Shown in pieces: positions 1-56,722 of a DNA stretch of 56,722 bases. The notes under the pieces are model-generated. The model saw only the letters and a list, made by a program, of their open reading frames with translations. It searched no databases and had not been told where the DNA came from. Where the stretch lies: the NCBI GenBank assembly GCA_947169745.1, contig CAMVQZ010000005.1, positions 1 to 56,722 on the forward strand. Direction: 5' to 3'. Made by a program: the position numbers and the translations under genes. Position 1 is the stretch's first letter. Each line of letters starts with the position of its first letter. The DNA is from an uncultured Clostridia bacterium. Lineage in GTDB: Bacteria > Bacillota > Clostridia > Oscillospirales > Acutalibacteraceae.

Positions 1-95
1 AGCGATTCGGCAGCGTGACGCTGCACCCGTGTTCGCGTTATCGCTCATTCCATTCACTCTGTCGTGCGTGAATATGTTTTCGTTGCACAGCATCC
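1..95 (+). repeat. Dispersed palindromic repeat, copy A
   Basis: GC-rich intergenic block with the hairpin GCAGCG-TGA-CGCTGC, followed by TTCGCGTTATCGCTCATTCC and TCGTGCGTG. The same words recur near 24.64, 30.72, 31.30 (inverted), 34.44, 41.95, 56.46 and 56.68 kb. No coding potential seen. The left boundary is cut by the window edge. Confidence 0.75.
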
Positions 96-351
96 GGCAC
101 GGCAGTCATATCTTCACCGCATCTGCTGTGTGATAGGCAGTCCGCTTTTCAACGCGCAGATCTGAGCAACCTGCAAAATGCGTGTGGCCACTGATCAATA
201 ATAAGAGCTACCTAAAAGGGGACGGCTGTCCTACTTTTGGCTCATCATTTGAACCGTGTGCACGGTCTTATTTATTCTTTTAAAGTTGATTATTGTGCAT
301 ATTGTATATTTATATATCGTTTTTTTCGTTATATACGGCCATTATTCACAC
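96..351. other. Intergenic, no gene recognised
   Basis: No supported reading frame or family similarity on either strand. The right part is AT-rich and leads into the tRNA promoter. Confidence 0.5.
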
Positions 352-380
352 TTGCAAAATATGTGCCTTTATGATATACT
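352..380 (+). promoter_or_regulatory. Promoter of tRNA-Pro
   Basis: TTGCAA (352-357), a 17-bp spacer, then TATACT (375-380). A TG two bases upstream makes it an extended -10. The tRNA 5' end lies 14 bp downstream, as expected for a short tRNA leader. Confidence 0.8.
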
Positions 381-393
381 ATTACAGTAACAT

Positions 394-467
394 CCGGGTG
401 TAGCGCAGATTGGTAGCGCGCTTGAATGGGGTTCAAGAGGCCGCAGGTTCGACTCCTGTCACTCGGA
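394..467 (+). tRNA. tRNA-Pro (GGG)
   Basis: Cloverleaf read by eye. The acceptor arms CCGGGTG (394-400) and CACTCGG (460-466) pair with one G-U, followed by discriminator A467. The anticodon stem CTTGA/TCAAG encloses the loop ATGGGGT, which puts GGG at positions 34-36 and reads Pro codon CCC. The T arm is GCAGG-TTCGACT-CCTGT. CCA is not encoded (CGT follows), so it would be added by nucleotidyltransferase. It is a monocistronic unit with its own promoter and terminator. Confidence 0.93.
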
Positions 468-476
468 CGTTAAATG

Positions 477-506
477 AAGCACTTGCCTTATGGCAGGTGC
501 TTTTTT
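477..506 (+). terminator. Intrinsic terminator of tRNA-Pro
   Basis: AAGCACTTGCC, a short TTAT loop, GGCAGGTGCTT, then a run of T. A stable stem with U-tract ten bases after the tRNA end. Confidence 0.9.
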
Positions 507-548
507 CATGTATTTATATTAAAGTATCAGAAAGAAGAAAAACTATAA

Positions 549-793
549 CTGACAACTTCAAAGAAAAGTTTTTTTCTGAGTGATTTTTACAGCAGCCCTG
601 TAACTTATGACGGCATTACCTATCAGAATAACAAAGCCGCTTTTCAGGCGCAGAAAACACTTGACACAGAAAGGGCTCTTTCCAAGAGATACAAGGACGA
701 AATAATGTGTATCATGTGGTTTTATATGACAGAAAAGCGCAGGAGTTTATTATTGATAATATGCAGGCCATTCTGAATATGAAATACAGCTGA
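549..793 (+). pseudogene. Degraded NADAR (YbiA-like) gene remnant
   Basis: The frame starting at 576 reads LSDFYSSPVTYDGITYQNNK followed by AAFQAQKTLDTERALSK. This matches the N-terminal NADAR-family pattern FLSNFYPSPV..DG.TY.. .E..FQAQK. An upstream part (DNFKEK) is out of frame across a T run at 569-575. There is no start codon with a ribosome site. After about codon 45 the frame loses similarity and ends at 774-776, while a different frame reads on to 791-793. The C-terminal half, with conserved NADAR positions, is missing. Seen: frame breaks and truncation. Inferred: a dead remnant. Confidence 0.6.
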
Positions 794-1038
794 CCAGAAT
801 CAGACTTACAATATATCTGTGTTGCACATAAATGTGTCAGCACAGGTATTTTTTATTTTATCAGCCTTTCAGTCCTCAGACTCATCCTCATATTCCCCCT
901 GAATGTGAGACTCTCACACCGAAAAAAGCTGCCGTAATAAAGATTACTGAAAACTTAAAATTTAAAAATGAATAATACAAAGCGGAGGCTTTGCCACTAA
1001 AGGGGGCCGCAGCAAATTTTGTTAAGCCATATAATGAT
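794..1038. other. Intergenic, nothing recognised
   Basis: AT-rich stretch between the NADAR remnant and the convergent nitroreductase-like gene. No frame, RNA or strong hairpin supported. Confidence 0.5.
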
Positions 1039-1509
1039 TCAGTGATGCTCTTTGCAACTGATCTTTGTAATTGTAAGTTTAAAAACTGTTACAGAACTTA
1101 ACATCTTATCATCAAACGACCATACAGCTTTACCTGTGTTATGTTCCATCAGCAGAGAAAGTCCTCGTTTCTTTTCTTCTGACTCTGACACTATGCTCAC
1201 GATTCCATTACCAATTATGCTTTTGTATCCCGCAGAATAGTTACAGGCAATATCAGATTCTCGAAGAATATAGTCAGTATCCATTTCAAAACCAACTTCG
1301 GGATCTGACTTTATCAGTTCAATTTTTCTGCCCTCTTTAGCACTATGGAAGTATAAAATAATGGTATCACCCTTTTTCTCATATCCAAAGTTGAGAGGTA
1401 CAATATATATTTCTCCGTTATCAATGAATCCTATTCTGCAACAGGTACAATGATTAATGATGTTTAAAATTCTTGCAGAATCGGTTACTTCCCTGTCTTT
1501 TCTTCTCAT
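1039..1509 (-). CDS. Pyridoxamine 5'-phosphate oxidase-fold (NimA-like) flavoprotein
   Basis: A 156-residue protein of the NimA/PPOX-like split-barrel family, whose members bind FMN and in some cases reduce nitroimidazoles. The pattern is typical: MRRKDREVTD start, the barrel strand CCRIGFIDNGEIYIVPLNFGY, then IILYFHSAKEGRKIELIKSDPEVGFEMD and the late KAVWSFDD.ML..VTVFKL strand. Start supported by GGAGGAATAGT before ATG at 1509. Monocistronic. The substrate is not predictable from sequence; physiological roles of these proteins are mostly unknown, so nitroimidazole resistance should not be assumed. Confidence 0.8.
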   Translation of the reverse strand: MRRKDREVTDSARILNIINHCTCCRIGFIDNGEIYIVPLNFGYEKKGDTIILYFHSAKEGRKIELIKSDPEVGFEMDTDYILRESDIACNYSAGYKSIIGNGIVSIVSESEEKKRGLSLLMEHNTGKAVWSFDDKMLSSVTVFKLTITKISCKEHH

Positions 1510-1587
1510 ACTATTCCTCCATAAATTTTATCAGTCTTATTATATCATAATCCCACCGTCCACAGCTCCACTTTTCCGCATTTTCAC

Positions 1588-1611
1588 AAAAATGCCCCGC
1601 CGGAGCAGGGC
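1588..1611 (-). terminator. Terminator at the end of the long sulfur/oxidoreductase operon
   Basis: On the minus strand GCCCTGC-TCCG-GCGGGGC (7 bp with one G-U) is followed by ATTTTT. It lies 34 bp downstream of the aminotransferase stop and closes the operon that starts near 11.27 kb. Confidence 0.8.
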
Positions 1612-1644
1612 TGTTGAAGAATTTATTATACATCTTACAATTTA

Positions 1645-2811
1645 TTATAGTTTTACAATTTTCTTTCTGATATTCTCCAGCCGGTTCAATGCTTCATAGA
1701 GTGTTTCATTTTTCTTTGCAAAATGAAGGCGTATCAGATGGTTCACATCCTCACGGAAGAAGCTCGAACCCGGCACTGCGCCAACTCCTACATCTCTTGC
1801 AAGAACCTCGCAGAATTCCAGATCACTTTTATAGCCGAATTCCGAAATATCAAGAAGAATGTAATATGCACCCTGGGGAACTGTATGTGAAATACCGATA
1901 TCGTCAAGACCGCGAAGGAACAGGTCACGCTTTTCGGTGTATTTTGCCTGCAATTCCTTATAATAATCATCGCCAAAACGAAGCCCTGTTACAGCCGCCT
2001 CCTGCAAGGGTGCCGCTGCACCGACTGTCAGGAAGTCATGCACCTTCTTTGCAACTTCAATAATATTCCTCGGAGCAATGATATAACCAAGCCGCCAGCC
2101 GGTAATGGAGTAGGTTTTTGAAAGCGACGAGCAGGAGATTGTCCTCTCCCACATTCCCGGAAGAGATGCAAAATATGTGTGCTTATACGGTTCATATACG
2201 ATATGCTCATATACCTCATCTGTAATAACAAAGGTATCATATTTCTCCGCAAGATCAGCAATATTTTTAAGTTCATCGTATGTAAACACCTTACCGCAGG
2301 GATTGGAGGGATTGCAGAGGATCAATGCTTTTGGTTTCTGTTTAAAAGCCGCCTCCAGCTCTTCAGAATTAAAATTGAATTCCGGCGGATAAAGCGGAAC
2401 ATATATCGGCTCAGCACCGGAAAGGATTGTATCTGCTCCGTAATTTTCATAGAAGGGAGAGAAAACTATAACCTTGTCGCCCGGATTCGTTACCGTCATC
2501 ATTGCAGCCATCATTGCTTCCGTGCTGCCGCAGGTAACGACGATCTCACCATCCGGATCAATTTTTCTGCCCATAAGCCTTGACTGCTTTTCTGCCAATG
2601 CTTCACGGAAATTTTGTGCGCCCCATGTTATTGAATACTGATGGAAGTCCTCTTTTGTCACCTGTGCAAGCCTGTCAAGCAGTTCACGGGGCGGCTCAAA
2701 ATCCGGAAAGCCCTGTGACAAATTGACTGCACCATATTGATTTGATATTCTTGTCATACGGCGTATAACAGAATCGGTAAAATTTTCTGTTCTTTTTGAA
2801 AGTGTTGGCAT
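1645..2811 (-). CDS. PLP-dependent class I/II aminotransferase
   Basis: 388 residues, fold type I. Seen: NLSQGFPDFEPP near the N terminus (signature of the YbdL/kynurenine and methionine aminotransferase branch), GSTEAMMAA, ALILCNPSNPCGKVF, ITDEVYEH, the lysine motif SLSKTYSITGWRLGY, and RLHFAKK with the carboxylate-binding Arg. The start at 2811 is chosen because GGAGG lies 7 bases upstream; the longer in-frame start at 2829 lacks a site. Last gene of the operon with PaaK-like ligase and 2-oxoacid oxidoreductase, so it probably interconverts the 2-oxoacid handled there with its amino acid. A methionine/aromatic preference is inferred from the subfamily only. Confidence 0.85.
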   Translation of the reverse strand: MPTLSKRTENFTDSVIRRMTRISNQYGAVNLSQGFPDFEPPRELLDRLAQVTKEDFHQYSITWGAQNFREALAEKQSRLMGRKIDPDGEIVVTCGSTEAMMAAMMTVTNPGDKVIVFSPFYENYGADTILSGAEPIYVPLYPPEFNFNSEELEAAFKQKPKALILCNPSNPCGKVFTYDELKNIADLAEKYDTFVITDEVYEHIVYEPYKHTYFASLPGMWERTISCSSLSKTYSITGWRLGYIIAPRNIIEVAKKVHDFLTVGAAAPLQEAAVTGLRFGDDYYKELQAKYTEKRDLFLRGLDDIGISHTVPQGAYYILLDISEFGYKSDLEFCEVLARDVGVGAVPGSSFFREDVNHLIRLHFAKKNETLYEALNRLENIRKKIVKL

Positions 2812-2844
2812 TTTTCTGCCTCCGATCAAATAGTTTTATATCAA

Positions 2845-2880
2845 AGGCTGTCCGAAAAGTATAAGATCTTCAGACAGCCT
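2845..2880 (-). other. Intercistronic hairpin
   Basis: AGGCTGTC (2845-2852) pairs with GACAGCCT (2873-2880) in the 86-bp gap between the PaaK-like gene and the aminotransferase. On the minus strand it is followed only by TTTGAT, so it is a weak terminator at best. It may lower expression of the last gene or protect the upstream mRNA end. Confidence 0.55.
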
Positions 2881-2897
2881 CATTCATTATAGCAATA

Positions 2898-4238
2898 TCA
2901 GATACTATAATCAAGATTTCTTTCGTCAATCACTCTCTTTGACTTATGCTCGGAGCGTGTATTCAGTCCTCCGTCAGGGTGAACAACAACTCTTGCAGGC
3001 TTTACGCCGATACGGGCTTTGAGTGCTGCTGTGACCTCTGCCGCTACTTCATCATCAGACTTCGTATTGTCTGCAGTTTTTTCGATCTCTACCGCATATT
3101 TATTTGTGAAATCCTTTTCAAAGATACGGATAAGGTATTCGCCTGTAATTCCCTTGTGCTCACGAACAACAGCTTCAATATCGCTGGGGAATACATTAAC
3201 TGCCGAAACAATAAACATATCATCCTTTCTGCCGAGAATATGTATTCTTCCGTGTGTTCTTCCGCATGAGCATTTTGTTGTGTCAATGCGTCCTATATCA
3301 CCTGTGCGGAAACGTATAAGGGGACGTGCATGCTTTCTTAGTGTTGTAAATACCAGCTCACCTACCTGACCAGGCTCGAGTATCTCACCTGTATGAATGT
3401 CAACAGTTTCAACAAGAATATGATTTTCTGCAATATGAAGTCCGTCCTTCGCTTCGCACATTGCGGCGCAGGCTCCGAATATATCCGACAGTCCGTAGAA
3501 ATCATAGACCTCAGCGCCCCATATATCCTCTATTGCCTTTCTTGTGGCTTCGATAGAACCGCCAAGCTCTCCGGCAACGATGATTTTTTTGATATTCAGG
3601 TCTTTCTTCGGATCAATGCCGCTTTTGAGCGCTTTTTCACCAAGCTGCCATGCGTAGGATGGTGAAGTCCAGATAACTGTAGGCTGATAGGTTTTCAGAA
3701 CAAACAGCAGTCTTTCACTCGGGAGAGTACCGCCCCAGATGCACAGTGCGCCGAGATTCTGAGCGCCGATTACATCGGGACCTCCTACATACAGTGAAAA
3801 GTTCAGAGCATGAACATATCTGTCATTGGGACGCATACCGATCTGCCAGAACCAGCGGCTTTCGGTATCCTGAAATTCATCAAAATCTTTCTTTGTAAAA
3901 GGACTCATTGTGGGAACACCGGTAGACCCTGACGATGTAGAAATGAATACAACATCCTCCTCCGGTACTGCGGCAAGCTCACCGAGAAATGAGCCTACTC
4001 CCTGAGTATCTCTCTGCGTAGTCTTATTGATAAAGGGAAACTTCTGAATATCCTTCAGGGTTTTGATGTCCTCCGGCTTTACTCCGGCTTCGTCAAAGGA
4101 ATGTCTGTAGTATGGTGCATTATCGTATGCAAATTTTACGATCTCCTGCAGGTCTGCAAGCTGTCTTTTTTCCAGCTCCTCACGGGGAAGGGTCTCCAGT
4201 TCCTCATCCCAGAATTTACTATTTATATCTCTGCTCAT
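2898..4238 (-). CDS. paaK: Phenylacetate-CoA ligase-like acyl-CoA ligase
   Basis: 446 residues of the PaaK branch of adenylate-forming enzymes (acid + ATP + CoA to acyl-CoA). Seen: N-terminal KFAYDNAPYYR; P-loop STSSGSTGVPT; YDFYGLSDIFG (A5-like region); RFRTGDIGRID; a CSCGRTHGRIHILGRKDDM stretch with the usual Cys pair; and a C-terminal domain with DIEAVV and GGLNTRSEHKSKRVID. Start backed by AAAGGAG. It sits 16 bp after the porB-type gene. Known: anaerobes with such ligases beside an arylpyruvate or branched-chain oxidoreductase can activate aryl or acyl acids. Inferred: it activates the acid that the neighbouring oxidoreductase carboxylates, or releases it. The acid itself is unknown. Confidence 0.87.
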   Translation of the reverse strand: MSRDINSKFWDEELETLPREELEKRQLADLQEIVKFAYDNAPYYRHSFDEAGVKPEDIKTLKDIQKFPFINKTTQRDTQGVGSFLGELAAVPEEDVVFISTSSGSTGVPTMSPFTKKDFDEFQDTESRWFWQIGMRPNDRYVHALNFSLYVGGPDVIGAQNLGALCIWGGTLPSERLLFVLKTYQPTVIWTSPSYAWQLGEKALKSGIDPKKDLNIKKIIVAGELGGSIEATRKAIEDIWGAEVYDFYGLSDIFGACAAMCEAKDGLHIAENHILVETVDIHTGEILEPGQVGELVFTTLRKHARPLIRFRTGDIGRIDTTKCSCGRTHGRIHILGRKDDMFIVSAVNVFPSDIEAVVREHKGITGEYLIRIFEKDFTNKYAVEIEKTADNTKSDDEVAAEVTAALKARIGVKPARVVVHPDGGLNTRSEHKSKRVIDERNLDYSI

Positions 4239-4254
4239 TGTAATTACTCCTTTT

Positions 4255-5142
4255 TCACTTGAAATTCTTTTTTATAAATTCCCATTTTGCATCGCGGGAC
4301 TTTCTTATTATCTCTATATCCTCATCCGTCAGATGTCTGAAACGGCTCTGCTTTCTGAGGTAATCCGAAACGTCTGAAAACTCCTTTGGTTCATGGTTAA
4401 GGGTAAAACTGCCGTTTTCGTATTCAGCAAGATACCATAAGCCGCAGTCAACCACCTCTTTGGCTATTTCTACCGTTTCATCCGTTTTCACTCCCCAGCC
4501 TGTAGGGCAAGGGGCTAAAATGTGTATGTACTTTGTTCCCTTTATGCTTTTTGCTTTTTCCACCTTGCGCATAAAGTCGTTAAGATATCCTACGCTTGCA
4601 GTAGCCGCATAGGGTATCCCGTGAGCCGCAACTATCTCAAACATATTCTTTTTTTGCCTGAGATTACCGTGAATGTTCTTTCCGGCAGGTGTAGTTGTTG
4701 TCCTTGCGCCAAAGGGCGTCAGTGAGCTTTTCTGAATGCCCGTATTCATATAGGCCTCGTTGTCGTAGCAAATGTACAGGATATCATCATTCCTGTCTAT
4801 CGCACCGGAAAGAGCCTGCAGACCAATGTCTGCCGTTCCTCCGTCTCCGGCGAAGCCTACAGCATGGAAATCAGTAATTCCCTGTGCCTTCAGTCCTGCC
4901 TGAACACCGGTAAGCATTGAAGCTGTTCCGGCAAAGGTGGATATTATGGCATTATTGCCGAAGCACAGCTGGGGATAATTGAAACCTACAGCCGACATAC
5001 ACCCTGCCGGTAAAACAGCTATTGCATTTTCCCCCAGAACCTTCAGGGCTATCCTGACCGCCAGACTGCCCCCGCAGCCGGCACATGCCTTGTGCCCGTA
5101 GAAAAATTCTGTTTCATCAAGTGTTTTCGCTGTAACTGCCAT
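4255..5142 (-). CDS. porB: 2-oxoacid:ferredoxin oxidoreductase, beta subunit (TPP/4Fe-4S)
   Basis: 295 residues, the thiamine pyrophosphate-binding subunit of the four-subunit POR/VOR family. Seen: CAGCGG near the N terminus, the GDGGTADIG TPP motif, YICYDNEAYMNTGIQKSS and TPFGARTTTTPAGKN, and late PCPTGWG. The cysteines fit the proximal [4Fe-4S] site. Starts directly after the alpha-subunit stop with GGGGTGAGATAA as ribosome site. POR versus VOR versus aryl-pyruvate specificity cannot be read from the sequence; the PaaK-like and aminotransferase neighbours argue for something other than pyruvate. Confidence 0.88.
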   Translation of the reverse strand: MAVTAKTLDETEFFYGHKACAGCGGSLAVRIALKVLGENAIAVLPAGCMSAVGFNYPQLCFGNNAIISTFAGTASMLTGVQAGLKAQGITDFHAVGFAGDGGTADIGLQALSGAIDRNDDILYICYDNEAYMNTGIQKSSLTPFGARTTTTPAGKNIHGNLRQKKNMFEIVAAHGIPYAATASVGYLNDFMRKVEKAKSIKGTKYIHILAPCPTGWGVKTDETVEIAKEVVDCGLWYLAEYENGSFTLNHEPKEFSDVSDYLRKQSRFRHLTDEDIEIIRKSRDAKWEFIKKNFK

Positions 5143-6303
5143 TTATCTCACCCCGATCCCAAGAAACCTTACTGCGGTTTCTTCCTGTTTCAGTTCTTCA
5201 AATATATTTTCTATCTCCTGCGGAGAAATATTCTTTCCTCCCAGTCCTCCGATATAGTTTGCTGCAGGAATATTAATTCCTGCCTTCTGCAAAGCCGAAT
5301 TGACATTTGTATAGACTGTACCCTCGTTGCCGAAGGAAATATCCTTTTCCAGAACAGCGACTGCCTTTGCATTTCTGACTGCCCTTGCAATTTCCTCATT
5401 CGGAAACGGACGCATATATCTTATCCTGAGCAGTCCCACTCTTTCGCCATTTTCTCTGAGCCTATCAACTATCTCACGGACAAGTCCGGAAATACTGCCG
5501 AGTGTTATCAGAATATAGTCGGCATCATCTGTTTTGTAGCTTTCCGTAAGTCCTGAATAATGCCTTCCGAAAATCTTTTCAAATCTGATTTCCGCTTCTT
5601 TGACAACCTCCCTGACATTAAGAAGTCCGGTATGCTCCTTATATTTGAAATAAGTATTCGTATCAGGTCCTGCAGAAAAACCAAGGTTTTTCGGATTGCT
5701 GAGGGACATCTTGTTATCCGTTTCAAAGGACGGTAAAAATTCATCTGCCTGCTCTGCGTCAGGAACATCAACGACTTCGTAAGTATGAGTAAGCACAAAT
5801 CCGTCAAGATTTGCCATAAATGGCGTGCTGACTTTTTTATGTTCAGCTATGTAAAAGCTCATAAGAGCAAGATCAAGCGCCTCCTGTGCATTTTCCGCAT
5901 ATGCCTGTATCCAGCCGCTGTCAAGCTGGGAAAGTGAATCCCTCTGGTCGCCGTAGATATTCCACGGTAATGCCGTAGAACGGTTTGCATTCATCATAAC
6001 AACAGGGAATCTGCCGCCTGCCGCATAGGGCAGACATTCCGCCATATACAGAAGTCCCTGTGATGAGGTGGCTGTAAATGCCCTTGCGCCTGTTGATGAA
6101 GCTCCCATTGCACAGGACAGGGCGGAATGTTCGCTTTCAACATGGACGAATTCGGATTTCAGACTTCCGTCCTCAACAAATTCCGAAAGCTTTTCCACAA
6201 CAATTGTCTGCGGTGTGATAGGATAAGCGGAAATGACCTGGGGTCTTGCAAGTCTGACACCGTATGCAAAGGCTTCGTTACCTGATAAAAACTTCCTTGC
6301 CAT
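5143..6303 (-). CDS. porA: 2-oxoacid:ferredoxin oxidoreductase, alpha subunit
   Basis: 386 residues from the chosen start. Seen: ISAYPITPQT (pyrimidine-binding domain motif), VHVESEHSALSCAMGAS, ARAFTATSSQGLLYMAE, then a C-terminal domain ILITLGSISGLVREIV..LR..GE.VGLLRIRYMRPFP typical of PorA. The start at 6303 is preferred over an upstream in-frame ATG because GGAGG lies 10 bases ahead and the ATG overlaps the delta stop as TAATG, a coupling arrangement. With beta, gamma and delta it forms the complex that exchanges CO2, CoA and two electrons with ferredoxin. Confidence 0.9.
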   Translation of the reverse strand: MARKFLSGNEAFAYGVRLARPQVISAYPITPQTIVVEKLSEFVEDGSLKSEFVHVESEHSALSCAMGASSTGARAFTATSSQGLLYMAECLPYAAGGRFPVVMMNANRSTALPWNIYGDQRDSLSQLDSGWIQAYAENAQEALDLALMSFYIAEHKKVSTPFMANLDGFVLTHTYEVVDVPDAEQADEFLPSFETDNKMSLSNPKNLGFSAGPDTNTYFKYKEHTGLLNVREVVKEAEIRFEKIFGRHYSGLTESYKTDDADYILITLGSISGLVREIVDRLRENGERVGLLRIRYMRPFPNEEIARAVRNAKAVAVLEKDISFGNEGTVYTNVNSALQKAGINIPAANYIGGLGGKNISPQEIENIFEELKQEETAVRFLGIGVR

Positions 6304-6593
6304 TATTTTTCCGCCTCCAGTTCTATTGCTTTCAGCTTGCATATCTTTTTACAGATACCGCAGCCCTTGCAAAAATCATAATCTATCTGAACTTTGCCAT
6401 CCTTCCGGGAAATAACTCCGTCCGGACAGTAAAGGTAACAATTCAGACATCCGACACATTTTGCCGGGTCTATCACAGGTCTGACATTTCTCCAGCCTGC
6501 ATTTTTTGTCACCAAAAAGCCTGCTTCATATGAAGTGGTTTCGGGGATATCCTCAAAGCTTGTGGGTATTTTTTCTCTGAGATACGGCTTCAT
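6303..6593 (-). CDS. porD: 2-oxoacid:ferredoxin oxidoreductase, delta (2[4Fe-4S]) subunit
   Basis: 96 residues. Two ferredoxin motifs are visible: CVGCLNCYLYCPDG and CKGCGICKKICKLKAIE, giving two [4Fe-4S] clusters that pass electrons between the catalytic core and external ferredoxin. N-terminal TSYEAGFLVTKNAGWRNVRPVID is the standard PorD extension. Its start overlaps the gamma stop by 4 bp and its stop overlaps the alpha start by 1 bp, so all four subunits are coupled. Confidence 0.92.
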   Translation of the reverse strand: MKPYLREKIPTSFEDIPETTSYEAGFLVTKNAGWRNVRPVIDPAKCVGCLNCYLYCPDGVISRKDGKVQIDYDFCKGCGICKKICKLKAIELEAEK

Positions 6594-7111
6594 TTTCCTG
6601 CCTCCTCATAAGCTGCCCTTACGGCGGCTATATTTTTTTCATGAAGCCTCGGCGGCATTGACTGTTTCACTGCTTCTGTCAGAGCATCAAGCGTTATGAT
6701 CCCTGAAACTGCTGCCAATGCACCGAGAAGAATTGTATTCGTTATCGGCAGACCAAGATATTTTTCTGCAATACTGTCCCCGTCAATAGTAATAACACTG
6801 TCAATATCAATCTTCTTTTTTGTATTCAGGAGTATTTTCCCGTGAGGTCTGAGTTCATCATATGCCTGTTTGCTGAAAAGCGTATCGTCAAGAAAAATAC
6901 TGTAATCAGCTTTTGAAATTTCGCTGCGGTTGCCTATGGGCTTTTCGTCAAGCTTTGTAAAGGCTCTGATCGGTGCCCCCCTGCGCTCTGGTCCGAATGA
7001 CGGAAAAGCAAGAACGAAGGTGTTATCTCTGAGGGAATATGCTTCTCCCAGAAGTCTTGCGGCTGTGAAGGCTCCCTGTCCTCCCCTGCCGTGCCATATT
7101 ATTTCTTTCAT
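6590..7111 (-). CDS. porG: 2-oxoacid:ferredoxin oxidoreductase, gamma subunit
   Basis: 173 residues. Seen: IIWHGRGGQGAFTAARLLGEA at the N terminus, the family glycine motif, then FPSFGPERRGAPI.AFTKL, PITNTILLGALA and MPPRLHEKNIAAVRAAYE. First of the gamma-delta-alpha-beta order known from archaeal por operons. GGAGGGATAAAG precedes the ATG. It begins 13 bp after the ABC permease stop, so transporter and enzyme are one transcript. Confidence 0.9.
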   Translation of the reverse strand: MKEIIWHGRGGQGAFTAARLLGEAYSLRDNTFVLAFPSFGPERRGAPIRAFTKLDEKPIGNRSEISKADYSIFLDDTLFSKQAYDELRPHGKILLNTKKKIDIDSVITIDGDSIAEKYLGLPITNTILLGALAAVSGIITLDALTEAVKQSMPPRLHEKNIAAVRAAYEEAGK

Positions 7112-7124
7112 CTTTATCCCTCCG

Positions 7125-8123
7125 TCACTGCTTCCAGCGAAGCAGGAATTTCTGTATCCTGTTAAAAATAAACGAGATAAATACGATCACGATACCGACA
7201 ACAATAAGTCCTACAATAGTTCTTGTATAGTCGCCGAAATCCGAATAATTCTTTATGTAATAGCCCAGACCGCTCTGTGCGCCGATCATCTCGGCAGATG
7301 TCAGCAGAACAAAGGAAACTGTAAGCCCCTGATTGCAGCCAATGAATATCTGCTGCAATGACGCCGGAAGTATTACCGAGAACAGCATTGTGAATTTCCC
7401 CACATTGAGCACCTTTGCAGAATCAATGGTTTTTTTATCAACATTCATAACACCGCTCATAGTACCACCCAGCACAGGCCAGAAGGTCGCAAGAAAGATA
7501 ACAAATACAGATACACTCCGGAACGTCGGCAGAAGTGCTATTCCGTATGGTATGTATACAATAGGCGGTATCGCGCCTAAAAACTTTGATATATAGGTTG
7601 CAGCACTGCCAAGCCTTGCACTCCAGCCCAGAAATAATCCAAGCGGTATTGCAACTGCAATAGCCAGCAGATAGCCTTGCAGGATAATTCCCACAGAGCT
7701 TTGTATATTGGTCAGTATCTTATCGTAGTCACCGATAAACTGCCAGAATACCTTTCCGGGAGGCGGAAATAATGCGGCTTTCAGAACATTGAATTTCGCC
7801 GTTGCAAGAACCCACGCTATAAGCAGACCATAGATAAAGGCTACAATGTCAACAAAGAGATTCAGACTTGCAGGCTTTTTGATAAAAGCTGAAACAACAA
7901 GCGTCAGAACCTCAACTCCGACTGCAAACCATATCACATAAGAAGCGTAGGTTTCTGCAGCAAGCTGATCCGGAAGAAGCTGTATCAGAAGCAACACAGC
8001 AAAAAGAATGTGTACCACCCGGAAATATCTGCGAAAGAATTCTGATTTCAGTCTTGAATTTTCCTTTTCCTTTTTATCAAATGCAATTGCAGCTGATACA
8101 GGTGATTTTGCTTGGGTATTCAT
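7125..8123 (-). CDS. ABC transporter permease (SsuC/TauC-like)
   Basis: 332 residues. A hydrophilic N terminus and two extra hydrophobic segments precede the usual binding-protein-dependent permease core: GKVFWQFIGDYDKI, SSVGIILQGYLLAIAVAIPLGLFLGW, IPPIVYIPYGIALLP and the cytoplasmic EAA-type loop ending GCNQGLTVSFVLLTSAEMIG. The AEMIGAQSGLGYYI ending is typical of the nitrate/sulfonate/taurine/thiamine-precursor family. Overlaps the ATPase gene by 1 bp. The substrate is not determined by sequence; the cysteine-codon leader of this operon favours a sulfur compound. Confidence 0.85.
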   Translation of the reverse strand: MNTQAKSPVSAAIAFDKKEKENSRLKSEFFRRYFRVVHILFAVLLLIQLLPDQLAAETYASYVIWFAVGVEVLTLVVSAFIKKPASLNLFVDIVAFIYGLLIAWVLATAKFNVLKAALFPPPGKVFWQFIGDYDKILTNIQSSVGIILQGYLLAIAVAIPLGLFLGWSARLGSAATYISKFLGAIPPIVYIPYGIALLPTFRSVSVFVIFLATFWPVLGGTMSGVMNVDKKTIDSAKVLNVGKFTMLFSVILPASLQQIFIGCNQGLTVSFVLLTSAEMIGAQSGLGYYIKNYSDFGDYTRTIVGLIVVGIVIVFISFIFNRIQKFLLRWKQ

Positions 8124-8929
8124 TACAGCACGACCTCCTCTCCACCGATCTTGCTTACTATGTCGCTGTAGAACATTGCAAGCAGTTCATTTCTGAATTT
8201 TGTATATTCCTTTGTCTGCACAAGCTCTGCACGGTTTCTCGGACGGTCAAAGGGAACTCTGATCTCGCGGTAGACACGTCCGGGGTTTGCCGTCATCATA
8301 ACGATCTTATCCGAAAGAAGTATCGCTTCGTCAATATCGTGGGTGACAAATACGACCGTTTTTCTCGGAGTAGCGTTTTCCCACAGCTCGAGCAGAAGCT
8401 CCTGCAGGATAGTGCGGTTTTTTGCGTCTATTGCCCCGAAGGGCTCATCCATCAGAAGGATGTCCGTATCCATTGCAAGCGCCCTTGCTATTGCGACGCG
8501 CTGCTGCATTCCGCCGGAAAGCTGAGAGGGATATTTGTTTTTGAACTGTTCAAGACCGACCTTCTGGAGAAATCCGTCTGCAAGCTGATAACGCTCAGCT
8601 CTGGTTGCCGTCTTATTGACCTGCTTGATACCAAAGGCGACATTCTTTCTTGCAGTCATCCACGGAAAGAGGGAATAATGCTGGAATACAACACCTCTGT
8701 CGGGACCTGTTCCGGTTATAGGCTCTCCGTTTATCAGTATTTCTCCCTCTGTGGCTGTATTTATGCCTTCAAGGATACTCAGCAGCGTGCTTTTGCCGCA
8801 TCCGCTGGAGCCGATTATACTTACGAATTCGCCTTCCTCAATGGAAAAGCTGACATTTTTCAGCGCAGTAAAGCTCTTTTTCTTTTCAATATAATCAACT
8901 GTCAGATTATTTATCTCTATCTTGCTCAT
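8123..8929 (-). CDS. ABC transporter ATPase (SsuB/TauB-like)
   Basis: 268 residues. Walker A GSSGCGKSTLL, Q-loop VFQHYSLFPWMT, signature LSGGMQQRVAIARALA, Walker B ILLMDEPFGAID and switch VTHDIDEAI are intact. The spacing and ARGVVFQ-like context fit the SsuB/TauB/NrtD family. Energises the permease encoded next, with the lipoprotein receptor encoded upstream. Confidence 0.9.
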   Translation of the reverse strand: MSKIEINNLTVDYIEKKKSFTALKNVSFSIEEGEFVSIIGSSGCGKSTLLSILEGINTATEGEILINGEPITGTGPDRGVVFQHYSLFPWMTARKNVAFGIKQVNKTATRAERYQLADGFLQKVGLEQFKNKYPSQLSGGMQQRVAIARALAMDTDILLMDEPFGAIDAKNRTILQELLLELWENATPRKTVVFVTHDIDEAILLSDKIVMMTANPGRVYREIRVPFDRPRNRAELVQTKEYTKFRNELLAMFYSDIVSKIGGEEVVL

Positions 8930-8982
8930 TTATCATCATCTCTTCTTTCCCCCACCGGCAAGCCTCCGGAGCCGATTCTTAT

Positions 8983-10113
8983 TTATTCATACTTGTCAAA
9001 ATGTGTTTTGAGTTCTGCATATACCTTATCATCAGGAGCTTCGCTGATAAGACTTTCGAGTGCATTCTTGTAGATATCTGTATTATAAAGCTTGTCGATA
9101 TCGTAATCATCTGTATATCCCAGCTCTACGATGGACTTTTTGAGAGCGACTGTTCCCTGCTTGTCCGGATCGGGAACGGATGTGCCGTAGCCGCCGTAAA
9201 TCTCAGTCTTGATAAGATTCTCTTCTATATCAATGTATTTCTTCACATCCTTTATGGTCTGCTCCTGGTTTTCCTGCGTGAACTTATATGCCTTGATAAG
9301 GGCTCTTTCAAAGGCCTTATAGGAATTGGGGTATTTGCTCAGCGCCGCTGTTGATGCGACCTGACGGCAGCAGGGCTGATTTTTGAGAAGCGGCTCCTCT
9401 GAGCAGCGGTAAACAACTTTATAGCCCTGACTCTCAGCGAGCGATGTATAGGGCGAGTATGCCGAAACAGCATCTATGGTGTCATTCTGAAGGGCATTGT
9501 AGGCATCCTTCTGGCTGTCAAAATAAACGATATTCACCTTATCCTTACCTTCGCCTATCTCAATACCCTTGTCCTTCAGGAGTATCTGGAGTTCGGCGTC
9601 CTGTACACTATTCTTTACAGAAGCGACATTTCTGCCCTTGAGGATACTTACATCCCACTTATCAAGCCCTTCAACAAACTGAGGCTTGATAACATAGCCG
9701 TGACCGTTTGTCATTGCTCCGCCGAAGATAGTAAGATCGTGTCCCTTGCTCTGGAATGTAATCGAGGGAACGGAACCGATGAATGCAACATCCAGCTTAT
9801 CTGATTCAAGTCCTGTGGAAAGCTCCGCAGCGGATGAAAACAGTGTAAGCGTTACGTCAAGACCTTCCTCCTTGAAATAACCCTCCTCCTTTGCAACAAA
9901 GCCCAGAAGGTGAGCCGTTGAATTAAGGTGTCCTAAATTGAAGGTCGTTTTTTCCAGTTCCTGTTTTCCGCTATCCGATGATTTAGTGTCTGAAGCAGCT
10001 GTTTTGCTCCCCTCGGATGATGTATCACTGTTTTTGTCATTACAGCCGGCAAAGGCTGTTACTGATAATGTAAGTGCAGCGGCTAATACAACCGCAGTTA
10101 TTTTTTTATTCAT
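8983..10113 (-). CDS. ABC transporter substrate-binding lipoprotein (SsuA/TauA/ThiY family)
   Basis: 376 residues. Lipoprotein signal MNKK..AVVLAAALTLSVTAFAGC with a Ser/Lys linker to about residue 50. The NMT1/SsuA-type fold is recognisable: FNLGHLNSTAHLLGFVAKEEGYFKEEGLDVTL, LESDKLDVAFIGSVPS, NDTIDAVSAYSPYTSLAESQGY and a late AFERALIKAYKFTQENQ. A CC pair (NQPCCRQ) is unusual for the family. Ligand unknown: sulfonates, taurine, nitrate and thiamine precursors all use this fold. Confidence 0.87.
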   Translation of the reverse strand: MNKKITAVVLAAALTLSVTAFAGCNDKNSDTSSEGSKTAASDTKSSDSGKQELEKTTFNLGHLNSTAHLLGFVAKEEGYFKEEGLDVTLTLFSSAAELSTGLESDKLDVAFIGSVPSITFQSKGHDLTIFGGAMTNGHGYVIKPQFVEGLDKWDVSILKGRNVASVKNSVQDAELQILLKDKGIEIGEGKDKVNIVYFDSQKDAYNALQNDTIDAVSAYSPYTSLAESQGYKVVYRCSEEPLLKNQPCCRQVASTAALSKYPNSYKAFERALIKAYKFTQENQEQTIKDVKKYIDIEENLIKTEIYGGYGTSVPDPDKQGTVALKKSIVELGYTDDYDIDKLYNTDIYKNALESLISEAPDDKVYAELKTHFDKYE

Positions 10114-10147
10114 AATAATTTTCCTTCTTTCTTAATATTTAACTGTT

Positions 10148-10483
10148 TCAATCTGCGCAGCAATCGGGAATGTCTGAGCTTCCGTCGTTTTTGCAGCAGT
10201 CCGGTACGGATGACTGATCTGATTCCTTGTGACAACAGCTTTTCTCTTCTGCGCTGTTATCATGGGATTTTTCTTTATCCGTGCAGCAGCCGGACTTTTC
10301 ATTCTCCTCGCAGCAGTCGGATTTTTCCTTGCAGCAGTCCTTTTCTACTTCGGATGCTATTGCAGAGGACTTTGCCGATCCTGAGGCAGCCTCATTACTG
10401 TCCGGCTGCTTTGTACAGGCTGTAAGAGCTGAAAGTCCGAGTGTTACGGCAAATATAAGTGCCGCTGTTTTTTTATGCTTCAT
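10148..10483 (-). CDS. Small cysteine-pair-rich lipoprotein
   Basis: 111 residues, not recognised as a named family. Signal MKHKKTAALIFAVTLGLSALTAC with a lipobox Cys, then a short acidic, Ser/Lys-rich domain holding six CC pairs (DCC, DCC, GCC, SCC, DCC, DCC). With the lipobox this is 13 Cys in 111 residues. No transmembrane segment after the signal. It lies between the ECF S component (11-bp overlap) and the substrate-binding protein, so it is probably a surface accessory of uptake: metal binding or thiol/disulfide capture are both possible. It is odd that so Cys-rich a protein lies behind a leader read as cysteine-responsive. Confidence 0.75.
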   Translation of the reverse strand: MKHKKTAALIFAVTLGLSALTACTKQPDSNEAASGSAKSSAIASEVEKDCCKEKSDCCEENEKSGCCTDKEKSHDNSAEEKSCCHKESDQSSVPDCCKNDGSSDIPDCCAD

Positions 10484-11060
10484 TTTGCTTTTCCTTTCTT
10501 TTTACGTTTCTTGCATTCAGTATTCTGCTTTTGAAATGTACTGCATCAAGGCTTGTGCCGAGTATTATAAACAATCCTGCACCGACGCCTGCCTGAACGA
10601 GATTCGGAAATATCTCTGCTATCGCCGCCGCTGTATCATAAAGCAGGGCATTTGCAACGAAATATCCTCCGATCGTTACTATCGTTGTGGGTATCAGCAT
10701 TAATAAATTCGGCAGGCTGATGATCTTCCGGAGCTTAGGACTGTTCTTCAGAAAAAGCTTTATAAGGAAGAAGGGCAGGACATTCAGCGCTTTTATGATC
10801 GCTGTCGGTATTGCCCACTGAGGATATCCTGCAAGCAGATCAGCAAGTCCTCCTCCGATTGCAGCAGCCGCAAAACCAAGCGGTCCGGGAAGAACACTTG
10901 CCGCAAGGTATATCATACTGTCACCTGCGTGTGCATATCCAAGCGGAGCAGGTATTTTTATGTAGGCTGTCGTTACTGTTATCAAAGCAGCAAACATCGC
11001 TGCTATTGCGGCATATTTTATGTTTTCACTGCTTGTTCTGTTTGATGTTTTGTTACTCAT
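10473..11060 (-). CDS. ECF transporter S component (TIGR04002-like)
   Basis: 195 residues with about six hydrophobic segments. Seen: YAAIAAMFAALITVTTAYIKIP at the N terminus and the conserved GYAHAGDSMIYLAASVLPGPLGFAAAAIGGGLADLLAGYPQWAIPT.IIKALN, the pattern of this S-component group, annotated mostly as putative HMP/thiamine or unknown-vitamin uptake. No A/A'/T components are in the window, so it would share the housekeeping ECF module. First structural gene after the Cys-rich leader and terminator. GGAGG precedes the ATG. Confidence 0.8.
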   Translation of the reverse strand: MSNKTSNRTSSENIKYAAIAAMFAALITVTTAYIKIPAPLGYAHAGDSMIYLAASVLPGPLGFAAAAIGGGLADLLAGYPQWAIPTAIIKALNVLPFFLIKLFLKNSPKLRKIISLPNLLMLIPTTIVTIGGYFVANALLYDTAAAIAEIFPNLVQAGVGAGLFIILGTSLDAVHFKSRILNARNVKRKEKQNEA

Positions 11061-11087
11061 TTTTGTTTCCTCCTTAAAATTGGCAGT

Positions 11088-11115
11088 AAAAAAGGGAAGT
11101 CACTCCTGACTTCCC
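11088..11115 (-). terminator. Attenuator terminator of the transporter/oxidoreductase operon
   Basis: Minus strand: GGGAAGTCA-GGAG-TGACTTCCC (9 bp, no mismatch) then TTTTTT. It lies between the leader peptide stop (11139) and the first structural gene (11060). A competing pairing, CTTTCCG (11146-11152) with CGGGAAG (11110-11116), would break the stem. Confidence 0.85.
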
Positions 11116-11138
11116 GTAAAAAGCACAGAATTACTCTG

Positions 11139-11246
11139 TCACATTCGGAAAGCGCAGCAAGCCCTGACACAGAAAACTGCTTTCTGAGTCATACATATAC
11201 AGCTATTCATACACATACAGCTTATTGTTCCAGTTGTCTTTGTCAT
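11139..11246 (-). CDS. Cysteine/methionine-rich leader peptide
   Basis: A 35-codon frame too short for routine calling: ATG at 11246 with GGAAAGGAG upstream, stop TGA at 11139-11141. The peptide contains SCMCMNSCICM, then FC and ACC near the end: seven Cys and five Met in 35 residues. It is followed 23 bases later by a perfect terminator hairpin. This is the layout of a ribosome-mediated attenuator, with Cys (perhaps Met) codons as the sensor. The ribosome site CGGAAAG (11259-11265) is also complementary to CTTTCCG at 11146-11152, which could form an anti-antiterminator. Confidence 0.75.
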   Translation of the reverse strand: MTKTTGTISCMCMNSCICMTQKAVFCVRACCAFRM

Positions 11247-11278
11247 TGTGGTTTACTCCTTTCCGTTTCGATGTATTA

Positions 11279-11308
11279 ATTATATCATTGGTTTTTTCGT
11301 CTGTCCAA
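11279..11308 (-). promoter_or_regulatory. Promoter of the transporter/oxidoreductase operon
   Basis: Minus strand TTGGAC (11303-11308), an 18-bp spacer and TATAAT (11279-11284). TGGACA with a 17-bp spacer is an equal reading. The transcript would start near 11272, 26 bases before the leader ATG. Confidence 0.75.
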
Positions 11309-11311
11309 TAT

Positions 11312-11345
11312 CCTATTTATATAATAGGTAATAGGTTTAACCTAT
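11312..11345 (-). promoter_or_regulatory. Tandem LysR-type operator
   Basis: Two palindromes abut the -35. ATAG-N7-CTAT (11331-11345) is centred about 66 bp upstream of the likely start. CCTA-N9-TAGG (11312-11328) is centred near -48. This is the standard recognition-site plus activation-site layout of LysR regulators (T-N11-A). The LysR gene at 12114-13046 is the obvious candidate. Confidence 0.65.
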
Positions 11346-12127
11346 TACTCCTTCAGTATTTCAAATGCGTTTTTATAAGCTATTCTTTCGGATTCATCTG
11401 CTGACAGATGTAGTTTTTTAAAGGCTGCAACCTCCTGTTCCGGACTCCAGAGGGGATAATCTGTCCCAAACAGTATTCTGTGTGCACCGTAGCCGCGAAT
11501 ATAGTACGCCACCTGCTCCGGGGGAAGAAACATCGTAGTGCTGGAAATATCAAGATAACAGTCCATTTTTTTCAGGATCTCAAAGGCTTCATCAAAAAGA
11601 GACCAACCGCCTAAATGTGCGGCGATCACCTGAAGGTGCGGAAAATTATCTATTACTTTTTTCAGTCTGCGGGGATGGGAAAAATCAAAGCGCTTGTCAC
11701 CGCAGTGAACAAGAAGCGGCAGTCTGTCCTGAATATAGTCGAATACTTCAGACAGACGTTTATCATCTGTATTGAATTGCTGTGTATCAGGATGCAGCTT
11801 TATTCCCCTGAGCCCTAGTCTCATTATCCGTTCCGTTTCCCCGATAAGATCATCACATTCAGGATGAAGCGTACCGAAGCCGTAAAACTCCCTGTGCCGG
11901 CTGACTTCATCAGCAATAAATTCATTGATGTGCCGCACCTGATCGGGTTTTGTTGCTACCGGCAGTAAAACAAAGCGTGTAATTCCTGCCGCCCTGCCTG
12001 ATGAAAGCAGTTCCTTGCTTGTGCCGCTGTAAGCCGGAGTAATACTATAAAAATCCCCCGTTGCCTGCGACGCCTTTTCTGCTATCTTATCAGGATAGAT
12101 ATGTGCATGAAAATCAATTATCTCCAT
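11345..12127 (-). CDS. Amidohydrolase family 2 protein
   Basis: 260 residues, TIM-barrel metal hydrolase/decarboxylase superfamily. Seen: IIDFHAHIYP (HxH), GLRGIKLHPD, LLVHCGD, VIAAHLGG and ILFGTDYPLW, the metal-binding His and Asp set of amidohydrolase_2 proteins. The start overlaps the LysR stop by 14 bp, so it is the last gene of the cysK-to-LysR unit. Substrate unknown. In a sulfur operon it could hydrolyse or decarboxylate a sulfur-containing metabolite, but nothing in the sequence shows this. Confidence 0.8.
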   Translation of the reverse strand: MEIIDFHAHIYPDKIAEKASQATGDFYSITPAYSGTSKELLSSGRAAGITRFVLLPVATKPDQVRHINEFIADEVSRHREFYGFGTLHPECDDLIGETERIMRLGLRGIKLHPDTQQFNTDDKRLSEVFDYIQDRLPLLVHCGDKRFDFSHPRRLKKVIDNFPHLQVIAAHLGGWSLFDEAFEILKKMDCYLDISSTTMFLPPEQVAYYIRGYGAHRILFGTDYPLWSPEQEVAAFKKLHLSADESERIAYKNAFEILKE

Positions 12128-13046
12128 CTTTTACTCCCAAATATTTCTTCAGTTCTTCAATATACATTTTCCCCACCCTGCTCAGGTGAATGTTCTTTTT
12201 TGTTATGTAGCCTATCTTCATCTTACTGCCGGGATGCCCGCTGTCCGGTTCAAATGGGATCGCCGCAAAGTCACTGCCGTTGAGTTCCTCGCAGATAATA
12301 CCCGAACATAGTGTATAGCCGTTCAGTCCCACCATGAGATTGAGCATAGTTGCTCTGTCGGTAGCCTTGATGGTGCGGGGGTAATGATTGTTGCTGAGTA
12401 TCTCTTCATCAAAATACATCGACCCGCTGCCGCCCTGCTCAAATGACAGGCTAGGGTATCCGATCAGCTCATCAAAGCGTATGCTTTTATTTTTCGCAAG
12501 TGGATGTCCCTTCCATAAGTAAACATATGCGTCACAGGTGATAAGCTCGTGAAATTCCAGCTTGTTTGTCCGCAGCAGTTTTGTCAGAATCGAAGAGTTG
12601 AAGTCGCTCAGATACAGTATGCCCACTTCACTTTTCAGTGTGCTGACGTCATCTATCACCTTCTGGGTGCGGACCTCGCGAATGGCAAATTCATATTCAT
12701 CGGTGCTGAGCTGCCTGACAAGCTCCACAAAGCTCTTGACTGCAAAGGAATAATGCTGTGTGGATACAGCAAATTTTTTCTTTAGCGCGGAGTTTTCTCC
12801 GTATCTCTCAGAGATCACTTCATACTGACGATACAGTTCACGGGCATATGAAATAAATTCCACACCGTCACTTGTCAGTGTCACTCCTTTTCCGCTGCGG
12901 TAGAATATGATTATTCCCAGCTCTTTTTCCAGCTCTCTTACAGCCTCTGTAAGCGAGGGCTGAGAAATATACAACACCTCGCTCGCTTTATTGAAGGAAC
13001 CCTGTTCCGAGATTGTAATTGCATAATGTATCTGTTGTAATGTCAT
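12114..13046 (-). CDS. LysR-family regulator, probable sulfur regulator
   Basis: 310 residues. N-terminal winged helix MTLQQIHYAITISEQGSFNKASEVLYISQPSLTEAVRELEKELG, then an effector-binding domain of LysR substrate type (GILYLSDFNSSILTKLL, LITCDAYVYLWKGHPLAK). Encoded behind mccA after a short hairpin, in an operon that ends cysteine synthesis genes, so a CysL/CysB-like role is plausible. LysR-type sites lie in front of cysK and in front of the transporter operon. Effector not predictable; O-acetylserine or N-acetylserine are the usual ones for this role. Confidence 0.85.
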   Translation of the reverse strand: MTLQQIHYAITISEQGSFNKASEVLYISQPSLTEAVRELEKELGIIIFYRSGKGVTLTSDGVEFISYARELYRQYEVISERYGENSALKKKFAVSTQHYSFAVKSFVELVRQLSTDEYEFAIREVRTQKVIDDVSTLKSEVGILYLSDFNSSILTKLLRTNKLEFHELITCDAYVYLWKGHPLAKNKSIRFDELIGYPSLSFEQGGSGSMYFDEEILSNNHYPRTIKATDRATMLNLMVGLNGYTLCSGIICEELNGSDFAAIPFEPDSGHPGSKMKIGYITKKNIHLSRVGKMYIEELKKYLGVKDGDN

Positions 13047-13123
13047 ATTACACCTTTACCGGCGAGTTGCCGGTCCTTTAATCACGTTATACTTCTATCG
13101 ATATTCAGCTCTTGACTCTGAGC

Positions 13124-14035
13124 TTATTCATATAGATTTTTTGTAAAGTAGCGGTCTCCCCTGTCCGGGAGAATAACCACGATATTTCCCCTTGCTCCAT
13201 CTGCAATAAGCTTCTTTGCTGCCGCAAGTGCAGCCCCCGAGGAAGAGCCGGCGATAATGCCCTCTTTTTTTGCAAGCTCTCTTGCACCGTCAAAGGCTTC
13301 ACTGTCAGTCATTTTTACAACCCTGTCCACAAGGGACATATCCATGGTATCAGCGATAAAATCGTTACCGATACCCTCTATGTCATAATCACCGTGTTCG
13401 CCGCCGCCCATAGTCGAACCTACAGGATCTGCAAGCACACCGAAAGTATTTTTGTTTTTCTCCTTCAGGTATTTTACAACACCTGAATATGTCCCGCCGC
13501 TGCCTGCTCCTGCAACCAGATAATCAATATTGCCGCCAAGATCGTCATATATTTCTTTTCCTGTTGTTTCATAGTGTGCCAGCGGATTGGCAGGATTTCT
13601 GAATTGTTCAAGGGTTACTGCGCCTGGTATGGAGCTGCGGATCTCCTCCGCCTTTTTCCAGGCGCCAAGCATTCCGCCCTCACGGGGAGTATTGATGATC
13701 CTTGCGCCAAGAGCACGGAGAAGCGTCTGCTTTTCCTGTGAAAACTTTGTAGGCACAACAAAGATTATTTCATAACCTCTGTTAAGTGCCGCGAAGGCTA
13801 TTCCAAGCCCTGTGTTTCCGGCAGTTGCTTCAACAATAACGCTGTCCTTTTTAAGTATGCCCTTTCTTTCAGCGTCCTCTATCATATATTTTCCGATCCT
13901 GTCCTTGACGCTGCCGGACGGATTGAAAAGCTCCAGCTTTGCATAAAGCTCAGCTCCCTCCGGGAGGTCAAGATGAGTAAGCTTTACAAGAGGAGTATTG
14001 CCGATCAGCTCCTGCATATCATTGTAGAGTGCCAT
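13124..14035 (-). CDS. mccA: O-acetylserine-dependent cystathionine beta-synthase / cysteine synthase
   Basis: 303 residues, PLP fold type II. Seen: IGNTPLVKL, the PLP-lysine motif NPSGSVKDRIG, EATAGNTGLG, AGAGSGGTYSGV and IAGSSSGAALAAA. The EATAGNTG substrate loop and the position next to mccB and luxS match the Bacillus mccA-mccB-luxS layout rather than a housekeeping CysK, a canonical copy of which lies at 18.0 kb. Predicted reaction: homocysteine + O-acetylserine to cystathionine. GCGAGGTGTAACT precedes the ATG; 2 bp from mccB. Confidence 0.83.
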   Translation of the reverse strand: MALYNDMQELIGNTPLVKLTHLDLPEGAELYAKLELFNPSGSVKDRIGKYMIEDAERKGILKKDSVIVEATAGNTGLGIAFAALNRGYEIIFVVPTKFSQEKQTLLRALGARIINTPREGGMLGAWKKAEEIRSSIPGAVTLEQFRNPANPLAHYETTGKEIYDDLGGNIDYLVAGAGSGGTYSGVVKYLKEKNKNTFGVLADPVGSTMGGGEHGDYDIEGIGNDFIADTMDMSLVDRVVKMTDSEAFDGARELAKKEGIIAGSSSGAALAAAKKLIADGARGNIVVILPDRGDRYFTKNLYE

Positions 14036-14037
14036 AG

Positions 14038-15195
14038 TTACACCTCGCTTTCAGCAATAGCCTGATCCAGATCGGCAAGAATATCATCAATATTTTCAAT
14101 GCCTATTGAAAGTCTGATGAGACCATCCGTGATACCCACCTTCTGGCGTACTTCATACGGAATAGAAGCGTGGGTCATACTTGCCGGGTGGCATACAAGG
14201 CTCTCAACACCGCCGAGACTTTCTGCAAGAGCAACAAGCTTCAGTGACCTGAAGAATTTTTTGATGTCATAGTTTTCATACAGCTCAAACGAGATCATTA
14301 CGCCGCCGTTTTTTGCCTGTCTTTTGTTTATTTCATAACCCTGTGCCCCAGGCAGTCCGGGGTAGTAAACCTTCTTTACAGCCTTATGCTCACTAAGGAA
14401 CCTTGCAGCCTTTTCCGCATTTTCCACATGACGGTCGAGACGAACGCCGAGAGTTTTGATTCCTCTGATAAGCAGAAAACTGTCAAATGGACCGGGAACG
14501 CCGCCTGTGGAATTCTGAATAAACCCTATTTGTTTTGCAAGCTTATCGTCATTTACAACCACAAGGCCTGCAACCACATCACTGTGTCCGCCGAGATACT
14601 TTGTTGCGCTGTGGATTACAATATCCGCGCCAAGCTCAAGCGGTCTCTGCAGATACGGTGTCATAAATGTATTATCAACAATTGACAAAACCCCATGCTT
14701 CGCGGCAAGTCTTGCAACTGCGGCAATATCTGTTATTGTAAGCAGCGGATTTGCGGGACTTTCGATAAGTATCGCCCTGACATCCGGAGTTATCTTCGTT
14801 TCAAGCTCTGAAAGATTTGTGGTATCCTCGATAGAGTAGCCAATACCAAAGTGATCGAATACCTTATCCAGTACCCGGAAGGTTCCGCCGTAAACATTGC
14901 TTGAAATAATAACCTTGTCTCCTGTGCGGAAAAGGCTGAGTACAGCTGTGATAGCCGCCATACCGGAACCAAAGGCAAAGCCTGCCTTTCCTCCTTCAAG
15001 CTCTGCAATAAGTGCTTCCAGCGCCGCACGGGTGGGGTTGCCTGTACGGGAATATTCCCATTTGGGTGTTTCCCCGATACCGTCCTGCTCATAAGTAGAT
15101 GTCTGATAAATGGGGACATTGACTGCCCTTGTATATTCGTCTCCGTAAATGCCCCCGTGAATAAGGGCTGATTCTATATTTTTATATGTTGACAT
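14038..15195 (-). CDS. mccB: Cystathionine gamma-lyase / Cys-Met metabolism PLP enzyme
   Basis: 385 residues, full length. Seen: TSTYEQDGIG...YSRTGNPTRAALE, FGSGMAA, DNTFMTPYLQRPLELGADIVIHSATKYLGGHSD with the PLP lysine, and the C-terminal SLGGVESLVCHPASMTH. Family members act as gamma-synthase, beta-lyase or gamma-lyase. The mccA-luxS neighbours favour gamma-lyase (cystathionine to cysteine). AGGAGTAATCAAT ribosome site; 5 bp from luxS. Confidence 0.87.
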   Translation of the reverse strand: MSTYKNIESALIHGGIYGDEYTRAVNVPIYQTSTYEQDGIGETPKWEYSRTGNPTRAALEALIAELEGGKAGFAFGSGMAAITAVLSLFRTGDKVIISSNVYGGTFRVLDKVFDHFGIGYSIEDTTNLSELETKITPDVRAILIESPANPLLTITDIAAVARLAAKHGVLSIVDNTFMTPYLQRPLELGADIVIHSATKYLGGHSDVVAGLVVVNDDKLAKQIGFIQNSTGGVPGPFDSFLLIRGIKTLGVRLDRHVENAEKAARFLSEHKAVKKVYYPGLPGAQGYEINKRQAKNGGVMISFELYENYDIKKFFRSLKLVALAESLGGVESLVCHPASMTHASIPYEVRQKVGITDGLIRLSIGIENIDDILADLDQAIAESEV

Positions 15196-15200
15196 ATTGA

Positions 15201-15662
15201 TTACTCCTTATAGTAAAGTTTTTGTTCATTGTAATTTTGAAGAATAACGAGCATATTTTCAGCCGTTTTTTTCGCTGCCGGCAGATCGTGCTCAATATAA
15301 TTACCGCATTCTTCTTTTTTACTTCCGGGTATTTCACCCTCAAAATCCGCAATAAACCTGAAGCTGTCCTGCACAAGTGATATTGCCTGACTGTGAGAAA
15401 CACTATCTCTGACAAGAAGATAAAAACCAGTCCGGCAGCCCATGGGACCTACATATATCACACTATCGGAAATCCCGCTGTTTCTTGCATAGGTGGCAAA
15501 AAGATGCTCTGTGGTGTGAAGCTCGCCGTTTCCAAGATAGTCTCCGCCGTTGGGCTTTTTCATTCTGATATCATAGGTCACAACATCACCGTCAATACGG
15601 GAAATATACATTCCTCTTTCAAGCTTGTCGTGATTTACCTTAAAGCTTGCTATTTTTTTCAT
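15201..15662 (-). CDS. luxS: S-ribosylhomocysteine lyase
   Basis: 153 residues, the usual length. The Fe-binding HTTEHLFATYARN motif is intact, with the late metal ligand region GPMGCRTGFYLLVRD and the partner Cys in that segment. Cleaves S-ribosylhomocysteine to homocysteine and DPD (the AI-2 precursor). Start ATG shares a base with the metK stop (TGATG). In this operon it supplies homocysteine to MccA/MccB. The nucleosidase that makes its substrate (Pfs/MtnN) is not in the window. Confidence 0.95.
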   Translation of the reverse strand: MKKIASFKVNHDKLERGMYISRIDGDVVTYDIRMKKPNGGDYLGNGELHTTEHLFATYARNSGISDSVIYVGPMGCRTGFYLLVRDSVSHSQAISLVQDSFRFIADFEGEIPGSKKEECGNYIEHDLPAAKKTAENMLVILQNYNEQKLYYKE

Positions 15663-17764
15663 CAGACTGCCTCCCTGAGATAATGTTCAAGATACCCTTT
15701 CAGCTCAGACGCAAGATCTGTCTTTTCCCACGGAAGATCAATATCGGTTCTGCCAAAATGACCGTAGGAAGCTGTCTGTGCATAAATAGGTCTTTGAAGA
15801 TCAAATCTCTCGATTATTCCAGAGGGTCTGAGGTCGATCGTATCCTCAACTGCCTGTCTGATAAGATCATCTGATACCCTGCCTGTTCCGTAGGTATTTA
15901 CAAGTACAGATACAGGTGAAGCAACGCCTATCGCATATGCAAGCTGTATTTCAGCTTTTTCCGCCAGTCCTGCAGCAACAATGTTTTTGGCAATATATCT
16001 TGCGGCATATGCTGCACTTCTGTCAACCTTTGTGGGATCCTTGCCTGAAAATGCTCCGCCGCCGTGTGCCGCTGCGCCTCCGTAGGTATCAACAATTATC
16101 TTCCTGCCCGTGAGCCCGCTGTCACCCACCGGACCGCCGATAACAAATCTTCCTGTCGGGTTTATAAGTATCTTATAGTCATTGTTTCTCCATTTTCCCG
16201 GAAGTGTCGGACGGATAACATATTTTATCAGGTCAGTTCTTATCTGCTCCTGTGTTATATCCGGGTCGTGCTGAGTGGAAATAAGAATAGTATCTATCCC
16301 GACAGGCTTTCCGTTTTCATATATTACTGAAACCTGGGTTTTTCCGTCAGGTCTGAGATACGGAAGAATACCATTTTCCCTTACCTCTGTCAGCTTCCCT
16401 GACAGCTTATGTGCAAGGGATATCGAAACCGGCATAAGCTCCTCTGTTTCATTGACAGCATAACCGAACATCATTCCCTGATCGCCTGCGCCGATTTCGG
16501 CATTCTTTTCCCCGCGGTGTTCAAGCGCGTCATCAACGCCCCTGGCAATATCCGGAGACTGTTTATCAATTAGCTGTATTATTTCCGCCGTATGACCATC
16601 AAACCCAAGCTCCGGACGGTCATAACCTATACCGTTGATCGTAGCTCTGACTGTTTTTTCAATATCCACAGCCGCAGAGGAAGAAACTTCTCCGACAAGA
16701 ACAACCGTATTGTTCTTTACCACCGTTTCTACTGCCACACGGGAATTGCTGTCCTCCTTCAGAAAAGCATCGAGTATTGCGTCTGAGATCATATCGCATA
16801 CCTTGTCCGGGTGTCCCTTTGTAACTGATTCTGATGTAAAAATATAATTTCTCATTTCCTTTTTCTCCTTATATGCAAGCATAAAATGTATATTTTCAAA
16901 TGCCCTGATACCATCGTCTCTGTCTGCAAAATAACGCTGCTGTATCATCTGGGGTGTTTCGTGATCCCCAATTTCAAAGCCGTATTTATCAAGCACGGAA
17001 TTGATCTCAGGAAGAGAATACCCGTGCAGCATTTTTTCCCCCAGTCTTTCAGTTATAGCTGCAAGCGTATGTACCCTTTCGGAGCCCTGGTCTGCGAGAG
17101 TGGTCTCGTCCGGATAGTCAAATGCGACTTCTCCTTCTGCGCGGCAGATATCACTGATCTTTCTTATTGTCTGCTCAAATACCGGCAAAGTCAGATAGTA
17201 TAAAACGCCAAGTATTGCAAAGAATGTGGGGATTTCCGGATCATAGCCTGACGAAAGGAGTACCTCTGTCATATCATCCTTTGAAAAATCAATGGGAACG
17301 AAGGTCAGGTTTTCCGGGATATTCCATTCAAGCTCCCGGATCCTTTCCAGCTTGTATCTGCCTGTATCCGGATGGTCAAGCTCAAATATCCTGATATCAG
17401 AATATTCGTTCCTGAAAGCAAAGGTATCCATTCCCGCACCGCAGATAACATACTGACATCCGGGATGCTTCTTTGCAAATTCAAGAAGTTTTGTTTCGGC
17501 AAAGGCTATCCTTGAAAGCGGAATAGGCGCAATATATCGGTTAAGCCTTGGATAGATCTTATCCGCTGTAAATTCTGCATTATCAGATCTGCAGCCAGGT
17601 TCAAAATCATTCTGTATAAGCTGACCTATCTCCTCAAATTCTTCCTTACCCATCAGATCATAGGCAAGATAATCATCGAATATTTTCTTGCGACCGATAT
17701 TTGAATGATAAGCACGGGCAAAGGAACAAAGCTTGGCTGTAATACTCTCCTGTGCTGCTATCAT
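15662..17764 (-). CDS. metK: Methyltransferase (LCMT-like)-S-adenosylmethionine synthetase fusion
   Basis: 700 residues in one open frame. Residues 1-303: class I SAM-dependent methyltransferase of the leucine carboxyl methyltransferase/TIGR00027 type ([50 protein letters not shown]). Residues 304-700: complete MetK starting [18 protein letters not shown], with [12 protein letters not shown] and [19 protein letters not shown]. No stop separates the two. AAGGAG lies 9 bases ahead of the MetK ATG (16855), so a free 397-residue MetK could also be made. Main start has AAAGGAG. First gene after the CCMCCC leader and attenuator, followed by luxS-mccB-mccA. Inferred: couples SAM making to its use and drives Met sulfur toward cysteine. 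Confidence 0.9.
16865..16870 (-). promoter_or_regulatory. Internal ribosome site ahead of the MetK domain
   Basis: AAGGAG on the minus strand, 9 bases before ATG at 16855, inside the codons joining the methyltransferase and MetK domains. Its presence suggests a former separate metK start and possible dual translation products. Confidence 0.6.
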
Positions 17765-17785
17765 AATATTTCTCTCCTTTCAGAC

Positions 17786-17826
17786 AAAAAAATGCCGCCT
17801 GTGCTGCGATGGTGCAGACAGACGGC
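17786..17826 (-). terminator. Attenuator terminator before the methyltransferase-MetK operon
   Basis: Minus strand: GCCGTCTGTCTGC, a 6-base loop, GCAGCACAGGCGGC (13 bp with one bulge), one A, then TTTTTTT. The 3' arm word CACAGGCGGC (17794-17803) is repeated exactly at 17871-17880, just after the leader's Cys codons. That upstream copy can pair with the 5' arm and block the terminator. Confidence 0.88.
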
Positions 17827-17843
17827 TATGGCAGAAAAATGTT

Positions 17844-17987
17844 TTACGGTAATATAAACCATCTCTGTAAGCCGCCTGTGTCACAACAACACATACAGCA
17901 GCCAACAGGCGCAGCAAAGCTGCCGGAAACAGAAACTCTGCTTTCGGATGATACAGTATCAAGCTGTATATTGCTGCGGAACTTCAT
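17844..17987 (-). CDS. Cysteine-run leader peptide (CCMCCC)
   Basis: A 47-codon frame: ATG at 17987 with AAAGAGGTAATTGAA ahead, stop TAA at 17844-17846. It starts 17 bases after the cysK stop. Residues 30-35 read CCMCCC, encoded at 17883-17900, and the peptide has no other Cys. Downstream lies a terminator (17786-17826) plus an alternative pairing, which together form a four-segment attenuator (see findings). Role: sense charged tRNA-Cys and gate transcription from cysK into metK-luxS-mccBA. Confidence 0.85.
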   Translation of the reverse strand: MKFRSNIQLDTVSSESRVSVSGSFAAPVGCCMCCCDTGGLQRWFILP

Positions 17988-18004
17988 TTCAATTACCTCT
18001 TTCT

Positions 18005-18928
18005 TTATACTGAAAACATAGCAGTCGACAGGTATCTTTCACCTGTATCGGGCAGTATTGCTACGATTATCTTTCCTTTGTTTTCCGGACGCTTTGCAAG
18101 CTCTGACGCTGCCCATACAGCCGCGCCTGAAGATATTCCGACAAGCAAACCTTCCTTTTTTGCAAGCTCTCTGCCCATCTCAAAAGCATCCTCGTTAGTC
18201 ACCTTTATTATTTCGTCATAAACAGCGGTGTTAAGTGTTTCAGGCACAAATCCTGCACCGATTCCCTGTATCTTGTGGGGACCCGGTTTTTCCCCGGAAA
18301 GAACAGGCGAACCTGCAGGCTCTACCGCAACCACCTGAACATTCGGATTTTTACTTTTCAGATATTCTCCCACACCGGAAACTGTACCGCCTGTCCCGAC
18401 GCCTGCAACAAAAATATCTACCCTTCCGTCGGTGTTCTCCCATATTTCGGGACCCGTTGTGTCATAATGTATCTTCGGATTTGCACTGTTGGTAAACTGA
18501 CTGGGAATAAAGCTGTGTGCGTTTTCGGCAGCAAGCTCCTGCGCCTTTTCGATAGCGCCCTTCATTCCCTTTACTCCCTCGGTCAGAACCACCTTTGCGC
18601 CATAGGCTTTGAGAAGGTTTCTGCGCTCAATGCTCATTGTTTCAGGCATTGTAAGAATAACCTGATAGCCTCTTGCAGCACAGACGGCCGCAAGACCGAT
18701 TCCGGTATTTCCGCTTGTGGGTTCGATAATCACCGAATCGGGTTTAAGAAGTCCCTTTGCCTCGGCGTCATCTATCATCGCCTTCGCAATTCTGTCCTTG
18801 ACGCTTCCGGCCGGATTGAAATATTCCAGCTTGCCGAAAACTCTTGCACTTGTATTTCTGCTTATTGTCTCCAGCTCTAATAGCGGAGTTTTCCCGATAA
18901 GGTCTGTTATTTTTTTATATGTTTTCAT
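18005..18928 (-). CDS. cysK: Cysteine synthase (O-acetylserine sulfhydrylase)
   Basis: 307 residues, canonical CysK. Seen: [24 protein letters not shown] with the PLP lysine, [26 protein letters not shown] and [11 protein letters not shown]. Converts O-acetylserine and sulfide to cysteine. Has its own strong promoter 140 bp upstream; GAGGAGAGATATAT precedes ATG. Followed by the Cys leader, so some transcripts end after the leader and yield only cysK. Confidence 0.93.
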
Positions 18929-18969
18929 ATATATCTCTCCTCAGATGTTTTAACGGTCAAAAGGCAGTG

Positions 18970-19002
18970 TCAACATCGTTTCTGAGAATGTATGTAAGTC
19001 AT
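18970..19002 (-). CDS. Possible upstream peptide MTYIHSQKRC
   Basis: A 10-codon frame in the cysK 5' leader with a strong ribosome site (AAGGAG, 8 bases from ATG at 19002). Its last sense codon is Cys, directly before TGA. No terminator hairpin is visible between it and cysK, so any control would be translational or Rho-dependent. Such short frames arise by chance; support is the ribosome site and the Cys-stop ending only. Confidence 0.4.
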   Translation of the reverse strand: MTYIHSQKRC

Positions 19003-19025
19003 AGAGATTTCTCCTTGTCAAAAGC

Positions 19026-19054
19026 ATACAACCTATTTAAATGGTAGGTTTATT
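19026..19054 (-). promoter_or_regulatory. Operator downstream of the cysK -10
   Basis: Interrupted palindrome AACCTA-N9-TAGGTT, with the right arm extending to TAGGTTTATT as at 24570-24598. It covers roughly +3 to +30 of the cysK transcript, a repressor position. Confidence 0.65.
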
Positions 19055-19063
19055 CCATAAAGT

Positions 19064-19092
19064 ATTATCTCACATATGCTCTGCTTTGTCAA
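19064..19092 (-). promoter_or_regulatory. cysK promoter
   Basis: Minus strand TTGACA (19087-19092), 17-bp spacer, GATAAT (19064-19069). Near-consensus for the housekeeping sigma factor. Confidence 0.85.
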
Positions 19093-19113
19093 GAATAATT
19101 AAGGGTTTTGCTT

Positions 19114-19128
19114 ATAGAATAATCCTAT
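19114..19128 (-). promoter_or_regulatory. LysR-type site upstream of cysK
   Basis: ATAG-GATTATT-CTAT, an ATAG-N7-CTAT palindrome fitting T-N11-A, centred about 64 bp upstream of the likely start. The same spacing is seen at 11331-11345. Confidence 0.55.
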
Positions 19129-19157
19129 TACTGGTTATAGAAAACACTCGCCTCATT

Positions 19158-20078
19158 TTATGCCGTTCCAAGCCTTATCATTTCATCGATACATTTTTTC
19201 GCTTCTGAAATAGTATCCGGGGGCAGAATTATCTCTTCGCCGCTCCTGCCCGAAACACAGTTATACAGGTCAACAAGGGTTGTTGATTTCATATTGGGGC
19301 AGATAAGTTTTTTTGTAAGATAATAGAAATCCTTGTCGGGACAGCGATACTGCAAATGCTCCTGAATGCTTATCTCTGTTCCAATAATGAATTCCTTACA
19401 GTCAGAGTTTATCGCATAATTCATTATACCGGAGGTCGAGCCGATATAATCAGCCATCGCACAAACACCCGGCTTGCATTCGGGATGCACGAGCAAGAGT
19501 GCGTCAGGGTGCAGCTTCTTTGCCGTTTTTACATCATCGGTGTTGACACAGGCGTGTATCGGACATCCGCCGGAAAGCAGCTTGAAGGTTTTTTCAGGTA
19601 CCTGCGCGGCGACATATGCGCCAAGATTGCAGTCCGGAATGAAAAGTATCTTATCGTTTTCGATCTTCCGGCATATCTCCACAGCCGAGGACGATGTCAC
19701 ACATACATCGCAGATAGTTTTGAGTCGGGCAGTAGTATTGATGTATGCAACCACAGTATAGCCGGGATATTGTTCCTTTACTGCACTTATAAGCTCTTTG
19801 TCCATCTGGTCAGCCATTGCGCAGCCGGCATCGGGATTCGGCAAAAACACACGCTTTTCCGGGGAGAGTATCTTGCAGGTCTCTGCCATAAAACGGACGC
19901 CGCTCATTACTATCGTGCTGTTGGGAGCCTTTGAAGCGTCAACACTGAGCTTATAGGAATCACCTGTGAAATCGGCGACCTCAAGTATTTCCTTTGCCTG
20001 ATAGCTGTGGGCAAGAATACAGATATCCTTTTCTTTTTTCAAACGTATTATCTCTCTTTGTAATTCTGAAATATTCAT
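19158..20078 (-). CDS. nadA: Quinolinate synthase homologue
   Basis: 306 residues. Seen: CILAHSYQAKEILEVADFTGDSYKLS, VMSGVRFMAET, AYINTTA, VTSSSAVEI, IPDCNLGAYVA, HPECKPGVCAMADYIGSTSG and CPNMKSTTL. The three cluster Cys positions of NadA appear conserved. Known reaction: iminoaspartate + DHAP to quinolinate. The family HYYQ motif is HSYQ here. Neither nadB nor nadC is adjacent; it is the last gene of the operon with gamma-glutamyl ligases and a HydE-like protein. It may be the normal NadA placed here, or a repurposed homologue. AAAGGAAACTAGAT precedes ATG. Confidence 0.85.
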   Translation of the reverse strand: MNISELQREIIRLKKEKDICILAHSYQAKEILEVADFTGDSYKLSVDASKAPNSTIVMSGVRFMAETCKILSPEKRVFLPNPDAGCAMADQMDKELISAVKEQYPGYTVVAYINTTARLKTICDVCVTSSSAVEICRKIENDKILFIPDCNLGAYVAAQVPEKTFKLLSGGCPIHACVNTDDVKTAKKLHPDALLLVHPECKPGVCAMADYIGSTSGIMNYAINSDCKEFIIGTEISIQEHLQYRCPDKDFYYLTKKLICPNMKSTTLVDLYNCVSGRSGEEIILPPDTISEAKKCIDEMIRLGTA

Positions 20079-20080
20079 AT

Positions 20081-21148
20081 CTAGTTTCCTTTCGTTATGG
20101 TACAGACATCGCCCCTCGAATTTACAACCTGGTATCCTGAGCTGTTAATCCGTCTTTCAAGGCAGCTTCTGCACTGTGCCGATTCCTCGCCGGTACATAT
20201 CTTATTTTCATATAATTCGTATTTTTTCCTTACGGCAACAGGCGACAAATTAGGCATTACTACATTTGCTCCGGCTTTAAGCCCCTTTTCCCGCCCTGAC
20301 GGATCAAGTGTTCCCAGTGCCGTTGTTGCCGGGATAAGAGCATACGGGAACAGCAGCCTTGATATTGCGATCAGTCTCAGAGTAAGGGAAACACTGCCGC
20401 TTGGATACTTACTGAAAGGTGTATCATTATGTGTTATAAACGGCCCTATCCCGATCATATCCGGCTGGAGCCTCTGCATAAATCGTATATCTGAAATAAT
20501 GCTTTCTGTGGTCTGGAAGGGTGAACCAACCATAAATCCTGTACCCACCTGATAACCGATCTCCTTAAGATCATACAGACATCTTTTTCTGTTTTCACAG
20601 GACATTTCATCAGGATGCAGAAGTGCATAATGCTTCGGGTCGGCAGTTTCATGACGCAGAAGATAACGCTCTGCTCCGGCTTCAAAGAAACGCCGGTAGC
20701 TTTCCCTCGTTTTTTCTCCGACAGACAAAGTAACGGCACAGTCGGGATAATGCTTGTGTATCTCCGAAACGATACTGCAGATCCTGTCATCTGTGAAATA
20801 CGGGTCTTCACCGCCCTGCAGAACAAAAGTACGGTATCCCAGCTCATAGCCTTCCCTGCAGCACTGCATTATTTCTTCTTTTGTAAGACGATAACGCACA
20901 GCATTGCGGTTATCTCTGCGTATTCCGCAGTACAGACAGTTATTTCTGCAGTAGTTTGTAAACTCTATCAACCCCCGGAGATAAACACCTGTCCCATAAA
21001 ATCTGCGCCGTATCTTATCGGCGGCAGAAAACAAAATGGATGTATCATAATTGCCGTCAATAAGAAATGCAAGCTCTTCATCCTCTGTTTCCTGCGTCCC
21101 GGAAAGTTTTGTAATTATTTTTGTTATGTCACACTTCGGAGTAATCAT
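20081..21148 (-). CDS. HydE-like radical SAM protein
   Basis: 355 residues. Radical SAM CRNNCLYCGIR (CxxxCxxC) near residue 66, preceded by VYLRGLIEFTNYC, with LQGGEDPYF, LSVGE, YLLRHETADP and GFMVGSPFQT, the HydE/BioB-like pattern. The C-terminal Cys set CTGEESAQCRSC fits the second, non-essential cluster of HydE. HydE processes an iron-cysteine synthon in [FeFe]-hydrogenase maturation. Here hydF and hydG are absent and the neighbours are Glu-Cys ligase-like genes, so either it is a detached hydE or a homologue acting on another thiol. Start overlaps the GCS2 gene by 20 bp. Confidence 0.85.
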   Translation of the reverse strand: MITPKCDITKIITKLSGTQETEDEELAFLIDGNYDTSILFSAADKIRRRFYGTGVYLRGLIEFTNYCRNNCLYCGIRRDNRNAVRYRLTKEEIMQCCREGYELGYRTFVLQGGEDPYFTDDRICSIVSEIHKHYPDCAVTLSVGEKTRESYRRFFEAGAERYLLRHETADPKHYALLHPDEMSCENRKRCLYDLKEIGYQVGTGFMVGSPFQTTESIISDIRFMQRLQPDMIGIGPFITHNDTPFSKYPSGSVSLTLRLIAISRLLFPYALIPATTALGTLDPSGREKGLKAGANVVMPNLSPVAVRKKYELYENKICTGEESAQCRSCLERRINSSGYQVVNSRGDVCTITKGN

Positions 21149-22514
21149 TTATTATATCGTTAATCCTTTCACCATTTTCAAGTCTTTCAAACATTGTCTT
21201 TGCAGGGTTTGTGTGTTTCCGTACACGTTCATACAGCGGAGCAAGATATATTTCTTCCCCGAAGCCCCGTTCTTTAAGCCCCGATTCACAAAGATCAAGA
21301 ACAGCCACTGCAAGCTTATACAAACCCTCTGTGTCAATAAAGGAAGGCAGCTCACGACATACAAGCTGACGCCGGAGCTCTGATGCATTATATCCGTTAT
21401 TGTAGACCGATCTGTCGTTTTTAATAAGATCCGCAAGTTCATTTGTTTTATTCAGAAGTCCGAGATGAAAGGCGGAAACTGTCATTACATCAGAGATAGG
21501 CTGACAACAGGCACTGCGGAATTCCACCGTTCCCCTGAAAGTCAGGTCTTCAGATTTAAAGGTGCGCAGATAGGAAATATCCTCCGGCCGGGGATGAAAC
21601 TCCATAGAGCATATTTTATCATTTTCCATATATTCTCCGGTCAGGGTATCGGTATTGAAATATTCAAGTATATTTACAGGCTTGAAATTAAGGTATTTCC
21701 CGTCACGCTCAACGCAGTATATTGCCGTTGTAGAGATGTAATTCAGAATATCGTCAACAGTTTTTATTTCGCAGTCATACATACCCACATTATGAGGATT
21801 AATGCCGTGGGTGCTGTTTTCCCAGAGCATATCACGACAGCAGAGAAGCTCTTCATTTTCATGAAGCAGGACAGAATTATTGAAAATCAATGCCTTGACG
21901 GGCTCAAGCTGATTGAATGTATTTATGACCTGCGGTGCGGTTTCCTTTGTTACGTCAAGCTGTACCTGTGAGGCACTGGAAAACATACCAAACTGGGGAT
22001 AGCGGTGGAAATACATCGGCAGACAGGCATACTTTGAAAAAGACGAAAGATGATGGAACAGCATCTTATATCTGCCGTTTTCGATAGGGATATTATTGTT
22101 GACAAGCCTGTTAGGATTGATTCCCATACCGGTCAGGGTATAGTTACAGGGCTTAAAGAAGTTCTGTACAAAACTATAATATCTTAAAAAGCGGCCGTGT
22201 ATAGTATGAAGCTCACTTTCCCTGCCGAAAGAAAATTCCATATTATTATAGGAGCAGTCGTAGGAAAAAACATCTCCGTTTTCCCTGTTCAGCGCTGAAT
22301 AGATGTGCCCCTGATCGTCGATTCCCGTGGGGATGAATCCGAATTCTTCCAGAAATGCAGCTGTAAGCTTATGCACAATCTCAAAATCAACGGCTTTATG
22401 TTCAAGATTTACGATAGGCATTTCTATTTCGACGCCTATGAAGCTGTCTTTTTTCGTTTCGATTGGTTTGATATAGCGGTCATAAAGACGACCCATTATT
22501 TCTTCTTTTGTCAT
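21129..22514 (-). CDS. Glutamate-cysteine ligase family 2 (GCS2/EgtA-like) protein
   Basis: 461 residues from the chosen start. Seen: FIGVEIEMPIVN (ATP/Glu-binding start), YSALNRENGDVFSYDCSYNNMEFSFG, ASQVQLDVT, NNSVLLHENEELLCCRDMLWEN, TFRGTVEFRSACCQP. This fits the GCS2/EgtA carboxylate-amine ligase superfamily, which forms gamma-glutamyl amides with ATP. The start at 22514 has GGAGG eight bases upstream; an upstream in-frame extension runs back into the amidotransferase gene and lacks a site. A second ligase of a different family lies two genes upstream. Substrates uncertain. Confidence 0.78.
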   Translation of the reverse strand: MTKEEIMGRLYDRYIKPIETKKDSFIGVEIEMPIVNLEHKAVDFEIVHKLTAAFLEEFGFIPTGIDDQGHIYSALNRENGDVFSYDCSYNNMEFSFGRESELHTIHGRFLRYYSFVQNFFKPCNYTLTGMGINPNRLVNNNIPIENGRYKMLFHHLSSFSKYACLPMYFHRYPQFGMFSSASQVQLDVTKETAPQVINTFNQLEPVKALIFNNSVLLHENEELLCCRDMLWENSTHGINPHNVGMYDCEIKTVDDILNYISTTAIYCVERDGKYLNFKPVNILEYFNTDTLTGEYMENDKICSMEFHPRPEDISYLRTFKSEDLTFRGTVEFRSACCQPISDVMTVSAFHLGLLNKTNELADLIKNDRSVYNNGYNASELRRQLVCRELPSFIDTEGLYKLAVAVLDLCESGLKERGFGEEIYLAPLYERVRKHTNPAKTMFERLENGERINDIINDYSEV

Positions 22515-22527
22515 ATTTCCAGCCTCC

Positions 22528-23301
22528 TTACAGATTTGCAAAAATGCTGTACAGCATCCGCATATTTTCTTCGCTTTCGATGTATTCATTATCGTGGTTC
22601 GTTCCTGTTTTCAGCAGCTTCCCGTTATAGAATGCTGTCAGTCGGGTAAAAGGCAGAGGCTGCCACACTTCTTCGCTTAAAGGCAAAGTAGACAGAATTG
22701 CAGTATTGTTTTTCGTCAGGTAATAAAGCGTCCCCCTGCAGTTGGTATGGGCATACAGATATTTCCCGTCTGAAAACAAGAGGTTGAGTTTGTTGCCCTT
22801 TGTCATATCGCATATGATACTGTCAAAAAGCTCAAATCGTTCCTCAAATACAAGTCTTGAACCTTTTCTCTCCTGTGCGGCATTGAGCCTGTCAATAAGA
22901 TACAGAAACACTCTTTCGCTGTCGGTATCACCCATCTGTTTCTGAATATAAGAATTAAGTTGAGGATAATCAAATATTGTCCCGTTATGAATAAGCGTCC
23001 ACCGCCTGCCTGTATTATCCTTTCCTGTAAACGGGTGACAGTTTTTGTATTCAACATTACCGATAGTCGCATATCGTATATGTGCGAGCATTATCTTTGA
23101 TTCGACAGGCTGTGAAAGCCGCTCGTTAAGATAATTGCTTTTTGATGCCGCTATGCTTTCCTTTTCGATAAGAGCGCCGTTTCTTGCAATGCAGGCAAGT
23201 CCCCAGCCGTGGGGATGATGGCTGCTGTGGCTGTAGAATGTTTTCAGATAGTCATTGGCCTTGAAATCGTTCTGAGAAGAAAAACCAAACAACTCACACA
23301 T
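22528..23301 (-). CDS. Class II glutamine amidotransferase-fold hydrolase (YafJ/EgtC-like)
   Basis: 257 residues. Starts MCELFGFSS, so Cys2 becomes the N-terminal nucleophile after Met removal, which decides the start at 23301 (AAAGGAGTGTTGGAT ahead). Also seen: HHPHGWGLACI, AHIRYATIGNVEYKNCHPFTG and WTLIHNGTIFDYP, as in GATase_4 proteins. EgtC, which removes the gamma-glutamyl group in ergothioneine synthesis, has this fold. Between two Glu-Cys ligase-like genes, a gamma-glutamyl hydrolase role is reasonable. Overlaps the gshA-type gene by 8 bp. Confidence 0.83.
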   Translation of the reverse strand: MCELFGFSSQNDFKANDYLKTFYSHSSHHPHGWGLACIARNGALIEKESIAASKSNYLNERLSQPVESKIMLAHIRYATIGNVEYKNCHPFTGKDNTGRRWTLIHNGTIFDYPQLNSYIQKQMGDTDSERVFLYLIDRLNAAQERKGSRLVFEERFELFDSIICDMTKGNKLNLLFSDGKYLYAHTNCRGTLYYLTKNNTAILSTLPLSEEVWQPLPFTRLTAFYNGKLLKTGTNHDNEYIESEENMRMLYSIFANL

Positions 23302-24511
23302 ATCCAACACTCCTTTGATATTCCCTTGCAAGCTCCAGTCCCTTCTCCATATAGGCATCACCAAAGCGCTCACTGATTATTTCAGCATAGCTGTTTCCCG
23401 GTTTTAATTTTTCAAGCTGATAGTTTATTACATCAATGAATTCCGGGAAATGCTTTGACGTAAAGCGCTGGATATCAAGGAGTACAAGCTTTGCTCTCTG
23501 TCTGATCTCTTCATTTCCGAAAACGGCAGCTTCCTTGATATTTCTGACAGCCTTTATCTGATCCGTTTCTGTAAAATCCCTTTCAGGCTGGCTCACAAGA
23601 TACAGAATGAGAAGATGTATAAAACGAATATCCTCAACAAAAATACCTGTGGGAGAAAGCGGATTGACATCCAGCACTCGCAGTTCAATATGATTAATGC
23701 CGTTTTCAGCAAGTGCTTCAAGACTGTTTGCTCCACGGGGCTTCAGCCGCACAGGATAGTAAAGCTCCGAGACAGAACGAAGATTGCCGTCATCAATATA
23801 CTTCTGAATACTGCCTATATAGCTTTCAAGGCCGGAATAATCAAGCAGGGGAACAAAGTGGTTCCAGTAGCCCTTATCCGAACAGCGTATTGAGGAATAG
23901 AGATTACTTTCTGTACCTGCAGTCTCGTCTGAAACAGGACTTGCCGCTGTAAGATATACCACAAGCCATGCATGCTGCGTAAGTCCGGATGCAAGACGGA
24001 GGTATATATAATTCCTGAATCTTATATAATCATTTTCCTCGCTTTGTTCAAAAGCGGCTCTCATAAGCAGGTCAGAAAAAGAAAAATTGAGATGAATACC
24101 TGAAAACAGCATTTTTATTTTACCGTATTTCTGCGCAAGATACTGTCGATAGACAGACTTGCTTTGCAGACTGCCCGAATACTGTGCTACAGGTATTTCG
24201 TTTTCTCCGCTTATTCTCGGAGGATTGGAAAACGGCCAGAGCAGCTCTCCGTTTTCCCTGAGCCTTGTATTAATATATCTTTGCAGCTCAAGAAGCTGAT
24301 CGTTGAGCTTCTGAGGATCAGTAAACACATCTCCGATAATCTCGATCTGATTTTCGCAGAAGTCACGGTCAATGTTTTTCTGGTTTTCAAAGGGATGGGG
24401 CGTCTGTGCCAGAGTTCCGTCTGAATTGACCCTGAGACCTTCTCTTTCTATTCCTGATTCTGCCTGTGTGATGTATTTTTTTATTGACGCATTTTCAAGA
24501 TCAAATAGCAT
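23294..24511 (-). CDS. gshA: Glutamate-cysteine ligase (GshA/GshF N-domain type)
   Basis: 405 residues. Seen: SGIEREGLRVNSDGTLAQTPHP, DFCENQIEIIG, LLWPFSNPPR, YGKIKMLFSGIHLNFSF, RPRGANSLEAL-like RLKPRGANSLEAL and HIELRVLDVNPLSPTG, all GshA signatures. Forms gamma-glutamylcysteine from Glu, Cys and ATP. It lacks the ATP-grasp glutathione synthetase half of GshF, and no gshB is nearby, so glutathione itself is not shown to be made. First gene of the operon, with an operator overlapping its promoter. Confidence 0.88.
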   Translation of the reverse strand: MLFDLENASIKKYITQAESGIEREGLRVNSDGTLAQTPHPFENQKNIDRDFCENQIEIIGDVFTDPQKLNDQLLELQRYINTRLRENGELLWPFSNPPRISGENEIPVAQYSGSLQSKSVYRQYLAQKYGKIKMLFSGIHLNFSFSDLLMRAAFEQSEENDYIRFRNYIYLRLASGLTQHAWLVVYLTAASPVSDETAGTESNLYSSIRCSDKGYWNHFVPLLDYSGLESYIGSIQKYIDDGNLRSVSELYYPVRLKPRGANSLEALAENGINHIELRVLDVNPLSPTGIFVEDIRFIHLLILYLVSQPERDFTETDQIKAVRNIKEAAVFGNEEIRQRAKLVLLDIQRFTSKHFPEFIDVINYQLEKLKPGNSYAEIISERFGDAYMEKGLELAREYQRSVGYV

Positions 24512-24569
24512 AATATCATCTCAATTCTTAACATATTCATCCAATTGGTTAAGTAGGTTTATGCAGACT

Positions 24570-24598
24570 AATAAACCTATCTGTATAGTAGGTTTATT
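24570..24598 (-). promoter_or_regulatory. Perfect palindromic operator of the gshA operon
   Basis: AATAAACCTA-N9-TAGGTTTATT: two 10-bp arms with no mismatch, overlapping the last bases of the -10 and covering the start point. A degenerate second copy (right arm TAGGTTTATG at 24554-24563) follows downstream. Position implies repression. Confidence 0.8.
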
Positions 24599-24624
24599 AT
24601 ACCATCAACTTAATCCCATGTCAA
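24596..24624 (-). promoter_or_regulatory. gshA operon promoter
   Basis: Minus strand TTGACA (24619-24624), 17-bp spacer, TATAAT (24596-24601): a consensus promoter. Confidence 0.9.
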
Positions 24625-24635
24625 TACATCACCGG

Positions 24636-24745
24636 ATGCACCAGCGTCGACGCTGGACCCGTGTTCGCGTAATCGCTCGTTTGCACTCTCTCTATTATGC
24701 TTGTGGATACTATCATGCCGAGGCATCCGGTGCGCATTACCTTTA
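24636..24745 (+). repeat. Dispersed palindromic repeat, copy B
   Basis: Begins with the palindrome CCAGCGTCGACGCTGG, then GACCCGTGTTCGCGTAATCGCTCG, diverging afterwards. It abuts the gshA promoter. The rest of 24512-24969 holds an AT-rich upstream region of the next operon with a possible TATAAT at 24919-24924; no gene seen. Confidence 0.7.
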
Positions 24746-24969
24746 TTATTTTTTCAGTTTTCAGTATTCATTCCTGATAATCTCTATTCTCAATTAACTT
24801 TCCGCTTCTTTCCCTTCTCGGCTTCGTGTATTTTCCGGTTCCGGGAACATTGAAAATATTTAAGGGTAAATTAAAATATAGTTAATCCTTCTTCCACCGG
24901 GATTCCTATATACGATCATATAATTATCATCAGAAGGACACAGGGATGACTGATACCGAGGTGATAAAT

Positions 24970-26001
24970 ATGACCGACCAAAGCAAACGCATAGTTCTTA
25001 TTCCGGCATACTGCCCGGACAAAAAGCTTTTAGAACTGGTCCGTACCCTGCATAAAATGGATTTTTCCATTGTAGTTGTCAACGACGGCAGTAATACAGA
25101 GCGGGCTCCTCTTTTTGCCGCTGTCAGCGGATATGCTGCGGTGCTGACCCATGAAAAAAACAAAGGCAAGGGCGCGGCTCTCAAAACAGGGCTTGAATAT
25201 ATCAAAAATACGTTTTCTGTGCCCTATATTGTTGTTACGGCAGACGCAGACGGTCAGCACCTGCCGGAGGATATTCTTATTGTATGCGAGAAAGCAGAAA
25301 ACAATATCGGCTGTCTGATACTTGGAAGCAGAATTATCGGCAGGGACGCTCCTCTGAGAAGCCGTATCGGGAATGGGATAACAAGACAGATATTCCGTCT
25401 TTCAACCGGAACAGCCATCTACGATACCCAGACCGGACTGAGAGCATTCAGTAACGGTCTTACGGATTATATGCTTTCTGTGGAGGGTGAGCGTTATGAA
25501 TACGAGATGAATGTTCTGCTTCATCTGGGTCAGAACAATATCAATGCACAGGAGATACCCATCAGGACAGTATATATTGACAATAATTCCTCCTCACATT
25601 TTCATCCCATAAGGGATTCCTTCAAGATATACCGGGAGATCCTCAGATTTTCAGCCTCTTCCCTGCTCAGCTTCTGTATTGATTACGGACTTTTCTGTGC
25701 ATTGATGGCGCTGACAGGTCTGACCGTGCTTTCCAATGTGCTGGCAAGGACAGCAAGCGCAAGCATTAACTTTTCACTGAACAGGAGCTTTGTCTTTGGC
25801 AGCCGTACACATATACTGAAATCAGCAGTCAGATATTTCCTGCTTGCTGTAATAGTGCTTGCTTTCAACACCTGTATTCTGAAATTACTGATCGCAGCAG
25901 GACTGCCATATATGCTTGCAAAGATCATTACAGAAACAGCAATGTTTATTTTCAGCTGGACAGTTCAGAGACTATTCGTATTCAAGGAGGCAAAGACATG
26001 A
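24970..26001 (+). CDS. Family 2 glycosyltransferase-GtrA fusion membrane protein
   Basis: 343 residues. Residues 1-225: GT-A fold of DPM1 type (VLIPAYCPDKK, VVVNDGS, KNKGKGAALKTGLEYI, VTADADGQH, GSRIIGRDAPLRSRIGN). Residues 226-343: a GtrA domain with four hydrophobic segments (FSASSLLSFCIDYGLF, SASINFSLNRSFVF). Such fusions make and flip polyprenyl-phosphate sugars for wall or surface glycans. The start at 24970 is preferred to 24946 because GAGGTGAT lies 8 bases upstream. Overlaps the next gene by 4 bp. Confidence 0.87.
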   Translation: MTDQSKRIVLIPAYCPDKKLLELVRTLHKMDFSIVVVNDGSNTERAPLFAAVSGYAAVLTHEKNKGKGAALKTGLEYIKNTFSVPYIVVTADADGQHLPEDILIVCEKAENNIGCLILGSRIIGRDAPLRSRIGNGITRQIFRLSTGTAIYDTQTGLRAFSNGLTDYMLSVEGERYEYEMNVLLHLGQNNINAQEIPIRTVYIDNNSSSHFHPIRDSFKIYREILRFSASSLLSFCIDYGLFCALMALTGLTVLSNVLARTASASINFSLNRSFVFGSRTHILKSAVRYFLLAVIVLAFNTCILKLLIAAGLPYMLAKIITETAMFIFSWTVQRLFVFKEAKT

Positions 26002-27008
26002 AAAAATATATTTATCCTGTTTCTTTTTCTTTGGTCCTTGCAGCATTCACGCTGTTTGTTGTGCTGGATACCTTTGTTATCAGCCGGCCTATGGTATATG
26101 TTCACGGACAGATAAACAACTCCATGTTCAGCAGCGGACAGAAAAAAGCAGAAGCCAGCTCAGCTGATGAGCCGGCAGAGGAAAAAGAAAGCAAGGAATC
26201 ATCTGAGGAAACAGAAAAAAAGGTTTCAGACAGCTCTGAAAACACAAAGGCATCCGGAGACGGAATCAGTACCGAAGGCGCAAGTCTCATAGGAGAATAC
26301 AATAATGATAATGCAAGCATAAAGCTATACGAATACAGCTACGAGAGCACTGCAGTATATGTTGCTGATATAGTTGTAAGCTCCAGTGAATATATCAGGA
26401 CGGCTTTTGCAGATGATTATTACGGAAAAAACGTGACTGCTAAAACCTCAGAAACGGCACAGGAAAATAATGCGGCACTCGCAATAAACGGCGACTACTA
26501 CGGCGCCAGAGAAAGCGGCTATGTTATCCGGAACGGTGTCGTATACCGGGACAGCGATGACGGCAGGGATCTGCTTTGTATTTATGCAGACGGCACAATG
26601 AAGATAGTCAGTTCCGGGGAAAGTACAGCTCAGGAGCTTGTGGATAATGGCGTCTGGCAGGCATTTTCCTTTGGTCCGGCTCTTGTACAGAATGGTCAGG
26701 TAGATGTTTCTGTCAATGCAGAGGTAGGCAAGGCAATGGCAAGCAATCCCCGGACTGCTGTGGGAATGATAGATTCCTGTCATTATGTTTTTGTTGTATC
26801 CGACGGCAGAACCAGTGCCAGCAAGGGACTGTCGCTTTTTCAGTTAGCGACATTTATGAAGGATATCGGCGTTGATACAGCATATAACCTTGACGGCGGG
26901 GGTTCCTCCACACTGTATTTCAACGGAAAGATCATCAATTACCCCACCACATCAGGAAGGTCTATGAAAGAGAGAGGAGTGAGTGATATTGTATATATCG
27001 CAAAGTAA
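25998..27008 (+). CDS. Phosphodiester glycosidase (NAGPA) domain surface protein
   Basis: 336 residues. N-terminal membrane anchor (about residues 5-27), an Ala/Glu/Ser/Lys-rich linker to about residue 90, then the NAGPA/DUF2233 domain: LAINGDYYG, FSFGPALVQNGQV, NPRTAVGMID, VVSDGRTSASKGLSLFQLATFM and NLDGGGSSTLYFNGK. Known family members cleave N-acetylglucosamine-1-phosphodiester linkages; in Firmicutes they are linked to wall polymer or exopolysaccharide genes. Likely acts outside on the polymer made with the upstream glycosyltransferase. Confidence 0.85.
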   Translation: MKKYIYPVSFSLVLAAFTLFVVLDTFVISRPMVYVHGQINNSMFSSGQKKAEASSADEPAEEKESKESSEETEKKVSDSSENTKASGDGISTEGASLIGEYNNDNASIKLYEYSYESTAVYVADIVVSSSEYIRTAFADDYYGKNVTAKTSETAQENNAALAINGDYYGARESGYVIRNGVVYRDSDDGRDLLCIYADGTMKIVSSGESTAQELVDNGVWQAFSFGPALVQNGQVDVSVNAEVGKAMASNPRTAVGMIDSCHYVFVVSDGRTSASKGLSLFQLATFMKDIGVDTAYNLDGGGSSTLYFNGKIINYPTTSGRSMKERGVSDIVYIAK

Positions 27009-27426
27009 CAGGAGACTGCAGAAGCATCTGACCGGAAGCATTATTGCTTCACTGTTCTGTGCATTATTCGCAGCTGTCTATGAATATTTCAGCTTCGGAG
27101 TATATTCATATTTCATGCTTTTTGCCTTTGCCATTCCCCTTCTTTGCTGTTCCCTTCCATACAGCATTATGGTATTGACAGACAAAGGAATACCCGGTAC
27201 AATGGCGCTGCGGCTCTGGAACAGCGGAATTGCGACACTGACCACAGGCTCTGTAATCCAGGGAGTGATTGAGATCTACGGAACGACCAATCGTCTGGTA
27301 ATCATCTATGCAGCAGCCGGTATCCTCCTTTGCACAGGCGGAGCTGCCGCGTGTGTGATACCGGTAATACAAAAAAGGAATACCGGGGATGTGCAAAAAG
27401 TCATTTCTCCGGAAAACGAAATATAA
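26983..27426 (+). CDS. Small multi-pass membrane protein
   Basis: About 147 residues, no family recognised. About four hydrophobic segments (SIIASLFCALFAAVYEYFSFGVYSYFML, AIPLLCCSLPYSIMVL, GVIEIYGTTNRLVIIYAAAGILLC, AAACVIPVI) and a charged tail. The start is GTG at 26983, overlapping the upstream gene by 26 bp; TTG at 26989 after GGAG is an alternative. Third gene of the plus-strand envelope operon. Confidence 0.65.
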   Translation: MILYISQSNRRLQKHLTGSIIASLFCALFAAVYEYFSFGVYSYFMLFAFAIPLLCCSLPYSIMVLTDKGIPGTMALRLWNSGIATLTTGSVIQGVIEIYGTTNRLVIIYAAAGILLCTGGAAACVIPVIQKRNTGDVQKVISPENEI

Positions 27427-27461
27427 TCATTACAGAGCATCCCCTGCCGTCCCCCGTCAGC

Positions 27462-27485
27462 AAAAAAGCACCCTTTTACGGGTGC
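27462..27485 (-). terminator. Terminator of the LRR gene (minus strand)
   Basis: Minus strand GCACCC-GTAAAA-GGGTGC followed by TTTTTT. Confidence 0.8.
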
Positions 27486-27509
27486 TGAATGATATATGAA
27501 CTCCCCCTG

Positions 27510-27557
27510 GGAGCTGTCGCACTAAGCTGTTTTTATTATGCGACAGCTCCTTTTTTT
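27510..27557 (+). terminator. Terminator of the glycosyltransferase operon
   Basis: GGAGCTGTCGCA (27510-27521) and TGCGACAGCTCC (27539-27550), a 12-bp perfect stem, followed by TTTTTTT. Confidence 0.92.
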
Positions 27558-27759
27558 CAGAAATGTAACACCCCTTGCCGAAGGATTTGTAAAAGAGCAT
27601 TTCGCGCTATGCGGTGAGCGGCCATAGACTCTGCAAGCCTTCCCCAAAAGGCTTGACCTGAAACTGCCGCCTTTGTTCTGATGTTACTTTTTCAGATCAC
27701 ATAATGCTACATCCTATTTTTTGTTCCGGTTCCGGAAAAGCAGGAGGGTTTTATAGGTA

Positions 27760-29061
27760 CTAATTATTTTTTCTGAACAGGAACGAAAACAGGCTTTTCT
27801 TTCTGTATCGGATCCTTTTATCCGATCGCGCAAATCCGAATACCTCATCAAGATTTGTGATATGCCGGGGAATAACGGCTTCTTCACAGGAAATCAATGC
27901 ATGGGAGCCAAGCTTTTTTACAGTATCCGGAACAGATATGCTTTTCAGACTGTCACATCCGCTGAATGCTCCTTCGCCTATCTCCTCTAATCCCTCAGGC
28001 AATACTATCTCACTAAGTGCTTTACATTCAAGAAAAGCGCATTCCCTGATGATTTTCAGACTGTCCGGCAGAGATACTTTTTTCAGAGCTCTGCAGCCCC
28101 AGAAGGTTCTGTCCCAGATAATGTGTACACCTTCCGGAATATTGATTTCCCGGAGAGCTTCACATCCATGAAATGTATAATTTCCCAGACCTGAAAGAGA
28201 GACAGAAAGCCGGATGCTTCTGAGGCTCCTGCAGAATTCAAACGCCTTGTTTTCTATCGTCTTTACATTTTCCGGAATCATAATCTCTTCAAGGCCGGAA
28301 TAAGCAAAGGCAGAAACGCCGATCTTTTCCAGAGTAGATGGAAGGACAGCTTTTTTCAGAGTACCCAGGGAGGCAAACAACTCATCGGGTATGGTCCTTA
28401 TGCCTTCGCCGATCTGCACCTGAGAAATCGATTCCGTGTATTCCTTCCATGGGATCTCATATCCCAGTATCCTTTCACGTTCCTTTATGTATTCTTCCCC
28501 GTTATCTGTTTCTGAATGGGTAACAGTTTCCGTGATCCTTCTGGGAGAGAGCCTTCCGTCGCCGCCCTCTGAAGCAGTTATGGAGAGAACACCGTTTTTA
28601 TCAACAGACCATTCAAATCCATCCTCCCTATGCTTTTCACCATACACAAGCCGGCTTTCTTTCTGCTGCTCCTCATTTTCCTTGTAAGCCAGCATTTCCT
28701 TAACAACACCTGCCATCTTCTCCATATCTGCATTTGCCTTTTTCCATCCATCCGCACTATAATCGCAGCCATACCAGAAAACGTTTCCCTTTGCCAGAAA
28801 AAGACCGGTATATACTTCATTATCGCATTTTATTTCCCAGCCGGTATTATAATTTTTCTCCGGCAGCTCAGGAGAATTACGGGTCACAAATTTCACCCAG
28901 CCTCCCAGACCTCTCTCGTTAGCTGTTATAGGATGACAGATAACCTCCTGCACAGAAGAGACCGGTATCCCCACACAATCCGTTATGACAATTTCATCCC
29001 CGGTTATACTGATACTGCTTCCTGTGTGCCCGTCCTGAAAATTATATATTATCTCTGACAT
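27760..29061 (-). CDS. BspA-type leucine-rich repeat protein, cytoplasmic
   Basis: 433 residues, no signal peptide or anchor. Residues 1-150 form an uncharacterised beta-rich region (GWVKFVTRN, WEIKCDNEVYTGLFLAKGNVFWYG). From about 205 there are eight to nine LRR_5 units of the form IPEGV..I...AF..C..L..I.LP (for example LPEGLEEIGEGAFSGCDSLKSISVP). A basic tail RYRKKSLFSFLFRKNN ends it. Most LRR_5 proteins of this type are secreted; this one seems not to be. Function unknown; protein binding is the safest guess. Confidence 0.75.
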   Translation of the reverse strand: MSEIIYNFQDGHTGSSISITGDEIVITDCVGIPVSSVQEVICHPITANERGLGGWVKFVTRNSPELPEKNYNTGWEIKCDNEVYTGLFLAKGNVFWYGCDYSADGWKKANADMEKMAGVVKEMLAYKENEEQQKESRLVYGEKHREDGFEWSVDKNGVLSITASEGGDGRLSPRRITETVTHSETDNGEEYIKERERILGYEIPWKEYTESISQVQIGEGIRTIPDELFASLGTLKKAVLPSTLEKIGVSAFAYSGLEEIMIPENVKTIENKAFEFCRSLRSIRLSVSLSGLGNYTFHGCEALREINIPEGVHIIWDRTFWGCRALKKVSLPDSLKIIRECAFLECKALSEIVLPEGLEEIGEGAFSGCDSLKSISVPDTVKKLGSHALISCEEAVIPRHITNLDEVFGFARSDKRIRYRKKSLFSFLFRKNN

Positions 29062-29279
29062 ATATATTCCTCCCTGCCGGTCAGCCTGTTGACTTTACCG
29101 GTAAAATTTTTAGTCATTTCCAAGGAACCACTGAATTAATCACGCCTTATGGCTCAGTACCCCCCTTACTTACATATTTTTAATCATCCTGCGCCAAATT
29201 TGCTTAAAAACCGTCAGGTCTCCTGCGCTCATTTGATACGATCTGACGACGTTATAAGAGCACTGGATTTAATCAGTGC

Positions 29280-30287
29280 TTACCTGGCACAATAAGGAGA
29301 TTCATACAGCTTCCCGTGTACAAAATAGTTATATGACCGGCAGCCGCCGGCGCAGTATTCACCAAAGGGACATCCGGCACATCTGCCCGTCAGAAGCTCT
29401 TTGGTGAATTTCCTGTTATAAGCAAAATTATCGGGATTTTCCCAGATACTCCTCAGGGATTGCTCCCTTAAATTGCCCTCGATAAACCTTTCGTCATACA
29501 AGGCCTCACACCCCCGGACATTTCCTGAGCTGTCTATCCCCACAGAGGTTATCCCGGCAGAACACCCCGGAAAAAGGGCTCTGCCGCTACGGTTTCCCCG
29601 GAGCCTGCCGTCAGCCTCCGTAAAATATCCGATATTATCCGCCATACCGATAGAAAAAGGAACACTGTCTGCATTTTCATCTATAAAGGTCATAACATCC
29701 CGGAAGCTGAAGCGATGATCCGGCTTTCCCCGGGAAGCGTTACCCATAGGCGTGCACGCCTGAAGCTGCCAGGCAAATATCTTATATTCCTTCAGTATCC
29801 CCAGCAGCTTTCCCAGATATTGCACATTTTCACTGTTTACTGTTGTTATAACGCTTGTGGGGATGCCCTCTCCTGTCAGAGCCGCAACCGCATCCAAAGC
29901 CCGATCAAAGCTTCCGGGCTGTCTGAATTTGTCGTGAATATCCCCGGGACCGTCTATAGAAACGGACACAGATTCTATCCCGCAGGATCTCAACTCTCTT
30001 AATAATCTGTCGTTAAAGAGGAAGCCGTTTGTAATGATATTGACAGAAATACCGCCTCCGGAAAGGCAGCTCACTATATTCCTCCAGTCATCCCTCATGA
30101 ATACTTCTCCGCCGATCACCGAAACTCTTCTGCAGCCAATATCTATCAGCTCACCCGCAACCCGCAGGCATTCCTCGGTAGTAAGTTCGTTTTCTCTGGC
30201 TTTGCCGGCACGTGAACCGCAGTATCTGCAGTTAAAGCAGCACGCAAGGGTTATTTCCCACACGCATCTTTTAAGCTGATATCTCAT
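29280..30287 (-). CDS. Radical SAM/SPASM peptide-modifying-type enzyme
   Basis: 335 residues. Radical SAM motif CCFNCRYC at about residues 16-23, GGEVFMRDDW, VSVSIDGP, then a SPASM domain with GCSAGITSVGIDSSGNVRGCEA, GNLREQSLRSIW and CAGCPFGEYCAGGCRSYN, providing auxiliary [4Fe-4S] ligands. Proteins of this layout modify ribosomal peptides or mature enzymes. Its ATG overlaps the stop of the upstream small gene (ATGA), so the two are made together. No transporter or protease is adjacent. Confidence 0.85.
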   Translation of the reverse strand: MRYQLKRCVWEITLACCFNCRYCGSRAGKARENELTTEECLRVAGELIDIGCRRVSVIGGEVFMRDDWRNIVSCLSGGGISVNIITNGFLFNDRLLRELRSCGIESVSVSIDGPGDIHDKFRQPGSFDRALDAVAALTGEGIPTSVITTVNSENVQYLGKLLGILKEYKIFAWQLQACTPMGNASRGKPDHRFSFRDVMTFIDENADSVPFSIGMADNIGYFTEADGRLRGNRSGRALFPGCSAGITSVGIDSSGNVRGCEALYDERFIEGNLREQSLRSIWENPDNFAYNRKFTKELLTGRCAGCPFGEYCAGGCRSYNYFVHGKLYESPYCAR

Positions 30288-30667
30288 TGTCTGTCCCCTG
30301 TTCCCACGTCATCGCTGCCTGTGAGGGGATAACCGCATTCCGAGCAGAATCTGGAGCCTTCCGGGTTATTATATCCGCACATCTCACATTTTCCACCAAC
30401 GGTTTCTGCACTGCTCTCCGGTTTTTCCTGGGTCTCCTGCCGGAACATATCCATAGGAAGTTGGACAGGAAACATATTCTGAAAGCCCTCCCCGTTATTC
30501 ATCATCTGAGGTCCTGCATAGGTCATCATAGCGACAGGCATCACAGGTCCTGCATATACTCCTTCAGCCGGGGGAAGATCTGTCTCTGCATCAGCCGCCC
30601 GGTCAGGGTAAGGCGCAGCATTCTTCATTATCTCCTCCGGTGTCAATTCTCTTTTGTTTTCGTCCAT
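30284..30667 (-). CDS. Small Met/Pro-rich protein with C-terminal zinc ribbon; candidate radical SAM substrate
   Basis: 127 residues, family not recognised. Residues 1-35 are a charged, leader-like segment (DENKRELTPEEIMKNAAPYPD). Residues 36-80 are Met/Pro/Gly/Ala-rich with two YAGP words (VYAGPVMPVAMM, TYAGPQMM). Residues 93-118 form a double CxxC zinc ribbon (CEMCGYNNPEG, CSECGYPL). The start at 30667 is chosen for GGGAGG seven bases upstream. Coupled to the radical SAM gene by ATGA overlap, hence the candidate-substrate idea; an adaptor that presents a substrate is equally possible. Confidence 0.65.
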   Translation of the reverse strand: MDENKRELTPEEIMKNAAPYPDRAADAETDLPPAEGVYAGPVMPVAMMTYAGPQMMNNGEGFQNMFPVQLPMDMFRQETQEKPESSAETVGGKCEMCGYNNPEGSRFCSECGYPLTGSDDVGTGDRQ

Positions 30668-30720
30668 AGCTATACCTCCCGGCAATAAGCCTTGTTTTTA
30701 TATTTTAAGTATTCGTTATT

Positions 30721-30925
30721 CACTGCACCCGTGTTAGCGTAATTGCTCGCCTACAATCGCTCGGTCGTGCGCGCATATACTTTCGCGGTGCGGCGGTAGT
30801 TGATGAGATATTGTTATGGGGGCGGTTATTTCGTATCTGGTTTGTTTATTATAAACCGACAGCCTCTGTAGGCGTGCCTCCGGCACGGAACCAAAGGGGT
30901 GAGCCAAGGTTCCCCTTGTATCCCT
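30721..30925 (+). repeat. Dispersed repeat, long form, copy C
   Basis: Starts CTGCACCCGTGTTAGCGTAATT, continues ATCGCTCGGTCGTGCGCGCATATACTTTCG, then a second part TCTGGTTTGTTTATTATAAACCGACAG and GTGCCTCCGGCACGG. The second part recurs at 34.57 kb and, inverted, at 31.13-31.26 kb. No coding sequence. Confidence 0.7.
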
Positions 30926-31129
30926 CCCCATTTTTCTTTGTACAGAAGCTCCTTAAGGCTGACGTAGGAGTGTATGTTCCTCTGCTTTGGTGAACAGATA
31001 CAGAGGTTCGTATAGAAACACAGATTTCGTATAAACTTACAGATTACATATACATTCCGCCCGGTTCATACCCAATTGCCCTCAGCATAAAGACCACCCG
31101 ACCGACGCAGCAGGGATCTGGAGGGGGAT
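30926..31129. other. Spacer between inverted repeat copies
   Basis: About 200 bp without a supported gene. Short frames here have no ribosome site and reflect the repeat composition. Confidence 0.5.
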
Positions 31130-31320
31130 TTCAAAAGGGACGCCAGCCCAATTTGCGGGTCCCCCTTTTGCCCCGTGCCAAAGGCACGCCTGCACAGACT
31201 TTCGGATAAAATGAACAACCCGGAAACGAACAGACCCACCCCAACAACAATCCGCATTATTCATTGCCGCGCTACGAAAGTAAAAAACGCACGACCAAGC
31301 GAACGGAATGAGCGACCACC
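31130..31320 (-). repeat. Dispersed repeat, long form, copy D (inverted)
   Basis: On the minus strand it reads TCGCTCATTCCGTTCGCTTGG, TCGTGCGTTTTTTACTTTCG, then TCTGTTCG and GTGCCTTTGGCACGG, the same order as copies C and E. Copies C and D form an imperfect inverted repeat about 600 bp across. It touches the stop of the lipoprotein gene. Confidence 0.7.
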
Positions 31321-31321
31321 G

Positions 31322-32203
31322 TTAAATCTTCGGAAGAACTATTCCGGGGGAAGAGAGGGTCACTTCCTGATCCTTAAGCTTTGTCCCCTTTTCCAGCTCA
31401 GTGACCTTCAGGGTCACTATCTTTTCATTCTGCACTGTAACATAAACGCACAGGTTCGGCCGGGCATATACCATAAGGTAGCCTTCCTCTTTTTCCGGTG
31501 AGATCTCCGCCCAGGCTTCTCCCACAGCCGAAAAACTCAGCATTCCCTTTCCCTTGATGTAATTGTCTATTTTTTCAGAGTTGTCGTCCTTGCCGAGAAC
31601 ATCCTCCGCAATTATCTCCTTCAGCGCTTCGGGATTGCTCCGTGTAAGGGAATATACGATCGTACCTACTGCGTTATCCACACCCTTGCGCTCCGGATAA
31701 TCTATGCCGGCAAGCCACGGACCGCCTCCTGCGCCCTTTTCGTCAGCTTCACATTCAAAGAAATACATACTGTATACCCCATCCTTATCGGGATCTGTTT
31801 CAACGCATTTCCACCGGGTAAACCTCAGACTGTAATATTTTCCGGCAGTGGTCTTTATTACAAATACCGGCTCCGCCATTACCTCAAGCTCAGTACCCTC
31901 GTAGTGCTTTGTTGTAGATGTATTCTGATATACGATTTTTTCAAATTCACCCTTGTATATATCAAAAACGTGCTTTATCCCCTTATCCAGATCCTTGCAG
32001 ACCTTCAGCGCCTGTTTTGAAAAAACGCTTTTCAGCATATCGGGATCCTTTTTATCCAGCGCCTGGATTATTACATCCTTTCCGCCCTTTTCAGAGGTCT
32101 CTGAGCTGCCGTCCCTGCTCTGCATATCAGTTTCCGGATCCAGACAGCCAACTGCACAGAGAAGCAGGGAAAACGCAACCAACAGGGATATTATTCTTTT
32201 CAC
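31322..32203 (-). CDS. Lipoprotein, DUF5104-like
   Basis: 293 residues from a GTG start at 32203 with AAGGAG nine bases upstream; an earlier in-frame ATG at 32224 contains that ribosome site and is less likely. Signal KRIISLLVAFSLLLCAVGC with lipobox. The body has two NTF2-like-looking halves (VIIQALDKKDPDMLKSVFSKQAL; IVYSLTRSNPEALKEIIAEDVLG), resembling clostridial DUF5104 lipoproteins. Follows the histidine kinase gene by 34 bp, so it may be a surface partner or a target of the two-component system. Function unknown. Confidence 0.7.
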   Translation of the reverse strand: MKRIISLLVAFSLLLCAVGCLDPETDMQSRDGSSETSEKGGKDVIIQALDKKDPDMLKSVFSKQALKVCKDLDKGIKHVFDIYKGEFEKIVYQNTSTTKHYEGTELEVMAEPVFVIKTTAGKYYSLRFTRWKCVETDPDKDGVYSMYFFECEADEKGAGGGPWLAGIDYPERKGVDNAVGTIVYSLTRSNPEALKEIIAEDVLGKDDNSEKIDNYIKGKGMLSFSAVGEAWAEISPEKEEGYLMVYARPNLCVYVTVQNEKIVTLKVTELEKGTKLKDQEVTLSSPGIVLPKI

Positions 32204-32237
32204 AACACCTATCTCCTTTAACATTCAGATCATAGCT

Positions 32238-33716
32238 TTATTCCGGCAGGGGCAGAGTAATAATGAAGGTGCTGCCCTTTCCTGTCTCACTTTCAGCACG
32301 GCAGCTGCCCGAATGCATTTTTACGATCTGACGCACTATAGCAAGTCCCAGACCCGATACGCCTTCTTTATTTCTCTGACGATATGTATAATATCTGTCC
32401 CAGATATTTTTCAGTTCTTCCTCCGGTATGCCTTTTCCGTGGTCGGTAATGCGGATCTCAGCGTTTCCGTCCCTTCTTGCAAGGGACACGTTTATGAGCT
32501 TGCTGTTTCCATTATGCTTCACAGCATTATCCAGAAGATTGTATATTGCTCTTTCCAGTCTGCTCATATTTCCCATTACAACAATATCCTGTTCAATATC
32601 TGTTTCGATGGTTCCGTTTTCACGGCTGTAGGGCAATTCAAAATTCCTGCACACGCGGCTCAGGAGCACACTCAGTTCCACCCTCTCAGGCTTCGGCTCC
32701 TTACCCTCGCTCTGCATTTCGGAGTATTCAAGTATTTCATTCACCATTGCGGTCAGCCGGTCTGCCTCCCGGACAATAACCCCCACATCTTCACCGCACT
32801 GCTGTTCATCGTTTCTTGAAATATCCCTTATCATCTCCGCATAGCCCTTTATCATCGTCAGGGGTGTTCTCAGGTCGTGGGAGACATTCGCAAGCAGCTC
32901 CTTCTGATAATCACTTGTTTCCTTCAGCTTTTTCGAGGCCTCATCCAGAACATCATTCAGTTCATCCAGCTCCGAGCAAAAGCCCTTGACATAGCTGGCG
33001 GAGGGATCGTCCCTTGCTATATTCTCAGCCTTTTCCGTAAGCGCCGCAACAGGAGCAGAAAACTTTTTCGCAATAAACCACGCAAGAACAAATCCCGTGA
33101 CAAGAGAAATTGCTGTACCCCACAGAAGCTGGATCCTGATTATGTCAACGGCAGATCCCATTGCCTGTATCATAGTTATTATGGTCAGGACATATTTCTC
33201 ACCGTTATCACCATAATAAAAGTATGTCATATATATGTACCTGTCGTCAGTACTGTTTTCATATACCCCGTCACCGGATGAATCCAGTTCATTTCGCAGT
33301 GTACTGAAATCATCAATGATCCGCATATCTATGTGTATATCATTTTCTCTGCTGTTTTCCGAAAAGCGCTCATACGTATTATCTTCGGTTCTTTTTTCCT
33401 GTTGTTTTCTGTGCATTTTACCGTTCATTCCCTTGAATTGGTTTGAACAGTATACCACATTATTGTCGTTATCAGTCACATATACAAGCGCAGAATTAGT
33501 AAGGGATAATTCGTCTATTATTTCCGCTATATTTTCATTGTCCTGGTTTGCGACTATCTTTTCTGCCGCTTCCCTTGTTTTTGCCTTCAGCATATCGCTG
33601 TAGAAGCTCTGGAAAAAAATCGTCTGCAGTATCCACAGCACAGAAAAAATAAGTGCAGTGAACAATACAAAATACAGCCACAGCTTTATCCTGAACGACT
33701 TGATCTTACTCTTCAA
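32238..33716 (-). CDS. Membrane sensor histidine kinase
   Basis: 492 residues. TM1 near residues 10-32 (LWLYFVLFTALIFSVLWIL), an extracytoplasmic domain to about 185, TM2 (LLWGTAISLVTGFVLAWFI), HAMP, then HisKA ANVSHDLRTPLTMIKGYAEMI with the phospho-His, and HATPase with N box LDNAVKHNG, G1 ITDHGKGIPEE and G2 GVSGLGLAIVRQIV. The sensor domain is acidic with no known ligand motif. Overlaps the response regulator gene by 11 bp. Confidence 0.93.
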   Translation of the reverse strand: MKSKIKSFRIKLWLYFVLFTALIFSVLWILQTIFFQSFYSDMLKAKTREAAEKIVANQDNENIAEIIDELSLTNSALVYVTDNDNNVVYCSNQFKGMNGKMHRKQQEKRTEDNTYERFSENSRENDIHIDMRIIDDFSTLRNELDSSGDGVYENSTDDRYIYMTYFYYGDNGEKYVLTIITMIQAMGSAVDIIRIQLLWGTAISLVTGFVLAWFIAKKFSAPVAALTEKAENIARDDPSASYVKGFCSELDELNDVLDEASKKLKETSDYQKELLANVSHDLRTPLTMIKGYAEMIRDISRNDEQQCGEDVGVIVREADRLTAMVNEILEYSEMQSEGKEPKPERVELSVLLSRVCRNFELPYSRENGTIETDIEQDIVVMGNMSRLERAIYNLLDNAVKHNGNSKLINVSLARRDGNAEIRITDHGKGIPEEELKNIWDRYYTYRQRNKEGVSGLGLAIVRQIVKMHSGSCRAESETGKGSTFIITLPLPE

Positions 33717-34380
33717 GTTTATATCCCGCCCCTCTTATGGTATGGATACAGTCGCGGTATTTCCCCAGTTTTCCTCTCAGGAGCTTTATCTGCCAGTCAA
33801 CAGTACGATCATCTCCGAAATAATCATATCCCCAGACCTGACTCAGTATCTGATCTCTGGATAAAACTATCCCCTTGTTTTTCATCAGATACAGGAGTAT
33901 CCCGTATTCCTTGGCGGTAAGCTCCGCTTTTTCCCCGTCGATCATTACCGTATGTCCCGGCTCGTCGATCTCAACGCCTCCGCAGACAAGCCTTTCTGTT
34001 TTCCGGGAGGTATCCCTTCCGGCGTTACGGCGGATTATGACGTTTATCCTTGCCATAAGCTCTTTTGGCGAAAAGGGCTTTGTCACATAATCATCTATTC
34101 CGGATTCAAAGCCGAAAAGCTTGTCATACTCCGAACCTCTTGCTGAAAGCATAAGTATTGGTATATCCTTCGATTCCCTGATCCTGCGGCTTGCAGTAAA
34201 GCCGTCTGTATCGGGCATCATCACATCCATTATTATTATATCGAAATCTTCCCTCCGGCACAGTTCCACAGCATCCTGACCGTCTCCCACAGAAGCTACC
34301 TCATAGCCCTCACGAAGGGCATACCGCTCAATAAGCTGTATTATATCCGGTTCATCATCAACTATAAGAATCCTCGCCAT
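33706..34380 (-). CDS. OmpR/PhoB-family response regulator
   Basis: 224 residues. Receiver domain with IVDDEPD, IIIMDVMMPDTDG (phospho-Asp), LSARGSEYDKL and YVTKPFSPKEL; winged-helix DNA-binding domain ending DRTVDWQIKLLRGKLGKYRDCIHTIRGAGYKLEE. ATG at 34380 has GGAGG nine bases upstream. First gene of the regulator-kinase-lipoprotein operon. OmpR-family proteins bind direct repeats spaced by one helical turn; such repeats lie at 40.6 kb. Confidence 0.93.
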   Translation of the reverse strand: MARILIVDDEPDIIQLIERYALREGYEVASVGDGQDAVELCRREDFDIIIMDVMMPDTDGFTASRRIRESKDIPILMLSARGSEYDKLFGFESGIDDYVTKPFSPKELMARINVIIRRNAGRDTSRKTERLVCGGVEIDEPGHTVMIDGEKAELTAKEYGILLYLMKNKGIVLSRDQILSQVWGYDYFGDDRTVDWQIKLLRGKLGKYRDCIHTIRGAGYKLEE

Positions 34381-34434
34381 CAAACAACGCCTCCCCTCTT
34401 ATGATCCAATTATATACCAAATGATCCCCATCCA

Positions 34435-34680
34435 CAAGCATAAACTTTCGCAGCGATGCGTGCTCGCACTGTGCGATTCGCGTAATCGCTCGCTTGCTCC
34501 CGCTCGGTCGTGCGGACATATACTTTCATGCCGCGGCGATAGATTATGCATATTATTGTCGGTATAGTCTGTTCGTGTCTGGTTTGTTTTTATGTACCGA
34601 TAGCTTTGTGCAGTACGTGCTTCGCAAGGAGCCAAAGGCACGCGCTGCAGAGACTATCGACCCGGAAAGAGCAAGCCGGA
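34435..34680 (+). repeat. Dispersed repeat, long form, copy E
   Basis: GTGCTCGCAC hairpin, GCGATTCGCGTAATCGCTCG, GCTCGGTCGTGCGGACATATAC, then TCTGTTCGTGTCTGGTTTG and a degenerate GTGCTTCGCA arm. Fills most of the 348-bp gap between two operons. No gene or clear terminator is seen in that gap. Confidence 0.75.
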
Positions 34681-34728
34681 TACGCAGAGACTACCACATA
34701 AACACCCTATAACAAAAATAATTCTTTC

Positions 34729-35295
34729 TCAACCTCCGTATGTCTCGTAGTATTCGCTTTCAGCCTGACTTGCTTTTCTGGCGCCGTTCATACATCTGGG
34801 AGAAAGCAGGGAACAGTTATGCCTGCATCCGCTGCATCTCAGACCGCTGAGAAATTCCTCAAGCGTCGGCTTATCCTCCTCTTCCTCATCCTCGCTGTTG
34901 ATTTCTTCCTCACTTTCTTCTATGCTGTCGTCCTCTGAAACTGCGGTTTCAGGTATGTCAGGCTCTGTTGTATCGTAATCATATAAGCCTTCATCCCGGC
35001 TGTATTCCCCGGCATCAGAAGCTTCATTTACGGTATTGTCAATACTGCTGTCGGCAGCCTCGCTGCTTCCGGTATCATTATCTGTTTCCTCAGTCTCAGA
35101 TACAACAGATTTTTCTGATGCTGCGCCTGAGCTGTTTTCCGATGAACTGCTCCGGGCGGTTGTCCGGGAGGACTCCTGGCTGACGGTCTGTATCACCTCA
35201 TCACCCCGGGGGATCATAACGCTGCTTGCAACAGTGTAGGAAATACAAAGCGCAGCATAGACGCAGACCAATAATGTAATACTCTTTTTTCTCAT
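34729..35295 (-). CDS. Acidic membrane-anchored protein with C-terminal Cys4 motif
   Basis: 188 residues, not a recognised family. N-terminal membrane segment (residues 5-27), a long Ser/Glu/Asp-rich unstructured region, then CSGCRHNCSLLSPRC (C-x2-C-x3-C-x6-C) near residue 155. The Cys4 set could bind an iron-sulfur cluster or another metal outside the membrane. Last gene of the dehydratase-type operon; the ATG overlaps the CcdA-like stop by 4 bp. GAGGTGAAT ribosome site. Confidence 0.65.
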   Translation of the reverse strand: MRKKSITLLVCVYAALCISYTVASSVMIPRGDEVIQTVSQESSRTTARSSSSENSSGAASEKSVVSETEETDNDTGSSEAADSSIDNTVNEASDAGEYSRDEGLYDYDTTEPDIPETAVSEDDSIEESEEEINSEDEEEEDKPTLEEFLSGLRCSGCRHNCSLLSPRCMNGARKASQAESEYYETYGG

Positions 35296-35996
35296 AATAT
35301 ATTCACCTCACGCAGCAGGCTGACGGAAAATAAAACTATAAGCAGGATATAGCACCCCAGCCTGAACCATTTCAGATAGCCCGGTATCTCTTTATACATT
35401 TTTCCGGCGAGCACGCCTGATATAAACAGCATACAAAGCATGGGAGAGATCGTGCTTGCCACAGCAAACACTGTACCTGACAGAGCGGCATAGCCCAGGG
35501 GCAGAGATGCCGCATAGCCTGTCATAAGTATCAGCGGGGCGCAGGGAGAAGCGCCGTAGCTTATCCCCATACCGATAAGCGCCGCGTGATTTGATTTTTT
35601 GTATCCGGACTTTTTTGTCTCATCGCCCTTGCAGCCCTTGCAGGTCTTGCAGGTTTTATGTCCCGTGTATTCCCTTATCCAGCCGATCAGGAGCCATACC
35701 CCCATAGCGAGCATTGCACTGTCAGCTATCAGTCCGGTTTTTATGCCGCATACGCACCCGTTTTCATCTATTATGTTACTTCCGACAAAGGAAGCTATGC
35801 AGCAAAGGGTTATAACTGCAATAAACTTTCCGAAAAAGAAATCAAAAAATCCGATAAACGACTGCCGGATATTTTTCATATGTGTTGTCAGGTAGCTGTA
35901 AAGAGCTGTGCTTATACCTGAACCGCAGCATGTGCCGCAGCCCATCCCCACCGAGGCAGCCGCTGTAAGACTTTCTGTAAAAATGGTAAAAACCAT
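35292..35996 (-). CDS. CcdA/DsbD-like (TauE/SafE-related) membrane protein
   Basis: 234 residues with about six hydrophobic segments. Seen: MGCGTCCGSGISTALYSYL at the N terminus, a hydrophilic loop CKTCKGCKG near residue 115, then YGASPCAPLILMTGY. The paired Cys in membrane segments resemble CcdA/DsbD proteins that carry reducing power across the membrane. Between the activase and the Cys4 protein, it suggests a thiol or electron route to the outside. TauE-type sulfite/sulfonate export is an alternative. Confidence 0.65.
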   Translation of the reverse strand: MVFTIFTESLTAAASVGMGCGTCCGSGISTALYSYLTTHMKNIRQSFIGFFDFFFGKFIAVITLCCIASFVGSNIIDENGCVCGIKTGLIADSAMLAMGVWLLIGWIREYTGHKTCKTCKGCKGDETKKSGYKKSNHAALIGMGISYGASPCAPLILMTGYAASLPLGYAALSGTVFAVASTISPMLCMLFISGVLAGKMYKEIPGYLKWFRLGCYILLIVLFSVSLLREVNIL

Positions 35997-36000
35997 AAAT

Positions 36001-36786
36001 TCAACCCCTTTCGCTTGCGATCAGCGCCGCACCTATTGCACCATTAAACTGGGGATACTGAGCGACATATACATCTCTCATAAGCTCCTCTTCAAACGCA
36101 TGATGCAGTCCTGTATTGAGAGCTCCGCCACCGGTCATAAGAATATCCCCGCCCTTTTCGGTCTTTTTCATCATCTTTATGATACGCTTAGCCATAGACT
36201 GATGCATTCCGGCAAGAATGTCGCAGCGGTCATATTTTCTTGCAACCAGAGATATCACCTCAGACTGTGCAAATACTACGCAGGTACTGTTTATATCACA
36301 AGGATTGGTTGCTCCGAGGGAAAGTGGTCCCACATTGTCGATAGTAGTTTCAAGTATCTGGGCTATGACCTCCATAAATTTTCCTGTACCGGCGGCGCAT
36401 TTATCATTCATACTGAAATTCTTAACGCCATAGTCGGGATCAAGATAGATAATCTTTGAATCCTGTCCGCCTATATCTATTATCATACCGGGACGGTATT
36501 CCCCCGGAGCGGTAAGCCGTACACCATAGGCATGAGCCGTTATTTCCGAGATATCATCATCTGCGACCTCCAGTATCTTTCTGCTGTAGCCTGTTGCCAT
36601 AATATATCCAATATCAGCCGGCGAAAGCGAATTTCTTCTGCAAAGCTCAGCAGCGATCTTCCTTGCTGTACCGTTATTATCAATGCCTGTACTGCGTACC
36701 ATTGTATCTATGACCTTTCCTTTTCCGATAAGCGCTGCTTTCAGATATGTCGAACCGCCGTCAAGTCCTATATAATATTTTCCCAT
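36001..36786 (-). CDS. 2-hydroxyacyl-CoA dehydratase-type activase (BadF/HgdC family)
   Basis: 261 residues, homodimeric ASKHA ATPase family. Seen: YYIGLDGGSTYLKAAL, MATGYSRK, IDIGGQDSK, NDKCAAGTGKF and STCVVFAQSEVIS (the two Cys that hold the [4Fe-4S] bridging the dimer), and MTGGGALN. Uses ATP hydrolysis to inject a low-potential electron into a dehydratase or double-cubane partner, here the protein at 36798-38108. AAGGAGGGTTATT before ATG. Confidence 0.92.
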   Translation of the reverse strand: MGKYYIGLDGGSTYLKAALIGKGKVIDTMVRSTGIDNNGTARKIAAELCRRNSLSPADIGYIMATGYSRKILEVADDDISEITAHAYGVRLTAPGEYRPGMIIDIGGQDSKIIYLDPDYGVKNFSMNDKCAAGTGKFMEVIAQILETTIDNVGPLSLGATNPCDINSTCVVFAQSEVISLVARKYDRCDILAGMHQSMAKRIIKMMKKTEKGGDILMTGGGALNTGLHHAFEEELMRDVYVAQYPQFNGAIGAALIASERG

Positions 36787-36797
36787 AATAACCCTCC

Positions 36798-38108
36798 TTA
36801 GAAACTCCTGCGTACAGAGGTACGTTTTTCAGGCGCCTGTTTCAGCTTTATCAGCTCGATGAATGCTTCTATCCGTATCCTGAGCTGCTCTGTATCCTCT
36901 TCGTTATAGTCGCTTTCAAGCCGTATCACCGGAACTCCCAGCTGTCCCAGTTCCTCCTCGATACGCTTGTATTCATGGTCATATACAAGGCAGCCCCTGA
37001 GAACATGATATATTACTCCCTGTATCTGATTTTCCTTTATCAGTTGCTTCAGGCGGTAGATACGCTGGGAATTATCAGCAAATGTAGGACAGGGGCAGGG
37101 ACGAAGCGCACGGTTGGCAAGCGCCCTTATCATTCCGTCGAAGCTGTCATCTGTAATGACTGCCGGATCCCAGAGTCCCCGTTCTCCCATACAGGTCTCG
37201 TCTCCTGCAACGATACCGCCCATTTCTTCTATCAGCAGCGGTATCTTGAAATTCGGAAAAACGACAGGAGATCCGGTAAGCAGAATTCTCGGAAGCTTTT
37301 TTGATGTGACTGTTTTCTTTTCGGATATATTCTTTTTTAGTGACGCATTGACCCGGCTGAGAGCTCTTCCCCATACATCCGCAGGGATATATGCAGAGCT
37401 GTTCAGGACTGCCATAGCGTGGCTTCCTCTGATAAGATATGGCGTCTGCTTTTTCAGCCGAATAAATTCCGACAGTTCATATTGTGCATATCCCACCATA
37501 CGGAATCTTTCCGCAAGGCTTTCATATGTTATACGCTTCCCCGTGACTTTTTCAAGTCTTTCCATAAGGTCATAAAGCTGTCTTATATATTCATCAATAT
37601 CGTCATCATCTCTTGAAGCCGGGATATGCATTGTCATAACATCGCAGCTGTCAGAAAGCATTCCGGCTATTTTCTTTTTGCAGTCACAGGTCACAGGTAT
37701 GACCATCATTGAGCAGTCCTCATATACAGGCATAAGTTCTGTCTGCTTGAAGCCTGCAACCGCCTTGACAAGCGGACAGGCGTCCCTGAGGGCGATGCTG
37801 TCTCCGACGGAAAAGGCTGTATAATTCCCGCTGCAAAGCTTTACAGGTACTGCACCTGCAGCATATATAAGCTCAGGAGGTGTCATCACACAGTATGTCC
37901 CGATTGTTTTCTGACCGGGCCTCCTTTCGATATGCTTCATATCCACATATATCTGTTCCAGTGCGCGATAAAAGGGCTCCATACCCTCCGGCGCTCCTGA
38001 AAGCTCCTTCAGACGCCGCAGATATTTTGCAGCTGTCTGGGTTTCTTTATTAATGAATCGCCTGTCCTGTCTTTCCTTAAGCGTTTCTTTTTTTATTTTT
38101 TCGATCAT
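36798..38108 (-). CDS. 2-hydroxyacyl-CoA dehydratase/double-cubane-cluster protein family
   Basis: 436 residues, HgdB/BcrB-like. Cys positions expected for the cluster are present: YCVMTPPELIYAAG, KLCSGN, RDACPLVK, VTCDCKKK, GDETCMGER, RPCPCPTF, LRGCLVYDHEY. The C-terminal EQLRIRIEAFIEL is typical. Known relatives either dehydrate 2-hydroxyacyl-CoA or, as double-cubane proteins, reduce small molecules. No CoA-transferase or acyl-CoA dehydrogenase gene is near, so a double-cubane-type reductase is the better guess. Overlaps the polyferredoxin gene by 4 bp. Confidence 0.85.
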   Translation of the reverse strand: MIEKIKKETLKERQDRRFINKETQTAAKYLRRLKELSGAPEGMEPFYRALEQIYVDMKHIERRPGQKTIGTYCVMTPPELIYAAGAVPVKLCSGNYTAFSVGDSIALRDACPLVKAVAGFKQTELMPVYEDCSMMVIPVTCDCKKKIAGMLSDSCDVMTMHIPASRDDDDIDEYIRQLYDLMERLEKVTGKRITYESLAERFRMVGYAQYELSEFIRLKKQTPYLIRGSHAMAVLNSSAYIPADVWGRALSRVNASLKKNISEKKTVTSKKLPRILLTGSPVVFPNFKIPLLIEEMGGIVAGDETCMGERGLWDPAVITDDSFDGMIRALANRALRPCPCPTFADNSQRIYRLKQLIKENQIQGVIYHVLRGCLVYDHEYKRIEEELGQLGVPVIRLESDYNEEDTEQLRIRIEAFIELIKLKQAPEKRTSVRRSF

Positions 38109-39289
38109 CTTTCATACCTCCCGGTCTTATCAGGTTTATACCCTGACATGATCGTCTTTCTTGACGATGTATACAGCTTTATTCCGGCGCAGGTCATGAA
38201 AAGTGCTTTATCCTCCGGACAGCAGCGTATACATTCTCCGCACATAATACAGTTTGCAGATGTGACATTGACCTTTTCTCTTTCCGTGTATATCATTTTT
38301 ATTCCCATGGGACAAGCCTCATAGCAGGCGCCGCACTCAGTGCAGGACTGTGTATCCTTTTTGATGCGGAAAAGTGATATTTTATGGAAGAAACCCATAA
38401 TAGTTCCCAGCGGACAAACCATACAGAATGCTCTGCGCTTGAAGAATCCGCCCATAAGTACAAGTATCATCAAAAAGCCGCTGACATAAAGACTGGTACT
38501 CATCCCGGCAAGTATGGGAGATACAGCCACAGCCGGACAGAAGTTACAGAAGTTGCCGCCTGCAAAGCACAGACCGGTAAAAACCAGAACCATAAACCAT
38601 CTGACAGGAGCTGCCGCTCCGTACATTTTTTCGTTCATCTTTATTCCTTCTGTTTTTGTTTTCCGGCGTATCTTATCCATAATATCCTGTATCAGTCCAA
38701 TCGGACAGAGAAAACCGCATATTGCCCGTCCCAGCAGAATTATAAAGCCTATGGTGCTTGCAAGAAAAACCAGTATGCTCTGCCAGGGCAGCTCAAATAG
38801 TTCATTGAGATGGGAAAGATAGTAGCAGCTTGATTCTGTCATCTGTTCCGTATTCCAGGGGCAGGACAAAACCGGTATGCTGAGACTTGACATCTTCATA
38901 CCAAATATAAGACCGCCCCAGATCATAATAAACGAAAAAGCTATCATAGCGATCCAGCGAAGTATCATAAACAATACCGGCCTTTGTTTCGGAGCAGCGC
39001 CCTTTTGCCTGCCGGTACGCACATCGGCAAAGTGTGAATGTTTTTTATCGGTCTTTGCCAGTGCTCTTCTCAGTATGACGACATGAATAATACCGGCTGC
39101 CGCAAGTCCCGCAATAATAAAAAGCGGTACCAGTGTTGCGAGATAATCAAAAGACATTATCTTTTCGATGCTTGTGGAAAAATCATTCGTTTCAAACTGG
39201 TAAAACGAAAACATCCATGCATAATATGCAAGGGCTGCAATTCCTGCACATATAACAGTGGTAATTATTATTCTCTTTGTTGATTTCAT
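38105..39289 (-). CDS. Membrane polyferredoxin (NapH/CcoG-like)
   Basis: 394 residues with about five to six membrane segments. Two NapH-type Cys motifs (GRAICGFLCPIGLI and RRAFCMVCPLGTIMG) and, at the C terminus, two ferredoxin motifs CTECGACYEACPMGIKM and CIMCGECIRCCPEDKAL. Moves electrons at or across the membrane. Lies between the two dehydratase-like genes with 4-bp overlaps on both sides, so it probably feeds or drains that complex. GAGGTGAAAAAAGCGTC precedes ATG. Confidence 0.87.
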   Translation of the reverse strand: MKSTKRIIITTVICAGIAALAYYAWMFSFYQFETNDFSTSIEKIMSFDYLATLVPLFIIAGLAAAGIIHVVILRRALAKTDKKHSHFADVRTGRQKGAAPKQRPVLFMILRWIAMIAFSFIMIWGGLIFGMKMSSLSIPVLSCPWNTEQMTESSCYYLSHLNELFELPWQSILVFLASTIGFIILLGRAICGFLCPIGLIQDIMDKIRRKTKTEGIKMNEKMYGAAAPVRWFMVLVFTGLCFAGGNFCNFCPAVAVSPILAGMSTSLYVSGFLMILVLMGGFFKRRAFCMVCPLGTIMGFFHKISLFRIKKDTQSCTECGACYEACPMGIKMIYTEREKVNVTSANCIMCGECIRCCPEDKALFMTCAGIKLYTSSRKTIMSGYKPDKTGRYER

Positions 39290-40551
39290 GACGCTTTTTT
39301 CACCTCACGGTATCTTCTCTGTGTAAGCATTTCCGAAAATGCTTCCATTCGTATTCTGAGCTGCTCCACATCCTGATACTGATAATCTGTTTCAAGCCTG
39401 AAAACCGGTATATCATATTCTGCCAGCATAGTCTCAAGACGTTCCAGCTCGAAATCATATTCTATCTGTCCCTTGAGAACGTGGTAAATGACGCCCTCCA
39501 CCCTTTCATTCTTAACAAACCATGATATATAATCAAACATTGCCTCATTCTTTACAAATGCCGGACTGGAATCATATCTGAGCCATTCTGAAGCAATATT
39601 TCTTATGAGCCTGTCACGGCTGCCCCGGAGCGCCCTCCGGGAGTAGGTAACAAACGACTTCATTGATATATAATCCACAGCCTCCTTTATCTCAAGTCCG
39701 GAACCGCTCACGAGGAAGGGAATCTTGTAATTCGGAAAAAGAACAGGTGAGCCTGAAAGCATTACTGCCGGATGCCCGGATCTCCTTTTTTTAGAATCAG
39801 AGAGTTTATATTCTATCTCGCTGATAAGACGTTCTGTATGATATGTCCAGACCTCGACCGAGGGTGACATATAATAGGAATTCTGTACGAATAATCTTGC
39901 CGCGTCGGTTATGACATCTGTACGTCCACTCGTTATCCGTAGAAATCTCCGCATTGTGCTTCTTGCAGCCGAAACAACCTTCATAGCTGCAGAGACAGAG
40001 CTTCTTGTAACCCTTGACCCGGTCTTTGCTGAAACAGCACTGCACATAGCCCTGAGCTGAGCGGCATATTTTACGGCTGCATATTTATCCCTCCTGTCAG
40101 GCGGTACATCAATAAGGCATACATTCCTGCCGTCACTTTTCAGATCGTATGCGATTTTTCTCATACTGTCATTTACAAGGGGAATAACAAACAGCGCATC
40201 CGACAGATCAGTGCCCTCCGGTCTGTTGATATATCCTGCAATAGAACGGCTTACCGGATCCATATCCCTGGGAACAAGATCATCCGACCATGCAGTGGAA
40301 CCAAGACTGCCTCCTGTTATCCAGTAAGGCTCAGCGCCTGATGCCAGAACAAGCTCTTCCGGTACCGCTGTCCCCAGCAGAACCACCTCAGGAGTCTGAT
40401 ACTCTGTTTCATATGCCCAGTCATATGCTCTGTTAAAAAACCACTTTATTTCCGAAAGCTCAATGTTGTCGTTATAAAGCTTATTGAGGCTCTCACAGTA
40501 TTCCTTGTCAAAGCTGTCTGTTTTATCGGATACGATATTTTTCTTTTCCAT
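39286..40551 (-). CDS. Cys-poor paralogue of 2-hydroxyacyl-CoA dehydratase subunit
   Basis: 421 residues. Clearly homologous to the protein at 36798-38108 (VLFPNYKIPFLV versus VVFPNFKIPLLI; GVIYHVLKGQIEYDFELERLE versus GVIYHVLRGCLVYDHEYKRIE; DVEQLRIRMEAFSEM versus DTEQLRIRIEAFIEL). At the matching places the cluster Cys are gone: WITGGS for KLCSGN, PRDMDPVSR for RDACPLVK, VNDSMRK for TCDCKKK, KGQ for RGC. The start at 40551 is set by GGAGG eight bases upstream. First gene of the operon. Inferred: a cluster-free structural subunit of a heterodimer. Confidence 0.85.
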   Translation of the reverse strand: MEKKNIVSDKTDSFDKEYCESLNKLYNDNIELSEIKWFFNRAYDWAYETEYQTPEVVLLGTAVPEELVLASGAEPYWITGGSLGSTAWSDDLVPRDMDPVSRSIAGYINRPEGTDLSDALFVIPLVNDSMRKIAYDLKSDGRNVCLIDVPPDRRDKYAAVKYAAQLRAMCSAVSAKTGSRVTRSSVSAAMKVVSAARSTMRRFLRITSGRTDVITDAARLFVQNSYYMSPSVEVWTYHTERLISEIEYKLSDSKKRRSGHPAVMLSGSPVLFPNYKIPFLVSGSGLEIKEAVDYISMKSFVTYSRRALRGSRDRLIRNIASEWLRYDSSPAFVKNEAMFDYISWFVKNERVEGVIYHVLKGQIEYDFELERLETMLAEYDIPVFRLETDYQYQDVEQLRIRMEAFSEMLTQRRYREVKKAS

Positions 40552-40611
40552 TTTTTGTTCCTCCGTATATGTTATATTTTCTTCGGTGCTTAAATAATAA
40601 AACATCCCATG

Positions 40612-40649
40612 GGAATTACAATGGAATGTTTTAGGAATATATGTGGAAT
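40612..40649 (-). promoter_or_regulatory. Four 11-bp-spaced direct repeats at the dehydratase-type operon promoter
   Basis: ATTCC on the minus strand (GGAAT on plus) at 40645-40649, 40634-40638, 40623-40627 and 40612-40616, exactly 11 bp apart. A weak promoter follows (TTGTAA, 16 bp, TATTAT) with the repeats upstream of and overlapping the -35. One-turn direct repeats are the usual layout for OmpR/PhoB-family activators. Confidence 0.7.
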
Positions 40650-40835
40650 TTTAATACACGACGATTCCCGGAAATTCTTTCGGACACCACCTCCGTTTTT
40701 CCGGAGATATCCTACTTTGATCGCCGCATCCCAAAAAATCAGCCGTATTCCGCATTGTTCTGACCACTCAGCAGACGCCTGAAGGGGCATTGGCAAATTT
40801 CCGGATATATGCGTATTTCGCCACAAATAAATTTA

Positions 40836-40844
40836 TGGTATAAT
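40836..40844 (+). promoter_or_regulatory. Extended -10 promoter of the GNAT pair
   Basis: TG-G-TATAAT (40836-40844) 30 bp before the first ATG. The -35 region is poor, as tolerated by extended -10 promoters. Confidence 0.65.
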
Positions 40845-40873
40845 AATACATACCACAATACGGAGGCGATATT

Positions 40874-41323
40874 ATGATTACATACAGAAAAATGTCATCT
40901 GTTGAACTTGACCGTTTTATTGAAATGAGGATAAAACAGCTGAGAGAAGAGGGCGCAAAAGAAAACATTGATCTTACACCGGCGCTCAGGGATTATTATA
41001 TTCGTCATATGGCAGACGGCACATTTATATCCTGGCTTGCCTTTGATAATGAAAGAATCATCGGCACAAGCGGAATGTCCGTTGTAGAAAAACCGCCCTA
41101 TTTCGGCTGCCCCACCGGAAAGCTCGGCCTGCTGTCAGGTATGTTTACGGACAAGGAATACCGCAGGCAGGGAATCGCAAGGGAATTACTCTCAAGGGTC
41201 GTAGATGAAGCACGCAAAGCCGGCTGCGGCAGCGTTCAGATAACGGCTTCGGATATGGGAGTTTTACTGTATACTGATTTTGGATTTGTCAAAAACGATA
41301 ACTTTATGCAGTATAAATTATAA
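40874..41323 (+). CDS. GNAT-family N-acetyltransferase
   Basis: 149 residues. Acetyl-CoA site GMFTDKEYRRQGIARELL (motif A R-R-x-G-x-A), the strand FISWLAFDNERIIGTSGM, and VQITASDMGVLLYTDFGFVKND at the end. Substrate unknown. GGAGGCGATATT before ATG. Followed 24 bp later by a second GNAT gene. Confidence 0.87.
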   Translation: MITYRKMSSVELDRFIEMRIKQLREEGAKENIDLTPALRDYYIRHMADGTFISWLAFDNERIIGTSGMSVVEKPPYFGCPTGKLGLLSGMFTDKEYRRQGIARELLSRVVDEARKAGCGSVQITASDMGVLLYTDFGFVKNDNFMQYKL

Positions 41324-41347
41324 TCTGGAAATGAGGTCAGAAATAAT

Positions 41348-41812
41348 ATGAAGATAAAAATAAGGACTGTCTGCATAGAGGATTATGACAGAATGATAGA
41401 GCTCTGGAACAGTACAGAACACTCAAGACGTGCTCTGAATCCTGTTGACGACTCCAGAGAAGGAATCGGAAGATACCTGAAACGAAATCCAACCACCTGT
41501 TTTTCAGCATACATTGACAATGATGGAAAAGAGAAAATAGTAGGTGTAATACTTACCGGGCACGACGGCAGACGCGGAATAATCCATCATCTGTGTGTAC
41601 ACCCGGATTACCGACGTCAGGGCATAGCTCATTTGCTTGTTCAGAACGCAGAAAACGCACTGCGAAAAGAAGGTATCACGAAAATATTCGGACTGGTTTT
41701 TAAAGATAACGATCCTGCAAATGCTTTCTGGGAAGAGCAGGGATATACACTTCGCACAAATCTGAATTACCGGAACAAGAGCCTTGATAAAGATGTTCCC
41801 CAGGGTGAATAA
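41348..41812 (+). CDS. GNAT-family N-acetyltransferase
   Basis: 154 residues. Motif A LCVHPDYRRQGIAHLLVQNAE, IVGVILTGHDGRRGIIHHL and FKDNDPANAFWEEQGYTLR. The last pattern is that of small-molecule or protein GNATs with an AFWEKxGF helix. Paired with the gene before it; only modest similarity between the two, so not a recent duplication. Confidence 0.87.
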   Translation: MKIKIRTVCIEDYDRMIELWNSTEHSRRALNPVDDSREGIGRYLKRNPTTCFSAYIDNDGKEKIVGVILTGHDGRRGIIHHLCVHPDYRRQGIAHLLVQNAENALRKEGITKIFGLVFKDNDPANAFWEEQGYTLRTNLNYRNKSLDKDVPQGE

Positions 41813-41905
41813 ACGGATGAAAGCGCATAATAAACCTGCAAATGCTTCCGGGCACTTTAAAAACCAAAATGAATCGTTTTAAAGCATCTTATCCGCAAGC
41901 CCCAT

Positions 41906-41928
41906 GCCCTGCACCGGCAGGGCTTTTT
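41906..41928 (+). terminator. Terminator of the GNAT pair
   Basis: GCCCTGC-ACCG-GCAGGGC followed by TTTTT. Confidence 0.88.
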
Positions 41929-41944
41929 GTTTTGCACTAACCCC

Positions 41945-42062
41945 CAGCGGTGCATGCTCGCACTGAGCAATTCGCGTAATCGCTCATTCCATTCGCTCGG
42001 TCGTGCGTACATATACTCTCGTGGCGCGGTATCCGGCGCTCACCGCCCCAGACAATACTCCA
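41945..42062 (+). repeat. Dispersed palindromic repeat, copy F
   Basis: GTGCATGCTCGCACTGAGC, ATTCGCGTAATCGCTCATTC, CATTCGCTCGGTCGTGCGTACATATAC, then GGTATCCGGCGCTCACCGCC and CAGACAATACTCCACCCT. Nearly identical to copy G at 56.46 kb over about 115 bp. Confidence 0.85.
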
Positions 42063-42110
42063 CCCTACTATTGCATTTTCCGGTGTTTTCATACTTTTCC
42101 TCATAATCTG

Positions 42111-42141
42111 AAAGGGGCTGTTCTATATCACAGCCCCTTTT
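42111..42141 (-). terminator. Terminator of the pilus operon
   Basis: GGGGCTGT-TCTATATC-ACAGCCCC with flanking A and T runs, so it could act on both strands. The minus-strand T run is short. Lies 36 bp after the adhesin stop. Confidence 0.7.
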
Positions 42142-42176
42142 CAATAATTGAATTATGCAAGCCTCAGCAATGACTA

Positions 42177-45100
42177 TCAGGCTTTATTCCTACGGGAGAA
42201 CCAGAGTAATCCCCCGAACATAATCATACCTGCTGCAGCAATCACAATTACAAATATCATATTTGAACCTCCGGATTCCGGAAGCGTATATGGAGTAAAT
42301 ATGTATCTGTTTGTGAAAACATAATCCACATCTATATCAGTTGCATCAACCGTTTCAAGACTTGTTGACAGCGAGGTATTATCCGATGTGGATGAATCAA
42401 AAGCCTTGATTATTGATGCTCCCTCATTATGCATAACATTATACGAGGGGATATAGTGCTCATTTGCAAGTTCGGTAATCTGGTACTGTGCTCCCTCAGG
42501 AAGATCTCTTACAGTAACATATTCAGCGTCCTTTATCTTGAACAAGATGGTTTTTGTTCCATCTGCTTCGGAATAGAAATATTCATTTTCTGTTCCGGTC
42601 ATATCATCTGCGCCATAAGACATAGTGTATTTCTTTCCACTCTCAAGACCTGTAAGCTCAAGACGGAATCCAAACTCCTCAGCCTTATAATCCACAGAAT
42701 GATCGTCTCCATATGTGAAATCAACAAGCTTGGATATTTTAAGATCATGCTGATCCTTTCTGTTGGTAAAGACGACAGTAACATCTTCTCCCTGATTTAC
42801 AGTCTCTGTTTCAGTGGAAAGCTCCTGATCCTTTAACAGATTATATCCAGAAGAGCTGACATTGTTGCTCACACCATTTGCATCCTGTAACACATATGAT
42901 GCAATATAAGATGATGCCGCCTCTGTTACCCGGTATTTTGTTCCTACGGGAAGAGATTCAAAGGTTACAATTTCTCCGGCGCGGACAACAAATTTAACTT
43001 CAATTTTTCCATCACTGTCCGCTTTTATGATACCCACAGAAGAATTGATGTTAGCAAAGCTGTCAAGTCCGGACAATTCAACAGTAAATGTAAATTCATC
43101 TGTATTGGACTGAGAAGCATTGGCAACAAGCTTTTGAAGCTTCAGATCCTGATAAAGGAACATCTTGTTTGTGAAGGTAACCGTTACATCTTCTCCTTCA
43201 TCAGCCTCCTCCGTCGCTGTTGAAAGCGGCTTGTTTTCCTCTGTGTTTGCTCCCCTGTCAGTGTTTATCAAACCAAGAAGATTAGCGTCTCTGACAGTAT
43301 AAGTAGCTATATAGTCTCCCTTATCCTCTGTAATCCGGTAAGTCGCTCCAACTGGGATATCTATGAATTCAACAACATCTCCGTTATACAGACTTACTCT
43401 TACATCTGCATTGCCGTATCTGTCAGCCTTATAGACAGTACCATCGGATAAAGTGTATTCTGCCCCCGCTTCAAGTCCGGAAAGAGTTACATTGAAGCCA
43501 AAGCTGTCTGTATAGCTTTCAAAAATACCGGAAAGAATCTTTTTGAGCTTAAAGCTCGTTTTAGGTGTTTCGACAACTGTCGTTTTTGTATTTGTAAACT
43601 GAACAGCTATGTCTGTATCAGCAGAGATAACTCCTTGTGAGTTTCCGCTGAGAGTCAGCTCAAAGCCGCTCTGTTCAACTTCTGATACGCTGTAATGCCA
43701 TCCGGTAGGAATATCAGGAATGACCAGTATTCCCTCATCACCAGGAGTTATGCTTACATGCGCCTTGCCGTCAGTAAAAAGAACACCTCCGTAGAGCTTT
43801 GCTCCGCTGACTGACTGATTGTTTTCATCAGTAAGGATTATATCGAAATCGAAAGCCTTTTCCATATCCTCAGGTAAAAGATCCTCTCCGGAAAGTATCT
43901 TTTTAAGGCTGATACTTCCAAACGTTGGCGGATTATCCTTTGACGTGTTAGTAATAGTGTAATGACCCTCTGACACGACACCGGCAGTATATTCTGTATT
44001 GCTGGCAGTGTAACCCGCAGGCTCTTCCTCCCAGGTGTAATACTGCAGATTCGGATTCAGCCCTGTAAAGGTATATGTCCAGGTTCCGTCATCGTTTTTC
44101 ACTATCTCACAGTGTTCTTCATCTGTGGATACATAGTGAATCTTGTCAGACTCCGGATCGGGCTCAGGTTCCGGATCAGGATCGGGCTCAGGTTCCGGAT
44201 CAGGACCGGGCTCAGGATCCGGTTTCGGGGGGAATGGTTCGCAGGGCTCCAGCTCCGGTCTCGGCGGTATTGGCTCGCATGGCTCCAGCTCCGGTCTCGG
44301 TGGGAACGGCTCAAGCGGCTCCTGTACCTCAGGAGCTTCATATTCCTTATATGTGAAATAACCCGGGTTACCGTTATCAGGATCGTCCACGCGAGCATAC
44401 CTAAACGACAAGATGTTTACTTGTCTGTAGGCTGTTCCGTTTTGTCCCACAAGAGCTGCGTTTCCGCTGAAAACAGACGGCTGGTTTCCAGTAATTATTG
44501 TATTATCCCATCTGTCCGAAACATAAACAGTTTCAAGCACCCGACTGTAATAGAACATTCCGGAGAAAGAGGTATATGACACTCCCTCCAGCGAAAAACT
44601 GCTCATATCCAGCTTCTTTATCCTTGAATTATAAAACATATCCTTAAAACTACTGACCTTAGATGTATCAAAGCCTCTGAGGTCAAGGTATTCATATCCA
44701 GTGCTTTTACCAAAATCACGGAACATCTCCTGCATAGAGGTCACACTGGACGTATCAAAGCCCGTAATATCAAGAGAGGAAATATTTGTCATACCTCTGA
44801 ACATACTTGACATCGACGTCACATTTGAGGTATCAAAATTTCTGAGATCCAGCTCTGTAATCCCTGAGCATTCCATGAACATTTGCGCCATCGTAGTCAC
44901 ATTTGACGTATCAAAATTTCTGAGATCCAGCTCTGTAAGCCCCGAGCAGTTCATGAACATCGAATTCATAGTTTTAACATTTGAGGTGTCAAAATATTTT
45001 GTATTAGGATCAGTAAGACTTGTGCAGTCTTTGAACATATAACTCATATCAGTCACACTGGATGTATCAAAATATCTGAGATCCGGTTCCGAAAGGCTTG

Positions 45101-48100
45101 AACAGCCCGAAAACATATATGCCATATCTTTTACGTTCGATGTATCAAAATATTTTACATTAAGCTCTGTAAGACTGGAGCAGCCATTGAACATATAGGT
45201 CATACTTGTTACATTTGAGGTATCAAAGCTTCTTAAATCCAACTCTGTAAGACTTGAGCAGCCAGAAAACATATATGCCATAATTGTTACGTTCGAGGTA
45301 TCAAAATAGCTTGTATCAAGCTCCCTGAGATTCGTACAGCCTCTGAATACGCTACTCATACTCGTTACATTTGAGGTATCAAAATACCTGAGATCCAGCT
45401 CTGTAAGACTGGAACAGCCGCTGAACATGGAAGACATATGTATCACGCTGGAGGTATCAAAATACTTCACATTAAGCTCTGTAAGACTTCTGCACCCACT
45501 GAACATACTGGACATATTGGTTACCTTTGATGTATCAAAATTCCTGAGATCCAGCTCTGTGAGATCATAGCAGTGGAGGAACATACGAGACATATTTGTC
45601 ACCTTTGATGTATCAAAATATCTTGTATCAACGCCTGTAAGATTACCGCAGCTGGCGAACATAGATTCCATATTTACTACGTTTGAGGTATCAAAGCTGC
45701 TGAGATCCAGCTCTGTAAGACCCGAGCACCCGCCAAACATATATGACATATTGGTTACGTTATGAGTATCAAAGCCGGCGAAATCCAGTCCTGTAAGAGC
45801 GTAGCATCTGTAGAACATATATCTCATATCGGTCACACTTGAGGTATCAAAGCTGCTGATGTCCAGGTTGTTGAGTACTCTGCAGTCCTGAAACATATAT
45901 GACATATTGGTCACGCTTGATGTATCAAAGCTGCTGACATCAAGGTCGGTGAGCTTCTGGCAGTCATAGAACATATATGACATATTTTTTACGCTTGACG
46001 TATCAAAGCTGCTGAGATCCAGCTCCGTAAGCTCTTTACAACCACTGAACATATGTGCCAAATTAGTTACACTTGATGTATCAAGACTGCTGAGATCCAG
46101 CTCTGTAAGCTTACTGCAGCCGTAAAACATACTTGCCATATTTTTTACGTTTGATGTATCAAGGCTCCCTAAATTCACATTCTTCAACGCACGACAATTT
46201 GAAAACATCGACGCTGTAGTAGTTACTTTTTCCGAGCTGATATCACTCAGATCAATTGACTCTATGGAATTAAAACTTGAAAAAAACTCGCTGCTGAGTA
46301 CAGGCAAATTGACCTTCTGAGCATCCGACCACCACCAGATAGTTCCATCCTCATCCATCCATGCATATATCTTATAATCTGTACTAAAATCATCCACCCT
46401 GTATGCATTCTCGGGATAGGTGTCGGTCTCTGTCCAGTGTCTGAATGCCTTATTTTTATTATACGTCCCAAAGCTACTGGCATTAAAGTAGTATTTTACA
46501 GACCCATTGATACCACTTCTCCTAAAGGTAGCTTCCGTCAGCTTTTTTTCCGAGCTCAGGTGTATGACAGGCGTGGGACGTGAGGCATTATCGGCACGGT
46601 CTATCCATTTTTTAGTGATCGTCACAACCCCGTTTTCCTTATTCGGAATAACATGATAGCCCATTGAGTTTGTTTCAATACCGCTGATAGTAACAACTCC
46701 CTCAGGAGTTATCTTGACTATTCTTTTTGTTTCGTCAAGGCTGTAGCCCTCAGGAGCCTCTGTCTCCTCCAAGAGATAGGTTCCTGCCTCCAGGCCGCTG
46801 AAAATAAGCTGACCGTTCTGGAAGCTGACTTTTTCAATATCCACTTTTGTACCGTAGTCAGATGTACCTGTCAGACGGAATTTAGCTCCCGGAACAGCAG
46901 CACCGTCGCTATACCCCACCTTTTGTATTGTAAAGGAATGATACGGCTCATTATATACGCTGAGAGAACCGTCTGTCTCCATATTGGAGTCACTTATAGC
47001 GAAGTTACCGTTATCGTCCACTGTCACAGAATAAATCTTATCGCTGAGAACATGACCTTCGTCAGTTTCGGTTTCAATCATACTATATTTTCCTGGCTCA
47101 ATATTTTCAAAGGTAACAACGCCCTTATCGTCAGATACGGAATAAAGAATCACATCCGTACCATAATCAGATGTACCGTAGAGTTTGAATTTAATATCCG
47201 GCAAAACTAATCTTTTATTGACGATATCCCTCTTTGTAAAACTGATATCTGTATGAACTCTTGGTTCATTGGTAATTGTAGTATAATCCTGAACCGGCTC
47301 GCCATTCAGAGTAACGTTTCCGTAACCGTCTATAACGAGCGTCATCTCTTCACGGATTTCCTGATAATCATCAGTGCCTGCATACTCAAAAAGTCTGTAT
47401 GTTCCCTTTTCAATATCCTTGAACTTGAGCCTACCGTTTTTATCAGTAGTGAGCACCTTATAAACACCGGTACCATAATCCGAGGTACCGTCCAGACAGA
47501 AGGAAATATCCTTAACCGGCACCTCTGTATCAGAGGAATCAACCTTATGAATACCAAAATCAGCAGTTACACGATAATGAACCTCAGTAAAATTATAATG
47601 AACGAAGGAATCCTCCTCATTATCGAGAAGATCCATAACGGTATGCTGGGAATATATATTATTATATACCACAGGGTCGGCTGACTGAGTTTCATCATTT
47701 GGTGGAGCCTTCATAAAAAGCACCGCCGCTATTGATTTTTCAGTCTGAAGGATAAAATCGTTCCCGTTTTTATCTTTTCTAAGATCAAAGGCAATCGCTT
47801 TCGCAAGGCCTATATCGCCTATTTCATCCTCTGTCAGCCAAAGCTTTTCACCGTTGTACACAGCATTCAGATCTCTGTTTGCATCATCGTTAATATTAAG
47901 ACCAGGCACCTTTGAGTAGTATATTACCGGAGCAATCCCCATCTTCTCAAGCTGGCTTTTATTGATATCTGTCAGAACACCTTTCCAGTTGCCTGTATCA
48001 CCGGCGTTTACATAATTCTCCAGAGAATCGAAAAGAATGATGTTTTTTGCCTTACTCTGGTCATCAGTGCTGAATCTTATCCTGTAATAGTATACACCAT

Positions 48101-50501
48101 CCGGATTAACGGTTGTAGATGAGTGATAATTTAAATCTTTCGGAGTCTTTACCTTTTTTGTCAGTCCAACGGTAGCACTTGTGAGTATGTCCAGAATGCT
48201 TTTTCTCTGTCCATAGATAAACCTGTTTCCTGATGAAGTTTCATCAAGCCCGCTCATAAGTTCTTTTTCTGTTATATTACCGCCGGTATCAGGGAAACCT
48301 CCAGAAATACTGTCATTACCTGTCTGATAAGCAACCGGATTGTACACATTTTTACCGTAGTCAACCATACTGTCCCATGAATAGGTTGTGGAAAACTCCA
48401 TCGTATACTTATCTCCGCTTTCCTTAATGCGTACTATAAGCATTGTCCTGCCGGTTCCATTATAATCAGGAATCACTTCCACATCATAATCTGCATCCTG
48501 AAGAACCTTTCCGTCGGCTGTTATTCTTACAGAATCCGGAACATAATCCATTCCCATTGGAAGAAGGTCATAAAAGCTGCCTGACTGCTGGTTTACATAT
48601 TCCTTTCCTTCATTTGTAATAAAGAACTCGTTCATCCGGACCTTCCAGCCCACTGTTGCAAATTTTTTGACCTTATTATTAACAGTATTTTTAATCTCTT
48701 TTATAATCTCAGATTCTTTTTCTACACCAATAGAATAGTCATTTGCATAGTTATTAGTATTATAAATGCAGTTGTTGTCTGCATCATATATAGACGAATT
48801 GGATTTATTTCTCAGATAAACTTTTTTGCTGTCGCCTGTCTTTTCTAAAATATAATCAGACGGTTTCAAACGGCATTGTACCTTTGCTCTGATAATCGTA
48901 TAATAATGAGCATTCTCTGTTGTGATCCTGAAGCCTGTACAGTTCTCCTTAAATTTTATTTCGTGACCGGCAATACTGTTAACATATTGTGGGTCATAGG
49001 TAGAATTGCCGGTTTTGAGATTATAGCTTCCGACTAATACAAAATCCTCCGAATCATTGAATTTAGCATAGAACCACAGAATATCATCGTCAGTATAAGT
49101 AACACTGTTATTTATGACAAACTTCATCTGATCCTGATCATATACGGCGTCCCTGATAGTCCAGTTAAAGTTCACGCTGCTGATTTCATAATCGTCTGAA
49201 GTAAGCTTATCGTTGTTTCCGTTAAAATACAGCTCGTCATCAGTAAGAACAAATTTAACCTTCCTCTTGCCGTAGCTGTCTTCGGAATCAGGATCAGAAC
49301 CACTCAATTTTGTCCAGGGATACGGATATCCCATTATATAAGTTGAGTAGTACAGATTTTTCTCCGTATATGGTACAGATTTGCTCTTTATATCATCAAG
49401 TCCATAGTTGTTATAATTCGATCCTGACTTGCCGGATGATAAATTACCTATGGGCTGCTGAAATACAGGCGGAGAATAAGAAAACACTGCAGAAGCCTGT
49501 GCGGATGTGGCTTCATCTATCTTATCCACAGGCTCCACAGACGCCTGAATCTTGTTCTTTAATGTATATTTCTCCAAAGGGTCATAAGTAGACTTTTTAT
49601 ACCTCGTCAGAACATAGTCTACTCTTTTTTCCTCCTCACGGCAGTCATATACAGTGTTCACATCACTGAAACTGGTGCTGCCGGACATTTTGTAACCAAC
49701 CACTTCCGCATCATCATTTGTAAAGCTGTCAGACAGCGTAAAATCATACGGCTGAGTAACATCGGTCACATTGGTAACGATCTTCCATACAAGGTAATAG
49801 TAATCCTCTGAATCCTCCGGTTTTTCACCCCATGAGGACTGCCAGGATAAATACCGGCCTCCCTCGTTGGCTTTTTTGACAGATTCGATCTCTGCTCCTG
49901 TATTGATATGCACAGGATCCGCTTCCGCATCAGCGTTGACAGACAAACCATCCTTTTCCATAGTCAGTTCCACTGTCACCGGATCTGAGGGTCCCATATC
50001 AACATATTCAAAGGTCTTTTTTGACGTATCATAAGCTATCTCAAAATAACCGCTCTGAGCTGACGGCAAGACCTCATTATTTACTATCACGATGTCATCA
50101 CCATCGAAATAATATACATAATCCGTGTCACTGCTCGCCTCCTGGATCGATACAACAGAAAGCTCCGTTATATCTGCGAAGTTCCCGTCTCTGTCACGAA
50201 GGCTATGTCCGGGAATCCTGAACACGATCTTTCCTGCGTCAACTTCTCCGGTACCGGAAAGTGTATATGATATACGATATGTAAATCTGTGCCCCTCACT
50301 CGTATTAGTGGCATTCCATACATATTTCCCATCCACAGTCTCCGCGCCGGAAACAAGTCGTATGGCGAGATTTTTTATTTCCAGGTCGCTGTCCTCTGCA
50401 CGAACGTATAAAACCGGCATTGTGAGAAAAGAGGAGAAAAAGATCATTATCACGATCAGAAAAGCAATCACTCTTTTTGATAATCCTGATATTTTATTCA
50501 T
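42177..50501 (-). CDS. Giant wall-anchored adhesin with Cna-B/SpaA domains and BspA-like repeats
   Basis: About 2,774 residues. Signal segment (about 12-35), a long adhesin-like N-terminal region to about residue 1040, three Cna-B/SpaA-type domains marked by GTSDYGT words (about 1040-1310), a WxxWWSDA region, 22 BspA-like units (about 1430-1980), a Pro/Glu/Asp-rich stalk (44130-44330), about five more Cna-B-like domains, then LPESG, a membrane segment and RRNKA tail. Probable sortase substrate and pilus tip or surface adhesin. The start at 50501 has AAGGAGAAGGAAA; it overlaps the upstream minor-pilin stop by 8 bp. Ligand unknown. Confidence 0.88.
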   Translation of the reverse strand: MNKISGLSKRVIAFLIVIMIFFSSFLTMPVLYVRAEDSDLEIKNLAIRLVSGAETVDGKYVWNATNTSEGHRFTYRISYTLSGTGEVDAGKIVFRIPGHSLRDRDGNFADITELSVVSIQEASSDTDYVYYFDGDDIVIVNNEVLPSAQSGYFEIAYDTSKKTFEYVDMGPSDPVTVELTMEKDGLSVNADAEADPVHINTGAEIESVKKANEGGRYLSWQSSWGEKPEDSEDYYYLVWKIVTNVTDVTQPYDFTLSDSFTNDDAEVVGYKMSGSTSFSDVNTVYDCREEEKRVDYVLTRYKKSTYDPLEKYTLKNKIQASVEPVDKIDEATSAQASAVFSYSPPVFQQPIGNLSSGKSGSNYNNYGLDDIKSKSVPYTEKNLYYSTYIMGYPYPWTKLSGSDPDSEDSYGKRKVKFVLTDDELYFNGNNDKLTSDDYEISSVNFNWTIRDAVYDQDQMKFVINNSVTYTDDDILWFYAKFNDSEDFVLVGSYNLKTGNSTYDPQYVNSIAGHEIKFKENCTGFRITTENAHYYTIIRAKVQCRLKPSDYILEKTGDSKKVYLRNKSNSSIYDADNNCIYNTNNYANDYSIGVEKESEIIKEIKNTVNNKVKKFATVGWKVRMNEFFITNEGKEYVNQQSGSFYDLLPMGMDYVPDSVRITADGKVLQDADYDVEVIPDYNGTGRTMLIVRIKESGDKYTMEFSTTYSWDSMVDYGKNVYNPVAYQTGNDSISGGFPDTGGNITEKELMSGLDETSSGNRFIYGQRKSILDILTSATVGLTKKVKTPKDLNYHSSTTVNPDGVYYYRIRFSTDDQSKAKNIILFDSLENYVNAGDTGNWKGVLTDINKSQLEKMGIAPVIYYSKVPGLNINDDANRDLNAVYNGEKLWLTEDEIGDIGLAKAIAFDLRKDKNGNDFILQTEKSIAAVLFMKAPPNDETQSADPVVYNNIYSQHTVMDLLDNEEDSFVHYNFTEVHYRVTADFGIHKVDSSDTEVPVKDISFCLDGTSDYGTGVYKVLTTDKNGRLKFKDIEKGTYRLFEYAGTDDYQEIREEMTLVIDGYGNVTLNGEPVQDYTTITNEPRVHTDISFTKRDIVNKRLVLPDIKFKLYGTSDYGTDVILYSVSDDKGVVTFENIEPGKYSMIETETDEGHVLSDKIYSVTVDDNGNFAISDSNMETDGSLSVYNEPYHSFTIQKVGYSDGAAVPGAKFRLTGTSDYGTKVDIEKVSFQNGQLIFSGLEAGTYLLEETEAPEGYSLDETKRIVKITPEGVVTISGIETNSMGYHVIPNKENGVVTITKKWIDRADNASRPTPVIHLSSEKKLTEATFRRSGINGSVKYYFNASSFGTYNKNKAFRHWTETDTYPENAYRVDDFSTDYKIYAWMDEDGTIWWWSDAQKVNLPVLSSEFFSSFNSIESIDLSDISSEKVTTTASMFSNCRALKNVNLGSLDTSNVKNMASMFYGCSKLTELDLSSLDTSSVTNLAHMFSGCKELTELDLSSFDTSSVKNMSYMFYDCQKLTDLDVSSFDTSSVTNMSYMFQDCRVLNNLDISSFDTSSVTDMRYMFYRCYALTGLDFAGFDTHNVTNMSYMFGGCSGLTELDLSSFDTSNVVNMESMFASCGNLTGVDTRYFDTSKVTNMSRMFLHCYDLTELDLRNFDTSKVTNMSSMFSGCRSLTELNVKYFDTSSVIHMSSMFSGCSSLTELDLRYFDTSNVTSMSSVFRGCTNLRELDTSYFDTSNVTIMAYMFSGCSSLTELDLRSFDTSNVTSMTYMFNGCSSLTELNVKYFDTSNVKDMAYMFSGCSSLSEPDLRYFDTSSVTDMSYMFKDCTSLTDPNTKYFDTSNVKTMNSMFMNCSGLTELDLRNFDTSNVTTMAQMFMECSGITELDLRNFDTSNVTSMSSMFRGMTNISSLDITGFDTSSVTSMQEMFRDFGKSTGYEYLDLRGFDTSKVSSFKDMFYNSRIKKLDMSSFSLEGVSYTSFSGMFYYSRVLETVYVSDRWDNTIITGNQPSVFSGNAALVGQNGTAYRQVNILSFRYARVDDPDNGNPGYFTYKEYEAPEVQEPLEPFPPRPELEPCEPIPPRPELEPCEPFPPKPDPEPGPDPEPEPDPDPEPEPDPESDKIHYVSTDEEHCEIVKNDDGTWTYTFTGLNPNLQYYTWEEEPAGYTASNTEYTAGVVSEGHYTITNTSKDNPPTFGSISLKKILSGEDLLPEDMEKAFDFDIILTDENNQSVSGAKLYGGVLFTDGKAHVSITPGDEGILVIPDIPTGWHYSVSEVEQSGFELTLSGNSQGVISADTDIAVQFTNTKTTVVETPKTSFKLKKILSGIFESYTDSFGFNVTLSGLEAGAEYTLSDGTVYKADRYGNADVRVSLYNGDVVEFIDIPVGATYRITEDKGDYIATYTVRDANLLGLINTDRGANTEENKPLSTATEEADEGEDVTVTFTNKMFLYQDLKLQKLVANASQSNTDEFTFTVELSGLDSFANINSSVGIIKADSDGKIEVKFVVRAGEIVTFESLPVGTKYRVTEAASSYIASYVLQDANGVSNNVSSSGYNLLKDQELSTETETVNQGEDVTVVFTNRKDQHDLKISKLVDFTYGDDHSVDYKAEEFGFRLELTGLESGKKYTMSYGADDMTGTENEYFYSEADGTKTILFKIKDAEYVTVRDLPEGAQYQITELANEHYIPSYNVMHNEGASIIKAFDSSTSDNTSLSTSLETVDATDIDVDYVFTNRYIFTPYTLPESGGSNMIFVIVIAAAGMIMFGGLLWFSRRNKA
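44560..46220 (-). repeat. 22 tandem BspA-like (DUF285) units within the adhesin
   Basis: Units of about 24 residues (72 bp) of the form FDTSxVTxMxxMFxxCxxLTELDL. The first 18 keep a Cys after MFxx; the last four lose it (FRGM, FRDF, FYNS, FYYS). Nucleotide identity between adjacent units is high enough for slippage or recombination. Confidence 0.9.
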
Positions 50502-51345
50502 TTTCCTTCTCCTTTCCACCCTGCAGGCAAATTACAACAAACAGGCAGAATACCGCCACTGCAATTGCAGCGAGGACCCATATCCGGGTGTCTCCTGTCT
50601 GAACAGAATCATCCGGAGACGATACGCCGCCTGATACAAGGCTTGTATCGTCACTGCTTTTCCGGGAACTTTCGGAGCTGCCGGAAGATGACTCATAACT
50701 GCTGCTTTCAATTTCGGATGTATCTGAATCATCACTCTCTTCATCCGAGGAAGGGTTACTGCTGTTTGTGTCGCCCGACCAGCGGGTCTTGGGTTCCGAC
50801 AGAACTTCACTCTTCCAAAATGTTTTTCCGTCCTTGATTTCAGGAAACGGAACAGATATCAGATACGGTGCAAAATGTTCATAATCTTCGCTTATACCCG
50901 AAGAGGACTTTTGCCTTACAAGATACATACCATCCTTAAGCTCACTGAAAGAGGCCATTCCCTTTCGGTCTGTGATACAGAAGCCATCAGCGCCTGAAGC
51001 AATTGCGTCGATATTTTCTGCAAGCTGTATCATTTTCTCTACAGTAATATTTCTGAATGTGATATCTTCTCCGTTTTTCATTTTTCTCACAGAAGCATAT
51101 TCCGGAAGAAGGGAGTAACCTACTGTTCTGATTCCGTTCGTTTCGTCTATGTCTGCAACTCTGACTATTTCTATCCCAGCATCCGGCAGCGGTTTTTCAA
51201 CTCCGTTTATCTGAACATAATAGTGGATATTCAGTGTATTGCCGTCCTGATCGTTTCCGGCTGCATGCGCCGGATGTACAGTCAGAAGGTTAAACAGTAA
51301 TATAAACGCCAGCATTATAATCGTGGAACTTATCTTTTTTTTCAC
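50494..51345 (-). CDS. Minor pilin-like surface protein, VQTGD anchor
   Basis: 283 residues. Signal peptide (about 1-29), a Cna-B-like domain (IEIVRVADIDETNGIRTVGYSLLPEYASV, GMASFSELKDGMYLVRQ), a Ser/Glu/Asp linker, then DDSVQTGDTRIW, a membrane segment and QGGKEKENE. There is no LPxTG; VQTGD may be a sortase-motif variant. Between class C sortase and adhesin, it is probably the basal or accessory pilin. 3 bp from the sortase stop. Confidence 0.75.
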   Translation of the reverse strand: MKKKISSTIIMLAFILLFNLLTVHPAHAAGNDQDGNTLNIHYYVQINGVEKPLPDAGIEIVRVADIDETNGIRTVGYSLLPEYASVRKMKNGEDITFRNITVEKMIQLAENIDAIASGADGFCITDRKGMASFSELKDGMYLVRQKSSSGISEDYEHFAPYLISVPFPEIKDGKTFWKSEVLSEPKTRWSGDTNSSNPSSDEESDDSDTSEIESSSYESSSGSSESSRKSSDDTSLVSGGVSSPDDSVQTGDTRIWVLAAIAVAVFCLFVVICLQGGKEKENE

Positions 51346-51348
51346 ATT

Positions 51349-52251
51349 TCATCGTTCCTTTCTGTCAGATCCTGCTTTTTCAATAATGCGTTTTATGACT
51401 ATGATCAGACTAATTAGAATCACAAAAGCCATAAATCCCATAAGTACCAATACCGATGGCTCTAAAACTAAATGATGCTCACCCGTGGTGACCCTGCCGT
51501 CTTTGACATTTTGTTTCTCATCAAAAGGTATACGTCTGCCGGTTATCAGAAGGCGGTGCGTATTAACACCGTAAGGCTCACATGTAACGAGAGTCACAAG
51601 ATCCTTTCCGTCTTCTATCATGAGATCACCGACTTCATGGGGAAGTACAATATCTGTTTTATACACCTGATAGGCAAGTGTATGACCATAGATATGGATG
51701 TAGAAGTTGTCCCCGTTTTTAAGGCGGTCAAGATTTGAGAAAAATTTTTGGTTCGGAAGCCCTCTGTGGCCAGTCAGTACACTGTGAGTACTGTCCCCTC
51801 CTACCGGAAGGGAGCTTCCATGAATGTGACCTATACCAGTGCCTAAAGATACATCGTTTGAGTAATGATAAATCGGTTCCAACACATCTATTACCGGAAT
51901 TTCTATATAACACATAACTCCGTTGTTCATTGTATTGAGAATTGATTCGTAATATTTATCTGGTTCGTATTCTGCGTCTGTTACTATATTTCTTCCTTGA
52001 ACGTAAAGCTTCTTATTGTAGTCCGATGCTTCCTTCAACTCATTCTCATATGCCTCTGTATCACCATTTCTTACGATTTCGTTATACTCAGCAATAAGCT
52101 GAGAGCTTCTGTAGCTATTCCATCTGTCACTGATAACAGGATACATAAGCACCAATGTGCATATAAGAAAACCCAGAACAGAAATTATTGTTATCACTCT
52201 TTTTACGATTTTTTTATTATGCTTTATTTCCCGCTTTCCTTCTTCGGGCAT
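51349..52251 (-). CDS. srtC: Class C (pilin-polymerising) sortase
   Basis: 300 residues. N- and C-terminal membrane segments, which is usual for class C. Catalytic residues: His in HSVLTGHRGLP, Cys in TLVTCEPYGVNTHR, Arg in LLITGRR. GTGIGHIHGSSLPVGG also matches. The lid segment, normally with a DP(F/W) motif, reads VTDAEYEPDKYY. Chosen ATG at 52251 has AAGGTG upstream; a GTG nine bases earlier is unsupported. Joins the major pilin through its LPSTG to a lysine of the next subunit. Confidence 0.9.
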   Translation of the reverse strand: MPEEGKREIKHNKKIVKRVITIISVLGFLICTLVLMYPVISDRWNSYRSSQLIAEYNEIVRNGDTEAYENELKEASDYNKKLYVQGRNIVTDAEYEPDKYYESILNTMNNGVMCYIEIPVIDVLEPIYHYSNDVSLGTGIGHIHGSSLPVGGDSTHSVLTGHRGLPNQKFFSNLDRLKNGDNFYIHIYGHTLAYQVYKTDIVLPHEVGDLMIEDGKDLVTLVTCEPYGVNTHRLLITGRRIPFDEKQNVKDGRVTTGEHHLVLEPSVLVLMGFMAFVILISLIIVIKRIIEKAGSDRKER

Positions 52252-52395
52252 AGGGAACACACACCTTTTCGTATACTTTAATTCTTCATCTTATTTGTTG
52301 CTCTTCAGGGTTTAATCTATTCGGGTAATAAACATAAACCGGAAACAACTTCCACATCCATATCTACAGTATTAATAATCTCATCATACAAACCA

Positions 52396-52437
52396 CTGCT
52401 GCAGGATCACAGATTATCTGTGAATATCCGGCAGCAG
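52396..52437 (-). other. Strong intercistronic stem-loop after the major pilin
   Basis: Nested stem in the 244-bp gap: CTGCTGC/GCAGCAG, GGAT/ATCC and CACAGA/TCTGTG, about 17 bp in all, with no T run on either strand. Likely protects the 3' end of the pilin message or partly stops transcription, giving more pilin than sortase. The rest of the gap shows no gene. Confidence 0.65.
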
Positions 52438-52495
52438 CTGAAGTCTGTATAAAACAATTATTATCTCAATATGATCCGAAGATCATGCCTGTAAC

Positions 52496-54253
52496 TCATT
52501 CCTCGCTGTCTGTATCTTCCTTTTTCTTTTTGTTCACAGCTATTATCACGCCAAGGAACAGAGTCATTCCTACTGCACCTATAGAAATAAACAAGAATGT
52601 ACCTGCTCCACCTGTTGAAGGCAGTGATGCCAGGTTTGTATTTACTATCTCTGCAGGAACAGTTGTATCCACAACAGTGTTTTCAACAGAGCCGTCTGCA
52701 GCAACTACCGGTGTATTGGTGTATGAAGCAGAACCAGCTGTTACAGAGTAAGCACCGGTTTCGCTGTCCTTGGATTTGATATCCATAGTATAGGAAGTCA
52801 TTATACCTTCATCATTCAGTGTTGCAGCTATTGTTATCTGATAATCTGTATCATTAAGAGTATATCCGGAGGGAGCAGTTGTCTCCTTGAGATAATAAAC
52901 ACCCTCGTCAAGTCCTGTAAAGGAGATATGACCGTTGGAATCGGATGTTGCAGTACCAACAGCCTGAGTCATTGCTGCATCTGAATACAGGGTAAACACA
53001 GCGCCTTCAAGTGGATACTTGCTCTTCTTACTCCTGTTATCAGAGGTTTCTTCAAACTCTTCTCCGGACTTTGTAACCTTGTTAAGCTCGTATGTGGTCT
53101 TACCGCCGTCTTCACCGTCCAGATCAGCATCAATACCAAATGTATAGTGGTATGTATGATCTGTAAGAGTCTTGTATGATGTAGAATCACTCGGGTTATT
53201 GCTGTATGTAAGAGTCGCCGTATTCTTATTTTCTGAGTAATTCAGACCAGCTGTATTCTGAACCACACTTGAATAAGTAATCTCAACAGTCTTTGCAGCA
53301 TTTGATCTGATATAGCTGTCTTTAAAGCTTACTGAGAAGGACACTGCCTGAGCCGCATCTGTTACTGTAAGACCGTCCTTATCCTTGAATACAACAGAAT
53401 AGGTTGTACTGTCTGCTGCTACAGTATCTCCTCCTACCTTGACTGCAAGACCTGTCAGTCCTGAAAACGCCTTAGGGTCAAGATTATCGTTTATTTCATA
53501 CTTAAGAGAACCCTCTGCATAGTCATCTGAATATGAGGGAATAGTCATTCTGTCGAGCTTGAAGCTTACAGTATCTCCGAATGCGATAGTATCACCATCG
53601 GTTTTCTTTGATTCGGCATTTACTCCGTTATGAGTGCTTCCTGTGATGCTTTTATCAAAGCCTGATGTGCTTGATTTAAGATATGCCTGAGTGGGGAAAT
53701 TAAAATATGAAGTCATATCCACAGTTCCGCCTGTTGCTGACGATGCAATCTGGTTAGCGTCTGTAATATTGACTGCAACCACGGCAGGGTTATAGACATA
53801 TGTGTCAGAATCCTCAACTATTACAATATACAGACCAGCTTCAACATCTGCAGTATAGCTTGTTCCGGATTTTGTCATCCTTATACCTGTAAGTGTAGTG
53901 CTGTCCGAAGAAATATTGTCTGCAATTGCCGTAACTTCAGCAGCAGTCGGTGCAGTCAGATCAGCTATGGGTGCGTTTGTGCTGTCACATAATGTATATG
54001 AAACCAGCTTGCCATCCTTGTATACACCCTTTGCAACCTGATAAGCAGTTACCTTTAAGGCTGACGATGTATCCATAACATCGCTTACAGTAATGGTTTT
54101 CTGAGTTGTTGCTGCCACGGTTGATGTCGCTGTCCAGTTTCCGTCTGTAATAACGGTATTAGCGGCCTGAACCGGAAGTGCCGCAAAACCTGATAGAGCA
54201 ACAAAAAGTAATGCGGTACTCAAAGCCTTTTTTGAATTTTTTCTTCTTTTCAC
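52496..54253 (-). CDS. Major pilin (SpaA/Cna-B isopeptide type, LPSTG)
   Basis: 585 residues from a GTG start with AAGGAG nine bases upstream. Signal KALSTALLFVALSGFAALPVQA. D-type backbone domains from about residue 30, then a Cna-B domain with the E-box YLKETTAPSGYTLND (isopeptide-catalysing Glu) and GAVFTLYSD. Anchor: LPSTGGAG, membrane segment and KKKKEDTDSEE. First gene of the operon and the natural shaft subunit for the adjacent class C sortase. A canonical pilin-motif lysine was not identified by eye. Confidence 0.9.
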   Translation of the reverse strand: MKRRKNSKKALSTALLFVALSGFAALPVQAANTVITDGNWTATSTVAATTQKTITVSDVMDTSSALKVTAYQVAKGVYKDGKLVSYTLCDSTNAPIADLTAPTAAEVTAIADNISSDSTTLTGIRMTKSGTSYTADVEAGLYIVIVEDSDTYVYNPAVVAVNITDANQIASSATGGTVDMTSYFNFPTQAYLKSSTSGFDKSITGSTHNGVNAESKKTDGDTIAFGDTVSFKLDRMTIPSYSDDYAEGSLKYEINDNLDPKAFSGLTGLAVKVGGDTVAADSTTYSVVFKDKDGLTVTDAAQAVSFSVSFKDSYIRSNAAKTVEITYSSVVQNTAGLNYSENKNTATLTYSNNPSDSTSYKTLTDHTYHYTFGIDADLDGEDGGKTTYELNKVTKSGEEFEETSDNRSKKSKYPLEGAVFTLYSDAAMTQAVGTATSDSNGHISFTGLDEGVYYLKETTAPSGYTLNDTDYQITIAATLNDEGIMTSYTMDIKSKDSETGAYSVTAGSASYTNTPVVAADGSVENTVVDTTVPAEIVNTNLASLPSTGGAGTFLFISIGAVGMTLFLGVIIAVNKKKKEDTDSEE

Positions 54254-54520
54254 GAGACATCTCTCCTTAAAAAAATATTATTTATTTCAAAGCACATCTT
54301 AATGACCTGCTCTAAAAAAACGGTATTGTTCCCCACCCGCAAATTGCGGACAGCGATTATTTTCAGAAAACAATGCCGCGCCCACGGTGACCTGCTTAAA
54401 GGAACACCCCAATCCTCGCTGGGCTTTGAGTTCATTTTAGCGTCCACAGAGTTCCTTGTTGAGCAAAGCATCATCCGAAAAAGTTCTTTTTGCGTTCTTT
54501 CGGCGTTCCGCTTTAAACAT
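54254..54520 (-). promoter_or_regulatory. Long structured 5' leader and putative promoter of the pilus operon
   Basis: A possible promoter (TTGTTT, 16 bp, TAATAA near 54515-54545) would give a 5' leader of about 250 nt. Within it, minus-strand AAGGAAC (about 54446-54452) can pair with GTTCCTT (about 54399-54405), and the same GTTCC can instead pair with GGGGAAC (about 54324-54330), just before ACCGTTTTTTT. CCGCA-ATT-TGCGG adds a small hairpin (54339-54351). Two exclusive pairings before a U tract suggest regulated termination. No known riboswitch class was recognised. Confidence 0.5.
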
Positions 54521-54835
54521 TATTACAATTTCCTATAAAATAAACAAATAATCTCATATATAATTGTGCTTTTTGCCCGAATTATTAAACATTCCCGATA
54601 TCAAGAGAACATCTCATACAACCAATGCGTTAAAAATATCAGATTATTCACCAAATTCCCCTTTGCATTACCTGTATAACAGCTTTGCACCATATGCCCG
54701 GTCTCTGTCAGCAAGCATATCTTTCACCGTCGTTGCAAATAAAAAAACTGCAAGGGACAGGCTGAAAAATCACCTGTTCCCTGCAGTTTGATATTATGTA
54801 TTATTCCGAAATCCGGTTGTCCGAATCATCTATAT

Positions 54836-56194
54836 TTATTCAGGTACTTCCCCTGCTATCTGACAAAGCGTGGCAAGAGTCCTCTCACCCCATGAATAGT
54901 TTTGCATATACTGACCGTGGAAACAATCAGTACACGTTTTATCCTTGACTATAAACTTATATAAGTCACAGTCAGCCACCGCCATATTAAGACTTCTTAC
55001 CCCCTTGTTATTTATAACGAGGTCCCCTATATCGTATTCATCCAGAGTTTCATGCATCCTCATCGCAACCTTACGGTAATTTGACATCACCTGTTTATCA
55101 GCAGGCTTATCCTCCCACAAATATGATATCGCTTCCTCTGCCGACAGGCTTCCGCCCCGCCTGTCAACCAGAACAGCAAGCAGTTCCTTTGATTTTGCAC
55201 TGGTAAATCTTATGGGTACACCGTTAACAAAAACATCAAAGCTTCCGAAGGTCCGTATCCATATTCTGCTGTTATTTCCGGGTATGAACGCCCCTCTTCC
55301 CACATGGATTTCATCGTCATCATTGGCGCCGGAATCATTTCCTATAATCCTGTCATAGATTATCTGATTTATTCTTTCCGTCGAATAGAGAACAGTGAAA
55401 ACACTGGTATTGTCACTGGAAGAAATAACCTTGACATAATACTTTCTGTTTACATCATTTTCGTCTTTAAGGATAAAAATTGAATTTTCACCCCTGAGAA
55501 CAGCATCAAAACTCTCCTTATCCACTCCCAGTCTGGAAATAAACTCTCCGGCAGTAATGCCGGCATCCGAAATAAAGACATATTCTCTTTCTGTCATCCT
55601 CATTCTGCGGAGAGCCTTTCTGCACAGAAATACCGGCATGATCTTGTCATCATTCACTTCAATAACAAAGCCCTCCATATTATTTTTATCCAATGCGGTG
55701 TTATAATAATTCCATAATTTTTTAACTATGTGTGACATAGATATATGTTCCTGAGGCGGTGTCGCATCAGTTATATCCCTGCCACATAACAGCACGTTGC
55801 TTCTGTTAAAAATAACAACGCTAGCCACATACTTTCTGGTGTCGCCGTTATCGAACTGAAAGTCATATACAGCCTGGATGACATAGTCTATCTCTTCTGG
55901 CTTTTCCATATCTTTAAGAGCGAGTATTTCCTCAAAAAAGCTTCTGGCCTTTTCACGGTCCTGAGGTAATACATAATTATTCAAAAAATAGTCATTGGCG
56001 CTTGCCAGTGTAAGCACCACATCATAAGAAATACCAATTGGCCTCTGTATGCTTTTATGGATACATTCGGCTGTTTCCTTTTCAAGATCGATCCTGATTA
56101 TAAAATTGTAGGAATTTTTCAAAGACTCAGTCTTTCTTTCGATCTCTTTTTGTTTTTCTTCATAGTCCTTGCTCAGTTTTTTATCATTATTCAA
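54836..56194 (-). CDS. Winged-helix (OmpR/SARP-type) regulator with PAS-like sensor region
   Basis: 452 residues from a TTG start at 56194 with GGAGGGG upstream. Residues 1-150 resemble a PAS-like module (SYNFIIRIDLEKETAECIHK, YDFQFDNGDTRKYVASVVIFNR). 150-300 are uncharacterised. From about 320 the OmpR-like DNA-binding domain reads IWIRTFGSFDVFVNGVPIRFTSAKSKELLAVLVDRRGGSLSAEEAISYLWEDKP, as in SARP/BTAD-type regulators. It precedes and faces the same way as the pilus operon, so it is a candidate pilus regulator. Signal unknown. Confidence 0.78.
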   Translation of the reverse strand: MNNDKKLSKDYEEKQKEIERKTESLKNSYNFIIRIDLEKETAECIHKSIQRPIGISYDVVLTLASANDYFLNNYVLPQDREKARSFFEEILALKDMEKPEEIDYVIQAVYDFQFDNGDTRKYVASVVIFNRSNVLLCGRDITDATPPQEHISMSHIVKKLWNYYNTALDKNNMEGFVIEVNDDKIMPVFLCRKALRRMRMTEREYVFISDAGITAGEFISRLGVDKESFDAVLRGENSIFILKDENDVNRKYYVKVISSSDNTSVFTVLYSTERINQIIYDRIIGNDSGANDDDEIHVGRGAFIPGNNSRIWIRTFGSFDVFVNGVPIRFTSAKSKELLAVLVDRRGGSLSAEEAISYLWEDKPADKQVMSNYRKVAMRMHETLDEYDIGDLVINNKGVRSLNMAVADCDLYKFIVKDKTCTDCFHGQYMQNYSWGERTLATLCQIAGEVPE

Positions 56195-56456
56195 TCTAAT
56201 ACCCCTCCTGATGATCCGAAAATCAATAACAGAAAATAACGCAAAAATGATAAAAGACTGAAAAACAATTTAGAATATTGCTCAACAGAAACAATTAAGT
56301 ATTTCACGTTCACGTCCTTATGTTATACATTATAACGCAAAAAACGTTCCTTTTTTATCGACCTGTGGTAACTTTCTGGTGCCGTTCGCGTTCCGGAATC
56401 GTTCTACACCTCTTTAATTATATCACATTTTTTGGTTTTATCAACTGCCGGCTGAA
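56195..56456. other. Upstream region of the regulator
   Basis: AT-rich; contains GTTATA-ATG-TATAAC (about 56320-56334), a palindrome that includes a TATAAT -10 on the minus strand. No gene seen. Confidence 0.5.
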
Positions 56457-56582
56457 TTAGTGCGTGCTCGCACTGAGCGATTCGCGTTATCGCTCATTCC
56501 ATTCGCTCGGTCGTGCGTACATATACTTTCGTGACGCGGCATCCGGCGCTCACCGCCTCAGACAATACTCCCACCCTCCGCC
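56457..56582 (+). repeat. Dispersed palindromic repeat, copy G
   Basis: GTGCGTGCTCGCACTGAGCG, ATTCGCGTTATCGCTCATTC, CATTCGCTCGGTCGTGCGTACATATAC, then GGCATCCGGCGCTCACCGCC and CAGACAATACTCCCACCCT. GAGCGAT-TCGCGTT-ATCGCTC is a 7-bp hairpin at its core. Confidence 0.85.
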
Positions 56583-56681
56583 GCCGCAGCCCTTACGGGC
56601 TGCTTTTCGCGGCTTGTTTACTTTGACTTCTGGCTTTTCAATCTTCTGACAGCAAGCGCCTGTTTCTCCCAGAATTATTTT

Positions 56682-56722
56682 AGCAGCGTGACGCTGCACC
56701 CTTGTTCGCGTTATCGCTCGCT
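56682..56722 (+). repeat. Dispersed palindromic repeat, copy H (cut by window end)
   Basis: GCAGCGTGACGCTGCACCC then TTGTTCGCGTTATCGCTCG, matching the start of copy A. Confidence 0.75.

Follow-up and report, generated by a model that had tools for sequence, protein, structure and literature searches.

The window, as we call the whole stretch of 56,722 nucleotides that was analysed, carries on its minus strand a short open reading frame with a cluster of cysteine codons, located between cysK and a group of genes for methionine and cysteine metabolism. Read from 5' to 3' on that strand, the features are:

19064..19092, minus strand: promoter-like TTGACA-17-GATAAT upstream of cysK (11/12 matches)
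18928-18005, minus strand: cysK, the gene upstream of the leader
17995..18000, minus strand: AGAGGT, likely ribosome-binding site of the leader, read from sequence
17987-17844, minus strand: leader ORF, 47 codons plus stop, MKFRSNIQLDTVSSESRVSVSGSFAAPVGCCMCCCDTGGLQRWFILP
17923..17947, minus strand: hairpin CCGAAA...TTTCCGG within the leader, upstream of the Cys codons
17911-17905, minus strand: CGCCTGT, segment 1 of the earlier note
17900-17883, minus strand: putative sensor codons TGC TGT ATG TGT TGT TGT (Cys-Cys-Met-Cys-Cys-Cys)
17870..17879, minus strand: segment 2, 5' arm of the predicted antiterminator, ACAGGCGGCT, with the word ACAGGCGGC at 17879-17871
17828..17869, minus strand: spacer with the leader stop codon, predicted to fold inside the antiterminator
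17818..17827, minus strand: segment 3, the shared arm, AGCCGTCTGT, with the word GCCGTCTGT at 17826-17818
17802-17794, minus strand: segment 4, 3' arm of the predicted terminator, ACAGGCGGC
17792-17786, minus strand: seven T, U tract of the terminator
15662..17764, minus strand: fusion of 700 aa, LCM-type SAM-dependent methyltransferase (PF04072, TIGR00027) plus methionine adenosyltransferase MetK
15201..15662, minus strand: luxS, S-ribosylhomocysteine lyase
14038..15195, minus strand: mccB-like Cys/Met PLP enzyme
13124..14035, minus strand: mccA-like PLP enzyme of the cysteine synthase/cystathionine beta-synthase type, under every cut-off

The coordinates and words in an earlier note on this DNA (leader, Cys codons, segments and the seven T) proved correct to the base, and the identical 10-base word in which it had placed segments 2 and 4 is CACAGGCGGC, found both at 17880-17871 and at 17803-17794. 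The neighbouring genes had been named rightly as to their identities, but methyltransferase and MetK form one single ORF and the labels mccB and mccA rest on scores under the curated NCBIfam cut-offs. For the mccB-like gene the best model is cystathionine gamma-lyase/homocysteine desulfhydrase, with 551 bits against a cut-off of 594. The leader ORF starts 17 nt past the end of cysK and both probably share one transcript; words like AGAGGT were seen by eye 5' of most leaders of the genus. The promoter-like sequence before cysK is the top site among 13 found, the mean in shuffled sequences being 12.5 sites. Just 3' of it, at 19030-19050, lies a palindrome AACCTA-N9-TAGGTT, which we take to be a putative repressor site, possibly of the Rrf2/CymR type. 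To the eye, AAACCTAT/ATAGG words near promoters in the Treponema and R. bromii copies resemble this palindrome.

Studying the genus reveals that methyltransferase and leader occur together. The methyltransferase is present in 32 of the 64 genus genomes searched, one of which (G015) matched only with a 3' piece, and all 33 copies whose 5' end lies on the contig (31 genomes) are preceded by a leader with Cys codons. In each of the 30 loci read upstream, window included, this is an ATG ORF with a Cys cluster, in 23 of them with CCMCC; three further copies, two being second copies within a genome, likewise have the Cys leader. Segments 2, 3 and 4 were found by script in 29 of these 30 loci, and in the remaining one (L026) the segment words are present and the U tract is poor. 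The Cys codons and the segment pairing, on whose conservation in close relatives the earlier note had made its proposal depend, are thus both conserved there. In the tree the nearest named methyltransferase belongs to an uncultured Ruminococcus (86% identity).

A covariance model (R1) run over the 64 genus genomes gave 30 best matches (E<=1.4e-7), all of which adjoin a methyltransferase gene. Sixteen further matches away from the methyltransferase (E 6.8e-7 to 1.9e-4) were rejected as copies on inspection: 14 represent the 3' end of one surface-protein-like gene followed by an ordinary terminator, and the two others have no Cys run. This recurrent gene end, like TSAVALVAVVIASLGAAVVMTKKASSKE-stop and then the terminator (14 of the 16, L192-L207), is what caused the weak matches. 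The model also misses real copies, finding none in G055 and the one in G006 at E 0.097. The pattern Cys-Cys-x-Cys-Cys occurs at 50 places in the window's genome, all of which were translated. Among 21 of these places an in-frame ATG precedes the Cys run at three, L230 (33 aa), L238 (11 aa) and L044 (65 aa), and by eye the window's place alone resembles a leader of its type. A frame of 52 codons without ATG on contig C4 of the same genome (36407-36436, L036-L039) contains eleven Cys codons and one Lys; this run is perhaps the antisense of a Gln-rich stretch.

Species genomes were also scanned for the methyltransferase, and the best 80 of 170 relatives were kept; many of these named loci (L080-L159) are the same contigs as the genus loci L003-L031, the two sets not being independent, nor are loci of near relatives independent of each other. 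To pass the script, a locus needs a terminator, a leader in which eight codons include at least three Cys, and a helix that joins the 5' arm of that terminator to sequence following the first Cys codon. Leader, antiterminator and terminator were found in 66 of these best 80. As controls, 601 other ORFs in these loci, each 200 aa or longer, were put through the same script; 3 passed, and 41 are preceded by a Cys leader when that feature is taken by itself. Two of the passing controls (L131 minus strand and L144) look like chance; the third is L122. At the L131 locus itself the helix that satisfied the script is probably a wrong one. Three of the 80 loci have less than 330 nt upstream, and 11 of the remaining 77 fail: five have a Cys leader and fail elsewhere, while six lack it by script, among them L119, which has Cys codons by eye.

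Going by record titles, the passing carriers include Ruminococcus bromii YE282, Eubacterium oxidoreducens DSM 3217, Ruminiclostridium sufflavum DSM 19573 and Lachnoclostridium sp. MSJ-17, as well as five of seven Treponema loci (several isolate series) and one Gastranaerophilales MAG. A Cys leader only was seen in Anaerotignum sp. MB30-C6, the Alphaproteobacterial MAG L144 and Treponema L157, and by script no Cys leader was found in a second Alphaproteobacterial MAG (L150) and in Treponema L152. Because many of the records are MAGs, single placements may be binning errors. A quick tree of 59 rows, for which 21 loci were left out as near-duplicates or broken and one more was removed by a length filter, gave no direction of transfer between the phyla.

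A search of the window's family gave methyltransferase matches in 20 of 300 genomes; 12 loci were checked upstream and the six weakest (L074-L079) left out. Cys leaders are present at L062 and L063. Nine family loci with at most 37% identity have no Cys leader, two of them with a cut flank, so that among these distant LCM methyltransferases 0 of the seven with complete flank are preceded by one. L064, from another genus of the family and with a 48% identical methyltransferase, has a Cys-rich leader with the groups CCSC and CCC, and no obvious likeness of this leader to the window's was seen.

The 202-nt stretch from the start of the leader to the end of the U tract folds at -76.8 kcal/mol, compared to -55.65 +/- 4.03 for shuffled sequences (z -5.25, 0 of 200 as low). 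The 3:4 hairpin is not listed by a simple terminator scan of the window, because its 9-bp stem encloses 15 nt and its inner stem has 4 pairs, both beyond the limits of the scan. In the 30-row genus alignment 92.5% of the 3:4 cells are paired, and 12 cells are changed on both sides, a value reached by 0 of 500 shuffles. Of the 2:3 cells 95.6% are paired, and one pair uses G-U, A-U and G-C; with one pair showing a double change the counts are scarcely above those of shuffles, because the segment hardly varies within the genus. Outside the genus the 2:3 pairing is kept while the words change, to GCGGACGG/CCGTCCGT in L125, CAGGTGG/CCACCTG in L121, ACGAGTGG/CCGCTCGT in L130 and ACAGGGCGGTG/TGCCGCCTTGT in R. 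bromii L132. When only the window's sequence is considered, shuffling the 5' side seldom gives a helix as good as 2:3 (p about 0.01; 200 shuffles, minimum 0.005). The same helix reaches p<=0.05 in 59 of 67 loci (the 66 plus the window), a count that is not independent, because the 66 were partly chosen for having it. As read from these alignments, the predicted terminator is supported by covariation, the antiterminator by its persistence in the genus and the changed words outside, and segment 1 by neither.

The earlier note had proposed a full four-segment attenuator; in such a scheme an untranslated leader would form 1:2 and so hold segment 2 off segment 3. Segments 1 and 2 of the window can form a 7-bp helix, 90.5% of the genus cells are paired in its CGYC/GGCG part, and a word like segment 1 is found in L003, L004, L008 and L010. 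Over all seven pairs, however, 76.5% of the cells are paired where 76.3% are expected, the helix reaches p<=0.05 in only 2 of the 67 loci (window p 0.17), and it is missing from the fold of the window's free RNA. We therefore rejected segment 1 as a working part, its pairing being at chance, and regard this scheme as unlikely. A 1:2 hairpin belongs to the trp scheme and not to every attenuator; neither the genus alignment nor the 67 loci provide one of the trp type, and the description should accordingly be reduced to three segments (2, 3 and 4), which stand.

The hairpin at 17923..17947 is paired in 88.3% of the genus cells; as a covarying element it was rejected, since its covariation is no better than that of shuffles. 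It may be a pause hairpin. In 32 of the 67 loci the fold of the 72 nt that precede the Cys codons has z<-2. Between segments 2 and 3 (17828-17869), inside the antiterminator, a small GTTTTA...TAAAAC hairpin can be seen by eye in many genus members.

Segment 2 is also part of the coding region of the leader. In the window the codons of its core are ACA GGC GGC, for Thr-Gly-Gly; in three Treponema leaders (L143, L146, L147) they are CAC AGG CGG, for His-Arg-Arg. The core is recognisable in 64 of the 67 loci, in 57 of them in the window's phase to the Cys codons and in 5 and 2 in the other phases. Since seven of the 64 have it in other frames, it is not kept for its peptide but as RNA, and the compensated changes of its words lead to the same conclusion. 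This bears on the possibility that the Cys-rich leader is itself active, by binding metal, thiols or oxidants or as an arrest peptide, and that charging of tRNA-Cys is not read at all. Peptides with Cys runs could bind metal or react, and the keeping of CCMCC in most genus loci would agree with this. But outside the Cys run the peptide varies freely among loci, other loci have L, I, A, P, R, V or C in place of the Met of the run, the word that follows is found in different frames, and the downstream genes fit the making of cysteine, for which reasons we consider an active peptide very improbable.

When the first Cys codon occupies its A site, a ribosome covers about 15 nt of the RNA further downstream. 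From the first Cys codon to segment 2 there are 17-31 nt (median 24, 66 loci), so that segment 2 would stay free during a wait at any of the first two or three of these codons. For the window we calculated -24.2 kcal/mol for the antiterminator up to segment 3, spacer included, with a ribosome at Cys codon 1 or 2, and -18.9 at codon 3; at codon 5 it is lost (-7.8), and a ribosome placed on the stop codon leaves 3:4 alone (-23.3). The antiterminator of the window, at -24.2, compares with -21.8 to -23.3. With a ribosome at the first Cys codon 2:3 is in the MFE structure of 65 of the 67 loci (it is absent in L143 and L158), and 3:4 is found in 66 of 67. The median energies of the 67 loci are -22.3 with 2:3 free, -8.0 with segment 2 covered and -22.7 for the terminator. 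Folding and comparison thus support the claim that 2:3 and 3:4 exclude each other.

At equilibrium with segment 2 free the terminator is favoured in the window (-36.0 versus -27.9 with 2:3 forced), which means that the switch must be kinetic and decided while the polymerase moves. In 35 of the 67 loci no more than 15 nt separate segment 2 from the leader stop. In the other 32, the window (23 nt) among them, the distance is greater, and segment 2 would lie out of reach of a ribosome paused at the stop; in these loci the ribosome would have to act in passing.

Of the features of a leader-peptide attenuator we thus found a short ORF with Cys codons, an intrinsic terminator before the first gene that would be regulated and, by folding and comparison only, an antiterminator which excludes the terminator and can form only while the ribosome is stalled at the Cys codons. 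Comparison of the loci establishes the Cys codons, the nearly constant spacing between them and segment 2, and the predicted 2:3 and 3:4 pairings, and supports the claim of a Cys-codon leader ahead of a methionine-to-cysteine operon. On this basis we hold with good confidence that the locus encodes a ribosome-mediated transcription attenuator, which senses charged tRNA-Cys and gates this operon. The course of events that we infer, including translation, stalling, termination, read-through, the response to cysteine and co-transcription with cysK, would be as follows. Transcription, starting probably at the cysK promoter, would enter the leader. A shortage of Cys-tRNA would make the ribosome wait at the first Cys codons with its edge short of segment 2, the long 2:3 antiterminator hairpin would form before segment 4 is made, and RNA polymerase would continue into the methyltransferase-MetK, luxS, mccB-like and mccA-like genes. 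With ample Cys-tRNA, the ribosome would pass over segment 2 and leave segment 3 for segment 4, whereupon the 3:4 hairpin and the U tract would end transcription and only cysK would be made.

One could also think of a mere cysK terminator with chance repeats and no regulation, as a terminator directly follows cysK in many genomes and the equilibrium folds favour it. To this we give very little credence, given the conserved Cys leader at its near-fixed distance, the conserved 2:3 pairing, the rarity of passing controls, and the presence of the same device in R. bromii L132 and five Treponema loci, upstream of which no cysK turned up. A known riboswitch or T-box would be suggested by the similar Clostridium operon (ubiGmccBA; luxS in C. 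perfringens), which has a Cys T-box (PMC2940859), and by the T-boxes in the window's genome. Rfam 15 gave no match in 17500-19200 up to E 1 and none in the loci of 10 relatives, and the whole window at gathering scores gave only a tRNA. The T-box model (RF00230) does not match at the leader, though it matches elsewhere in the genome, and, as far as the families of Rfam 15 go, a known element of this kind is highly improbable. The attenuator read by a translating ribosome remains our preferred explanation.

Cysteine can be made from methionine by way of SAM, SAH, S-ribosylhomocysteine, homocysteine and cystathionine, and the gene set of the operon fits this route. Where the contig allows it to be seen, an MccB-like protein is encoded downstream of the methyltransferase in 59 of 64 loci, an MccA-like one in 56 of 60, LuxS in 47 of 69 and MetK in 23 of 70; a recount of neighbour genes by best match gave the same result. 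The methyltransferase-MetK fusion occurs in 9 of the 80 named loci. CysK is encoded just upstream in 52 of 72 loci, and the leader begins a median of 12 nt after the cysK stop (53 loci), a value that depends on the start codon chosen. At the luxS position LuxS comes in two kinds, one sharing about 62-90% and the other about 35-42% identity with that of the window. A nucleosidase gene is absent from the window's operon; the genome has four PNP_UDP_1 genes. It also has a second metK elsewhere (62% identity), near which no SAM riboswitch was matched with Rfam.

Six T-boxes above the cut-off are present in the window's genome, and the best one precedes cysE (TIGR01172, 236.4 bits against a cut-off of 210.65). 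This T-box (L212 67-279, contig C33) has UGC at the specifier position, as read from the alignment, so two sensors of tRNA-Cys seem to coexist in the genome. Judged from sequence, the cell seems to control its sulfide route through a Cys T-box and its methionine route through a leader peptide. A broader reading joins both observations. There may be a self-regulated cassette of Cys-leader attenuator, LCM methyltransferase and mccB-mccA, often with luxS and at times with its own metK, which would range across Bacillota, Spirochaetota and Gastranaerophilales and extend, at least as a leader, to an Alphaproteobacterial MAG. In the window's cell the supply of cysteine would be divided between two RNA sensors of tRNA-Cys, a T-box at cysE serving the sulfide route and a leader peptide serving the methionine one, and methionine would be spent only under a separately set threshold. 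We put this forward tentatively, its chances being somewhat short of even.

Cys leaders as such are already known from Actinobacteria and Rhodobacterales, and mycobacterial poly-Cys ORFs were reportedly studied by Canestrari et al. 2020; notable here are the wide spread and the second sensor alongside. In Rhodobacterales a Cys leader attenuator, uORFC-8-2, precedes cysS (PMC8632094). It resembles the window's leader in its short ORF, tandem Cys codons, terminator stem with U run and proposed stalling at Cys codons, and differs in having two tandem Cys codons, in the gene and in the phylum. Mycobacterium and P. acnes also have leaders with Cys runs, in front of cys operons, as does B. longum in front of cbs (PMC1262725). 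They likewise place runs of Cys codons ahead of a cysteine-linked operon, but terminator hairpins were not found there and Rho was suggested, whereas the window has a predicted intrinsic terminator and antiterminator. The Clostridium ubiGmccBA(luxS) operon shares methyltransferase, mccB, mccA and luxS with the window and by logic the same signal (PMC2940859). Its Cys T-box reads the tRNA directly and its methyltransferase is called UbiG (PMC2940859), while the window is predicted to use a translated leader. Ordinary leader-peptide attenuation in Firmicutes instead of T-boxes is found for His in bacilli, where regular leader peptides before hisS paralogues were termed a noticeable finding (PMC2965389), and for the Leu leader of S. 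aureus ilv-leu, in whose description predicted ones from Lactococcus and Streptococcus are cited (PMC5794164). These differ from the window's leader in amino acid, operon and sequence, and are consistent with the remark in the earlier note that such attenuators are rarely described in Firmicutes (PMC2965389, PMC5794164). In the open-licence PMC literature we found no Cys leader before a methyltransferase-mccBA operon and none for cysteine in Firmicutes.

The predicted attenuator would add a cysteine leader peptide with an intrinsic terminator to the Bacillota, and this at a type of operon which in Clostridium is under the control of a Cys T-box. T-boxes are the usual solution in this phylum. 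It would also give a function to the ORFs with Cys runs of some 20-60 codons before these operons. As two devices apparently read the same tRNA in one genome, differences between them in threshold or speed become testable.
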